Assembly (NCBI RefSeq): GCF_949628265.1
Contig: NC_088789.1
Location: 27,583,883 to 27,647,882 of the forward strand
Length of the DNA: 64,000 bases
Direction of reading: 5' to 3'
Source: Cloeon dipterum
Taxonomy: Eukaryota; Arthropoda; Insecta; Ephemeroptera; Baetidae
The notes under the pieces are model-generated. The model worked only from the letters and a program-made list of their open reading frames with translations. It was not told where the DNA came from and did no database searches. Both the position numbers and the translations under genes were made by a program. This document shows positions 1 through 64,000 of this stretch, one piece after another. Numbering within the stretch: position 1 is the stretch's first letter; every line of letters begins with the position of its first letter.

Positions 1-2805
1 AATTTCTTAGTAATTGATTTTACAAAGTTAAAAGTAGAAATTTCAATCGACAGGGGGTAAATTCTAACCTTTTCCACAAAACTGTTTAAAGCAATTTCAG
101 TTTATCTTTCCAGAACTGAAAAAAATCTGTCAATTGTTCTTTGTATCATCAGGATTCAAGATGTTTTCCAATTTTATTAAAATACAACTGCAAATAGTTT
201 TAAAGTAGAGCTTTACAGGCCAACTATAAAGAAAACAGAAAAATTAATTGAGTCTATTGTGAAATTTAGCAACCGTTTATCTCTATCAGGACCGAGAAAC
301 AGTTAAATTTCATTTCTCGAAAAATTAAAATTAATTTTCGCTTGATTTCGATAATTCTCGTCGCTATAATATCCAGTGGTGTATGAATTTTAAGGAAAAA
401 TTCCCTAAATTATGAAATAAATCTAATAAATATAATTCTTTACGGCTTTACATTCAATTTTAGAAATTTAGGAGATTTAGAAGAATATCCAGATCGAAAT
501 AAATCACGTAATTTAATTTAATAAAAATATATCTTTGGGTAATTATACAGAAGCCAGCTTCCAGATAAGTGGAATCCGTGCTGTTGACGCGAACTTGATT
601 CAGATCGACCTTAACACGCTAATTAAAATCTGAATAATTTATGTGAGTGGCTGGCGAAGCTCATTTAATCTGGTCGCCGGTCTGCAGGCGCAGCACCTTT
701 ATGAATCAACACGCGGAGAGCGTCTCGTGATTTACGCCGTGCATCAAATGGTATTAGCCGCATAAATAATTTTACGAGTTGCAGGTCTCGGCCGCGCACG
801 AAATAATGAGCGCGCGTACGTTGCTTGACCCCTGAGTGTGTAATTTTTCAGATATTCCGCTCAAAATAACAATTTCGCTTTTACGCAAGCTGCGCTGCTC
901 CTTCTCGCCGCGTTACACATCCAATTTTATTATCCTGTTTATGGAGGCGCTCGTCGTTTCTTATACTTTTAATATTATATTAATTCCACCACCTCGCGCA
1001 ATGCCTGAGCCTGAAGATGATTATCGCGCCGTCCGTCCGACCAACAGACCGACCGACCGACCGGCAGAAAAGTTGATTTCAAATGAAAAAGGCGCATAAT
1101 ATTTTGTTTCCTCGGCGAGCGAATTTATGGCGACACCTCGCCAGAGGGGAGAGAGGCGACTGGGTGCCACTCGCGCTCTCTAACTCATCAATTGACGTAT
1201 TTACGACCGCGCAGGATTATTTTACACGACATTTAACGCCCGCGATTAATATATTAGAGCGCTTGTGCGACGAGAAACCGATTATCAGCGATATACCTTA
1301 CCCTCATGTGCAGGATGTGTTTCTCTAGCATGACAGGACAGGTTCCTTCAGGGATATATGCATCGCTTTTCTAAGGGGAATGCACTTATTAATCAGAAAA
1401 ATTATGGTTTTTCGCTTAAAGTGACAATTGTACAAAGAAATAGCTAAATCAAACCGTTATATCTTGAAAATTTGTTTAATTTTGAAATAAATTGCCATTT
1501 TTTGGTAATTTTTGCGAGTTTGAATCAACTTTTCAAGCGGAATTTCCTGGAAAAATATTTTTCATTATTTGCAAAAGCTAATTTTTTAAAAAAAGTTGGC
1601 TGGTATTTTTTTGTATAATTTGTTTGCGGTAAATGTGGTTTTTATCAATCCATTAGCACATCTTGCATGGCAATCAATTAATTTATTCTTCAAACTAAAC
1701 ATGTTGAAATTAAAAATCCGACACGGCAAAAAGATGAGTTATGCGAGATGAAGATTTTTTGCACGGTGCCGCGGCATGAAATTAATAACGCCAAGCACTC
1801 TAATTATCAGCTTTATAAATCTATTCAAATTTATCATTTTATGCATGATGCTGTGGTGCGATGTTAGATAAAAAAAGAGAGCTGCTGTTTCATTTCACTC
1901 TTCTCCTCGTCCGTTTTATCTTTTCTGCGCTGCGCTCAGCTCAGCTCGGCTCTCTCAGGGGAGCAAAGAAATTTATTACCGCCGTCTGTCCATATTTGGC
2001 GGCGAAAAGACGCATTGCTCTTGGTTCATTTCTGGTCGATTGCGAGATGTGCCGGGCTAATTATTAATTACACGACGCGGACATGACCTGCGTCAAGACG
2101 ATCGCGTCATATCGGCGGTGTCACGCTCAATATGTATCGCCCGTTGACATCGCCGCGCGTTGCGAGCTGAATCCGTGCCGAGCAGTTTTATTTTGTTTTA
2201 TTGTGTGCGCCGGGAGAACTGGTTTCAAATAATGATAAAAATTGCTAGAGAAAAAGCTGCTGCTGCAGCGAGGAATAAATTCATTTCGTTTGATGCGCGT
2301 CGTCTCGAGAGCCGGTGCAGTTAGACAACCTGCATGCACTTTTTCTCCCTTCTTATACGGCAATGCGAGCAGACACACCGGCGAAATAAATTATTTTAGA
2401 ACTGGACTGACTCACTTTGTGCAGCCGTCGCGATTGTTTTTGCCTTCTCTCTCTCTCTGCGAAGGGGCAATCTTGGACGTTGACATTTGACGGTCGTCGG
2501 TAGGGTTAGCTCTTTGATGGATTGCACTCGAAGCGAACGGATTCCTTATCAAACGTGTGCATCGGTTCGTTTATTAGAGTGTATAGAGCTCGTGGGGAAG
2601 TTCAAGGGTACGTGGTTTTTACCAAGGTTAAACTAATGAAGCTTTGCTGATATTTTGTGATAAATCTTTTTTATCTGTCTAAAAGTTCCCAGGTTGACGT
2701 TTAAATTCTGGGGAAAATCGGCTCAAAAGGTTCGCTCCTTATTGCAAAAGCACGATTTTTTCACAATTTAAGGATTTTACGCTCACCATTGAATAGATCG
2801 AGAAT

Positions 2806-3240
2806 CGAAATTAAATTGGATTGATACAGGGCAAAAATTGAAAATTATTTGAATTATCGGATGCCATAAACAATTGGTTCAACAATTTGCAATAATAAAA
2901 AAGGACCTTCCTACAGTAAAAATTCAAATTTTGCCAATTTTCTCCAAAATTTTGAGTGCTTGAACATATTTTCTTGGCATATTTCGATTCCTCTCGTCGA
3001 GATCTGTCCAACGGTGTATTCCACTTATAGGGGAAACTCTTGGTTTTGAAATTAAATCGGATTTCAAGTAAGGAGACAGCCAATACCATTTGAAAAGCAC
3101 AATAACTTTCCAGCCAATTTTCTCAAAAAATTACAGTGCTTCTTAAGTCAATTTAGGCTTTAACTGAATCCTAAGGGACGAGTTTATGCATTGGCAACAA
3201 GCATTTTCCAGGCTTTTGCAGTATCATTCCTCTTTAAGCG
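2806..3240. repeat. MITE family A copy
   Basis: About 435 bp. One end reads TTGGATTGATACAGGG and the other, reverse-complemented, reads CTTAAAGAGGAATGATACTG, giving imperfect terminal inverted repeats of the form TTTAAAGnGGATnGATACtG. The interior (CTCGTCGAGATCTGTCCAAC near 2994-3013) recurs in the other copies. No coding capacity, so a nonautonomous DNA transposon is the likeliest class; the parent superfamily is unknown. Confidence 0.75.
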
Positions 3241-4523
3241 ACAAAATAATCTGGAATTTAACTCTTCCTTGGTCCCAATTTTATTGTGCCACGTGGTACT
3301 GGGTTACTAAATTTCACAAACAATAAAACTAGTAGTTGATCTTGACAACCAACTATATTCAAAAGTCATTGTAAATATTCCGACTTAATGAATAAAGAAA
3401 AATTGAACTCAATGAACTACTTGCTATAGGCAACAATGTACATACAATGTTCTGAATTATTGTCCTGTAAAGGTCTACATTAATTAATTGAATTAAATTT
3501 TAGAAAGACACCCTAGATGGACACAATTGTTATTAGTATTCCCGTGGGTTTCACCGCAGAGACACGCCCATCAGAGGTCACTTTTCTTGAGCTGAAAAAA
3601 GCAGCTCTCAACTTTCTGACTGACACTAATTGCTGGCAGACTGACCGCTAGACGGCCGCCGCCGCTATTGTGCAGTGCACTCTCGACCAAATAAGTCTCT
3701 CGCCGATCAGCGGCGGCGCAACAAAAACGAAAAGCGCAGCAACGCGGGAATACTAAATAAAGAAAGAATTATCATATAGGCTGCGCGACGCACCCGCGGC
3801 AAACGCGCGTTCAAAGCGCACGCAGAAAGTCTACGGCTGGCCGGCCAGCGACTACTTTCTTAAATTTCTCGGTAGCGCGAAGTAGGGTGGGTGAAATGCC
3901 GCTGAAAACGGTGACAAATCTACTTTCAGGTCGTATACCCGATTCTCTCACGGGGAGCGAGCGAGCGAGCGAGCGAGCGCGAGGAAATTTCTACTTGACA
4001 AAAACAAAGACGAGTTTCTTTTCCCCGTTCGTCCGTCCGTCCGTTGCACACTATTTGGAATTTAATTTTTCACGAATTAATTCCGCAGCGGCGCGGCCGT
4101 CGGATCGGTCTCGTCGCGCGCAAGTGGTTGACCTTGATATTCATTGGAAAATAAAAAGAGCGCACAGGTTCATTATCTCGGCTTGGGGCAGGTCAATTAC
4201 AGACGCACATGCGGCCGCGGCCGGCTCGGCTCTCGGCTCGGCTAGCTGCATAAAATGTTTCAACCGCGCCGCTGCCAACACTTAACAAGCGACACTTAAA
4301 ACTTTTCCCTCGCAGCCGCTTTTTGACGACCGCAAATCCTCGTTCCTTATTAAATCGTCTTGTAAACCGGCGTCTCGCAAAGGCGCTCAAAACTGCGCGT
4401 TATTGCAACGTTTAATGAGCTCATTAGACGCTTCCAAATATTTTTTGTTGGTAAACAGGGCCGGACTGGCCTTTCGTCCTCCCCCAAACTGTTAAAAAGG
4501 GTTAATTAAATTTACTGCCAATT

Positions 4524-4955
4524 AAAAAGAGGATTGGTACCGGAAAAGCTTGGAAAATGCTTGTTGGCAATGCATAAACTCGTCCCTTAGGATTCAGTTA
4601 AAGCCTAAATTGACCTAAGAAGCACTGTAATTTTTTGAGAAAATTGGCTGGAAAGTTAGCATGCTTTTCAAATGGTAATGGCTCTCTCCTTACTTGAAAT
4701 CCGATTTTATTTCAAAACCAAGAGTTGGACAGATCTCGACGAGAGGAATCGGAATATGCCAAGAAAATATGTTCAAGCACTGTAAATTTTGGAGAAAATT
4801 GGAAAAATTTTACCGTAGCAAAAGCTCCTTTTTTATTACTGCAAATTATAAAACAAGAAAAAACTGTTTATCGATCAACTAACAATTGCTTATTGTATCT
4901 AAACAATTAAAAATAATTTTCAACTGTTGCCCTGTGTCAATCCGCTTTAAATAGG
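4524..4955. repeat. MITE family A copy (inverted relative to 2806-3240)
   Basis: Runs in the opposite orientation: AAAAGAGGATTGGTACCGG at the left and TCAATCCGCTTTAAATA at the right, with the shared interior words CGTCCCTTAGGATTCAG and AGATCTCGACGAGAGG between. Length and ends agree with the 2806-3240 copy. Confidence 0.75.
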
Positions 4956-5954
4956 CATTTTTGCTCGTTCACGTTAAATTCTTTCAAAATCAGCTTATGT
5001 ATTTAATTACTATACCGTAATTATCACTTTTGCATTCTGTCCGTCTGTGAAAATCTAAATTATTCATCATAAATAATTTGAAAGTGCCAATTAAAAGTAG
5101 CTAATTGAGTTTAAAACTGCGGCATCGCGAGAAGTTTGTTGCTAAAAGCACATTAACATTTTAACGAGATCGTCGCTTTTGAAATTATTTTCGTTTGAAT
5201 TTATGAATATTGGTTATCACTTGAAAGGTGTGCACTTGACTTATGCCGGCCAATCAGGACTGTGCAACGTCTCCCGCTGGTAATTTCAATAATTCTCAGC
5301 ATCCCCCTAGTGTAAGGCACGGGAAAAGAAGCAAAAAGTCGTCTTGACCATCCTGCTCTCGTCGTCGGTTGCACAAACCGCTCGCGCGCATTACTCAATA
5401 TATATACGTGTGTATTTAAAAGTGGAGGCTGCAGGAATTTTGATGGCTTTGCTGCCAAGCAATTTACAACATCCGAGCACAAAATAAATTCCCTTTAATT
5501 GGTCTTATAACACGATAGGCAATAACCGTTTTTTATGCGCATTATATATACATACGGACGAACCGTGGTGCTCTCCGCGTGCGTGTGATACAGTATCAGA
5601 CGCAATTATTCATCTGCTTCAGTGCCTATATTGAAAAACGACGCGGAAACTCCCTCAATATGTCTTGCTCGCGGCGTTTTAAGTGAACATGACGTGTAGA
5701 TGAGCGGCTTTTAATGTATGCAAAGAGTTCGGTCAGACGTCGGCGTGTTCTCTCCATTTATTTCTACAAAGTATTTATAGCCAATTTTTTTGTTTTTCGT
5801 CGAAGTTGAGCTTGAAACGATTAAGAATATTTTGCCTTGTTGACCAGAGAACAGTTAAATTTAATTTTTTCCCCCGAATTTCTCGAAAAATAAAAAAAAA
5901 TGCTTGATTTTGATCCCTAATGTCGCGAACCATCCAATGGTGTGTGAAATATTT

Positions 5955-6360
5955 CCTAAATCGTGACAGGGCAACAATTGAAAATTATTTGAATTGTTGG
6001 ATGCCATAAACAATTAGTTCAACAATTTGCAATAATAAAAAAGGTCCTTCCTACAGAAAAAATTCAAATTTTGCCGATTTTCTCCAAAATTTACTGTGCT
6101 CGAACATATTTTCTTGGCATATTCCGATTCCTCTCGTCGAGATCTGTCCAACGGTGTGTGCCACTTATTGGGGAAACTCTTGGTTTTGAAATTAAATTGG
6201 ATTTCAAGTAAGGAGACAGCCATTACCAATTGAAAAGCACGGTAACGTTTCAGCCAATTTTCCCAAAAAAATTACAGTGCTTCTTTATTTAGGCTTTAAC
6301 TGAATCCTAAGGGACGAGTTTATGCATTTTCCAGGCTTTCGCAGTATCATTCCTCTTTGT
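5955..6360. repeat. MITE family A copy
   Basis: Same interior and right end (GCAGTATCATTCCTCTTT) as the 2806-3240 copy. The left end abuts a piece of a second repeat family (about 5846-5955), so the left terminus is lost or overwritten. Confidence 0.7.
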
Positions 6361-6925
6361 TCTATAAATCTCTAGAAATGAAACACCATTAGCACTTGCA
6401 TGCGATCGTAAATGGAATAATTAACATACATCAACTACTTTTCTGCTGAATCGCACGCGGATAACTCAATTATTATACACACCTTTTACATGTAATAAAA
6501 TCGTGGCACTCGCAGCATTGCGTTTCAATGACGCGAAAACCATAATTTCCATATAATCGGCAGGCTTGTTTATTATCGTCCAACTGTCAGATGAGCCCAA
6601 CAATCGACCACCTTTGCTTAAACACCATCATCTGCAGCACGAATTACACGATTGCGCGCGCGGCAAAAAGTTCCACAGGGCAGAAAGAAAATTGAACCGC
6701 GCATATATACACATTCGCCCGAAGCGCCTCTGCTCTCGCTCCATCTCAGATTCGAGTAGCAATTTTACCGATTTAACCTGATGTGCATTCGCGTTAAATG
6801 AAGCAATAAATAATAAACGCGTGCGCGCGGCTGATTGTTTGTTGTGCGGGTTGTAAATTAAGTCGCCGCTGACAGTTTCGTAATGAGAGAAGGATTTTTG
6901 ATGGATTTCATTATATTTGTTGCAG

Positions 6926-9900
6926 AGCCATGCGGAGCACATGCCGTTCAGGTGCGAATTCTGCTCTCGCCTCTTCAAGCACAAGAGGAGCAGGGACCGC
7001 CACGTCAAGCTGCACACCGGCGACCGCAAGTACAGGTGCAACCAGTGCGAGGCGGCTTTCTCTAGAAGGTATGTAGTGTACAAATTATAAATAAAACAAA
7101 CATTTAAATTTTTAATTTATGGAATGATGCCTTGACTGATTGAGATTAATGTTTAAACTAAAATAGAGAAGAATTCCCAGGTAATTTGAATTAAATGGGC
7201 TGAGATAAAAATGAATTTTCATCTCCTGCTGACCAAAAAAAAAAATTAATTAGTTTTTTTATGGATTTTTCTCAATTTTTTTAAAGTATAAAGCTTTAAA
7301 AAAAATTAGTGGAAATAAAGGCCTTTACTTGAAATCAGCGGGGTCCAGATGTGCGATAAAATTGGTTACTGCGCAGATCCAAGATGGCGTCTGAATGTGG
7401 GAAGCAAAAAGCTCTCTTTGGATTGCCGTACGAATGTCAAGAGTTTGTTTTTACGATCCAAAAGACACAATTAGCACAAGAAATGCAAATTATGTCACAA
7501 TATTGACCAAAACTTGCTTCTTTTCGCGCATTTTCACGTGATCATTTTTTGCGCCTTTCTCCACCGGGCGCCATAATTGCGCATCGCACGAATCTGGCTC
7601 CCGCTGCTTGAAATGCTATCTAAAAATGAGGAAAAAGCAAAACAATTATTCGATTTTGTGCGAAAATCGGCTCAAAAGTTCGCATGCTAATTTCTCCCCT
7701 TTTTAAAATCAAGATTTATTTTTTAATTGAAGTATATTTTCCTCTAAAATGGCAACCGTTGGAAATATCGCAACGATAGCTATCGGAATCAAGTAACAAA
7801 CAAAAATCCGAAATTAAACTTTTCCTCTGTTCTGATTTCCTTCTTGCAAATTATTGTTGTTGCTAAATTATACAAAAAATAAACTCAATAAACTACTTGC
7901 AAAATAAAATTTTGTTAATTTTCAGCCTGTAAAGCTCTAGTTTAATGATTATAACGATGAATTTCAGTGACCACCTGAAAATCCACATGAAAACGCACGA
8001 CACGCAGAAGCCGTTCCAGTGTTCGGCGTGCAACCGCGGCTACAACACGGCGGCCGCGCTGACCTCGCACTCGCAGACGCACAAGCGGCCACCGTCGCTG
8101 CCGGCCTCGCTGCCGCCGCGCAACAGCCCCCGCCACAGCCCGCCGTCGGCGCCGCCGAGAAGGGTCACGCCGGCCCCCAGTCCAGTTGCACCCGCCTTCC
8201 CGCGCAATCTCACGCCAAACCCGCACACCCACGAGTTGCTCAGGGCGGCGCACCCTGCCGCCGCGGCCGCCGCCGCCGTCCTCTTCAACAGAGAACTGCA
8301 ACAGGTGAGTTATATCTACTTCACATCTTTATAATCAACCGAAAAAAATGGGTTTTTAGAATTATTTTTATTTCTACAGCAACTTAAAACATTGAGAGAG
8401 TAAATCAAAGTGTTTTAAAGGGGATCGATACTGGAAATAATTTTAATTGTTGGGTGCAATAAGCTGTTGATCGATAAATAATTTATTCTTCAATTTGCAA
8501 TAGTAAAAAAGGACCTTCTTACAAAAAAATTCAAATTTTGCCAATTTTCTCCAAAATTTGCAGTGCTTGAACATATTTTCTTGGCATATTCCGATTCCTC
8601 TCGTCGAGATCTGTCCAACGGTGTATGCCACATTTTGGAAAAACTCTTTGTTTTGAAATAAAATCAGATTTCAAGTAAGGAGACAGCCATTACCAATTCG
8701 TCTTGGTCCCAGTAAAATTGCGCAACTTTCAACAACCAAACGCGAATTTCCTGGTTGCAAGAAAAGGTCAACAATCAATTCTACAAGAAAATTTGGGTGT
8801 TTGTTCTACGTTGCGCAATTTTACCGGGGCCAGGACGAATTGAAAAACATGCTAAATTCGCAGCCACTTTTCTAAAAAATGTACAGTGCCACTTAGGTCA
8901 ATTTTTGCTTCAACTCAATCCTAAGCAGGGTTCGCGAAAACCCGCATTTTTCAGGAAAAACCCACTGCATTGCAAAAAAATGTTTTTTGCGGATTTTTCT
9001 GCAATTTTGCGCATTTTTCCGAAATACAAACATTCTTAAAGAACATTAAAAATTCCCATAATGGATGACCAAAAATGGGATTTTACAAAATAATTATTTA
9101 AGCCACTGGTTTCACTATAGAAGACCAAAAATTACAACTCTGGCTTTTTTTGTCGCGAAATAAGATTTTTTCGGGTTGAATTTGGAAAAAAACAAAACTG
9201 GTGGGTTTTTCCAGCTGGTTTTTTGCGCAAAAAACCAGTGGTGCATTTTTGCGCATTGCAAAATTGGCAAACCCTGATTCTAAGGGATGAATTTATGAAT
9301 TTTCCAGGGTTCTGCAGCATAATAATTTCAAAATAAATAATCAGTGAATGGCACTTATAATTGCAAGATTTAAAATCTTGCGTGCATTCTTGACGCACTA
9401 CTTTGTGTACGATAAAAGTGCGAACGGGTCAGATTTTTCGCATTGAGGCATCATGAGCAACAATGCCAAGCTGAAGGTCTCTTTGTCATGGGCACCGCCG
9501 GGCCGGTATCACATCCCCTCGCATGTAAATTCCGCGGGAACAAATTGCGACACGGAATTCCTCTGTCGTGCTGGTCGCGGCGGCCCTTTTGAGCTGCGAG
9601 ACAATGACGCCATTGATGCATTTCTGCAACTCTCTTTCTCTATCTCTCTCTCTCTGTGTTATTGCGTTCGTTCCCCGAGCGTAATCCCACCGCCGCAGAT
9701 GAGATGACAATGGCAAATAAATGCCTGCTGCGTGTTTCAGGTGTTGCAGCACGAGGCCAGCTCGCCGCCGGGCAGCGCCAGGAGCGCCTTCAACGCGGCG
9801 GCCATGGCCGCCGCCGCGCTGGCCCACTCGGCCGGCCTGCAGTTCGCGACGCCCACCCTGGCCTGCATCTACTGCACCAAGGACGGCTTCACCAGCATGG

Positions 9901-12900
9901 AACAGCTGCAGCTCCACGTGCAGGCGATGCATGGTCAGTTTCAATACGCTCGCGCCACTCAATCATATCTCCAAAATTGTATGTTCTTGAGATTCAAATT
10001 TACAAACTAGATCAGTGAAATAAACCATGAGTTTTGCTTAAATTCATTGATTTTTTTGCTAGAAACATTTTATAAGTTTTTAGTGCAGCCCGATTTTTTT
10101 CACCCCTGGTTTTTAACACTCCATTTTTACCAATTTCTTGCGCAAGAATTGCAAGAAATTAATTTATACCATTTTTCTTTTGTTAAAATTCAAAATTTCG
10201 GTCGGAGTGCTCAAAATTTCCTCCACTGTGCAGATATTTTCTTTTAAATTGCCATTTAGGTGCCTCAATTACTCCAAAAATTTATCTCTGACCATTTTTT
10301 AAGTCGACGTTGCACGTAATAATTAGTAAATCATTGAAAAATAAGGTGAAAACATTGCCTGCAAGAAACGGGTAAACGCATATTACTACTGCACTGCATT
10401 TTTTTAAAATCAGGTTTTTTGCAACCATGTAGTGCAGAGATTAGGAAATAGGAAAATACCGAACTACAGAAAAAATACAGCAAAAATAAGTCCAGATTTG
10501 AATTCGTGATTGCGAAAAAAATGTAAATCGACGCCAAGAACGTCAAGTTTTCAAACCCAAAAAGCCACCCCCGGTGCCAGGGGATGAGTACCAGCCTCTT
10601 AAATTCTTAATTAGTCATGATTTATCATGCTGACATTAACTCTGCTCGAAATCTGGACAAAATTAAGCAAATTTCAGGGTGAAAAAGGCGTTTTTTCAAT
10701 TTTAAATCTTAAATTTCTTGAAAAGACCAAAATCATTTGAAAATTTTTGGTTCGTTGGCCTTCAATTAAATAATGCGAAATTTTGGAATTTAAAAAATTA
10801 AATTCGTGTCCTCTGAAGAGCGGGGATTTTTTAATTTAACAAGCATTGTCTTATTAATGTTATTTTTTAGCTTTTTACCCATTTTCCAGAACCTAAACAA
10901 AAAGCAGTCTTCAAAATCAATTTCACAGTACAATGCCACCGGTCGGAACGTCTCGTAATGTAGACATTTATTATACTTGGTGTCATTAACAGGCAATTCA
11001 TTTTGAAGCAGAGCGGCCGCGGATATCGCTGACGTCGCCGTCTCTTGACGGAATCGCAGCAGTCACTCATTCATAAATAATAATACGCGCACGCAACTCT
11101 CGCGGTCGCTCTCGTGTCATAAAACTGGAAGCAGATTTACAGTCGGCGTTTATTGCTTCATCAGCGGCGCGCCGCTCTCAGGAATACATACATCCATTTT
11201 TATAAATAAAACGCTCATGATAAATATTGATGAGAACAAATTGACCATTCGGCCGGCTTTTGATGATTTACGACAGATGATGTCAAAAGGAATTAAAACT
11301 TGAAATTTGGAGCGAAAATCGCGGATCGCAGGATGGTCTTAATTTTTGTCAAGGTAAAATCTGACGGATTTCTTACGAATTAATATGTTCTTGAATTTGT
11401 CGCTGACTAAACCCGTTTTCCCTTGATTTTGCAGGTTCAATTCTGAACGGGGAGCGCGAGTATCAGCCGCCGTCGCCGGGGCACCACCAGGGCAGCGCCC
11501 GGCAGCCACCCGTGAGCCCGAGCCAGCCGTACAACTGCGACTTCTGCACGATGAAGTTCGACCACGTGCAGAGTCTGCACAAGCACACGATGGCGGTGCA
11601 CGCCATGTCGCCGACGACGCCGTTCGGCGCCACGGCCGACAGCGCCGAGCAGCTCAAGCCGACGGACCTGAGCATCAACGGCAAGAGCAACGGCAAGACG
11701 CCGCCGCTGTCGGCGCCGCCGCCGCCGCGGAACGACACGCTGGCGCAGAGCACGTTCCTGTGCAGCCAGTGCAACGCGCCGTGTCCGGACTTTGAGTCGT
11801 TCCGCTCGCACCTGCGTTCGCATTTGGACGCCGAACACGGCAAGGGTAGTCCTCCACGGGTGGCGGCCAAGACCGTGGCGCCGCCGCCGCCGCCGGCGCC
11901 GCAGCTGCAGTGCCCCGAGTGCCCGGAGAGCTTCACGAACGAGAACTCGCTGGAGGTGCACTGCCTGGGCCACTTCCTGGCCACCAGCACCGAGTTCTCC
12001 TGCCAGAGCTGCCTGAAGGCGTTTCCGCGGCCCGACGAGCTGCAGAAGCACCTGATGGACGCGCACGCGCACCAATTACTGCGGTGCGCGCTGTGCCGCG
12101 AGCTGTTCGACACGCGGGTGGCCGCGCAGGTGCACTTCGCCGTCAAGCACAGCAGCGAGAGCCGCGTTCTGCGGTGCGTCGCGTGCGGCGACGCCTCCGC
12201 CAAGTTCCGCTCCGAGATCGAGTTCGGGCTGCACGTCAAGATCCACCACCTTGCCATGATGGAGAAGCTGAGGTGCCTCTACTGCTCGGAGCTGTTCAAG
12301 TCGGACGCCGAGCTGCAGTACCACGTGGCCAGCTACCACCAGAAGATGTACCGGTGCAAGTTCTGCGACGAGGCCTTCCACGTCGAGTTCCAGCTGGACA
12401 AGCATCTCGAGCACAAGCACAAGGACAAGTCGCCGGCGGCGGCGCCGCAGGGCAAGCCGCAGATCAAGTCGCCGGGCGCGGTCAGCCTGGTCTGCGCCTA
12501 CTGCCAGGAGAGCTGCAAGTCGCGCGCCGACCTCGAGGCGCACATGAAGACGCACCACCAGCGGTCCAACGGCGCCGCCGCGCCGTCCAACGGCGTGGCC
12601 CTCGGCAGGCACAAGTGCAACATCTGCGACATGGTGTGCGTGAGTCCGGCGCTGCTGGCCGAGCACAAGCTGGCCACGCACTGCAAGGTGCTGCACGGCG
12701 ACACGTGCAGCGTCTGCAAGGCCAGTCTCGGCACCGAGGAGCACTTCATGAGCCACATGCACAAGCACTGTCCGGGCTCGGCCGGCACCGCGGACATCGG
12801 CCTGCCGACCGCGTGCGTCATCTGCCGGCAGACGGTGACCTCGGAGCACGAGGTGCAGCTGCACGCGCGCTTCCACCTGCAGCAGAAGCAGAATCACGCC

Positions 12901-13566
12901 CTCCAGCCGGGCAAGGGGGTCTCGTGTGGCGAGTGCGCCGGACGCTTCGACTCGGGCGCCGACCTGGAGGCGCACGCGGCCAAGCTGCACTCGCGCAAGT
13001 TCGAGTGCATCTCGTGCCAGCTGAGTTTTCACACCGAGTCGGAGGTGCGCGCGCACGTCGAGGCCGCGCACGCACCGGACAACGGCCAGCGGTGCCGGCT
13101 GTGCCAGGAGGTGTTCGACACGCCGCTCAAGCTGCAGGTGCACCTGATCGAGCACACGTTCGTCGGCTGTCCGACGTTCGCGTGCTACCTGTGCGGCGCC
13201 GTGTTCACGGCCGCCGCCGGCCTGCAGCGCCACATGGGCAGCCACGGCGCCGGCAGCAAGCCCTACGACTGCACCAAGTGCCACCTGCGCTTCTTCTTCC
13301 GCGCCGAGCTGGAGAACCACGCGTTCGTGCACGTCGGCGAGAAGCAGCTCAAGGAGGAGCTACACGTCGACGCCGACGCCGCCGACGACAACGCCGCGGC
13401 CGACGAGCAGAGCGAGGCCCTCTCGCTGGCCATGCGCAAACGCAAGACGGCCGAGATCAACGGCAACGACATCAGCAGCGCCGCCACGCTCGAACCCGCC
13501 GAGCTCGAGCTCAAGAAGCTCAAGCTGGAGGTGCCCGACGAGCAGACGCAGCAGGCCGTCGCCTAA
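6926..13566 (+). CDS. Oaz: Oaz/ZNF423/ZNF521-like multi-C2H2 zinc-finger transcription factor (5' partial)
   Basis: Four exons: 6926-7068, 7968-8304, 9741-9933, 11435-13566 (stop TAA at 13564). All junctions are GT..AG and the phases agree. The first exon encodes a finger with [16 protein letters not shown] and then CNQCEAAF; the splice restores [13 protein letters not shown], as in vertebrate ZNF423/ZNF521. Exon 2 adds CSACNRGY and a Pro/Ala-rich linker; exon 3 has a CIYC finger. The last exon (~710 codons) holds the remaining fingers, including [21 protein letters not shown] and a terminal finger with [12 protein letters not shown], again as in ZNF423. Family role: nuclear DNA-binding adaptor in BMP/SMAD and EBF (Collier) pathways. 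The final exon is very GC-rich against AT-rich introns. The 5' end is outside the window. AATAAA lies at 13707. Confidence 0.93.
7069..7967 (+). other. Intron of the Oaz-like gene
   Basis: Flanked by the donor GTATGT and an acceptor ending TTTCAG. Contains AT-rich sequence and a diverged fragment (about 7655-7800) of an interspersed repeat also seen near 291-430, 2700-2830, 5846-5960 and 54829-55030. No coding signal seen. Confidence 0.6.
8699..8837. mobile_element. Short MITE with ~28 bp inverted repeats, inserted in a family A MITE
   Basis: The ends CGTCTTGGTCCCAGTAAAAT and (reverse complement of the right end) CGTCCTGGCCCCGGTAAAAT continue to ~28 bp with three mismatches. A 4 bp direct repeat AATT flanks it (8695-8698 and 8838-8841). 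The uninterrupted family A copies read straight through this point (compare near 6225), which supports insertion. Confidence 0.8.
8926..9276. mobile_element. hAT-like MITE inserted in a family A MITE
   Basis: Starts CAGGGTTCGCGAAAACC and ends TTGGCAAACCCTG, giving the inverted repeat CAGGGTTyGC. Flanked by an 8 bp duplication ATCCTAAG (8918) / ATTCTAAG (9277) with one mismatch; other family A copies have a single AATCCTAAGGGACGAG here. CAG-type ends and 8 bp duplications are hallmarks of hAT transposons. No coding capacity. Confidence 0.8.
9934..11434 (+). other. Intron 3 of the Oaz-like gene
   Basis: Between donor GTCAGT (9934) and an acceptor ending TTTTGCAG (11434). AT-rich; I see no exon, RNA gene or clear repeat. 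A GC-richer block near 11000-11190 with CAATTA/TAAATA-type words is unexplained. Confidence 0.5.
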
Positions 13567-15383
13567 CTTTCGCTCAAAAACATTTTCTCTGTAATTCCCC
13601 TCATCCCCCTCCCTCCCCCGTGTTGTTTCACGCCGTTTAGACATATACACAGGCAGTCCATTTTAGACAATTTTATAAATAGATTTTAATGTCGCATTTT
13701 TAGGGCAATAAAAGCACGTGACTCTGAAATGACATAAATAGAGACTAAGAAAAGTACATAGTTGCATGTTATTTATTATTTACTCACGTAAGGTGTGTGC
13801 TGCAATTTTTTAAACGCGCGAACCTTTTATCATTTCGGGGACCAAGTTCTGTACATTCAAACGAAATCTTCTCTTCTTTACATTCTCAGCATAACAAAAA
13901 CGAAAAATGTAAAATACATAATGTTTCTAAGCAATAACGAAGATGCTGTTATCCTTTTGTAAATACAGCTACTATATTTAACTCGTTACTTTAATTTATT
14001 AATAAGTGTGCAGCGCCGGATGAAAGTTTCCCCCACCAAAGGTTGTTGGACAACGCGCCTCTCCTTGCGCTCCATCCGAGCGAGGAGGTGGATATTCCTA
14101 GATTAATTGTAAGACAACTTAACATTAATTAGACTCAAACTCACGTCTTACACCTCGTCGCTTACAATGGAGCGCAAGGAGAGGTGGTATCTAACAAACT
14201 TCAGTGGGGGAAACTTTTATCCGCCGCTGCAAGTGATAGGTGGTGAAAATTTTTTATCCGAATAGTGAGTGTTGATTATTATACATATTATCATTGTAGC
14301 GTTGTGCTTTTGCATAGACCGCTATGAAATCAAAATCGATCAGTTTGTCTGTGAATCAAGTGTTTTTTTTTTGTTTAAAAAAAAAGAGTTGATAATTGGT
14401 TGTGTTTAATTGTTACATTTGGGAACGTGGTATTTTCTTTATTACAATTTGGGGCGCGATCCACAGAATCTCTGCATAATTTCAAAGTATTTAACATGTT
14501 AAACTCCATTTATGAAATAAATCCCTCAATAAAAGTGAGAAATGCGACGCTTTTCTTTCACCTCTAACCAAAGCGATGATAAAAAGCGCCTGGAGAGGCG
14601 AATATGCAACACGCGCAGCAAAGTTGCCGAGCAGGTTGCATACGCAGTTAAAGTGGAATTTAATTTTATGGATTCTAATTTTACTGGTTACGCTCTCTTT
14701 TAACAAAGGAAATTAATTGCTTCCGGAACGAGAAAAATTATGAAAATTTAATAGTGGGTAGATAAAAAATAGTACTTTTGACTCTCAATGTTTTTTTTTT
14801 TTTCAAAAATTATTAGAGACATTTGAAAGGGGTCTGTGTTTGGCATCATTAAAATTAACCAGTTCAAAGTAGCGTTAAAAACTGGCAAAATTCAGAAAGC
14901 TGATTAAATTTCCTATTTTTCCCCACTGCAAAATTTTCTCAAATTTACTATTTTTGCAAAGAATTTGTCTGAAAATTTCAGCTGGCTGTTAAAGAACCTA
15001 TAAAATTTTTAGGAGAAAATCAAAATACCCAAAATTAAATTAATTTATTTAATAATCATCTCAGAAAAAAATATCCTTCATTTTAATAATTTCTTATAAT
15101 CCTTTGGACCTAATCTGTATGTGTTTTAAGGGATTTTGTGGGGAACTTCACTATCATTCCTCTTTAACTCTATTCGTTATTTCTGGATTTAGCTCCAAAT
15201 TATATCCTGCAGTCTAAAAATAACTGTCATCTAGTGTTCATCCTCACATGAATCCAGTCAAGTTAACGAAGAAATAAAACTTCTCTTCAAGAACATGGCA
15301 CTATATATGAAGAATTTTTTATAATGATATTTCAGAGTACGTTAATTAAATCAAACGCACGGCAGCTATATTTTCATTGCTTA
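13567..15383. other. 3' UTR of the Oaz-like gene and intergenic DNA
   Basis: Holds the poly(A) signal AATAAA at 13707, then AT-rich sequence with a MITE at 14009-14231 and a short end-fragment of the family A MITE near 15150-15175 (CACTATCATTCCTCTTTAA). The left part of the large duplicated segment begins near 15200. No gene seen. Confidence 0.5.
14009..14231. mobile_element. MITE with ~65 bp inverted repeats
   Basis: The left arm TGCAGCGCCGGATGAAAGTT and the reverse complement of the right arm TGCAGCGGCGGATAAAAGTT remain alignable for about 65 bp, down to CTCCTTGCGCTCCAT in both. A direct repeat AGTG flanks it (14005-14008, 14232-14235). The internal 90 bp has no coding potential. It lies about 440 bp after the Oaz-like stop codon. 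Confidence 0.8.
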
Positions 15384-15468
15384 TTTATTGCAATAAATAT
15401 TCAGTTTTATAAAATCTGTATTGCCTAATATCAATATGTAATTTGTTTTAACAATAAGAGGAGAAAAA

Positions 15469-18400
15469 TCACAGCTGATGAATTTCGCCAGTGCACTGGC
15501 CACAGCAGGATGTAGGGGTGCAGCTCTTGTGGGGAAACAGCTGACAACCAGCCGCGGCAGCAGCGCCGACAACAGCGCTGCAGGCTTCATCTGGTCCCTG
15601 TCCGAATTTGTCAGTTCCGCTGATTTGCAACAACTGCAAGAGTCACATTTCAGTCAGGAAGAAAGGGAAATGTTTCAAACTCACCTGAATTGCTATCAGC
15701 TCTGCGTTGGAAAAGTTTTGGAGCACCTGCCAGTCGGTGTTTTGGGCTGGATGAGAGGGAATGTATCCTAGAAGTCTATGGCTGAGGGCCTCGCTCAGCT
15801 TCTGGTTGGTGTTGGCGATGTCGGTCAGGCTGCAGGTACTCGGTAGGTGGCAGGTACTGGATTTACGGCCCGGCGAACCCATCCTCAAGCCAGACGCCGG
15901 GTCAAAGTTCTCCCGCAGAAGCTGGAGGGTTCTAAAAAATATCATAATTGGTTAAATTTTTTTATTTGGTAATTTTTTTGGTTTAACCTGCAGGTCGTTT
16001 TCATCGCTTCTTTTGCACTGGCCATTTCAGTCAGTACGGAGCTGAGACTCTCTTTCAGTTGGCCGGAAAAGTTGCACATTTCAATTTTCCACTTGCTTAA
16101 TTCGTCAACCATCAGACTGCAGAAAAATTCAAATATTATTAGCAAAAAGTTGATTAGGGCTGATACGGGCTCTGTAATGGTTCTGCACACTCATTGAGAG
16201 CTTCATCCCTTAAACACGCCTTCAGGGCACATCAGGGTATTTCCCTGATGGCTTCCAAAGGATCAAATTGAACATTTTCTGAGAGTTATCTACTTGGCCG
16301 TTCCAATAGTGTGCAGCTTTTGTATCTCGAACCAATAAAGAGCTTGTCAGGAGTCGCTTAAATGGGAATTAAGTGATTTAGAGGGCTACCCTGACGCCAG
16401 GGATCAATTTTTCGCTGGTAAATTGATCTTATTTTGACCTCAGGAGTGACGCTAAGCATGTTCCGAGGTTCAAAATCAATTGATCGTGCAAATTTGATTT
16501 TTTTTTCTTAATTTAAGCGAGCTAAAAACACCCTTTTTAGACCTTTGACCTTTTGTTTCTCAAAAACTATAAGTTTCCCAACTTTAAAAATTTATAGGCA
16601 TTGTTCAGTACAAAATTTATCCCATACTTTTGTTACGTTTAATTGTAAATTGGTGTGCAATAGCAAAATTGGCAAACACAGTTGTGCAAAATAATTTTTT
16701 TTTATTTCTGTAAAAGCTCCGTTTAATGCAAAAGCCTAAGGAAATCTTGCGTCGCGCACTGTGCAGCGATCCTGGCAGGTGGTTTACACTGATTTAGTCG
16801 GGCCCTTTCCGCGAGGCCAAGCGTATGAACATACTGAGTGCCTGCCAACAGGTGGCACTCTCCATCCACCTTTATAAACATGTGCACCTTTCCTCAATAG
16901 CAGTGTCACTTCTAATCTTCCCCTCTGCGTGAAACGTCAAACTAACACGCCGCGGACGATCGAGACAAATTGCGCTCAATAACATTAAAATTTACTGTAA
17001 GAATTTAGTGACATAAGATTAATTTGTAAGTGGTCTGATTTTAGTATTAATTAAACTATTGTGTTTTACAGCGTTCGTTTTGTGTAATTGAGAACCCAAT
17101 ACCCAATATTTGTGGAAATTTTGTTGAGCTTTATAACAATGGTTAAACAGGGTAAGCCAAGTTTATTTTAATTTATTTGTGTTATTTATTTTGACTATTT
17201 TAATTGTAAATTATTTGAAAACACAACATTCCATATTACTTATTATTGAATTCTTGTTATGTCTTAACAGTTCAAATTACCAAGGTTTGATAAATGGCAT
17301 TCTAAAAATTTGAGGGATTTATTTACGAATTCCCCTCAATACAAAAAATCGGGGACAGTATTCAGTTTCCCTGGTTTTTGAAGCTTTTACAAATTATTTT
17401 ACACGGCTATGTGCTTGCAAATATTGCTATTGCACGCAAATTTAAAATTGAAACACTGAAAAAATGAAACAGACCGTTTTTTATACTCAAAAAAATAACT
17501 CAAATTTTGAGAGCTCAAGAGCTATGGTTTAAATTTAAAACTTGTAGGCTGTCTAACTGGCTATCTTTGGGGACAAAGTTTAATATTCTAGCCTAATTAG
17601 AACTCGAGAAAATCTCAACTATGTGAACGCAGAGAGGCGCTTTTCTCCAGATTTAATACTGATTTTCAGGAAATAGAGCAGCATTTTTTTATTTTGCTCC
17701 TTCTATCAAAAGTATTTTTGTCAATCAGATGTATCATTAGGAACCCCAAGATATTTGTGCTGAAGGGTGTGAAAAGTATCATATTTTGAGATATTTAACA
17801 AAAAAGAATTAGGCCGCAAAGAGTGTTAAAAATTGATACCTGGCGTTTTATCACAGTGGTTTAAGAATAATTCTAATTGTGAATTCAGCGGCCTAAGCTC
17901 ACCTGCTGGCCAAGAACTTGCTCTTCCAAACCTCGCACTGGCCAGTCACGTATTCCAGCTGCTCCTGGTGCGAAGTGATGCTCTCCGAGTTGTTGACCAG
18001 CGCTCTGGCGAGGTGCAGTTTGTCCTCAGTGAGGTGTTGCACCTTGACCTCGACGTCCTCGCCGACCGCGGCCACCAGCATCCTCTTGAGCTCCGTGTTG
18101 ACCTGCTCCTGGAACTGCAGCTGCGCCTCCAGCAGCTTGATTTCGCTCTTGGCCCCAGTCAACTGCTGCCTCAGCTCCGATTGTGAGGATTCCGCGTAGG
18201 GGGGCGTGTCCACCGACCTATCGTCTTTCAAACTGGGCAGGGTGTCGGAGCTGGCGTTTCTCTTCAGCTTCTTCTGCGATTTTTTCGAGACGATCGGGTG
18301 CACGGCGCCCTTGTAGGGTTCGTACGGCACGAATTTCGGCTCCTTGCCTTGCATGCTCTTGAAGGAGCTGCTCGCACTTAATTCTCTGGTCAAACGAGCA

Positions 18401-18639
18401 GGTTTCAGGTGGACGATTTCGCCGACCGGTTTCACCGGGAAGAACGACAACTTGGACAGGTCCTCAGGAGGAGGCTGCAGAGGCTTCATGCCGACACACA
18501 TGGAGCTCAGTCTTTTGGCCAGGATGACCGGGTCTTCTGCTCCGTCAGGGTTTTCTCTTCCGTCGCCCGTGGTCCTGATCGGGCCGCCAGGGAAATGCAA
18601 TGAGCCTGACGGCTCCATCGCAAATCGCAACCTAGACAC
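15469..18639 (-). CDS. Golgin-45 (BLZF1-like), Golgi coiled-coil protein
   Basis: Four exons on the minus strand: 17903-18639, 15988-16116, 15685-15931, 15469-15633, with consistent GT..AG phases. Exon 1 starts MSRLRFAMEPSG and includes KFVPYEPYK, then a coiled coil with NTELKRMLVAAVGEDV and QCEVWKSKFLASR, closely matching vertebrate golgin-45. The exon 1/2 junction gives SLMVDELSKWK. Exon 3 has NTNQKLSEALSHRLLG. Exon 4 ends in a cysteine-rich tail (TSCCGQCTGEIHQL), equivalent to the C-terminus of human golgin-45 that binds the GRASP55 PDZ domain. Family role: Rab2 and GRASP55 partner for medial-Golgi structure. An AATAAA on this strand lies at 15384-15389. A damaged second copy is at 24020-25206. 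Confidence 0.92.
16872..17151 (+). promoter_or_regulatory. Possible promoter and first exons of a small nested gene in golgin-45 intron 1
   Basis: TATAAA at 16872 is followed by a possible exon ending at a GTAAGA donor near 16997, an acceptor TGTTTTACAG at 17070, and a second exon with ATG at 17139 reading MVKQ before a GTAAGC donor (17152). MVKQ is how many animal thioredoxins begin, but splicing to the next acceptor (17270) stops after a few codons and no WCGPC active site is visible. It may be the 5' remnant of a gene or chance. Confidence 0.25.
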
Positions 18640-21600
18640 TTTTTGACATTATTTTAAGGTTTTAACATAAGAGTAAACAAACCGTAACGGTGAAAAATTG
18701 TTACAGAGTGGAAATAATATGAAAATTCATCACAAGCTGTGGGTACCACGGCAATGTTTACTAGTTGACCGTGACCTGCCCACGCCCACATTCGTCTCAC
18801 AGGGATGCCAATCCATCTGTATTAACAAAACAAGTTCTGATTGGTGTGAGTTGGGTTTTCGTTAACTTGGGCATTGTATTTGAGTTAAATTTAACACCAA
18901 AGAGGCATCTTTTACTATCGAAGCCGTGGTTGGTAGTTGAAGAGTCAAAATTTAATACAACAATTCGAGATTAAGCCCGGACAGTCCGTAATTTCAACTC
19001 AGCCCTTACCCATTAAATTTGGTTTATTTTCTTTAAATTAAAAATGCGTAGTTGATGTGTTTAATATACTTAAATTATATAATATAAATGCTTATATTTT
19101 AAGGGAGTCAAAGACTGGACATGAAAATAATCTCAGAATCAAAACGGTGAATTTCGAACACGGATTCGAATATTCTCGCCGAGCAAAAAAGAAAAATGAA
19201 AAAATGAAAGGCAATAAACTGAATTCGGAACAAGATTGAGCTTTAAAAAGATGATAAATAAATCAACTAACATTTTCGTTATACTTGAATTAACCTTGTG
19301 AATCACCAAGAAATAGAGAATTTGAGTAAAGAACATACTTCGGAAAACTTAAACGAAGCTAGCTTATATGGTCACATAATATGAGCTTCAAACGCAATTT
19401 GGCATCCCGCCGAAATGATTCTGGAACACAGGGCGACACTTCTTCCTGCAGCGATCAACTCACACACTGCTGATGTTTATGATAAAACGTGGTATTTTAT
19501 TTCACTCATATAGCTTCTTTTGAACCTTTCCTATGTGATGAGTTAAAGTTGGAAAAATTAGGTACATCTTAGATTAAATCACCTGCTGATTTTTTGCTGC
19601 ACTAGATCTGTCACAGTGACCAAACATCAAAAGGCTGCTGATTAAAAATTGAAGATGAGATTTGACCAGAAGGGAAGGCAACAGCTTGGTCCCCGGCTAA
19701 GCTTCGAAGATGAGAGAGGAGTATATAATCAGTAATTCAAATAAGAAATTAATTTTTTGAAATAATGCTGTGTGGCAGGCTTTAAGAATAAAGATGGCCC
19801 GGTGCAGACCATGGATGCTCACCCCTTTACGACTGCATCCTACCCTGAAAAAAAAGACTTGAAGTTGGTCCGAGAATACACATGACAAAGGTTCACTTTT
19901 TCATTACTCTGCTATATGTAGGGTGCATTAATAATGTCTACTAGGTGGCTAAATTTCCTTCAGATGCATGGTGGACAAAATGCTTGAGGGATGTAAATAC
20001 CAAAAACTAGCCTAAAGCACAAACAACTTTACTTTGAAAATTGGTTCAAGATGTGGATTGATACTGCAAAACCCTAAATAAAATGCTTGGTGCCAAAACA
20101 TATTATTATTTATTTTATTTATTTATTATTATTTATTTTGAGAAAACTGTCTGCAAAGTTAGCAAGCTTGCCAACTTTAACTTGCAGTAAAGAGTGTCTC
20201 GATACTGGACACCTGATTCTGTTTCAAAACAATGAGTCTACCAAAAGACTGTCATGCACTGTTGAATAGATCCTGCTGAGAGGAATCGAAATCTGCAAAG
20301 AAAATGTGGCCAAGCATTAAATTTTGGAAAAAAATTGAATTTTTACTGTAGCACTAGATTGCTCAAAATTATAGAGCAAACTTTTTATCGATTAACTGCT
20401 TTTTGCAACAAAATTTTCATTCGTCGTCTTGTATCGATCCACTTTAAAAATCCCTATGAGATTGGAGTATGAATGTATGACATTAAAACTGAGAATGTTT
20501 GGAGTGCATTGTCTATGTATGATTGTGTATGTATGTATGTGCAAATGTAGTGGTTTGAAATGCACAATAAACGGCTTTTCCTCACCTTGTTATGATTATT
20601 GTTTCAATATTTTATGTGTATCATCGCTGACGGGCTTCTTTTCCTTGCTTGACTCTTGGCTTCTTTCTTCATTCACGACTGTAGTGGCGGGGATGTAAAC
20701 AATGCCGACTCAATTATTACTGGTCGATCAGCTGGTTCCGGTATCAAAATACTAAAACAAAGAGGAGACGGAACTGGACGGAACTTGCTTGCCTTGGCTT
20801 AATCAGTCTGAATTATTTAAATGTGTCCTATTTTGCAAAACCTTAGAGGTGTATTGCGTACCCCACTAACTTACTTGTCAAGGGAAAATCCAAATGGTAA
20901 ATAGAATAATTAAGTTTTGGATCTAATTGCTTGACAAGGGGCAGCTGATTGTTTGTTCGAATGTATTAATTTTTCCCGTGACTTTCCTCGGTTGTTTGTT
21001 CACACGAAAACATGATTTTTCTTGCGGATTTTGAATTAATTTTAAAAGATAAATCCAAAAAGTAGTAACTATTTCTCACACGATAATTAATTACCTTTGA
21101 ACTTTGATTTGATGCAACGATGAAAATTTATTTGTTGTTGACCCGATTTAACATTTAAAAATTACTTCATCCAAATAAGATTTTTTAAACTTGAATATTC
21201 ATAATCTGAATTGAGAGCTTAAAAATCCATTGTGGTAGTGTGGGAAGAAACAGTGTCAAATTCACATTTTTCCTTCTATCCAAAAATTTTTAAATATTAA
21301 TTTTCTAAAATATGGGAAGTTGTATCAAATGAGTAGATTGTTAAATACGTTTTAACAACTTAATTTTTATTATCATCAGTCTTATAATATTTTCATAAAG
21401 TTTATTCACATTTTAAAAATATACAAGTTATATTACACAAATTTAAAAATCACTGTTCAGAAAAAGTCAATTGTATTATTACACAAATCGAAAACCAGGT
21501 TTCAACATCCCTAACCTGTTAATTATTGTCCATTTCTTCATGTTCTAACGAGTCTTTTTCTCTAATTATAGTTTCTATGCATCACAAAACAAAATGGAAG

Positions 21601-21743
21601 CGCATGGACATCGAACTGACACGTCGCACTAAAAAATCCTGAACACGGCTCAAATAGATCCTCTGGCAAAGAGCTGCTGCAGCAAGTGGTATTTTAATAT
21701 TTTATTTAACCATCGCCAAATTGCACTAAATGCTCTACTCGTC
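18640..21743. other. Intergenic part of duplication copy A
   Basis: Upstream of golgin-45. Includes a repeat block at about 19600-20400 that occurs once here and twice in copy B (about 26180-26960 and 26980-27800). It contains a diverged family A MITE (about 20055-20450, ends TTGATACTGC and GTATCGATCCACTTTAAA). No protein-coding exon is convincing. Confidence 0.55.
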
Positions 21744-22178
21744 TTATTTCGAGAAGTCCGTGATGATGTCGTCAGCGTCGGGTGTCCTGCATTCCTCCTG
21801 CTGACGCTTCTGTTCGGCCAAGACGTTCTGGGATTTGACAAAAAACGGCCAGCCGCATCCGAATTTGACCTCCCAATCTAACCAATCATCGTAGTACTGA
21901 TCTGTCGACATCGGCTCTTCCGACTCCTCGCTTGCGCTGCTCTCGTCCTCAGATGATGGCGAGAAATCCGAGAAATCGTACATTGGACTTGGCGTTGAGC
22001 AGTTTCTTATTCCTGCCATAAAATCCAGTCGAGTCGGAAGATGCTCCTCTGCATCATAATCATCGTATGACGAAAGCCAAATAGTTGTTTGATCTGGAAT
22101 ATCGTCGTAGTGAATTGATTCAATCGAATCATGCAACGTAATAGTTGGCACGGCATCCATCTTGAAATTTGAAGTCAA
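21744..22178 (-). CDS. Small acidic protein of unknown family (copy A paralogue)
   Basis: An uninterrupted 144-codon frame starting MTSNFKMDAVPTITLHDS. Strongly acidic, Ser/Asp/Glu-rich in the middle (SSEDESSASEESEEP). No signal peptide or membrane segment. It carries the motif TIWLSSYDDYDAEEHLP, which resembles motifs in the protein at 29231-29704 (ISLYLSSNDADEE and others). At the nucleotide level the two genes differ much more than their flanks, while the motif stays similar, which suggests real coding. I do not recognise the family. It could be single-exon or the visible exon of a longer gene. Confidence 0.5.
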   Translation of the reverse strand: MTSNFKMDAVPTITLHDSIESIHYDDIPDQTTIWLSSYDDYDAEEHLPTRLDFMAGIRNCSTPSPMYDFSDFSPSSEDESSASEESEEPMSTDQYYDDWLDWEVKFGCGWPFFVKSQNVLAEQKRQQEECRTPDADDIITDFSK

Positions 22179-22354
22179 TAGAAGCGAGGAAGGGTCGATG
22201 TGCTATGATCGAACGCAAATTTTACACTGATATATACTCTTCCGGAGATGCGCTAGCTCCAGTAGACACCAACGCGACATCTTTCGGAAAAAAATGTCAT
22301 CCCTGTCAATATTTAAAGTATCATAACTAATTGGCCAGAGTGAAAGCCCGGGAA

Positions 22355-22473
22355 ATTCGGATCGTAGACAGCCAGATTATCCACCTAATGAGACGTTGCG
22401 CCTACACCGAGAATGTTGCTTAACTTCGGTGATCTAACCAGAACCGGTGTGTCCAACATGCTACACCCTAAAC
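22355..22473 (-). pseudogene. 5S rRNA-derived sequence (5S pseudogene or 5S-headed SINE)
   Basis: The reverse complement contains ACACCGGTTCTG and GATCACCGAAGTTAAGCAAC with the same spacing as positions ~20-65 of animal 5S rRNA. A weaker match extends to the 5' end (GTTTAGGG...) and towards the C-box region. It is not a functional 5S gene because the 3' half diverges. Similarity to 5S heads of SINE3-type elements is possible; the adjoining body (down to about 22320) was not identified. Confidence 0.7.
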
Positions 22474-22486
22474 AAGCAGTAATTTG

Positions 22487-23445
22487 TAGGGCAGTGAATT
22501 TTAGACGATTGGCTTTTTTTTCTAAGCTTCAGATCACTGTGGGACAATCAAATGAGTATGTATCATGCAATTTTAAGCTATTTAAACCACACTTGAAACC
22601 GTCTAAATTGCCAAAACTGTCTAAAATGGTCTAAAACCGTCAAGGTTGGCATGAAAAATGTTCCAAAAACAAATTTCCTCATGCCGTGAAAAATATTCAT
22701 AGCAAAATTTGAACTGTGATAGGTCAAAACCCAGTGAAACGACACCAAGCTTGACAATTTTAGGCATATTTTTCGCGATCTGTGACCCTCAGGGCCATAT
22801 GTCACGGTAAGAACCTGAGGGTCGGAATCAACCTTTGGTGGATCAATTTCGATCGCCACAGTGCTTTGAAGTAAACAGGACACGGAAAATTGATATGTTA
22901 AATGACGGGCATATTTTCTAAATAAAGGTCATGCTCGGGAGAGCGGGATTTGAGCCGGTTTCCAAACTTCAAACTTTGATTGCCGCGAAAATGCCATCCT
23001 GAAATTTGTTTACTTGCACAGAATTTCACGGGCTAAAATTAAGAAAAAATATGGAATATGGAATTTTGGGCCTCAAAATCTGCGGAATTTCTCCATTTCC
23101 TAACAAGTACTTGAATACAATTTATCAAATAAAACCACTTCCAAATCGACCATTATTTTATAATGAAACAACTCGATTTAACTAAAAAACTACCTGTGAT
23201 TATATTTTTTAATTAATCGTCAATCTAAAGCTATCTGAAAATGCGCTCTGAAAAATTCAATGTATATATTACACAATTTAAACAAAAATTTGCATGAAAT
23301 ATAGGAAAAAACGCGAAAGAAACAATGAAAAATCAAACCGTCTAAATTGACAAAAACCGTCTAAAAACGAATAATTTGCTCTTAGAAACAGTTTAAAAAT
23401 AGTCGACTATTTTGGCCAAAAAATCGTCTCAAGTTCACTGCTCTA
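22487..23445. mobile_element. 959 bp nonautonomous hAT-type element
   Basis: The ends TAGGGCAGTGAATTTTAGAC and (reverse complement of the right end) TAGAGCAGTGAACTTGAGAC form inverted repeats, continuing into ACGATT. Perfect 8 bp target duplications GTAATTTG lie at 22479-22486 and 23446-23453. Both the TAGgGCAGTGAA ends and the 8 bp duplication fit hAT. The interior has repeated CCGTCTAAA words near both ends and no long reading frame, so it cannot encode a transposase. It inserted just beside the 5S-derived sequence. Confidence 0.85.
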
Positions 23446-23479
23446 GTAATTTGTTAAGAAAATATAAGTGGCACTTTGG

Positions 23480-23680
23480 AGAAATTCTATGAATATGACT
23501 CCTGAACAAAGCCAGAATTCAACTTGTTAAAGCGTTGATGCTGCCCCCCATTTCGACTACACTGATGCTGTGTTTTGTAACTTGAGCGCGGCGCAGATCA
23601 ATAGGCTGCAAGAAGTATTGCCAAATCATCTCAAAAGGTATATTTTCGGAGTGAAACGTGGGCAGCAACTTTCCACATGG
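23480..23680 (+). mobile_element. LINE reverse-transcriptase fragment
   Basis: Translations in neighbouring frames give NKARIQLVKALMLP, then DAVFCNLSAAQINRLQ, then KRYIFGVKRGQQLS. This order matches the end of the RT domain of non-LTR retrotransposons (LvkslilPhfdY.d.vy, Ql..LQ...vrfifgl). The frame changes at least twice, so it is a decayed fragment. The clade (CR1, Jockey or other) cannot be told from this piece. Confidence 0.65.
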
Positions 23681-24019
23681 TATACAAATTTTCAATTACT
23701 AAATTATATACTGATAGACGTAAACTACATGACATGTACTAATTTTGCTTTAAATTTTTTCCTGCAACTTAAAAATTATTCCTCAAATGAATCCAGTCAG
23801 TCAAATGTAAGTTATGTTATCAAATAAATAAAATTTCTCCTCAAGATCATAATAACTTTTATTTTAAAACAATTTCTCTAAGAATCAAAAGTGTAATTTA
23901 AATTAAACGCACAGCAGCTATATTTTCATTGCTAATTTATTGCAACAAATATTCAGTTTTATAAAATCTGTATTGCCTAATATCAATATGTAATTTTTTT
24001 AACAATAAGAGGAGAAAAA

Positions 24020-25206
24020 TCACAGCTGATAAATTTCGCCAGTGCACTGGCCACAGCAGGATGTTGGAGTGCAGATCTTGTTGGGAAACAGCTGACAACC
24101 AGCCGCGGCAGCAGCACCAACAACAGCGCTGCAGGCTTCATTTGGTCCCTTTCTGAATTTGTCAGTTCCGCTGATTTGCAAAAACTGCAAAGTCACATTT
24201 CAGTCAGGAAGAAAGGGAAATGTATCAAACTCACCTGAATTGCTATCAGCTCTGCGTTGGAAAAGCTTTGGAGCACCTGCCAGTCGGTGCACTGGGCTGG
24301 ATGACAGGGAATGTATCCTAGAAGTCTATGGCTGAGGGCCTCGCTCAGCTTCTGGTTGGTGTTGGTGATGTCGGTCAGGCTACAGGTACTGGATTTACGA
24401 CCTGGCGAACCCATCTTCAGGCCAGACGCCGGGTCAAAGTTCTCCCGCAGAAGCTGGAGGGTTCTAAAGAATAACGTAAAATTAATTTTTTTTATTTGGT
24501 AATTTTTTTGGTTTCACTTGCAGGTAGTTTTCATCGCTTCTTTTGCACTGGCCATTTCAGTCAGTACGGAGCTGAGACTCTCTTTCAGTTGGCCAGAAAA
24601 GTTGCACATTTCAATTTTCCACTTGCTCAATTCGTCAACCATCAGACTGCAAAAAATTTGAATATTATTGGAAAACGTTGATTAGGGTTGATATGGCCTG
24701 ACGGGCTCTGTATTGGTTCAATCTAAGCACGCAAAGAGAGCTCCGTCCCCTTACACACCTTGAGGGCACATCAGTGTTACTCTGATGGCTTCCAAGTGGT
24801 CAAATTGAGCAATAATATCTGACAGTTAGCTACTTGCCCGTTTCAACGGTGTGCAGACGATCGGGTGCACGGCGCACTTGTAGGGTTCGTACGGCACGAA
24901 TTTCGGCTCCTTGCCTTGCATGCTCTTGAAGGAGCTGCTTGCACTTTGTTCTCTGGTCAAACGAGCAGGTTTCAGGTGGACGATTCCGCCGACGGGTTTC
25001 ACCGGGAAGAAGGACAACTTGGACAGGTCCTCAGGAGGAGGCTGCAGAGGCTTCATACCGACACACATGGAGCTCAGTCTTTTGGCCAGGATGACCGGAT
25101 CTTCTGCTCCGTCAGGGTTTTCTCTTCCGTCACCCGTGGTCCTGATCGGGCCGCCAGGGAAATGCAATGAGCCTGACGGCTCCATCGCAAATCGCAACCT
25201 AGACAC
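24020..25206 (-). pseudogene. Partial golgin-45 duplicate lacking the coiled coil
   Basis: Counterparts of all four golgin-45 exons are present: 24857-25206 (exon 1, truncated), 24518-24646, 24235-24463 and 24020-24184. Exons 2-4 keep open frames, splice sites and the C-terminal TSCCGQCTGEIYQL. Exon 1 stops being homologous after EPYKCAVHPIV and runs into intron-derived sequence (CTPLKRASS then stop at 24826), because the deletion removed the rest of exon 1 and nearly all of intron 1. A full golgin cannot be made; whether a short protein is expressed is unknown. Confidence 0.85.
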
Positions 25207-28200
25207 TTTTTGATATTATTTGAAGGTTTCAACAAAAGAGAAAACTAACCGTAACGGTGAAAAATAGTTACAGAGTGGAAATAATATGAAAATTCATCAC
25301 AAGCTGTGGGTACCACGGCAATGTTTACTAGTTGACCGTGCCCTGCCCACATTCGTCTCACAGGGATGCCAATCCATCTGTATTAACAAAACAAGATCTG
25401 TTTGGCGTGAGTTCGGAACTTTGAACTGAGCATCCTATTTGAGTTAAATTTAACACCAAATAGACATCTTTTACTATCAAAGCCGTGGCTGGTAGTTAAA
25501 GAGTCAAAATTTTGATACAGCGATGCGAGATTAAGTCCGTAATTTCAACTAAGCTGCTATACCCATTAAATTTGGTTTAAATCAAACACGTGTGGTTGAT
25601 GCTTTAATAAACTAAAACCATACATGGTTTCATTAAACTAAAACCATACATGGTTTTAGTTTAAGGGGAACTATCGGCTGAATATAAAAGTAATCTCAGA
25701 ATAAAAACGGAGAACTTCGAACAAGGATTCGAATATTTTTGCTCGCAGAGCAAACAAATCATAAATGGAAGACAATAAAATGAATTCGGAACAAGAACTT
25801 CAATAAGATGATAAAGAAATCAACTGACATTTTCTTGAATTAACCTTGTGAATCACCAAGAAATAGAGAATTTAAGCAAAGAACATACTTCGGACAACTT
25901 AACCGAAGCTTGCAGAAATTAGCACCTTCCGAAAGCCATTTCGCAGAAGAATTTTGATAGGAGAATTTCCCGCGTTAAAAATTTAATTGTTTGATTATGG
26001 CTCAAAGCGAATCAGAACCAGTATACTCTCCTTGCAAGGGAATCAGATGTAAGAGCTAAGAGCGTCCTAGTATGCACGTGTCAACTGTCGGCCTTGAACT
26101 CTTTCATCCATAAATTTGGCAATTAAACCCTGTGTGATGGAAAAGGTTGGAAAAATTATGTAGATCTAAGATTAAATCACCTACTGGTTTTTTGTACTAG
26201 TTTCTAGGGGCCTCTGTAGGTCCTGTAACTGCCGGATTAAAAATTTGGAAATGTTGTCTTTTACGGAGTGGCCACACGAGTACAAGACGATCGTTGAAGA
26301 GTTTTGATACTGCCAGTTAAGGAAAGGAACAGACAAGGTCCACAGCTTTTCTTCGAGGATGATACAGGAGTATAATGAGTTATTAAAATAAATATTAATT
26401 TTTTGAAATTTCTATGTGGCAGAGGTTACAAGATTTAAGATGGTGCTGACTATCAATGGCCACCTCTTCCAACTCTGCCCTGAAAACAAACACCTGATGC
26501 TGGTTCGAGAAAACATAGCTAAGGTTCACTCTTTTATAATATATTGTTCTGCTATATGTAGGGTGCATTAATGCTGTCTACCAGGTGGCTAAAATTCCTT
26601 CAGATGTATGGTGGACATGACAGTTGAGGGATGATAACTATATAGCCTAAAGCATGAACACCTTTACTTTGAAAATTGGCTCAAGATGTGGATTGGTACT
26701 GCGAAACACTAAAGAAAATGCTTGGTGCCAAAACATAAGCTCATCATTAAGGATTCAGTTGAAGCCAAAATTGTAATTTTTTTAGAAAAGTGGCTGCAAA
26801 GTTAGCATGCATACAGTAAAGAGTGTTTCGCTCTTGGACACCTGATTATATTTCAAAACAATGAGCCTCCCTAAATAATGTCATGCACTGTTGAATAGAT
26901 CCTGCTGAGAGAAATCAACATCTGCAAAGAAAATGTGGCCAAGCATTAAATTTTGGAAAAAAAATTGGATTTTTACTGTAGCACTAGATCTGTCACAGTG
27001 ACCAAACATCAAGAGGCTGCTGATTAAAAATTGAAGATGAGAGTTGACCAGAAGAAAAGGCAACGGCTTGGTCCCCGGCTTAGCTTCGAAGAAGAGAGAG
27101 GAGTATATTATCAGTAAATGAAATAAAAATTAATTTTTTTGAAATAATAATGCTGTGTGGAAGGCTTTAAGAATAAAGATGACCAGGTGCAGACCATTGA
27201 TGCTCACCCCTTTACGACTGCATCCTACCCTGAAAAAAAAGACTTGAAGTTGGTCCGAGAATACACATGACAAAGGTTCACTTTTTCATTACTCTGCTAT
27301 ATGTAGGGTGCATTAATAATGTCTACTAGGTGGCTAAAATTCCTTGAGGATCTATGGTGGACAAAATGCTTGAGGGATGTAAATACCAAAAACTAGCCTA
27401 AAGCACGAACAACTTTACTTTGAAAATTGGTTCAAGATGTGGATTGATACTGCGAAACCCTAAATAAAATGCTTGGTGCCAAAACATAAGCTCATCACCA
27501 AGGATTCAGTTAAAGCCACACTTGTTTTATTTTATTTATTTATTTATTTATCTTATTTTGAGAAAACTGGCTGCAAAGTTAGCAAGCTTGCAAACTTTAA
27601 CTTGCAGTAAAGAGTGTCTCGAGTCTCGATGATGGACACCTGATTATATTTCAAAACAATGAGTCTTCCTAAAGACTGTCATGCACTGTTGAATAGATCT
27701 TGTCGAGAGGAATTGAAATCTGCAAAGAAAGAATCTGCAAAGCAATAAATTTTGGAAAAAAATTGAATTTTTACTGTAGCAAGTTCCTGTTTTGATTGCT
27801 GAAAATTAAAGAGCAAACTTTTTATCGATTAACTGCTTTTTGCAACAAAATTTTATTTGTCGTTCTGTATTGATCCACCTTAAAAATCCCTATTAGATTG
27901 GAGTATGTATGTAGGTATGCATGACATTAAAACTGAGAATGTTTGGAGTGCATTGTCTATGTGTGTATGTGCAAATGTAGTAGTTTGAAGTGCACAATAA
28001 ACGGCTTTTCCTCACCTTGATATGGTTTTTGTTTCTATATTATATAATCGCTGACCGGCTTCTTTTCCTTGCTTGACTCTTGGCTTTTCCTTGCTTGACT
28101 CTTGGCTTGGAATTTTTCTCTTCATTCACGATTGCAGTGGCGGGGATGTAAACAATGCCGACTCAATTACTGGTCGATCAGCTGGTTCCGGTATCAAAAT

Positions 28201-29230
28201 ACTAAAACAAAGAGGAGACGGAACCTGGACGGAACTTGCTTGCCATGGCTTAATCAGTCTGAATTATTTAAATGTGTCCTATTATGCAAAACCTTAGAGG
28301 TGTATTGCGTACTCCACTAGCTTACTTGTCAAGGGAAAATCCAAATGGTAAATAGAATAATTAAGGTTTGGGTCTAATTGCATGACATGGAGCAGCTGAT
28401 TATATTTGTTCGAATGTATTAATTTTTCCCGTGACTTTTCTCGGTTGTTTGTTCACACGAAAACATGATTTGTCTTGCGGATTTTGAATTAATTTTAAAG
28501 AGAAATCCAAAAAGTAGTAACTCTTATTTCTCACACGATAATTAATTACCCTTGAACTTTGATTTGATGCAACGATGAAAATTTATTTGTTGTTGACCCG
28601 ATTTAACATTTAAAAATCGCTTCATCCAAATAAGATTTTTTAAACTTGAATATTCATAATCTGAATTGAGGGCTTAAAAATCCATTGTGGTAGTGTGGGA
28701 AGGAACAGTGACAAATTCACATTTTTCCTTTTATCCAAAATTTTTAAATATTAATTTTCTAAAATATGGGAAGTTGTATCAAACGAGTAGATTGTTAAAT
28801 ACGTTTTAACAACTTAATTTTTATTATCATCAGTCTTATAAAATTTTCATAAAGTCTATTCACATTTTAAAAATATACAAGTTATATACACAAATTTAAA
28901 AATCACTTTTCAGAAAAAGTCAATTGTATTATTACACAAATTGAAAACCAGGTTTCAACATCCCGAACCTGTTAATGATTGTCCAATTCTTCATGTTCTA
29001 ATGAGTCTTTTTCTCTAATTTTAGTCTCTATGCATCACAAAACAAGATGGAAGCGCATGGACATCGAACTGACACGTCGCACTAAAAAATCCTGGACATG
29101 CCTAAGAGGCAAAGAGTGCCACACCTCAGCGTGGTATTTTTATCTTTACATTACCATGGCCATTGTACTATTTGCTCTCTTTATCTTCCGAGAAGCCTGT
29201 GATGATCCGGCATCGTCCGGAGCGTCGTCT
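25207..29230. other. Intergenic part of duplication copy B
   Basis: AT-rich, repeat-bearing DNA equivalent to 18640-21743. Includes diverged family A MITE pieces at about 26691-26960 and 27447-27890. A plus-strand frame at about 29031-29296 with a hydrophobic stretch (YITMAIVLFALFIF) overlaps the acidic gene; the copy A counterpart has a stop after RRTKKS, so I do not call it a gene. Confidence 0.5.
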
Positions 29231-29704
29231 TCAGGGCAAAATGGCTACCCCGAACATCTCATCGGTTTCTCCAATACCTTCGTCTTCCGAAACTGACATG
29301 GCGTCCGCGTCGTCCCCATCATGAGACGAAAGGTACCAAGATGTCCTGTCCGAGGCGTCGAATAATGATGATTTTGCGTCCGAGTGGTACCCTGACGAAA
29401 CGTCGTGGAAGGAAACCGACGCTTCGGATTCGGGCAAACGACGTTCCTCATCCGCAATACCATTATCATCATTGAGCCATAATGCTATTCGTGCAAAGAC
29501 GCTCAACGGCTCGGGGATGTACAACAATGGGTTAACGTCCATCAGATTAGCTGAAGGAGCGTCGACCAACTCTTCGTCCGCATCGTTGGACGAAAGATAT
29601 AATGATATCTTATCACAGAAGTCCAACGATGGGTCCATTACAAATTCCGTTGAGTCCAATGAAATGGTCGAGGACATAATGCTGATGGCGTCCATCTTGC
29701 TCAA
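29231..29704 (-). CDS. Small acidic protein of unknown family (copy B paralogue), with internal repeats
   Basis: An uninterrupted 157-codon frame starting MSKMDAISIMSSTISL. Three internal units share a pattern: ISLYLSSNDADEELVDAP, IALWLNDDNGIADEERRLP and TSWYLSSHDGDDADAMSV. The same pattern occurs once in the copy A protein (TIWLSSYDDYDAEEHLP). Very acidic; no signal peptide or membrane span. Function unknown. Antisense frames are also open, so the strand choice rests on the shared motif and the duplicated arrangement. Confidence 0.5.
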   Translation of the reverse strand: MSKMDAISIMSSTISLDSTEFVMDPSLDFCDKISLYLSSNDADEELVDAPSANLMDVNPLLYIPEPLSVFARIALWLNDDNGIADEERRLPESEASVSFHDVSSGYHSDAKSSLFDASDRTSWYLSSHDGDDADAMSVSEDEGIGETDEMFGVAILP

Positions 29705-29743
29705 GTGTATAAAGAAGAATGAGCGTTCGGCGTCGTGCTCAGG

Positions 29744-29820
29744 TTCGGTGCTCGGAAAGGTTCGGTGCTCGGAAAGGTTCGGTGCTCGGAAAGGTTCGGT
29801 GCTCGGAAAGGTTCGGAAGC
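29744..29820. repeat. 17 bp tandem repeat
   Basis: About 4.5 near-perfect copies of GGTTCGGTGCTCGGAAA, just upstream of the start of the 29231-29704 acidic gene. The near-identity of the copies suggests recent expansion. Confidence 0.9.
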
Positions 29821-30163
29821 TGCGACATGTAGTGTCGGGAAAACCCCTTGCGAAGCTACAAGCTATAGGAGGTCTTGTTGAATTTATGTTAAAGAAGTGT
29901 TTTCGCCCGAGGGATCTTGAAATATATTGATATGACCTTTATTTGTAAATACGTGAAAATGGTACTTAAACATGGCACAAAGGAGAAAAAGATGGCTAGT
30001 AAAAAGCCACGATGGGACAGAAGCATAGCCTGCGCGAGTCTTTTTTGCTCAAATTTTGAGCTAGCCGCAGCCGTCAGTTTTTGCGAGCCGTGCCAGCTAC
30101 GTACGCGAGCCAAGCCTACTGGGCACTATTTTAAAAACTGCGACTAATATTGCAAAAATGCCG

Positions 30164-30754
30164 CTATGTGAATAATTTTGCAAATCGCTTCATCAAAATG
30201 GTTGCTAATTTCCATGAAATTCCTGGGCAGAAATCAAACTTTTCCAGCATCCTTCTTAACGTTTGGGGGGAAGGGATTGCAAAAAATTTTTCAAGGCATC
30301 TGTAGTTCCTTCTTCCAGATTTGTACAGGCCGATGCAGATCATTTTTAACTTAAGCGAGTATCGTCGCCCTCTTGCCTCTTTTGCACCCTCTGTCAGCTG
30401 GTTATGAAAAATTTCATAACATTTGCCCTTGACAACCTTTCTCAAAAACAAAAGCAGGTTTGGGATTTCCTGCTTGTTAGCTTTGCCAAGTTGTTTGATT
30501 CGATGCTTAAGCCGGTTGACTGTTTTTTGTTTTTCCTCCAGTTTCCTAATTAAAAGTCTCTTCCTGGGGGTCAGCATCTTCTTCGAATATGCTCCAATTT
30601 CTACACAAATCCGTGATCTGGTTTTTCTGATGTTTTTTTTGTCTGCATTGTTATGCTCAATGATCTTCTTGGCTGCAGCTTGGATTTGCACCGGAGTCCT
30701 TACAACCAGAGCCTGCCTCTCTTTGGTCTTATCAATCTGCGCATTCATGCCATC
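30164..30754 (-). mobile_element. P-element-type transposase N-terminal segment (coiled coil + HTH)
   Basis: Preceded by an acceptor (CAAATAG/GATGGC). 194 codons from the first Met. The first half is basic and heptad-like (RLLIRKLEEKQKTVNRLKHR); the second has RRYSLKLKMICIGLYKSGRR, NYRCLEKFF and IPSPQTLRRML, as in P-element and THAP9 transposases between the zipper and the nuclease. No Asp/Glu catalytic domain follows, so by itself it is not an active transposase. The phase fits splicing from the exon at 31029-31139. Confidence 0.75.
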
Positions 30755-33700
30755 CTATTTGAGAAACATAAATTCTTATGGTTTTGACTGTATTTGAGAC
30801 AGTAATATATTTGTCTTTGCAAGCTATAAAAGCTACAAGGATAATTTTAATTTTTGCAACTTGCATCTTGAATTGAAAATCTTTAATGCACTGACAACGG
30901 TATTTGACTAATATTTTTCATACTTGCTCCATTCAGTGCCAAATTTGAAAAAATCTAAAAGCCAGTGATATTTTAAATTGGATTAAAATATTGTGTGTAA
31001 TTACTTTATTTATTCTAACTGGTTACACTAAATCTTCCTCTTGAATATGCTTTTCAGGCGTCCGCAGATCAGGATATTCTATCTCAAGGTCGACGTCACA
31101 TTCCATGGGCACTTCTTCTTCAAATTTTTCATGTCCGTGCTGCAATGGGGTGAGAATTTGATTTTAAACTGATTAGCAAATTTTTATGAAACAAAAGCCT
31201 TTTACATTCAATGTTTTGTTATCTTTTCCTTTCAATGGAATTTGATCCAAAATGTTTTGTACAGGTCTCAGCCAGGAAATTGAAGGTGGCAGCCGGCGGG
31301 ACCCCCATTGCCAATTTTTTTAAGTTTGATGGTATGATTATAAGCCCGATGAATTTTTCCCTTCTGAACTATATAATTTTAACCCTTATCACAGGCTGCT
31401 GTCGGGGCTTGCGCAGCTTAACCACATTCACGATGGCTGGTGGTGGAGACCCAAAATTTGCCTGCTCACGGGGCATATAGCGAGGCTGGTTGAGACCTCT
31501 AATGCTTATTTTTTATATTTTATTTCCTTGAAAGCACAATGTAACGCTTGGTTTGTTATATTTAAACGAAAATTACATCTAACAATGGATTTAAATTACA
31601 TACCTTGATTTTAATCAATGCAATTGCAAGTAAAAGTTGATTTAACGTTTGTAAATTCCTGTCACTATGATATGTTATTACAATTGGCAAGGAGTGGTTC
31701 TATTCCCTAACCAGGCCTAGGAAAAGAAGGCAATTTTTAAACTTTGAGCAGTTTGTTTTTTGAAATTCCTCAACAAATACTATTGATATTAATCACCCCC
31801 CTAAATTAACGTTTACGTGACTTTTATTTCATATATGTCAAACAATGCATATTATAATTATTGTTTTACCAAGTCTTGTTGCTCTAGGAACAGTATTTGA
31901 CTAATACTTTTCAAACTTGCGCCATTCATTGCCAAATTGTAAAAAAAAAACTAAAAGCTATTGTTCTTTTAAACTGGATTAAATAATTGCGTATTTACGA
32001 TATTCGTTCTAACCAGTTTTACGTCATCATCCTTTTGTACACATGTTTTCCAGGTGTTCAAAGTTCCTTCTTCGTGTCAGAATCCACTTGTGAGTCTGTG
32101 TCCTGTTCATGCTGTAATGGGGCCACAGAAGTGAAAATGTGATTTTAAGCAAATTGACAATGTTGAATAAACAATATTATCCAATGGCTACTCTTTTCAT
32201 TTTATTTGGAGCCTCCCTGAGATTTTTTTCAATTGCTATTCGTTATCTCATTCAGATATCACTATTTCAATTGGTTTGATTCTCATTAAATTTATTTCGC
32301 TTTTAGAATAGTTGCCCCTTGTACATTTTATAATTCATTATTTAAGTACACAAAAATATCTTCATATGTATGATTTGATAATGACTACTTACAATTAAAT
32401 GCCTGTAAACGTTTTGTTTCGCATTAATAAAAACCATTAAAACAGAAGTTATCAGTTTGATAACATTACAAAATAATTATTATAAAGATATTGGACTACA
32501 AAGAATATAAATTATCAAGCTGCATATTATTTGTATCAGGATTACAAGGTAGGAAATAAACAAAATCTTCCATTTCAAAAAATCTATATTTCAAGCAGAT
32601 AAAAAAAGGGTAAAAATTGTCACTTTTTTTGATAACGAACTAAATAATTTGAATAAATTACAAATATTGCTTACAGCACTGTCTAAACCACAGCTTTCGT
32701 CAATTCCTTCCATGCTTGTTCCATCATTCATGGCAAGACCATTCAGCTTATTCTATTTAAAATCATTGTCACATGATGAATTTATATTAAGAATACATTT
32801 GCTTTAGTGTCAGCCTATTTAACTCATCAAATTATGGCAAAAAATATCACCTGCGAGACAAAATATCCCATGTGATCATTTTTATAACCCATCACAGCAC
32901 TTATGAGATACGTTGGTGATGGAAAATAGTTCTTGTTCTTGTACAGCATCAAGCACACTCCACTCTCATAGTCTTGAACATCACATATTTCACTGACCTG
33001 AAAAAAAGATTAAAGAAAATATCTAGCGATTTTCAAACTGCTTACAATACTGTCATTATATTTAATGAAAGATGGTCCATCTCGCTCAAGGTAAATATAA
33101 TGTCCAGTGCTGGCCTTCCCTCCAATATGGACGATCATGCCATTCAGTTCATAAGTGTGTGATTGATCCACACTTTTAATAGTAAGCTTCGATACGGTTT
33201 TCATCTTTGACGTGTCTTTGGTAAGTCCTTGAGGTCCATAACTAACACTGGAAATTGATTAAAATTTGGAAAATAAATTTAAATAGAATACAAACATCTT
33301 ACAGGTCAATCTCTACAATCATGTTTTCAGGGAGGGTGTCAAATTTTTTTGTGGTCTTGAAGGACTGAATATTTCGGCATCTGGGAAAAACTTCTCTCAC
33401 TTCTTCCCATCCGTGTAACCACTGATCTAACCCGCTAACAACATCTTGTGTACATGGAATGTACACAATTGGAGTATAGTTGATTTAATTGGGTTAACAG
33501 ACTTGTAATTGCAAGCAGAACAACATCCTACAAAATATAATAGAGTAAGGCCAATTATTGAATTTATAGATGAGCAACATACGCTTCAGCTCATAGCTCA
33601 ATGTCAAGCTGTTGACTCCCGCAATAATTTTTCTGCACTTTGGCCTCTCCTACAACTCGGAAACAACTTTGAGAATCACGTCGATTGGATCTCCTTCTTC

Positions 33701-35176
33701 TCCTGAGTTGAAACCACATTTGCCTAAACACATATGTATATTAGCAATCTATTGTATTGTTTCCCTGAAAAAAATCCGCATACCAGAAACAAAGTCAATC
33801 ATTACTTGGCATCCCTGTAAGGAGATTGTTGAATGTGTTTTGCAGGACACATTCACAGCAATCTACCGATAATTTATTAAGTACAATTCTTTAAGAAAAT
33901 ATTTATCAATACCTGACATTGATTCATTACAAACATGGGTGATAACAGCTTCTAAGAATCGATCCAATGAGAAGAGCAACTGGATGCTTGAGTTTACAAA
34001 GCATGTTTTACCAATATTAATCAATCCATGCCGATTTACACGTTCAATGGCTTTTTCGACGTGTTCAGTCTGGAAGTAAAGGAAGTTACGTTTAAGTTAT
34101 TCAATATCACAAAAATCTAACCTCAGTTGTAAAGAATGAAAAGTTTTCAATTTTGAAACTTCCTCTGTCCTCTGCCTCAGTCAAACCAGCCAGCTGACTA
34201 TCCTCACATCTATCGTCCTGATGAAAGATATCTATTATTTATATTTACAGACATTCAATGATAAATCACTAAATATTGTGCACAAATCTTGTGGTCTGCT
34301 GGGACAGCATGCTCATTCAACTTAACAACTTTATTTGTCACGTTGAACATGCATCTCATAAAATGCAGGCTGCATACTCTCATGCTTGCTGGTACAGTTG
34401 TTGCTGTCATGCCGTAAACCCCCATCCTTTCTAAAAAACCTCTGTCCTGGAAACTCAAAACAATAAATCTCAGCCACAATACAAAAGCAATCAAGTAGAA
34501 ACAAACCAAACCAAGCAAAGGATAGATTTAATGTTATTGTCAAGCAAATCAGTAAGCCATAACCATAATGCATATATCTAGGTCTTAAAGCTTAAAGCAC
34601 ACCATTCCATACTCAGGCAAGCTCTATTACTATTTCATACTCATTATATTTTGTTGAAGATCGATGTGACGCTCATGATATCAATATCTGCAATATTTTT
34701 GGACGAGTTACAATCTGATAACTAAACTCTAACGTTTTTTACTTTATCCTTAATAAATAGCTTAGATAATTGAAACCCCTTAACAAAATTAACGATTTTT
34801 GACATGAAAAGGAACACAATACCTCTCCCATTGCCCCTTTTTCTGGGGGATTCTGAAAAAGAAGGTAGACTCTATTTGACCTTCCACGCTTTGGCACAGA
34901 TTATATTTGCATTTGCTCCTGGCCGTCTTGCGCACTTCGCCAGCGGTTCCGGGGAGCTGGGCGACAGCGGCGCCGTTTCTGCCTCTTTCGGGACTGGCTG
35001 GCGTTGCCGACGTAGGTCCTGCCGTCGATGAAAGAGACGGTTACTGAATGGAGAACGTACTCAGGGGCAAGCGCAATGTTCTCACCATTGATCAGCCTCG
35101 CTGGAGGCTCCAAGCTCAGGGCGGCACAGGTGCCAGGAACTGCAGCCTTCGGAGCTGGCTCAGTTGAGCGACTCAT
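30164..35176 (-). CDS. THAP-USP-P-element-HTH composite protein (domesticated transposase or novel deubiquitinase), model tentative
   Basis: Likely minus-strand exons: 35086-35176, 34823-35018, 34270-34441, 34122-34217, 33913-34069, ~33786-33862, 33654-33723, 33583-33632, 33303-33527, 33046-33247, 32851-32997, 32675-32752, 31029-31139, 30164-30754. Domains in order: a THAP zinc finger (CKYNLC, FFFRIP, W, then VCSLHF and AVP; C-x4-C-x46-C-x2-H); USP Cys box GLINIGKTCFVNSSIQLLFS; CSAC zinc motif; USP His box with GHYIYL and KYNDSIV; acidic linker; coiled coil; P-element helix-turn-helix (GRRYSLKLKMICIGLY, IPSPQTLRRML). The protein stops just where the P-type RNase H nuclease should begin. Two joins (33913/33862 and near 33475) do not keep frame in my model, so the gene may be decaying or my splicing is wrong. 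It is divergent from d4. Confidence 0.6.
31211..31490. other. Unresolved exon-like stretch
   Basis: Plus strand: an acceptor (TTTTGTACAG, 31265) then VSARKLKVAAGGTPIANFFK and later TTFTMAGGGDPKFACSRGI with a stop. Minus strand: REQANFGSPPPAIVNVVKLR. Base composition is coding-like compared with its neighbours, but I cannot decide strand or family. It may be another exon of the THAP-USP gene or an unrelated remnant. Confidence 0.25.
32058..32111 (-). CDS. Alternative terminal exon of the THAP-USP gene
   Basis: The acceptor CCCCATTACAG is followed in phase 0 by HEQDTDSQVDSDTKKEL and a stop. It is a tandem relative of the exon at 31029-31139: the flanking ~250 bp of both (about 30890-31150 and 31880-32130) are alignable, including the CCCCATTrCAG acceptor and the TAAACTGGATTAAAwAATTG downstream side. 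Both follow the 32675-32752 exon in the same phase, so they could give two different C-termini. Confidence 0.5.
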   Translation of the reverse strand, partial: HEQDTDSQVDSDTKKEL

Positions 35177-35905
35177 TGTTTCGGTTTGCGGTGGTGTGTG
35201 CTCTGTGGGTCGCTTTGATCCTTTGTGCTGAGGGCGCTCTGGCTGATAGTCACTAGAAACAAAATTCATTACTAAGGACCGGAAAATTACTCTTATCATT
35301 TTCACTCATGTTATATTATTCACTTATGAATTTGGGCACTCAAATCCCCGTATCATATATATACTCGGAAAATAGCAACACGATATATACAAGACAGAGA
35401 CGCTTTCAATTACGTACTGATACCAGCAGAAATTTCGGGATTAAATCCCAAGAGTTGCATGATATGTACAATAGGGTGGCGACAGAGTGGAAAATTAGAA
35501 ATCAACAGGACGCAGAACGCGATCTGACGACTTAAACTGACTGAAATACACCTCTCTCACCTCTTATTATTACTGTCAGCTCTGTATGGTTCTCTCTGGA
35601 TTATTGCAGCGGTGATTCAAGGGTTAAATAATGGTCCACAATAGCGACAAACGCAAAAGCGCGAGTGAATAAACACACTGATGGAAGTGAAGAAGGGCGT
35701 GTGCGGAGTTTCGTGGGCGTAACAGGGGCGTAACAGGCAACAAACTCCGAGACGGCCTCTGATTGGCTGAAAAAGCTATCGACCTGCCACCTGCCAGTTG
35801 ATACCACTTCTTCTGTTTACAACGCTCAAACGCTGCGGCTGCGGTAGAAGAGGAGAAGAGAAAATCGATGAGAACTTGAGGCTTGAGGAGCGAGGCGTTT
35901 CAAAC
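35177..35905. promoter_or_regulatory. Divergent promoter region between THAP-USP gene and d4
   Basis: The two genes point away from each other, with about 730 bp between proposed start codons. A possible extra 5' exon boundary for the THAP-USP gene lies near 35252 (TTTCTAG acceptor on the minus strand). No TATA box stands out; the part near d4 (35820-35900) is less AT-rich and typical of housekeeping promoters. Confidence 0.4.
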
Positions 35906-38900
35906 ATGGCGTCCGAAGACGCAGTTGCTATTTGTCTTGAGGCAGCAAGCAAATTAGAGAGGTAAATATTCACTATTTTGCTTTTAAATGGTGAAAATAT
36001 AAAGCTTAAATGACTAGTTTATCCAATTACATCATTAAATCATGTCTAGACCGAGTATTTCGATTGTTTTTCCCTTCTGAAAATTCGGGAAATACATAGT
36101 GATGCGTTAGCATTACGTCACATTTAGATACAATGGCTGACCATTATTCGTAAGTGTGCGTAACCTATCATACCCGGCTCGAGGGGCTCGACTAACAATA
36201 TTTTATTTTACTAAGCCTTTAGTTCGCTTTGGCTTTATTAAGCTCTTGCGCCTTAAAATCCTAGCGATATTTGTGGTTCAAGACCTCGAGTACGGGCTGC
36301 CTCTTGCATTGCAGCAGTGGTGTGTCCATCAGAACAGGGGGTTGCACCCTTCCAGCTCACGGGACGGTTGGCAAGCGACATGAACTCCCATTTTGATGTT
36401 AAATTCCCTGAATATTTATGTAATTAAGTAATTTATGATGATTTTGTTATGTATTGCAGTTTTCTAAATGATCCCGCTTACAAAGAGGCCATTGAAAATT
36501 CAGCGACCTACAACACAAGACTGTGCATGGAACGCAGGATGCGGATGCCTTTTCTGGACTCTCAAACTGGTTAGTGCAAATTAACCTTTTAATCTGTAAC
36601 CCTGATTGATTTCCCCACCAGGAGTTGCCCAGAATCACTCGAATCTCTTTTGGAGTTCTCGCCAAAGACTGCCAGGTCTGAACGAAGGCCAAATTTACTC
36701 TTACCCGTCAAAGAGATGGAGAAAGAAGAGGAGACAGTACTTGATGAACTGGATGCAGCCTCGGAGGAAGGAGGCTGAAAACGACTTGGACCTGCACACG
36801 ATCAGCACGGTCGAAAATCCGGCTGCCATCAACGAAGACAGCAAAGACAGTGTGCTCAAGGATGAAGTGGCAAAGGTACTTACAGAGTTGCAATCAAACA
36901 TGGATTTAATTCAGATCAGAATATTCAGGATGCCTGGTACTATGATGAATTGGACATCAACGACATCGACAATTTCGACGAGCCTGATGCAGACTCTGAC
37001 TACGATTACGAGGAATCGTACAAAAGAAACAAGCGAAGGCGCAGCTCCAAAACGCCTGGAAGGGTTGGTTTTGGGGAAAAAATGCTGAACGATTCGTCTA
37101 AATCTTTTGTGCAGACTTCGCAGGGTACAAATCGTGGTCGCAGGAAAATCACTCCTAATTACGACGCCGTCGGCGGAGACGCGGACAAGCCGTTCTCTTG
37201 CGAACGTGAGTGCTGTCCTTAGCTACCTTGTATAGTGCATGTGTCGCCTCCCCCTCCTCGTGTGCACAGCAGTCGGTCGATTTGAGCCCAGCCAAGCGAG
37301 CCTGCTGAGCTGCTCGAGGGATGCATGTGTCTTTGAGTTTCCACTCTTAGCCTCCACTCCACTCGGGTTGATCGGTCTCCTCTTGCTCTTCCTCTTGCCT
37401 CTGTTACATTATTCGTGTGGTCCATACATGCGTGATGAGAGGGTGCTGCTCTGCTCGGGCGGCACTCAAACTGGAGGCGTGTTGTCTATTTCTGTTGCAG
37501 TGTGCGGCGCCCGCTACAAGACCAGGCCTGGCCTCACCTACCACTACACGCACTCGCACAAGGACAAGGAGGAGGATGACGACGACAGCAGCTCGGCCAA
37601 CGCCTCCCTGCCCGCCACCTCCGGCGGGGCCTCTCCTAAGCCCACTCCGCCGGCGGCCCCAGTGGTCGCCCCCGGGGTGCCCGCCGGTCCTTCCGGCACC
37701 CCCGTGCCGCCGACCGCGGCGCCGCCCCTGGTGGCGCCGCCAGAAGTTGTCGGCCCGAACGCGCCTGCAGGTTGGAAACTTATGCGAGCCCTGATTTTGC
37801 ATGAGGCGATCAAACGAACAAACGAATAATAAATCACTCTCGGTTACGCGATGAAACCCCCACGCCCCCCATCGATGCAAATAGCCCCCCAAATTTATTA
37901 TAATAATACACATTTTGTTGGTTCGGACCACTTTCTTAAGTTTGTCTTTTGTGTGTGTGCTCTTTGTTTTTTTATTTGGTACACTGTTGTTTCGGCCCAC
38001 TGAAAGCTTTTGACTCGCAAGAGCCTCTCTGATTTCCTTTTTATATCCACCAGTTGCGCTTTTTTGTGTTGCTGTTTGTGATTGCATTCGGTTTTTTCCT
38101 AATTGGCATGGGATTTCCCTGATTTGGTATTGTTTTCGCTTTTTGATATATGATATTGTTTCCAACGTCTAAAACCATTCACCCGCAGTTTTTCATCAGC
38201 AGGTTTGGTACACAGGTTTTTCACTTCGTGTGTCGCTCCGTACCTGGACAGTTTTATTATTATTTTACGGTGTCTGCAAGCTAGGTTGCAACTTTTAGTA
38301 AATTTAATCAACTTCATGGGCGAATTAGCACGGTATTTTTTTTATCTCCACGATATTGGGAATTTTCCTCACGGTTGTGCAAGTTTTATCCCAAATTTTG
38401 CCCTACTCACAAGGAAAACATGGGTTTGTTCAGCTCTGAAGGGCAGATTTTTTCCCCAGAGTAATAAATTTTCAGGAATATCTTAAAAATACATTAAGAC
38501 TGATGGGAATTTTGGGATGATTTTTGGGATAATAACTCGCCTAGTCAAAACAAGTCGATTGATGGGTATTTTTTCCCGAAATTCTGTAAGATTTGTTATT
38601 TGGAAGTGTGAAATTTAAAAATATTTTTTGACATTGCCATACATTGCTAAATTGTAAAAGTAACCACTAATAGATTTTTAAAAAATATTCTAAAACTGTT
38701 GAGCAGTTATAAGACGTTACCTAATACCATGGTAAAAAAAAACAGGATGGAGACAAAAATTTAAAAGGAAAATTCATCTTCCAAAAATAATCATGATTGC
38801 CTAATTTTCATACACTTCCTTAAGGATTGAAACCAATATTCAGCTCTTTAACTAGAAAATTAAGGTTTATTTCCTCTCTCATCGTGAAAGTCTATACGTT

Positions 38901-41772
38901 TTAGGTAATAGATTTACATTTTAGAGCCTTGTTACTTGTTAGGCATAAAAAAATATAGAGAAAATAAATATGATATTGTTATGTTCATCATGCAACCTCA
39001 AGTTAATAATAAAATAAATTCGAGATAAAACAATTTTGAAAACCTGTAGTTTCATCCTGCTGAATTGTTTCTAATAGCATATAAATTTAACAAAACCCTC
39101 GTTTTGCCAGGTACCCCAAGGCGTGGTAGGCAGAACCTGAGTGCTTCCGGCATGCCGAACCTGATTCCGGAGGAGCCTCTGACTCCAACAGTGGTGAACG
39201 AGCGCAGGAAACCGCCCAATTTGACTCCTGCCGAAGGAGGCGTGGCCAAGGACGAGCACGACCGTGCCAACCCGTCGCCCTACTGCGACTTCTGCCTCGG
39301 AGACGCCAACGAAAACAAGAAGACCGGCAGCTCAGAGGAGCTTGTATCTTGTTCCGATTGCGGCCGCTCAGGTAAGAACGGCCGTGGCCGCCCGAAGAAG
39401 ATACGCAAAAAAGCGGCAGACGATGATGATGAAACGTGGATTCCATCGAGTAGCAGGCGAAAGACCTAGTCAATGCATAGGGAGCACAATCAAAATTCCG
39501 ATTGGCAGATAGATTTTACCTGCGGGTTTCAGCTGCAAATTTTTAAAAATCGTTCACGCCACTTTGTAATTTTACAAATCATTTGTATTCTTTCCTACGT
39601 AAAAACGGATACAAGTTGAGCAATTTTGTAAGGTTAGGACCAAAATTACTAGGGTTTCAAACCTTCTTAGAAAGATAAATTTTGGGAATCAACAATTTCA
39701 AGATGTGATTTCCGCAATGCCTACATTAAAGCCCAGCTGAACCCTGCTGAGGAATTTTTGAACCGCTGTGCACTGGGGATAGGTTTAATTTTGACGTAAT
39801 TACATACACATAATAAACCTTTATTTTTGTTCAGTCAACTGTGTGATTATGTTAATTTAGAGCTTTTCATAGTGAAGATTCACCTTGTCTGCTACTATTT
39901 TAATCATTCCTTTCACTTATGTTTTTTTAACTCTTCAGTTTGCTTTCACCTTTATTTGTGAACATTCCCAGCACATGTTACGTGATGATTTTCCAAGCGT
40001 TTTTAAAAATAAACAAAAAAATCGTCTAAACTAGACTCACTGGGAGGCAAGGAGCGTGCATTATTGTCTGTTAACCGTGCCCAGTGTAGATAGAGTTGAA
40101 AGATACTAGTCTTGTTATGTTTCACGAATGCTTACGTAGAACGACTTAACAGAAAACACGACATTACTTGTTGTTATCTATCTTCCCCGTTTGTTACGGA
40201 TGAAAGAAATCCTTAAGTTGTAACTCGAAGCCAAGGAAAGTGATCACCAGTGATTTACCTGAAAGCGAAAGGAAAGAAAGAAAGAAAGCAAGTTAAGTGA
40301 GCTGGATAAAAATAATGCTAGTAATTGAATGAACTGCTAATGTCGCGTGCCTTTTCTCGAACGATCCCCAGTTATTTATCCACTCGGCCCCCGGGTAGTC
40401 GGAAGGGACATGTCTTTTCTATCCTTGCTGCTCCACCACACTACTTCCTGTCTCTTTTACTCCTTTGTTGCCCTCATGTTGTAAATAACATGGATTAAAC
40501 ATTGTGAACAACAAACAGTGCTAAAAACATATCCATCAGTTATAATAATATTGATTATCTCGTCTGAACCATAATATATATGATGTATCTCTCTCTACCA
40601 TCTGATGAATATTAAATGATCAAGCAGCCCTTGCTGACAACAGGTGGCCTTTTTATTTCACATGGAGGCTGAGGAGCAGTGAATGCTAGCTCTGTTAGTG
40701 CGGTGGGCTGCAGGACATGTCAAACACTCACACACACACTGTTTTCTCTCAATTAAAGGCACGCGATATTTTTGGCTAACACACTGGCTCACTGATCCTC
40801 GGCCCCATTCGAAAACCCTAAAACGCTCAAGAAACATATATATAATTTTATTCAAAAGAGTTCCGTGTGCTGCTGGAATTTTTGCAGAAGGAGATGGAAT
40901 TTTACTGAAGAGGAGGAAAGAGCCTCCCTAGTCTTAAAAAAGTACTTTTTCAGGCCACCCATCCTGTCTTCAGTTCACCGCTAACATGATCATATCCGTA
41001 CGGAAGTACCGGTGGCAGTGCATTGAGTGCAAATGCTGCTCGGTTTGCGGAACGTCAGACAATGATGTAATTATCTTTTTTCCTCGCAGATTGCAGAATT
41101 CTTACAAGCATGCATGGTTATTGTAATTCAATGCAGCACAAAAATAATTATTTTTTTATTGTGAACACCTATTGATCCGCAAAAAAAAAGATTTTTTTTC
41201 TCTTCCAACATTAATTAACATGAAATTATGCCAAACCATTATTTTCAAGTTATTGACGTTCTAATCTTAATTTCGAGAACTTTCTATGGCTGTAAATGCT
41301 CTTAGCTAAAGCGAAATATCTTGGAAATTTTTGTCTAGATTAAAAAAAATGAAAATTGGCGAATTCGTGTGGTAGTGGTAGAATTGCGCGTTGCTAAAAA
41401 ATAAGTTTTAATTGTTAAATTGGCTGTTGCTCTTTTCAAAATTCGCTTTTAGTTGAACTTTGCGCAATTTTTCCGCTACCACAAATTACAAGAGGGGGTT
41501 GGCTCTATAGTTACGCTGATTTTGGATTAATAGGTGCGTTCCCCTGTAAATCTGCTGTTTTTAATAATTAAACTCTGCACAAAAAAAAACACTTGAGTAG
41601 CACTACAGGTAGAATATTTTTCACGCCAATACCTTTTGTGTAGGACCAACTGCTGTTCTGCGACGACTGCGACCGAGGCTACCACATGTATTGTCTGAAT
41701 CCGCCCCTGACCTCGCCGCCGGAAGGGTCGTGGAGCTGTCTCCTGTGCATTGGCGAATTCCACAAAAAGTGA
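35906..41772 (+). CDS. d4: d4/DPF family (requiem/DPF2-like) BAF chromatin-remodelling subunit
   Basis: Exons 35906-35961, 36460-36569, 36622-36875, 36929-37205, 37501-37770, 39111-39371, 40954-41066, 41644-41772, all GT..AG with matching phases. The N-terminal Requiem/DPF domain has [20 protein letters not shown] and [16 protein letters not shown]; an acidic centre follows; then one C2H2 finger ([22 protein letters not shown]) made by the 37205/37501 splice; a Pro/Ala-rich linker; and tandem PHD fingers ([41 protein letters not shown]). Family role: reads acetylated or crotonylated histone H3 as part of BAF/BAP (SWI/SNF). One intron is only 53 bp (36876-36928). Confidence 0.95.
39372..39469 (+). 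CDS. d4: Alternative read-through terminus of d4 with an AT-hook
   Basis: If the donor at 39372 is not used, the frame continues 32 codons as [20 protein letters not shown] and then [12 protein letters not shown] to a stop at 39467-39469. This replaces the second half of PHD1 and all of PHD2 with an AT-hook core (GRGRPKK), a basic patch and an acidic run. AATAAA at 39812 could serve it. Codon composition is unlike the surrounding intron. Vertebrate DPF3a similarly ends in a truncated PHD plus a novel tail. Inferred; no transcript evidence. Confidence 0.55.
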
Positions 41773-42406
41773 AGAGGGTGGGCCGCGTGGCGTATCATTT
41801 AGTAGCTTTAATTACGTATACGTCATGTTTGAATACTTAAATATAAGTGGATTAGCTCAAAGTCTCTAAATGAAATGAACCGCTCTCTTAATGATTTCAT
41901 ATATTGTGTTTGCGATCAAATCATATATATTTTGAAATTCCATATAGCCCGCCCTATTGGGTGGTATTTTTTATTTTATCCTGATTTTAGTCCATTTCAT
42001 CTATTCATTCAGTCTTGTGTTTGAAGCAGTATTTTGTTGTATAGATCGTAAAATGCAAAAGTGCTTTCGCCTACCGCTGTCTATCTACCTCCGCTTCAAT
42101 AACACAAAAATCGATTAGAGCATGGAAAGACAATACAGCTAGCTGTTATTGACTCTGCAAAAAAGACCATGCAACACATTTTGTCAGTATATATATATTA
42201 TGATTGAAAAGTGTCCATTGATCTAACAGTATTTGTATTTCTTAATAATATATTATAAAGTGTATTCTGTAGAATTAAATTTAAGTGAAGATAATTTACC
42301 TGGCTTTATCACATAATATGAAATCACCCTGATAAGAGCATTGCATATATATAGTTAGCGATCAGACGGGCTCCCTTGTCACAATCCAGACAGCCGCTTG
42401 ATCAAG
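41773..42406. other. d4 3' UTR and intergenic spacer
   Basis: AT-rich; no gene or repeat recognised. TATATATAG near 42345-42355 is a candidate TATA element for the esterase starting at 42407. Confidence 0.4.
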
Positions 42407-44890
42407 ATGTTGGGTAAGCTTTTATCAATCTACTGTTAGGTAATAAGAATGATATGGGGCCTGAAATAGATTCGCTGCTGATTTTCCTAAAATTAAGAAA
42501 GGTTTTGAAAGTTTTATTTCTTTTAGTTTGGCTCTCGTTGGTTCTGTTACTGGTCCATGGGTCAAATGGCCAGGGGCCCCAGGTCACCTTGCCCGGCCTG
42601 GGCACCTTGGAGGGCTTCATAGGCAACTCTTTCATTAATGATAGGCCTTTTAATCACTTCAGAGGAGTGCCTTTCGCACAGCCGCCTGTCGATAATCTGC
42701 GATTCCAGGTTAATTTTTATTTAATTTCCACCGGACTATGGAGTTTCATGCGATTTTCAAACAGGCTCCGCAACCGGTCCAGGCTTGGTCTGGTATTTTG
42801 GATGCCCACACCAATTTTGGTCACAGGTGCCCCCAGGTTGGACTTGCTGGATATGACTGGCATACCCAAGCTGAAAACTTGGCGTTTGGTAGCAGAGCGG
42901 ACAACGAGACCGGAGAGGATTGTCTCTATCTTCAAATTTACTCGCCAAATGTGCTAAAATATTCCCTACAAATAATTTACTCATTAAATTAATAAAAACG
43001 AAAATCAGTTGGATCCCTCGGCCAATTTGCCTGTGATCGTTTTCTTCCACGGAGGTGCCTTTTCCACTGGCTCATCTCGGCTGTATGGCGGTAGCAAATT
43101 TATGGACCATGACGTCGTGCTCGTCGTCCCTCACTACCGACTTGGACCCCTTGGTATATACAGAGACTATTTGCAGAATTTATATTTGTGCTGAAGCAAG
43201 TCGATTCATAAGGGTTCTTCTGTCTTCACACCGATGAAATTCCCGGCAATGCTGGAATGCTTGACCAAGTGGTGTCACTCCGGTGGGTGCAGAACTACAT
43301 CTCGTTCTTTGGAGGAGACCCGAACAAAGTCACCGTCATGGGCGAAAGTGCCGGCGGAGCCAGCGCATCCATGCTCAACCTCAGCCCTCTTTCCACCAGT
43401 ACAATAAAAAAATGTAAATTCTTATTAATAAAAATAATTTTTGTATAGACTTATTCCAGCAGTACATTGCTCAGAGTGGCACAGCACAAGCCACCTGGGT
43501 AGTCGACACGGATCCTGTCCGCGCCGTCCAGGAAATTGGCACTATTGCTGGCTGTCCCAGCATTGAAACAACTGCGCTCACTGATTGTCTAAAAAGCATC
43601 GATTACCAAATTCTAAATGAGGCCCAAAGGGCATTCATGGTATGGATGCTAGCGAAGCTCCAAAAACGCATTTTGAGCATTTCTGTTTAGGCTGCAGAGT
43701 TTAAGGAAGGCCGCATTGGTTTCGGAGGAAGCACTCCAGTGGTGCAAAAAGCAGGCGCTGTCCGCTTTTTGGAGCGACTGCCGAAGGAAATCTACGAGTC
43801 TGGCGACTTTGTTGGAAAGCCTTCCATTTTTGGCACCAACAAACACGAGGGAACGATGGTGTATTATCGTATGTTAATTAAATTAAAATGAGTATACGTT
43901 TTTTTATTTAATTTTTCTGCCGGACAGTAATTCACAATGGCTATTTGGTGCCGAATGGACTGGAGTCGGATTCGGAATTCATGAAGAGAGGCATTACCAG
44001 ACTCTTTCTGAAATACTTCGGTATATGAATTGAATTTTGGTTTAAATTCATTCTAAAAATTATTTTTATGACAAGGCGTCAGAGATCAAGGAGACACCTT
44101 GGCTATCGCTGTCGAGGACACATTCTTGGGCAGGCAAAATATGGGCAATTTAACGGCCATAACGCCTGGCGCGTTGGATGTAAAAAAAACTTTTTATTTC
44201 TTAGAGTATATTTTTTATTCAATCATGAAATGTATTTTAGTTCACTGGAAACATGTTCATCAAGGGCCCTGTTTACGAACTTGCTGAATTAAATGCTGCC
44301 AAGGGCTCTCCTACCTATCTTTATTCATTCCATTATTACGGAAGCAGATCCATCTTCCCGTTTTTTGCACCGAATGCTCCAATTCCAGGAGGTTAGCAAT
44401 AATTAGTATATATTTTAATTTAATTTTCCTAAACAATTAATTATTTAGGTGTCTGCCACGCAAATGAACTCATTCTGCAATTTACCATGCCGACATTCAC
44501 CACAGACGATCAAGATAAAATTATTTCAAACCAGATTGTCAGTCTTTGGGCTAATTTCGCTGCTTACGGGTGAGTGCCAGGTGCCAGCCATCAAGTGTTA
44601 AAGATTATATAACAATATTGAAATGCTGAATCATGATATCGTACTTTAGACGCTATTCAGATAAGGCGTAAATAACCAATTATTGTTTCATTAATTTTTT
44701 AATCTCTTTTTCTAATAGGAACCCCACACCGGAGTCCAATCCAGTTGAAGGAATTCCCACTTGGCCACTTTGGAATGCTAATGATGATTCTTACTTGGTT
44801 ATCAACATTACCTCCTCAATCGCTCAAGATTACACTCGAAACGACTATTTTATTTCGATCAACGAAAATTTCCCTTTCTCTTGGCCCTAG
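42407..44890 (+). CDS. Secreted carboxylesterase 1 (COesterase family)
   Basis: Twelve exons: 42407-42413, 42527-42708, 42765-42950, 43009-43153, 43213-43398, 43449-43639, 43691-43868, 43928-44020, 44076-44179, 44241-44391, 44449-44569, 44719-44890. A tiny first exon joins to a signal peptide (MLVWLSLVLLLVHGSNG). Catalytic residues are all present: Ser in GESAGG (exon 5), Glu in NKHEG (exon 7), His in GVCHANEL (exon 11). The oxyanion-hole motif FFHGGAF is in exon 4 and the EDCLYL motif in exon 3. No C-terminal anchor: the protein ends NENFPFSWP. About 540 residues, normal for the family. Substrate unknown; it is not obviously an acetylcholinesterase. Exon structure is identical to the paralogue at 50666. 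Confidence 0.93.
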
Positions 44891-45186
44891 ATTAATTGTT
44901 TGAAGAAAAATATACGTGGACTATAAACTATAAAAGTTTTATTTATTACTAAAATATTATGAACACCCCAGGATTTTCGCATATTTTAAAAATATAATTG
45001 CGATATTGCGTTTCTGGGCTGCCCATATGTCAGTTTTCAAAAGGTGGTGGTTTTAGTTTAGGTGACATGAAATGCTCAATTATACAGCTCAACGGGCTGG
45101 TAGGAAACGCACCGGCGCCGACTAGCCACTTGCTGGTTTCCGAACCTTTCCAGCGGCTTCAGGGTCTTGCATTTCAAAGACTTCAG
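44891..45186. other. Spacer before the minisatellite
   Basis: Esterase 1 3' region, then unique sequence, ending at a run of about 12 G (45189-45200) that marks the array edge. No gene seen. Confidence 0.5.
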
Positions 45187-47892
45187 CGGGGGGGGGGGGG
45201 GCGAAAAGCATAACGTGGAGGGCGTTACGCATAACGGGGAGGGCGTTACGCGTCTCGCGTAACGGGTAGGGCGTTACGCATAACGGGGAGGGCGTTACGC
45301 ATAACGGGGAGGGCGTTACGCGTCTAGCGTAACGGGAAGGGCGTTACGCATAACGGGGAGGGCGTTACGCGTCTCGCGTAACGGGTAGGGCGTTACGCAT
45401 AACGGGGAGGGCGTTACGTTACTCGCGTAACGGCTAGGGCGTTACGCATAACGGGGAGGGCGTTACGCGTCTCGCGTAACGGGTAGGGCGTTACGCATAA
45501 CGGGGAGGGCGTAACGTTACTCGCGTAACGGCTAGGGCGTTACGCATAACGGGGAGGGCGTTACGCGTCTCGCGTAACGGGTAGGGCGTTACGCATAACG
45601 GGGAGGGCGTAACGTTACTCGCGTAACGGCTAGGGCGTTACGCATAACGGGGAGGGCGTTACGCGTCTCGCGTAACGGGTAGGGCGTTACGCATAACGGG
45701 GAGGGCGTTACGTTACTCGCGTAACGGCTAGGGCGTTACGCATAACGGGGAGGGCGTTACGCGTCTCGCGTAACGGGTAGGGCGTTACGCATAACGGGGA
45801 GGGCGTAACGTTACTCGCGTAACGGCTAGGGCGTTACGCATAACGGGGAGGGCGTTACGCGTCTCGCGTAACGGGTAGGGCGTTACGCATAACGGGGAGG
45901 GCGTAACGTTACTCGCGTAACGGCTAGGGCGTTACGCATAACGGGGAGGGCGTTACGCGTCTCGCGTAACGGGTAGGGCGTTACGCATAACGGGGAGGGC
46001 GTTACGTTACTCGCGTAACGGCTAGGGCGTTACGCATAACGGGGAGGGCGTTACGCATAACGGGGAGGGCGTTACGCGTCTCGCGTAACGGGTAGGGCGT
46101 TACGCATAACGGTAAGGGCGTTACGTCACTCGCGTAACGGGTAGGGCGTTACGCATAACGGGGAGGGCGTTACGTTACTCGCGTAACGGCTAGGGCGTTA
46201 CGCATAACGGGGAGGGCGTTACGCGTCTCGCGTAACGGGTAGGGCGTTACACATAACGGGGAGGGCGTAACGTTACTCGCGTAACGGCTAGGGCGTTGCG
46301 CATAACGGGGAGGGCGTTACGCGTCTCGCGTAACGGGTAGGGCGTTACGCATAACGGCTAGGGCGTTACGCATAACGGGCGGGAGGGCATTACGCGTCTC
46401 GCGTAACGGGTAGGGCGTTACGCATAACGGGGAGGGCGTTACGTTACTCGCGTAACGGCTAGGGCGTTACGCATAACGGGGAGGGCGTTACGCATAACGG
46501 GGAGGGCGTTACGCGTCTCGCGTAACGGGTAGGGCGTTACGCATAACGGCTAGGGCGTTACGCATAACGGGCGGGAGGGCATTACGCGTCTCGCGTAACG
46601 GGTAGGGCGTTACGCATAACGGGGAGGGCGTTACGTCACTCGCGTAACGGCTAGGGCGTTACGCATAACGGGGAGGGCGTTACGCGTCTAGCGTAACGGG
46701 AAGGGCGTTACGCATAACGGGTAGGGCGTTACGCGTCTCGCGTAACGGGTAGGGCGTTACGCATAACGGCTAGGGCGTTACGCATAACGGCTAGGGCGTT
46801 ACGCATAACGGGCGGGAGGGCATTACACGCGTCTCGCGTAACGGGTAGGGCGTTACGCATAACGGGGAGGGCGTTACGTTACTCGCGTAACGGCTAGGGC
46901 GTTACGCATAACGGGGAGGGCGTTACGCATAACGGGGAGGGCGTTACGCGTCTCGCGTAACGGGTAGGGCGTTACGCATAACGGCTAGGGCGTTACGCAT
47001 AACGGGCGGGAGGGCATTACGCGTCTCGCGTAACGGGTAGGGCGTTACGCATAACGGGGAGGGCGTTACGTTACTCGCGTAACGGCTAGGGCGTTACGCA
47101 TAACGGGGAGGGCGTTACGTTACTCGCGTAACGGCTAGGGCGTTACGCATAACGGGTAGGGCGTTACGCGTCTCGCGTAACGGGTAGGGCGTTACGCATA
47201 ACGGGGAGGGCGTTACGTTACTCGCGTAACGGCTAGGGCGTTACGCATAACGGGGAGGGCGTTACGTTACTCGCGTAACGGCTAGGGCGTTACGCATAAC
47301 GGGTAGGGCGTTACGCGTCTCGCGTAACGGGTAGGGCGTTACGCATAACGGGGAGGGCGTTACGCATAACGGGGAGGGCGTTACGCGTCTAGCGTAACGG
47401 GAAGGGCGTTACGCATAACGGGGAGGGCGTTACGTTACTCGCGTAACGGCTAGGGCGTTACGCATAACGGGTAGGGCGTTACGCGTCTCGCGTAACGGGT
47501 AGGGCGTTACGCATAACGGCTAGGGCGTTACGCATAACGGGCGGGAGGGCATTACGCGTCTCGCGTAACGGGTAGGGCGTTACGCATAACGTGGAGGGCG
47601 TTACGTTACTCGCGTAACGGCTAGGGCGTTACGCATAACGGGGAGGGCGTTACGTTACTCGCGTAACGGCTAGAGCGTTACGCATAACGGGGAGGGCGTT
47701 ACGCGTCTCGCGTAACGGGTAGGGCGTTACGCATAACGGGGAGGGCGTTACGCGTCTAGCGTAGCGGCTAGGGCGTTACGCATAACGGGGAGGGCGTTAC
47801 GTTACTCGCGTAACGGCTAGTGCGTTACGCATAACGGGGAGGGCGTTACGCGTCTCGCGTAACGGGTAGGGCGTTACGCATAACGGGGAGGG
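45187..47892. repeat. Minisatellite subfamily 1 (21/28 bp units, ~98 bp higher order)
   Basis: Alternating units: 21 bp AGGGCGTTACGCATAACGGG(G) and 28 bp units whose cores are CGTTACGCGTCTCGCGTAACG or CGTTACG...CGCGTAACG. A 21+28+21+28 order recurs as a ~98 bp higher-order repeat, clearest between 45250 and 46000. Every unit is an imperfect palindrome. Extremely CpG-rich, in contrast to the AT-rich flanks. Confidence 0.97.
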
Positions 47893-49530
47893 CGTCCTGC
47901 GGGACGGGTGGGGCGTCCCGCAGTCACGCGGGACGGGAAGAGCGTCCCGCAGGACGGCAAGGGCGTCCCGCAGGCACGCGGGACGGGTAGGGCGTCCTGC
48001 GGGACGGGTGGGGCGTACTGCAGTCACGCGGGACGGGTAGGGCGTCCTGCGGGATGGGAATGGCGTCCCGCAGTCACGCGGGACGGGAAGAGCGTCCCGC
48101 AGGACGGCAAGGGCGTCCCGCAGGCACGCGGGACGGGTAGGGCGTCCCGCAGTCACGCGCGACGGGTAGGGCGTCACGCGGGACGGGTATGGCGTCCCGC
48201 AGTCACGCGGGACGGGTAGGGCGTCCCGCAGGACGGGTATGGCGTCCCGCAGTCACGCGGGACGGGTAGGGCGTCCCGCAGGACGGCAAGGGCGTCCCGC
48301 AGGCACGCGGGACGGGTAGGGCGTCCTGCGGGACGGGTGGGGCGTCCCGCAGTCACGCGGGACGGGTAGGGCGTCCCGCAGTCACGCGGGACGGGTAGGG
48401 CGTCCCGCAGGACGGGTGGGGCGTCCCGCAGGCACGCGGGACGGGTAGGGCGTCCTGCGGGACGGGTGGGGCGTCCCGCAGTCACGCGGGACGGGTAGGG
48501 CGTCCTGCGGGATGGGAATGGCGTCCCGCAGTCACGCGGGACGGGTAGGGCGTCCCGAAGGACGGCAAGGGCGTCCCGCAGGCACGCGGGACGGGTAGGG
48601 CGTCCTGCGGGATGGGAATGGCGTCCCGCAGTCACGCGGGACGGGAAGAGCGTCCCGCAGGACGGCAAGGGCGTCCCGCAGGCACGCGGGACGGGTAGGG
48701 CGTCCTGCGGGACGGGTGGGGTGTCCCGCAGTCACGCGGGACGGGTGGGGCGTCCTGCGGGACGGGTGGGGCGTCCCGCAGTCACGCGCGACGGGTATGG
48801 CGTCACGCGGGACGGGTATGGCGTCCCGCAGTCACGCGGGACGGGTAGGGCGTCCTGCGGGACGGGTGGGGCGTCTCGCAGTCACGCGCGACGGGTATGG
48901 CGTCACGCGGGACGGGTATGGCATCCCGCAGTCACGCGGGACGGGTAGGGCGTCCCGCAGGATGGCAAGGGCGTCCCGCAGGCACGCGGGACGGGTAGGG
49001 CGTCCTGCGGGACGGGTGGGGCGTCCCGCAGTCACGCGGGACGGGTAGGGTTTCCCGCAGTCACGCGGGACGGGTAGGGCGTCCCGCAGGACGGCAAAGG
49101 CGTCCCGCAGGCACGCGGGACGGGTAGGTCGTCCTGCGGGACGGGTGGGGCGTCCCGCAGTCACGCGGGACGGGTAGGGCGTCCTGCGGGATGGGAATGG
49201 CGTCCCGCAGTCACGCGGGACGGGTAGGGCGTCCCGCAGGACGGCAAGGGCGTCCCGCAGGCACGCGGGACGGGTAGGGCGTCCTGCAGGACGGCAAGGG
49301 CGTCCCGCAGTCACGCGGGACAAGTAGGGCGTCACGCGGGACGGGTGGGCCGTCCCGCAGTCACGCGGGACGGGTAGGGCGTCCTGCGGGATGGGAATGG
49401 CGTCCCGCAGTCACGCGGGATGGGTAGGGCGTCCCGCGGGATGGGAATGGCGTCCCGCAGTCACACGGGACGGGTAGGGCGTCCCGCAGGACGGCAAGGG
49501 CGTCCCGCAGGCACGCGGGATGGGTAAGGC
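47893..49530. repeat. Minisatellite subfamily 2 (21/29 bp units)
   Basis: Begins abruptly at about 47893. Units: 21 bp AGGGCGTCCTGCGGGACGGG(T) or AGGGCGTCCCGCAGGACGGC(A), and 29 bp with core CGTCCCGCAGTCACGCGGGA(CG). Same frame, spacing and palindromic design as subfamily 1 but TTA/TAA in the arms is replaced by CCC/GGG. Long open frames here only reflect the repeat. Confidence 0.97.
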
Positions 49531-50022
49531 GTCCTGTTGGACGGGTAGGGCGTCCTGCGGGACGGGTAGGGTGTCGCGCAGGACGGGTTAGGCGTCTGCG
49601 GGACGGGTAAGGTTTCCCGTGGGACGGGTTTGGCGTCCTGTGGGACGGGTATGGTTTCCTGCGGGACGGGTAGGGCGTCGCGCAGGACGGGTAAGGCGTC
49701 GCGCGAACGGGTAAGGCGTCTGCGGGACGGGTAAGGCGTCCCGTGGGACGGGTTTGGCGTCCTGCGGGACGGGTAAGGCGTCCTGTGGGACGGGTATGGT
49801 TTCCTGCGGGACGGGTAGGGCGTCGCGCAGGACGGGTAAGGCGTCGCGCGGGACGGGTAGGGCGTCCCGTGGGATGGCTAGGGCGCCCCGCGTGATGCTT
49901 AGGGCGTCCCGCGGGACGGCTAGGGCGTTGTGCAGGACGGGTAGGGTTTCCCGCAGGACGGGTTGGGCGTCCCGCGGGACGGGTAGGGCGTAGCGCAGGA
50001 CGGCTAGGGCGTCCCGCGTGAG
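49531..50022. repeat. Degenerate edge of the minisatellite
   Basis: Mostly ~21 bp units such as AGGGCGTCGCGCAGGACGGG with more mismatches and without the regular 29 bp partners, as expected at the old edge of an array. Confidence 0.9.
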
Positions 50023-50665
50023 TAGAAATAATTAAATTTAAGCCTTGCCAAAAGAAAACTATTTTGTTCTAATACATTAAAAATAAATTGCGGTTTTGCG
50101 TTAATTGTGCATTGTGCGGTTACCGCAACTGCGGTTTTGGTCAAGACCGATGCGGTTGTGGTGCGGTTGTGGTTTTTAATTTAAAAAAATGCGGTTACCA
50201 TGGTAATGAAAATTGACACCGCACAGTGCTCTACCAGGAAACCTCCCAGTCGAATTCGAAGAGCGGATACTGCAGTCGAGTTGCACGCGTTCCCCAGAGT
50301 TTATATATATATAATATGAAGCGTGCTCCATTTGGTAATCAGAGATAATTTTATTTTTCAACAAAAAGGTCATAGTGTCCGAGATGTGCTTTGGTTCAAG
50401 TGAGAGCTGCTGTCCAGGTGTTCTCTGGGTCCACATCTCAGCATAGTTATAATAAGATAACATATAAAATTACACTGTTTTGCTTTGTCAGAACTTTTTA
50501 TCAGATGAATTTCCCTGTCAACTTTAGTGGAAAACATAGATTTGCCCGTATTATGGTGTGGCCTTCTGAACCTATCTCGAGATAAGAACAAAATGCATTT
50601 GGTTCGTAATCAAACGAGCCCTCTCCCCATTTTAAGCGAGTTAGGCAGTCAGGACAGCCGCAAAG
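50023..50665. other. Spacer and probable promoter of esterase 2
   Basis: About 50090-50205 holds repeated TGCGGTT words (including TGCGGTTACCGCAACTGCGG). TATATATATAAT near 50302 is AT-rich but about 360 bp from the ATG. No gene seen. Confidence 0.45.
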
Positions 50666-53600
50666 ATGAAAAACCTCGGTGAGTATCATATATAATATTG
50701 TGTTATTTTACTCTGAAAGACTTTGTAAGGAAAAATAAATAAACATAAAAACGACAAAAATGTATAATAGTAGATTTTGCTTAAAAATGCAGGTTAATTT
50801 TGTTCCCTTTTAGCGTGGCTTTCGTTTATCCTGGTATTGGCTCATGGGACTCATGGCCAGGGACCCCAGGTCACCTTGCCCGGCCTGGGCACCATGGAGG
50901 GCTTCATTGGCAACTCTTTCATTAGCGATAGGCCCTTCAACCACTTCAGGGGAGTGCCTTTCGCACAGCCGCCCATTGAGAGTCTGAGATTCCAGGTCAA
51001 TTTTCAATAACTATAAGCCAGTCCTTGAATCCCTGACAATTTAATTCTAAATAGGCCCCCCAACCGGTTCAACCTTGGTCTGGTGTTTTGGATACCCACA
51101 CCAGTTTTGGACACAGGTGCCCTCAGGTTGGAATTGCCGGGTTTGACTCTTGGCACACCGAGGTTGAAAACTTGGTGTATGGTACCAGGGCGGAAAATGA
51201 GACCGGAGAGGATTGTCTATATCTTCAAGTTTACTCGCCAAATGTAATTATTATTAAATATTCCATTTATTATATCGTGCCTGTGCTAATTTTAAATTCC
51301 CAGTTGGACCCTGCAGCCAATTTGCCTGTGATTGTTTTCTTCCACGGAGGAGCATTCGCCACAGGCTCATCTAGACTTTACGGAGGAAGTAAATTCATGG
51401 ACCACGACGTCGTGCTCGTCGTGCCTCACTACAGACTCGGACCTCTTGGTAAAAAATTGAAAGCATGATTTTGTAAGAGTGCTTGATGATGAATTCTCTT
51501 TTTCTTAATTCAAGGTTTCTTTTCTCTGCACACGGATGAAATTCCCGGCAACGCTGGCATGCTTGACCAAGTGGAAGCACTCAGGTGGGTGCAGAGCTAC
51601 ATCTCGTTCTTTGGAGGAGACCCGAACAAAGTGACCATCATGGGCGAGAGCGCCGGCGGAGCCAGTACCTCTCTGCTCAACCTCAGTCCCCTCTCTTCCA
51701 GTAATTTTCATTTATTTCCCATTCAACTAGAAATACTAATAAATAATTCGCGTGCAGATTTGTTCCAACAGTACATTTCGCAGAGTGGCACGGCACAAGC
51801 CAGCTGGGTAATCGACACGGAACCCATCCGCGCCGTGCAGGAAATCGCTACCATCGCCGGCTGCCCCAGCACCGAGACCACTGCCCTCACTGAATGCCTC
51901 AAAACCATCGACTTCCAGGTCTTAAACGATGCCCAAATGGTATTCGTGGTACGTATATATATGACAAGCTTGTCTGACTACAAACGAGTTTAAATTTTAC
52001 AAAAATTAAAAATCAGGCTGCAGAGCAAAAGGCAGGCCGAACCGGATTTGCGGGTAGCTCTCCCGTCGTGCAAACTGCTGGAGCTGTCCGATTTTTGGAA
52101 CAATTGCCAATTGACATCTACGAGTCTGGCAACTACATTGGAAAGCCTGCTATTTTTGGCGCTAACAAACACGAGGGAACGCTTGTGTATCATTGTAAGT
52201 CAAATAAAATATTAGAGCGAAATAAGTCACGGGTCGCAGCACGGGTTGGAGGCGTCAAAATCATTTTCGCGGGTTTTAGGGGATGTTTTTCGGCCAATTT
52301 TGGGAATTAAAAACGTTGAAGTGTGTATTGAACTCCTCTCGTCAAGCCCGATCGAATACACGCCTAATTTGAGGTCATCGATGAAGGCCAAAGGTCACCA
52401 AGGGTCATTTAAGAAAATTTCAGGGTGTTTTTTGGGATTTTTAAAAACCGGAGAAATCTGGAACGCCCCACAAATTTAGTATCAGGGTCCGCGTGTGAGC
52501 GTGTGTGAAAATTTCAAGGTGGTGTTTGGCTTCCTTTTCAAATTCTGGATTTTTTTTATAATTTTTGCAAATGTTGTAAGCGCCAAATCTCTGGTTCTAA
52601 GAGTGAGAAATGCAAAAACTGCACACCTTTTGACTTGGCTTGACTTCCCCTAGTGAGTAGAATGGTTTTTAAAGTGCCGTAATTTCATCCCTCAAGAAAT
52701 TTGAATATTTGACACCGGTGTTTTAAGCTCAGGACGATTTAAAACATATTTGAATGGGTGAGACGCATTGGACGTTTTAAAAAACTATCTTGAAACCACC
52801 GAAACAGTCCTGCAACCCGTGATTTTCACTTTTTAATTTAAAAATCGCGTTTTTCAGACTTGTACAGAGGATTCCTCGAGGCAAACGGCTTGCTGGAAGA
52901 CACGCAATACATGAAGAGAGGCATTACCAGACTTTTCATGAGCTACTTTGGTATGAAAGACTGTAATACTCGTGTATTTCTTTTCTTATTTTATTTTTAA
53001 ATAGACATCAAAGATCAAGGAGACACCTTAGCTATTGCTATCGAGGACACATACTTTGGCAGGCAAAATATGGGAGACTTTGCCGCGATGACACCCGGCG
53101 TGATCGATGTAATTATAAATTTAATTCGAAAAAACCCGTATTTTTGCTAATGGAAATATTTAGTTCACCGCGAACATGTTCATCAAAGGAGCCGTCTACG
53201 GACTGGCCGAGTTCAACGCAGCCAAGGGCTCACCAACCTATCTGTACTCTTTCCACTATGACGGAAGCCGCTCTTTGTTCCCATTCTACGCACAAAACTC
53301 TCCAATTCCAGGAGGTCAGGATTGAATAAATTAATAACGTCCATTTTCCATGAAATTAAGATTGTTTTTAGGAGTTTGCCACGCAAATGAGCTTATTCTG
53401 CAATTCACGATGCCGTCCTTCACCACAAACGATCAAGATAAAGTGATTTCAAACCAGATTGTGAGCTTGTGGGCAAACTTTGCTACCTACGGGTAAGTCA
53501 ACAAGTGTTTGTTAACGTTGTTAAGGGTTGAGTTATCTCACAAATGCTGTTTCCAATGACTTTGAAGTTGAGATTAGCGAGTCAAGCCTCCAGTAAGCGT

Positions 53601-53792
53601 TATCTATTATCTGTTGTCAGAAACCCTACACCCGAGTCCAGCCCAGTTGAGGGAATCCCCACGTGGCCATCGTGGACGGCCGATGACGGCTCTTACTTGG
53701 TTATCAACATTACCTCCTCGATCCTTCAAGATTACACAAGAAACGACTATTTCGTCTCCATCAACGAAAACTTCCCCTACTCTTGGCCTTAG
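50666..53792 (+). CDS. Secreted carboxylesterase 2 (COesterase family)
   Basis: Twelve exons matching esterase 1 one for one: 50666-50678, 50814-50995, 51055-51243, 51304-51448, 51515-51700, 51758-51948, 52017-52194, 52858-52950, 53005-53108, 53164-53314, 53372-53492, 53621-53792. Signal peptide MKNLAWLSFILVLAHGTHG. Catalytic Ser (GESAGG), Glu (NKHEG) and His (GVCHANEL) are all present, with FFHGGAF and EDCLYL. Ends NENFPYSWP. Intron 7 is 663 bp against 59 bp in the paralogue because of an inserted element. AATAAA at 53811. It converges on YEATS4, with only about 73 bp between the two stop codons, so the 3' UTRs probably overlap. Confidence 0.94.
52228..52821. mobile_element. Nonautonomous DNA element in esterase 2 intron 7
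   Basis: Left end CACGGGTCGCAGCAC and the reverse complement of the right end CACGGGTTGCAGGAC match at 13 of 15 bases. The same intron in the tandem paralogue (43869-43927) is only 59 bp, so the ~590 bp is extra sequence. I could not identify a clear target duplication, and there is no coding potential. Confidence 0.65.
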
Positions 53793-53865
53793 GCTGTTTT
53801 TTTTACATAAAATAAACATTTAGAATATAAAGCCTATTTTTAATTCGTTCACTCAAATTACACAC

Positions 53866-54779
53866 TCACACTGCAGTCAACGTCGAAGAAGAAGGAGACT
53901 GCTGCAAACTTGCAATATCCGCTTTGATTTTGATGACCGCATCTTTGTAGAGTGTCACTTTCTCCTTCACATTGTTGATTTCCCTCTTGACCTCTTCTTT
54001 GGCATACAGAATTCTCTGCAAACCCTTTTCTTTCCTCTCTTCAAAGTCTGTGTCGTGTTTCCAAGTGCCCATGGTCAACTGGTGCGGCGTGGTCAGCAGA
54101 GTGTGCATCAGGGCCGTGGGATCCTACCCAACAAATAATTAAATTTTGACAATTAAATCAATCCTAGGCAAACTTTCTGTTTGCTTCTGCGATTAGGATT
54201 TAAATTTAAAAAAAACTGTTTAGAATTCAATTTTAGAACTGTGCCCTAAAGTATTAAACAAAATTTATAAAAACTGTCTATTTTACAGGGGCTTTTTGAA
54301 AAGGGTTAATTTTTTTTCAGCTGGGATTGGAATATTATTATTACCTGGAAAACAATCTCTTCGTAATACTCAGAAACGACGGATTTCTTGGCTAGCATCA
54401 CCTCAGGTCCAGTTTGGAACAGTTTGAGGATGTGGTAGAGGGTGACAGGCCTCTCATTCGGATCGTGGAAGTGAATTTTGATCGTGATCTCGAACTCTCC
54501 CCAGCCAGTTTCTGTGATTTCGTAGGGTGGCCGCGTGACAACTCTGCTGGGGTTGGGGTAGCTTTCGTGCAACTTGAAAAGCACCTTCTTGATGTACGTG
54601 GACATGTCTTCATTTGCGTACGGCTTCACGTACACCGTCCACTGGTGCGTGTGGCCATCCTCTTCGCGCTTCTTTCCAAAGTACCGGGCGAAGTTGCCGT
54701 AGACGATAGGCTTCACAATAGTCACACCTTTGTTGCGACCTCCTGAGTCAGGACCGTATTCACTCACAGTTGCAGCCAT
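53866..54779 (-). CDS. YEATS4: YEATS4/GAS41, histone acyl-lysine reader
   Basis: Two coding exons: 54345-54779 (start ATG at 54777-54779, immediately after a possible TTTTGCAG acceptor, so a 5' UTR intron is likely) and 53866-54123. The YEATS domain is nearly identical to human: [69 protein letters not shown]. The second exon starts [16 protein letters not shown] and ends in a coiled coil ([15 protein letters not shown]...), as in GAS41. Family role: shared subunit of the SRCAP/SWR1 and TIP60/NuA4 complexes, binding acetylated H3 tails for H2A.Z deposition. Confidence 0.96.
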
Positions 54780-55727
54780 TCTGCAAAACGAAATTAGGCT
54801 ATGTACAGTTAATCTCTTCAATTTGTAACGATATCAGGACCGAGGAACAGTTGAATTTAAGATTTTTCGCTTGATTTCGATACCTCTAATCGCGATCTAA
54901 CCAATAGTGGGTGTGAAATATAAGGAAAAATTCAATAAATTGATAAATAAATCATGATTTTACAGTAGGGAGACAAGGCTTGATTAGCATGCAAACGTTT
55001 GAGCCGATTTTCTCAAAAATTTAAACGGAAATCTGGGAAATTTTAGTTTTTTCATCCTCATGTATGATTGTATCTGTAACGGTAACCAGGACTTTTTACA
55101 CATTTTGAGAATGTAGAGACAAGAAGACATCATCTAATTTTTTTGAAGCTGATCAGAAAATCCGACCACCCAATATTTGAGGCCAGATATTTTTTTTCTA
55201 AAAATAATTAATTTTACAAGTCAAGTGGGGTCAAGTTCTCATGTAAATTTCTAATTTATGTACCTAAGAAATTCCTAAAATCTACTAAATCCGAGCAGAC
55301 TAGCAGACCTGCAGGGAAGCAGGAAAAGTGGACAAGCCCCTTTCTTGGATTTTGTAAACAAACTTGGAAAGCAATTGTGCCAACCTAAATTTATTAAGTC
55401 CAAATTATTTAAAACAAATTTTTCTAATCTTGAATTTAAAAGTGTAAAATTTTTCATTAGAATTAGACAATTTTAGTGATAATTCATTGAAACTTCCGCA
55501 TACAAAGTTGGTTTAATTTTTTTATAAAGCAGCAAGATAGCTTTAAGTTGCCACGCCTATTAAGTTCCCGCCGATTCCTCAGCCTGCCGCCGTGCTGCCT
55601 GTGCCTGTGCCTGTCAAAATAGCAAAATTGATAACACAATTAATGTGCTCTCCTGAATTTTGACAGAGAAAAGTCAAAATTCTTGCTCTTACTTTCAAAT
55701 CAACGTGTTTGATTGAAGTCTCCGAGG
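54780..55727. other. Intergenic region between YEATS4 and RPA2
   Basis: Divergent genes about 950 bp apart. Contains a repeat fragment (about 54829-55030) also present near 291-430 and 5846-5960 (shared words GAACAGTTrAATTT and CGCTTGATTTCGATA). No gene seen. Confidence 0.5.
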
Positions 55728-57162
55728 ATGGCCTTCAACAAAGGAATGCATGGTAAATGTCAAATGTCTTATGTAAATCATTGATGTGGCGATGTGCTGA
55801 TAGTCGGCGAATGGGGAATTCTTCACTAAAATTTTGCTTGTGTAAAATCGGAAAAAAAATAATGCCAAATTATTGTAATGGGCCAAAGGTCTATTGCTTT
55901 GCCAAGAAGAATCGCAGACAGCATTGGTGTAGGCTTCTAGCAAAGCTGTCCCCGATACGACCATGACGTCCGCTGCGAATTTGTGTGTAAAAATAATCTC
56001 ACTAAAAAACCCTCATTAGCAAGGCAAAAAAACTATCACCAAGTACATTATTATGCAGTAGTTGTCCCCCTACATGAATTAAACTAAATGTCAATTTAAT
56101 TAAAAGAACAGTAATATTAATTTATCATTTTAACCAGACAGCCAAACAGCGGCGGGATTCTTCGATGAATCGATGACCTCGCCAACCGTAGATAAAAAGA
56201 GAGATGTAAGTTGATTAACTCGATTAATTTATGTGCTAACCTAATTTAAAATCTGCTCAGGGTCCTAAACGAGATCAGTCTATTGGCAACGTCACAATCC
56301 AGCAAATCTTGGCTTGCGATGGAGATAGTTTTACAATTGGAAGTATGGAAATTACTTTGGTGAGGTCTGAATGATTTAAAACCGTGTTGGATAACTAACT
56401 GGACAGTTTACAGGTCAAAGTTTTGGCTCGAGTGAAACAAATCACCGTGTCTGCTGTCAAGACTGAATATTTGCTTGAAGACGAAACGGGTTCCATGGTC
56501 GGTGTTCAATGGAGAGACGGAGTACGTCCAAAGGTTCAAGAAAAAAGAACAAAAATAAAACATTTTAATCTCAGGACAGCGGAAATGATGAAGAAGTCAC
56601 TTCCCCCGTGGTCGAGAACTCGCTGTGCATGGTGGTAGGGTCGATCCGCGAGGTCGAAAGCAAGAAGAACCTTCTTGTGCTCAACATCTGCGCCGTGGAC
56701 AACCCCAGCTTGGTCACGCAGCATTTGCTCTCCATCATACACACGAAACTGAGCGCAGCGGTCATGGAAGGGAACGCCGTGGCGCCCATGGATGTAGCAG
56801 CTGCTCCTGTGAACGGCCACGCCAACGGCATGCCGGCCCCAACCACTAAGAACGAGATCATTGCCCAATTCATCAAAGTAAGAGTATTTGATAGAACGTT
56901 AATTTCTGATGACCAATTTGATGCGTGTGCAGAGAGCTGGAGCCGGCATCGAAGTTGGTGTCGACAGAAAACAAATCGTGCAGGAATACTCAAAACAATA
57001 CACCGTTAAAGAAATAGAGTAAGCATATTCTGAAAGCGCGTAACTTGATATATATTATGCTCATGTCCATTTTGTTTCAGTGAGGCTCTAGCATACCTCT
57101 GCGATGAAGGCCAGCTCTACACTACAAGTGATGATTCCCACTACAAATCTGCAGATGATTAA
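55728..57162 (+). CDS. RPA2: Replication protein A 32 kDa subunit
   Basis: Exons 55728-55752, 56138-56205, 56261-56359, 56414-56521, 56575-56877, 56933-57018, 57081-57162, all in phase. A Ser/Thr-containing N-terminal tail (DSQTAAGFFDESMTSPTVDK), the usual phosphorylation region; an OB-fold with TIQQILACDGDSFTIG, ITVSAVKTEYLLEDETG and VQWRDG; a linker; and a C-terminal winged helix with IVQEYSKQYTVKEIEEALAY and CDEGQLYTTSDDSHYKSAD, like human RPA2. Family role: middle subunit of the RPA trimer that coats single-stranded DNA in replication and repair. The glycine-rich tract of the human N-terminus is much reduced. AATAAA at 57236. Confidence 0.96.
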
Positions 57163-58218
57163 TCCATCTTTTCTTCTATTGTCATTCATTATTTAACTTC
57201 CACTGGTACATATTTTCAACAATTTTTGTTTTCACAATAAATAAGATAAATATTCAAAATGAATTTGAGCTGCTTAGATTTATAAATCATTCTGAAATTT
57301 TGAATCCCTTCTTGAATCGCGATGTTTACTAAAAATTCGGTACATAGGTTTCCTGTTGAATGTCAACTCGTTTTTTCGTGTTTAGACACTCAGGGTCACG
57401 TCAGGATCTGACCCTGAAGGTTTGAATTGGCCTTATGTGGTCCCATCTCTGTGAATTGGACACAGAAAGGTGTGTTTTATCAATGAAACTTGGTGAACTT
57501 GTGCTAAATAGAGCGTATCCCAAGACAGAAACAAGAATTCCTAATTTTTAATGGAATTCCAGCAGGTCAAGAAAATATATATTTCAGGAACAGGACAAGA
57601 CAGGAATTGATTACAAAATAGTTAAAATCTTGGCCCAAATTAATCTCATTAATATCAGAAAAACTCATTAGGAGACAGTGTCAAAATTATATTTTAATGC
57701 TTGTACGACATTTACTTTCTTTCATGTGGCTAAATGTTCAGCCTAAAAAGTGTCCACATCCACAATGTTCCTCAAAACTTTTTTTTATATTTATAACCAT
57801 AACCGTAGGAAGAACTGACAATTTTGTTAGATGGATTTATTTAAAAAAAATAAATAAATTAGGAAAAACAGGAATATGCGAATGGAACTGCAGAATCGAC
57901 ATCTTGACCCTGAATCTACTAAAGAAAAATCAAATTTTCCGGAAAAGGTCATGGACAGGACTTTTTTGTAAATTTTAAAATTGTTCCGGATCAAAAATAA
58001 GGTAGATTGGCGAAAATTTCAAGCTCACCCGAATCAAAAGCATATTTTTAAGACAAATTTATTTTTATTAACAAGTTATAATTTACTTTTGGGTTCAACA
58101 AAAATCTCCTTAACTGAAATTACAAATCGGAATGCAGACGAAAGTTGTGTATGGAAAGAATGCATCAAACACTGAGTAAGGGAAGCTCTGATTTTTTGTT
58201 TGTAGGGATTGCAAACGT
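57163..58218. other. Intergenic/3' flank, no gene seen
   Basis: AT-rich DNA between the convergent RPA2 and MCFD2-like genes. No exon, RNA gene or clear repeat found. Confidence 0.5.
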
Positions 58219-58370
58219 TTAGAGGGCACCTCCCAAACTCCTTGTGTACTCGGCGTAAGTCAGAAATCCGTCGTTGTCTTTGTCCGAGGCTTGCAGCATC
58301 ATATCCAGTGCAGCTTGCAAATCATCATCGGTAAAGGTCGACATGGCGTTTAAGTGATCAGAGTGAGCAA
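58219..58370 (-). CDS. Alternative last exon of the MCFD2-like gene
   Basis: The acceptor CACTTCCAG/TTGCTC joins the donor at 58898 to read [20 protein letters not shown], an EF hand ([13 protein letters not shown]) and the tail TRSLGGAL with a stop. Same phase and same EF position as 58586-58785, but very different sequence, so it looks like a mutually exclusive terminal exon rather than a recent duplicate. Confidence 0.7.
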
Positions 58371-60745
58371 CTGGAAGTGAATTGTTTTAAAAATAAAAAT
58401 GTACTACAACAATAGCCACGGATGGACAACATAACAGTGAACAAAAATATATCTATTTGGGAGGTGTCAGGGTAGATGGATCAGATCTGTGGCGGCACAG
58501 GATGAATTTTTCGATCAGACTTTCCACAACTAGCGACTTTCAGATCACGTATTGAAACACATTTTCGCAGTCAACAAGACACAGTTTAAGCTTTGACTTG
58601 GGTGGTCGCGGATGCTTTGTGTTGCGCCTGCACGAATTCTGGATAGTCGATGTATCCGTCGCGGTTCGAGTCGTCCATGGACAAGATCGGGTCGATCAGG
58701 TTGATCAGTTCTTGGTCATCGAAGATTTTCTGCGCCTGCTCAGGCGGCGGCGGCACACCTGGTGACTCGTGTTGATGACCCTGTTCTGTACGGGCAAAAT
58801 CAGACGTCACAAAAGCTCTCAGCAGCAAACAAATTACATTATTTGTAATAACAAAATATAATCAGTAATAAAAGGAATGTTATCTCAAAATTTGTTACCT
58901 TCCTCTTCAACTTTCACATATTGCAAAGGAGGATCGCCTGGTTAATTTTTCAAGATTAGATTTTGTAAGCGGAACGCAAACGCAAAGGTTTCAGTTAGAG
59001 ATTTGCGTTGATTGGCAGAATATTTTATACTTTAGAGTAAAAAATGTAATTGATCAGCCGCCTTGATGCTTAAAAACCACTGCTAAATGACGGGTTGTGA
59101 TTTAAAGGCGTTTTTTTAAATCGTTTGACTGTTTTTAGACCGTTTCTCCGTGCAGAATAGACGGATTTATGAGTTTTTGTTTTAGCTAAATTATATAAGC
59201 ATGTTTTTACAGTTAAATCTCAGCATTTTTATGAGAAAAATCAATGACGTCTTCCGTTTTTGTCCAAATTTAAAGATATTAATTTGTCTTTTTCTTAAAG
59301 GGAAATGTAACAAATATCGTCTTAAAAAACATTTGAAACAAATACAAGCTTACACTGAACAATTGTAGGCATGAAAAAGGTGAGATTTTCTTGCTAGTAC
59401 TTTAGGAATAATTACAAATTTAGGAGTAGCATTTTCTTTGCCGGAATTTAACCAAGATGGAGATGAAGAAAACTGTTTTAATAGGTCTAAATAGTTTTGA
59501 ACCAAAACAAGGACGTTTCTGACTGAAAATAATTTTTTCTTAACGCAAAGCAAAAATAAGCACGTAACCAGAGATTTTTAAAAGCCGAATAATGAGGATT
59601 TAGGCAGTTTAAAATAAGTCAATGGTCTAATTTCACAGCTGGTCAATGTCTTAAATTTTCCAACCAATCAACGCAAATAGCTAATTTAAAATGCAAAATT
59701 TCTGAGTGTTTTATTTTTACGTTAGTTTAAGTGCCCTCCACCTAAATGCAGTCGATAAACACACAACACAAACAGAAAAAAATCAGCTTTTAAAATAGAC
59801 ACAAAAATTTACCATGCCAATGAATTAGAGATTTGATGAGTTCACAGCCGTCCAATTTGTTATTGTTGTCAGCGTCGTGCATTTTGAAATAGTGAAACTG
59901 CAGTTCTTGTTCGCTCATGTTGTTCGTGTCAACCGGTACGTGGAGGTGCTCTTTCAAGTGCCTGAAAAATTAAACAGTTGTAATTATTTTTCTCCTACAA
60001 TGTGCAAGAGTCAAAAGAGGGCTTTTTCTATGATTAAACTTTAAATTTGCCTGTTATACATTTTTTTACGAAATAAAATAGGATTTCAAGCACAGAAACA
60101 GTCGTCAGGCACTTTACTTAAAGATTTGCAGCCAATTTTGGATTTAGGCATAGGCAAAAAGGATTTTCTTGACTTTTGAAGAATTTTATACTGGGACGTT
60201 AATCATACTCTTTCTCCTGCGCCATGTGAGCGACATTGAGGATCTGTTGTGGAGCGGCGGCGTGGTGCACCGGCACCTGAGGCTGTCCGTACTGGTGTTG
60301 CTGCTGGGCGACCGGCACCTGGTGCTGCTGCACTGGTACCTGGTGTTGCACCGGCACCTGCTGCGGCATCTGCTGGTGATGTTGGACGGGAACTTGTTGC
60401 TGCGGCACGTGGTGTTGAGGGTGGTGCTGCGGCACCGGCACCTGCTGCTGCTGGTGCACAGGCACTTGCTGGTACTGCGGCGGCGGCGGCGGCTGCTGGT
60501 GATACTGAGGTTGCTGCAATTTATTTAATTTTAATTTCAAGCCAGTACAATATTGAAATTTTGTCTGAGAATTTCAATCTTCTCAAAACGCAGTTGAAGG
60601 AAGGACGAATTAATTATTTTCTGATTTTTGACAGATTTCATTATACCTGGTACTGCTGTGGTGGAACTCCAGGTGCCACCCGGCCTTGCTGGGCGGAAAG
60701 GCCCACCAGGCCGACCAGCAAATAGAGCACCGCAATTTGTTTCAT
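58219..60745 (-). CDS. MCFD2-like secretory EF-hand protein with two alternative last exons
   Basis: Exons on the minus strand: 60647-60745 (signal peptide [18 protein letters not shown]), 60209-60513, 59813-59961, 58899-58937, then either 58586-58785 or 58219-58370. Exon 3 has [15 protein letters not shown] and [14 protein letters not shown], matching MCFD2 (LQLHYFKMHDYDGNN). Both last exons start in the same phase and each supplies one canonical EF loop: [12 protein letters not shown] (58586-58785) or [12 protein letters not shown] (58219-58370). Exon 2 is a ~100-residue Q/P/V/H-rich insert with QVPV repeats, absent from vertebrate MCFD2. The first EF loop appears one residue shorter than human. 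Family role: Ca2+-dependent partner of the ERGIC-53 cargo receptor in ER-to-Golgi export. Confidence 0.88.
60209..60513 (-). repeat. Q/P/V/H-rich coding repeat in the MCFD2-like gene
   Basis: The exon encodes irregular repeats of QVPV, QQVPVQ and QHQVPV, with histidines interspersed, between the signal peptide and the EF-hand domain. The DNA is a degenerate CAG/CTG and CACCGG repeat. It could act as a flexible spacer or metal-binding tract; no function is shown. Confidence 0.8.
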
Positions 60746-62700
60746 GCCTTCTTTCCCGTGTTCACCAGAACGCGAAAGGGTCTCTCCCTGGGACTAAAGG
60801 GCTGTTTTCAAAACAATTCTTGTTGGAGTAGTTGTTGGGCTGCGGGCTGGTTGAGTGGTTGGCTGGGCCACGTGAATACACTCCGATTGGCTGAAACTGC
60901 ACTCGATTTGTGTTGCACAGCCAGCTGGCTCCGGGTCTGGCAGGAGTAGGGGTATCACTGCTATCGACTGTGTCTCCCACCATGCCATTTTCCCCTCCAG
61001 TATGTGTGCTGATTCGGCTGAATCGCATTTCTGCTGGCGGTAAACCAAAGCAGCCAAAAGATGCATCGCAGTGATTAATTATAATTTAAAAAAAACCATT
61101 ACACGATCCGAGATTTTAGCAAACTTTCCACTCACTTTAAAAATATAGAATATTTCCCATAATCCACGTAATGATTTGTGAAGACTAGATTTAAATATTT
61201 TCGGGAATTGTAATAAAATAATTACATAAAAAATTGTTAGCGTTAAGATTAATTGATAAACAAGGTGTCTAAATCTAAAATGTGCAACAATTTTGCCACG
61301 TTGACAAACTTCGTAGGTCAAAGGTCATTACATTAAATTTAACCTAAGATTTTTCAAGAAATTCCTGGATATCGCGGGGAGCAAAATAATTTAATTTCGA
61401 GATTGCCAAAGTGTGCTCATTTAATAAGAAAATGAAACAAAAATAGTGCTACAGGTTTCCGTATTTTATTTTTATTTTTTTGAATATGAATTTTGATAAA
61501 CCGTGTTTCTCTCTCCAAAATTAGACTAATAATTACTCTCATACATCACACATTTTTTATAAGATTTATGGTAATTTTTTGATGAGTGTTGCGAGGGGAT
61601 TGAAATCAATCGTCCATCCCCAGGGGATGAATTTTGGTTGATTATTAAATTTCGCTGAATTTGACCGTCATGGAGATAAAAATTATTTCGTACATATTTA
61701 TTTCTCGATTCGTCTCGCTGAGCAGATTACAAATATAATGTCAATTTTTATATTCTGACTTTATTTTTCAAGAAATTATGGCACTTGGAAATTTCTTACA
61801 ACACAAATTATTTTTAAAGTTGTCATATTTTATCAAACACTATCCAACTGTTGCGAAATAACACCAATTTTTTTTGGATTAATAGAGGTGCGAATCCTCT
61901 CATAACTTGAATTTAAAAAAAGAAAGTGTAATATCAATTGAGAATAGCTGTTTTAAATTATTAATAAAAAAGCTGTAAAGGTGTTAATCTGTGTTTCATT
62001 TAGCAATTAATTGGGTCTTGCATTATAAGATAAGATAATCACATTGCAAAAATGTTATCGTTTTGCACTCGTGATTATTAACAATATAATGTCAATCGAC
62101 GCTATATCAGCTTAAATTATTGCGCAGAACTTTGGTTAGTTGCTATAAGAAAACAATCGATGATTATCCTTGATTTACACCATTTTTATTTGACATACAA
62201 AAAGTATTATTTTCATTTTTAGTTGTGGCCAAGGGTGTTAAAAACCACGATTACTCTTAAATACAAAAAGATTACAATATATTGTCAACGGCAGCTGTCA
62301 ATGAATTTATTATTCCTATTCTCAAGTTGATAACGGCTGCTCATTATTTAAGTTTTAAAATCCAAATTCCTGCCTGAATATGTTACACGACTGAAAAATG
62401 TAGAACGCAAGAAGATATATAGCCTCTCGAAGGAACAAAATGAATGCCTGCACGCATTTTTCGAGTGAAATCAATCAAAGGCGTAAATAGAAAAATGCGT
62501 CCACGTCAAAAAACAACAACAATTGGATAAAGTTAGTCTAAAATCGCAAACATCGTAAAGGTACAACCTCGCGAAAAAACAATCGAACGTACGTGTCCGC
62601 CAGCCAACAATAATTTGAGTGTTCATCTGTTTAATTTCGACCCAGTTTCCAACCTTGATGTGTGAGTGTGTGTGTTTGTGTGTATTACGTATGGCTGCGC
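60746..62700. other. MCFD2-like promoter region and AT-rich intergenic DNA
   Basis: 60746-61060 is moderately GC-rich and probably holds the MCFD2-like promoter. 61080-62700 is strongly AT-rich with no exon, RNA gene or clear repeat that I can support. Confidence 0.45.
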
Positions 62701-62789
62701 GACCGCATTAAAAACATTGTTTAGCTAGACTCATCGAAATGCTGCCGCTTTTGAACAATTATACCAACAGATATGTGTTCAAAAACTGC

Positions 62790-63000
62790 ACGCGGCTTTA
62801 TTCTGAATACAAGTAGCGGGGCAACGAGTGCGCGTCCTCGACGGCGCGGTCCGGCGACCTGCGTGGCGGCAGGCGGGCGGGCGGCACCTTTAGCTTGACT
62901 GAAGCCGGAGGCGTCATTCAAGCCCTGAGCCTAAGGTGGGCGCCTGGAGAGAGCTCCCGGACCGAGCCGGCCGACGGCTCTCAGCCCCGAGTAATAGTAA
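62790..63000 (-). other. GC-rich island, candidate terminal exon of a gene entering from the right
   Basis: About 200 bp of GC-rich DNA in AT-rich surroundings. On the minus strand one frame reads SVKLKVPPARLPPRRSPDR and then AVEDAHSLPRYLYSE before a stop near 62798, after possible acceptors CTCTCCAG or ACCTTAG near 62930-62950. This could be a last coding exon, but an in-frame stop lies just upstream of its ATG, and no family is recognised. A CpG-rich regulatory block is the alternative. Confidence 0.3.
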
Positions 63001-63699
63001 TAATCAAAAATGGAAGCTGCAGCATTACATTCTCCTCTTTTGACTAACTACGGTTAACACTTACAAGGATCTTGCATTGGTTGGTTTCTTTTTTTCTGCT
63101 TTCGTTTTTGTTTGAGTGTGGTTTTGATTCGTTAGGAAATGAAGTTGCTTGTCCAACCAAAACTATACAACATCTCGCAACCTGCGTAATTTATATTTTA
63201 GGTATTTCTGTCAAATATTATAGCAAATACCTGGAAATGGTATTTTCTCCCCTGGCAATGAAGAAAAGTCAACTCGTTTTTTTATATATGTATTTAATTT
63301 TTTTTCATCGTCTTCATAAAGACAACACTGAAATATATATGTAAAGAACGACATTTTGTGTCTACTAAATATTATTTCCTGTTGAGAATTTAAATGCATT
63401 TCAGTGCTCTCGTGCTCGTTTGAAAGAAGACGAGCTTTCAAATTCTCCCCGTCTGTGTGTGCGCTTGTTTGGCAAAGAAACGAAATTTTGATCACGCCCG
63501 CGCCCGTTCCGTGGCGAGCGGAAATATACAGCTAAATGCTTCACCCGCCACAAACTTTGTTGAACCCGATAGAAAGCAAATGCGACTTTGGCAACAAATT
63601 ATAAATACTTGTACGATCACAGTAGCCTGTGTACTGACTAGAAAACTAATCAGAGCTTGAACCAAAATATAATTTATATATTTATAATATTTATATTAT

Positions 63700-64000
63700 A
63701 CCGCCACGCGAACCGAGTGGCCGATTCGCCTAAAAATAAATAAATACGTGTGTCGCAAGTTTCGTCAGTTATGTACTTTTCTCTGAGCCCTTAGAGAAGT
63801 ATATAACCGAATTGCAGAGATCTTCCAGTAATTAATCATTGACTCGAAACAATCACCTTAGTCCTTTCTTGTAACTATATCACCTCGTTATTCATCGTCT
63901 GATTTGTACGCATGCTCGAGAGTGCAGAGGCGAGCGAGAGGGTGGATGCTTGCATTGCCAATTGGTAGCACAATTAACATTCAGTGCGGTCGAGAGTCAG
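63700..64000 (+). promoter_or_regulatory. Possible promoter at the right edge
   Basis: AACATTCAGTGCGGTCGAGA at about 63976-63995 resembles an arthropod initiator (TCAGT) with GC-rich downstream sequence. Nothing beyond is visible, so this is only a suggestion. Confidence 0.2.

Follow-up and report, generated by a model that had tools for sequence, protein, structure and literature searches.

Results

Layout of the locus

The locus lies on the minus strand of the window, by which we mean the whole stretch of 64,000 nucleotides of Cloeon dipterum DNA that was analysed. Between 30164 and 35176, 13 putative exons read in order as a THAP finger, a USP with its Cys, His and Asp boxes, an acidic linker, and a coiled coil with a P-type HTH, and the element reaches past this interval, up to a repeat at 35726-35812. 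The features are listed below from the 5' end; C3 and C2 denote a second copy and a third relic, described further on.

35726-35812, minus strand: inner part of the 5' terminal-inverted-repeat arm (88% over 89 bp against the MITE arm; outer 39 bp unrecognised)
35086-35176, minus strand: putative exon 1, start codon and leader, donor gtgaga; the frame joins exon 2 and the region is collinear with the C2 relic
34823-35018, minus strand: exon 2, first half of the THAP finger (Pfam THAP on the joined halves; 46% identity over 54 aa with the C2 relic)
34270-34441, minus strand: exon 3, second half of the THAP finger (C-x2-H, AVP), with frame-fitted splice sites and a weak donor, gtgatt
34122-34217, minus strand: exon 4, linker into the USP, frame continuous with exons 3 and 5
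33913-34069, minus strand: exon 5, USP Cys box GLINIGKTCFVNS (Pfam UCH E 1.6e-5)
33583-33723, minus strand: exon 6, middle of the USP by the exon-chain reading, with an in-frame TAG at 33650-33652
33303-33527, minus strand: exon 7, USP CxxC and the next part, with an internal frame change
33046-33247, minus strand: exon 8, His and Asp boxes of the USP (read with exon 9 and the end of exon 7, Pfam UCH E 9.1e-11)
32851-32997, minus strand: exon 9, C-terminal end of the USP, identical in protein sequence to C3:1838437-1838583
32675-32752, minus strand: exon 10, linker, frame open in the window and C3 copies
32023-32111, minus strand: exon 11, acidic linker, broken by a TGA at 32058-32060 and differing from the C3 copy by 2 nt
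31029-31139, minus strand: exon 12, acidic linker that looks like a tandem copy of the exon 11 region, with a weak donor, gtgtaa
30173-30754, minus strand: exon 13, coiled coil (judged visually) and P-type HTH; identity with the C3 copy is 96%, and P-type relatives align
30164-30172, minus strand: codons beyond the truncation breakpoint to the stop (C3-copy homology ends at 30173)
30028-30169, no strand assigned: dispersed repeat adjoining the 3' breakpoint, from repeat matches, one of which reaches 30182

Splice phases match at 10 of the 12 junctions of this chain, and both failures come after exons that carry frame lesions; both splice sites of exon 3 were picked to preserve the frame. Read straightforwardly, the 13-exon chain has its frame broken in the USP (exons 6 and 7) and in linker exon 11. 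An AATAAA stands just 3' of exon 12 in both the window and the C3 copies, and a possible ATG occurs near the start of exon 13; because of these two signals, the weak donors of exons 3 and 12 and the fitted sites of exon 3, the gene could possibly end after exon 12. The region around the locus is repeat-rich, and an Rfam scan of the window gave no match at gathering score.

The THAP, USP and HTH domains

With the acceptor at 34441, the THAP finger has all the elements named in the preliminary description (C-x4-C-x46-C-x2-H, FFFRIP, W and AVP) and scores 27.8 bits against Pfam THAP, for which the cut-off is 23.9; an alternative reading with two extra junction residues scores 31.1 bits. The USP Cys box, CxxC and His/Asp box, likewise said to follow on one strand in P-transposase order, are indeed present, and when the THAP and USP parts are joined, the breaks being filled with X, the reading matches Pfam UCH over two stretches at 64 bits (E 2.2e-17). 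The Cys box GLINIGKTCFVNS, the His box and the Asp (ND) box occur in the order found in USP12/USP46 and other C19 deubiquitinases. USP46/USP12 are the best solved-structure relatives (E about 4e-6), but the similarity is weak and the fingers show one clear CxxC in this reading rather than two pairs. CxxC pairs are missing from many USPs, so that the single CxxC is no bar to membership. The TAG in exon 6 and the frame change in exon 7 interrupt the USP frame in the window, and by the straightforward exon chain an intact USP is, as predicted from its sequence, no longer encodable by this copy. The idea that a host USP was captured recently finds no support: within this genome the USP end has no match at E <= 1e-3 apart from itself and the C3 copy.

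For the assignment of exon 13 to a P-type HTH the evidence is mixed. In the profile search proposed for the spliced product, THAP and UCH score above their cut-offs but the HTH exon falls below that of Tnp_P_element (E 0.019). P-type transposases nevertheless align to the exon by tblastn with E down to 1.8e-14, and its homologue in the C3 copy runs on into a P-type RNase H. The coiled coil was assessed by eye only. No RNase H with GTP-binding insertion was found in the window copy, and P relatives do not match beyond 30143. The preliminary description had the reading frame stop where the nuclease should begin; a stop is present, but the homology between the window and C3 copies ceases at 30173, a truncation breakpoint beside a dispersed repeat, and since the C3 copy continues into the nuclease, the stop reflects this breakpoint rather than a natural end.

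A second copy that continues into the nuclease

The second copy, on another chromosome (C3:1833457-1838648), is 96.7% identical to window positions 30173-32367 and 94.8% identical to 32370-33062, the common stretch extending from the end of the USP to the HTH. Its exons 9-13, with lengths of 147, 78, 87, 111 and 1836 nt, are all multiples of three, are separated by GT-AG introns and form a single open frame of 752 codons that leads from the last USP exon through three linkers into HTH-RNase H. This frame contains an RNase H (RNaseH_N, PF21787, E 3.8e-22) with a GTP-binding insertion (GBD, PF21788, E 1e-14), and it aligns from residue 98 with 6p5a, a P transposase of solved structure (E 2.2e-14), including at the acids of 6p5a that we take to be catalytic. 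PF21789 was not found in it, and the portion after the last acids is missing. For this copy the database gives a model of 443 aa (P0001) that begins within the HTH and leaves out the USP. A 3' terminal inverted repeat was sought in the C3 region but not found, there being no match to the MITE arm at E below 1.

Between the two copies, indels affect 1 of 1019 exon sites and 11 of 1842 intron sites (p 0.067), and dN/dS is 0.38 (p 0.044); point differences are equal in exons and introns (23/1019 versus 45/1842, p 0.80). The fewer exon indels and the low dN/dS may be taken as weak signs of earlier coding constraint, and the dN/dS signal could stem from the period in which the element was active.

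The terminal repeat and a third relic

The repeat upstream of exon 1 is one arm of a MITE terminal repeat. This arm is found at many genomic places, often as adjacent pairs in opposite orientation, and MITEs that carry it occupy at least 41 places, with exact 8-bp TSDs in all 10 examined, these being the ones whose ends were retrieved (nine parsed, one read directly). As hAT elements too make 8-bp TSDs, it is the THAP relics that connect the arm and the MITEs to P elements. The window copy itself retains one partial arm and no TSD was found for it; the arm had no match at E below 1 in eight other THAP-P loci (of nine such pairs). In the third relic, C2, the arm repeat, leader and THAP exon stand in the same order as in the window, and the two are collinear over a stretch that begins at the arm's inner side and ends within the THAP intron, with a local score of 248, compared with an average of 45 over 100 shuffles (sd 7, maximum 70); leaving out the intron piece, the score is 123 against a shuffled mean of 41 (maximum 65).

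Relatives in the genome and in databases

Of the 28 UCH clusters found in the genome, that of the window locus is the only one with a P-transposase match less than 50 kb away, which makes chance clustering very unlikely. None of the nine other THAP-P pairs has a UCH match within 50 kb, and no other UCH cluster comes within 20 kb of a THAP match (the nearest is at 23.8 kb). The THAP finger and USP Cys box are tied to the HTH in the window copy only, and no intact copy was found in the C. dipterum genome.

Searched against the protein database, the joined window protein had no match at E <= 0.001 among the best 7997 candidates by common words, and none was found among database proteins of 403-1281 aa. 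A search with the USP region gave a single weak match, E 0.068, to a USP of 483 aa; UCH was the sole domain found in that protein. By precomputed Pfam, none of 49 relatives, the C3 copy among them, has a UCH domain; the full architecture was not found elsewhere, and no orthologue was seen in another species.

Discussion

We favour the view, with a probability of roughly 0.72, that the locus is a decayed, 3'-truncated cut-and-paste transposon of the P superfamily, whose ancestral transposase was a single protein with a USP between its THAP finger and its HTH. Three lines of sequence evidence point to a transposon: the C3 copy that stays open into the nuclease, the MITE arm upstream and the order of the C2 relic. 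The C3 open frame, together with the TIR-like repeat common to the C2 relic and the MITEs, also bears out the original suggestion of a USP placed between the THAP and HTH parts of a P-type transposase. The ancestral protein would have run from THAP finger to USP, acidic linker, coiled coil, HTH and RNase H with GTP-binding insertion, with every exon in a single mRNA. As in P elements, the THAP finger would bind sites close to the terminal repeats, DNA would be cut and joined by the RNase H, and the USP might strip ubiquitin at the cut site or off the transposase itself, so that the transposase would be shielded from turnover or break repair would be steered.

The most serious competitor, though an unlikely one, is a pair of adjacent genes, in which a THAP-USP gene, host or element-borne, ends at exon 11 or 12 and is followed by a THAP-less P fragment, the pair having then been copied to C3. 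Such an arrangement would be in keeping with the AATAAA that both copies carry 3' of exon 12, the possible ATG where exon 13 begins and the C3 database model that begins in the HTH, but exons 9-13 of C3 read through without a stop, and with no THAP found between exon 12 and the HTH the arrangement would require both the loss of a THAP and the chance presence of another upstream on the same strand. Nor does it sit well with the TIR-like repeat upstream of the window THAP or with the distance of more than 20 kb that separates every other UCH cluster from a THAP match. Still less credible is a chance nesting of an unrelated THAP gene, a USP pseudogene and a P fragment; a repeat-rich region might invite it, but the parts lie on one strand in P-transposase order, with the splice phases agreeing as they do (even allowing for the fitted exon 3), and one stretch is common to the C3 copy and the 5' part to the C2 relic.

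The possible domestication raised in the preliminary description fares hardly better. If exons 6 and 11 were skipped and an acceptor within exon 7 used, the window copy would encode 660 open codons with GT-AG introns, a nuclease-less chain of THAP finger, shortened USP and HTH that keeps the Cys, His and Asp boxes and might be expressed as a THAP-guided deubiquitinase or repressor; the rarity of indels in exons relative to introns is in keeping with this. Such a chain would, however, lose the CxxC-bearing segment of the USP, its exon 7 acceptor has no clear pyrimidine tract, and an acceptor in the right phase could arise by chance. Exons and introns have diverged equally, and no orthologue was seen in other species. 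Because the frames are broken, a truncation next to a dispersed repeat has removed the nuclease and no match was found among database proteins of 403-1281 aa, domestication is unsupported, and we consider it very improbable. We are equally sceptical of a wider scheme in which a P-transposon lineage would make a THAP-guided deubiquitinase-transposase, able to edit the ubiquitin of chromatin or of repair factors where it has broken the DNA, with the nuclease-less mayfly copy still expressed by exon skipping as a sequence-specific, DNA-targeted deubiquitinase or as a repressor of the element's MITEs.

Seen as a decayed P-superfamily transposon, the mayfly element has in common with Drosophila P, Galileo and THAP9-type elements an N-terminal THAP, a coiled coil, an HTH, an RNase H with GTP-binding insertion (in the C3 copy) and 8-bp TSDs (in the associated MITEs); the TSD length and domain order of P elements are given in the excerpted text of PMC7776569. 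It differs in that its THAP and coiled coil are separated by a duplicated acidic linker as well as a USP of ~300 residues, in that the MITE arms measure roughly 130 bp, and in its many introns. As the preliminary description held, no report of a THAP-USP-P fusion was found in the open-access literature, among the matches listed, although ubiquitin/SUMO proteases are known from other transposase classes, one of them C19 (USP class), according to the excerpt of PMC2836005. By that account Ginger1 (C-terminal OTU or Ulp1) and Mutator (Ulp1) are likewise DNA transposons that encode a ubiquitin- or SUMO-directed cysteine protease, but their transposases are of another class (integrase-like in Ginger1), their proteases are of another family and that of Ginger1 is C-terminal. 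Closer in its protease is XP_001314237.1 of Trichomonas vaginalis, which also joins a USP-class protease to a transposase (transposase_11 and Peptidase C19) but is a protist protein with the transposase domain pfam01609, and for which the excerpt names no THAP (PMC2836005).

Proteases directed at ubiquitin or SUMO recur in several unrelated transposases, and the ubiquitin pathway has been proposed to take part in transposition (excerpt of PMC2836005). A USP in a P-type transposase would, if our reading is true, be an independent gain. As the P superfamily has a solved structure and a worked-out biochemistry, the proposed role of the protease would become directly testable, and it could be asked whether it protects the transposase or alters the repair of the break. 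The mayfly element would also offer a natural design in which a DNA-binding domain is fused to a deubiquitinase.

The window element and its relatives

The element described here is represented in the Cloeon dipterum assembly by three sequences:

Window ~30164-35812, minus strand: relic with THAP, USP, linker and HTH
C3:1833457-1838648, minus strand: second copy, the one other long copy found by DNA search of the genome
C2:34245001-34246500: relic with TIR arm, leader, first THAP exon and a break in the second

The window lies at C4:27583883-27647882 in a searched genome of 190 Mb (10 contigs), and all the items that the preliminary description had listed, the THAP finger, the USP boxes, a CxxC, the coiled coil (judged by eye) and the HTH, were found on its minus strand. 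When the intron acceptor is set at 34441, the finger has the form C-x4-C-x46-C-x2-H and scores 27.8 bits against a Pfam cut-off of 23.9; a first reading, with two extra residues at the junction, gave 31.1 bits. With the USP exons joined and X placed at the breaks, the ubiquitin-protease (UCH) profile matches in two stretches (64 bits, E 2.2e-17), the closest solved relatives being USP46/USP12 (E ~4e-6). The HTH exon falls below the Pfam cut-off (E 0.019) and is aligned by P-type transposases with a best E of 1.8e-14. The extended model has 13 putative exons separated by GT-AG introns and opens with a start codon at 35176. Phases agree at 10 of 12 junctions, a count that is partly a matter of choice since the exon 3 acceptor and donor were picked to hold the frame, and both failures come after the exons that bear frame lesions, 7 and 11.

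These lesions are a frame change within exon 7 and, in exon 11, a TGA plus a 2-nt difference from the C3 copy; exon 6 carries an in-frame TAG (33650-33652). The HTH does stop short of a nuclease, as had been noted, and the stop is explained by truncation, the transposase homology ending at 30173, where a dispersed repeat adjoins it. An alternative splice chain is open for 660 codons, which leaves a small probability that the window copy persists as an expressed remnant; no matching database protein was found within a searched length range that included a product of this size.

A single exon seems to have been duplicated in tandem to give exons 11 and 12, each with its downstream intron. Two 67-bp pieces, 30887-30953 and 31880-31946, are 84% identical and lie 993 bp apart, and the intron between these exons contains a dispersed repeat (31343-31516) with matches at many places. 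Elsewhere in the window, a direct duplication of ~1 kb (20750-21782 and 28200-29220) is 91% identical in a match that begins at the query edge. It is adjoined by small minus-strand ORFs (21744-22202 and 29231-29938) that both start MDA and look related by eye, the latter containing a tandem repeat of a 17-bp unit (AGGTTCGGTGCTCGGAA) at 29724-29825. Long open frames of degenerate repeats (LRDALPVPRDCGTP..., ...RPTRPAGRP...) at 47797-50068 are perhaps a minisatellite array.

The C3 copy continues into the nuclease

The C3 copy starts within the USP His/Asp exon, 17 nt before the end of that exon, and is 96.7% identical to the window over 30173-32367 and 94.8% over 32370-33062; the intron that follows exon 10 holds a 2.3-kb insertion (C3:1835661-1837976). 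Exons 9 to 13 of the C3 copy (147, 78, 87, 111 and 1836 nt), each divisible by three and separated by GT-AG introns, form a single open frame of 752 codons that runs from the C-terminal end of the USP through linker and HTH into the nuclease, the final ~60 codons not being P-like. Pfam recognizes an RNaseH_N domain (E 3.8e-22) together with its GTP-binding insertion (E 1e-14), and the nuclease matches the solved Drosophila P transposase with E 2.2e-14, the catalytic acids being aligned. The C-terminal part of the nuclease is missing, and thus the C3 copy is truncated as well. The LOC135940864 [Cloeon dipterum] protein is identical along its entire length to part of an ORF on C3. Counting against a fusion, the database protein model of the C3 copy (P0001, 443 aa) begins within the HTH.

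Genome-wide, the profiles gave 29 THAP, 18 RNaseH_N, one Tnp_P_element and 60 UCH matches, and the window's own THAP and HTH were then entered by hand. There are nine other THAP-P pairs (no more than 20 kb apart), and no UCH was found within 50 kb of the P hit or THAP of any of them. The 60 UCH hits make up 28 clusters. Only the window's has a P hit nearby, and a second cluster is 23.8 kb away from an isolated THAP hit. The C3 transposase gave 49 protein hits, including the protein of the C3 copy itself; precomputed Pfam annotation contained no UCH in any of them, nor did any of seven that were rescanned contain one at E <=1e-3. We consider it probable (roughly 0.7) that the ancestral product was a transposase of the P superfamily that included a deubiquitinase domain.

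Selection tests do not show the domestication that had been suggested as a possibility. Exons and introns have diverged equally between the two copies (23/1019 and 45/1842 point differences; p 0.80). There are one exonic and 11 intronic indels (p 0.067), and dN/dS is 0.38 (8 synonymous and 12 nonsynonymous differences; p 0.044), calculated with exon 11 excluded owing to a gap and with exon 12 shorter by 3 nt than in the final model. The differences fit rather recent copying of a coding element, followed by decay.

Terminal repeats and the C2 relic

A repeat at ~35680-35812, in the 5' flank, has at least 75 matches, the window's own included (40 of 97 candidates scored), many of them adjacent pairs in opposite orientation. 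It belongs to MITEs of ~305 bp with ends CAGCCCCTG...CAGGGGCTG, present at 41 or more distinct places (at least 82 matches), a lower bound as 40 of 106 candidates were scored. Copies reach 97% identity to the query copy, and the family appears to have been mobile rather recently; no intact partner element was found in the C. dipterum assembly. Of ten MITEs whose ends were retrieved, every one is flanked by an exact 8-bp target duplication. Nine were parsed by the end motif and the tenth, whose end has one mismatch to the motif, by reading; in the nine, 72/72 letters agree, against a mean of 28 for shuffled pairings. Elements of the hAT type likewise make 8-bp duplications. This is also the length for P elements (PMC7776569).

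The MITE arm matches window 35726-35812 at 88%, where its outer 39 bp are lacking, and also C2:34245001 at 84%; no match at E <1 was found in the C3 region or in eight other THAP-P loci, the eight fetched of the nine pairs. On C2 the arm is followed at ~744 bp by a THAP exon (725 bp in the window) that is 46% identical to the window's over 54 aa (E 1e-8). Collinearity with the window from arm to THAP scores 248, against 45 +/- 7 (maximum 70 of 100) when shuffled; minus an intron piece the score is 123, against 41 (maximum 65). By eye, the relic ends inside an apparent second THAP exon, and some hundreds of bases beyond is a host gene that we take by eye to be Pcf11-like. Given the C2 arm and THAP and the C3 frame, the TIR-THAP arrangement is common to two relics and the USP-HTH arrangement to two copies, and the window copy, on this comparison, is the one that unites them.

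Proposed mechanism and precedent

Among the matches listed in the open-access literature, no report of a USP in a P-superfamily transposase was found. One transposase_11 protein with a C19 (ubiquitin-protease) domain is named in PMC2836005, and a USP in a transposase therefore has precedent. By analogy with the P family, for which THAP binding near the ends and GTP as a cofactor for cutting are described (PMC7776569), the THAP domain would bind near the element ends and cutting would proceed with GTP as cofactor. The USP may stabilise the transposase or steer repair, a role that would agree with a proposal on transposons that carry OTU and Ulp1 domains (PMC2836005).
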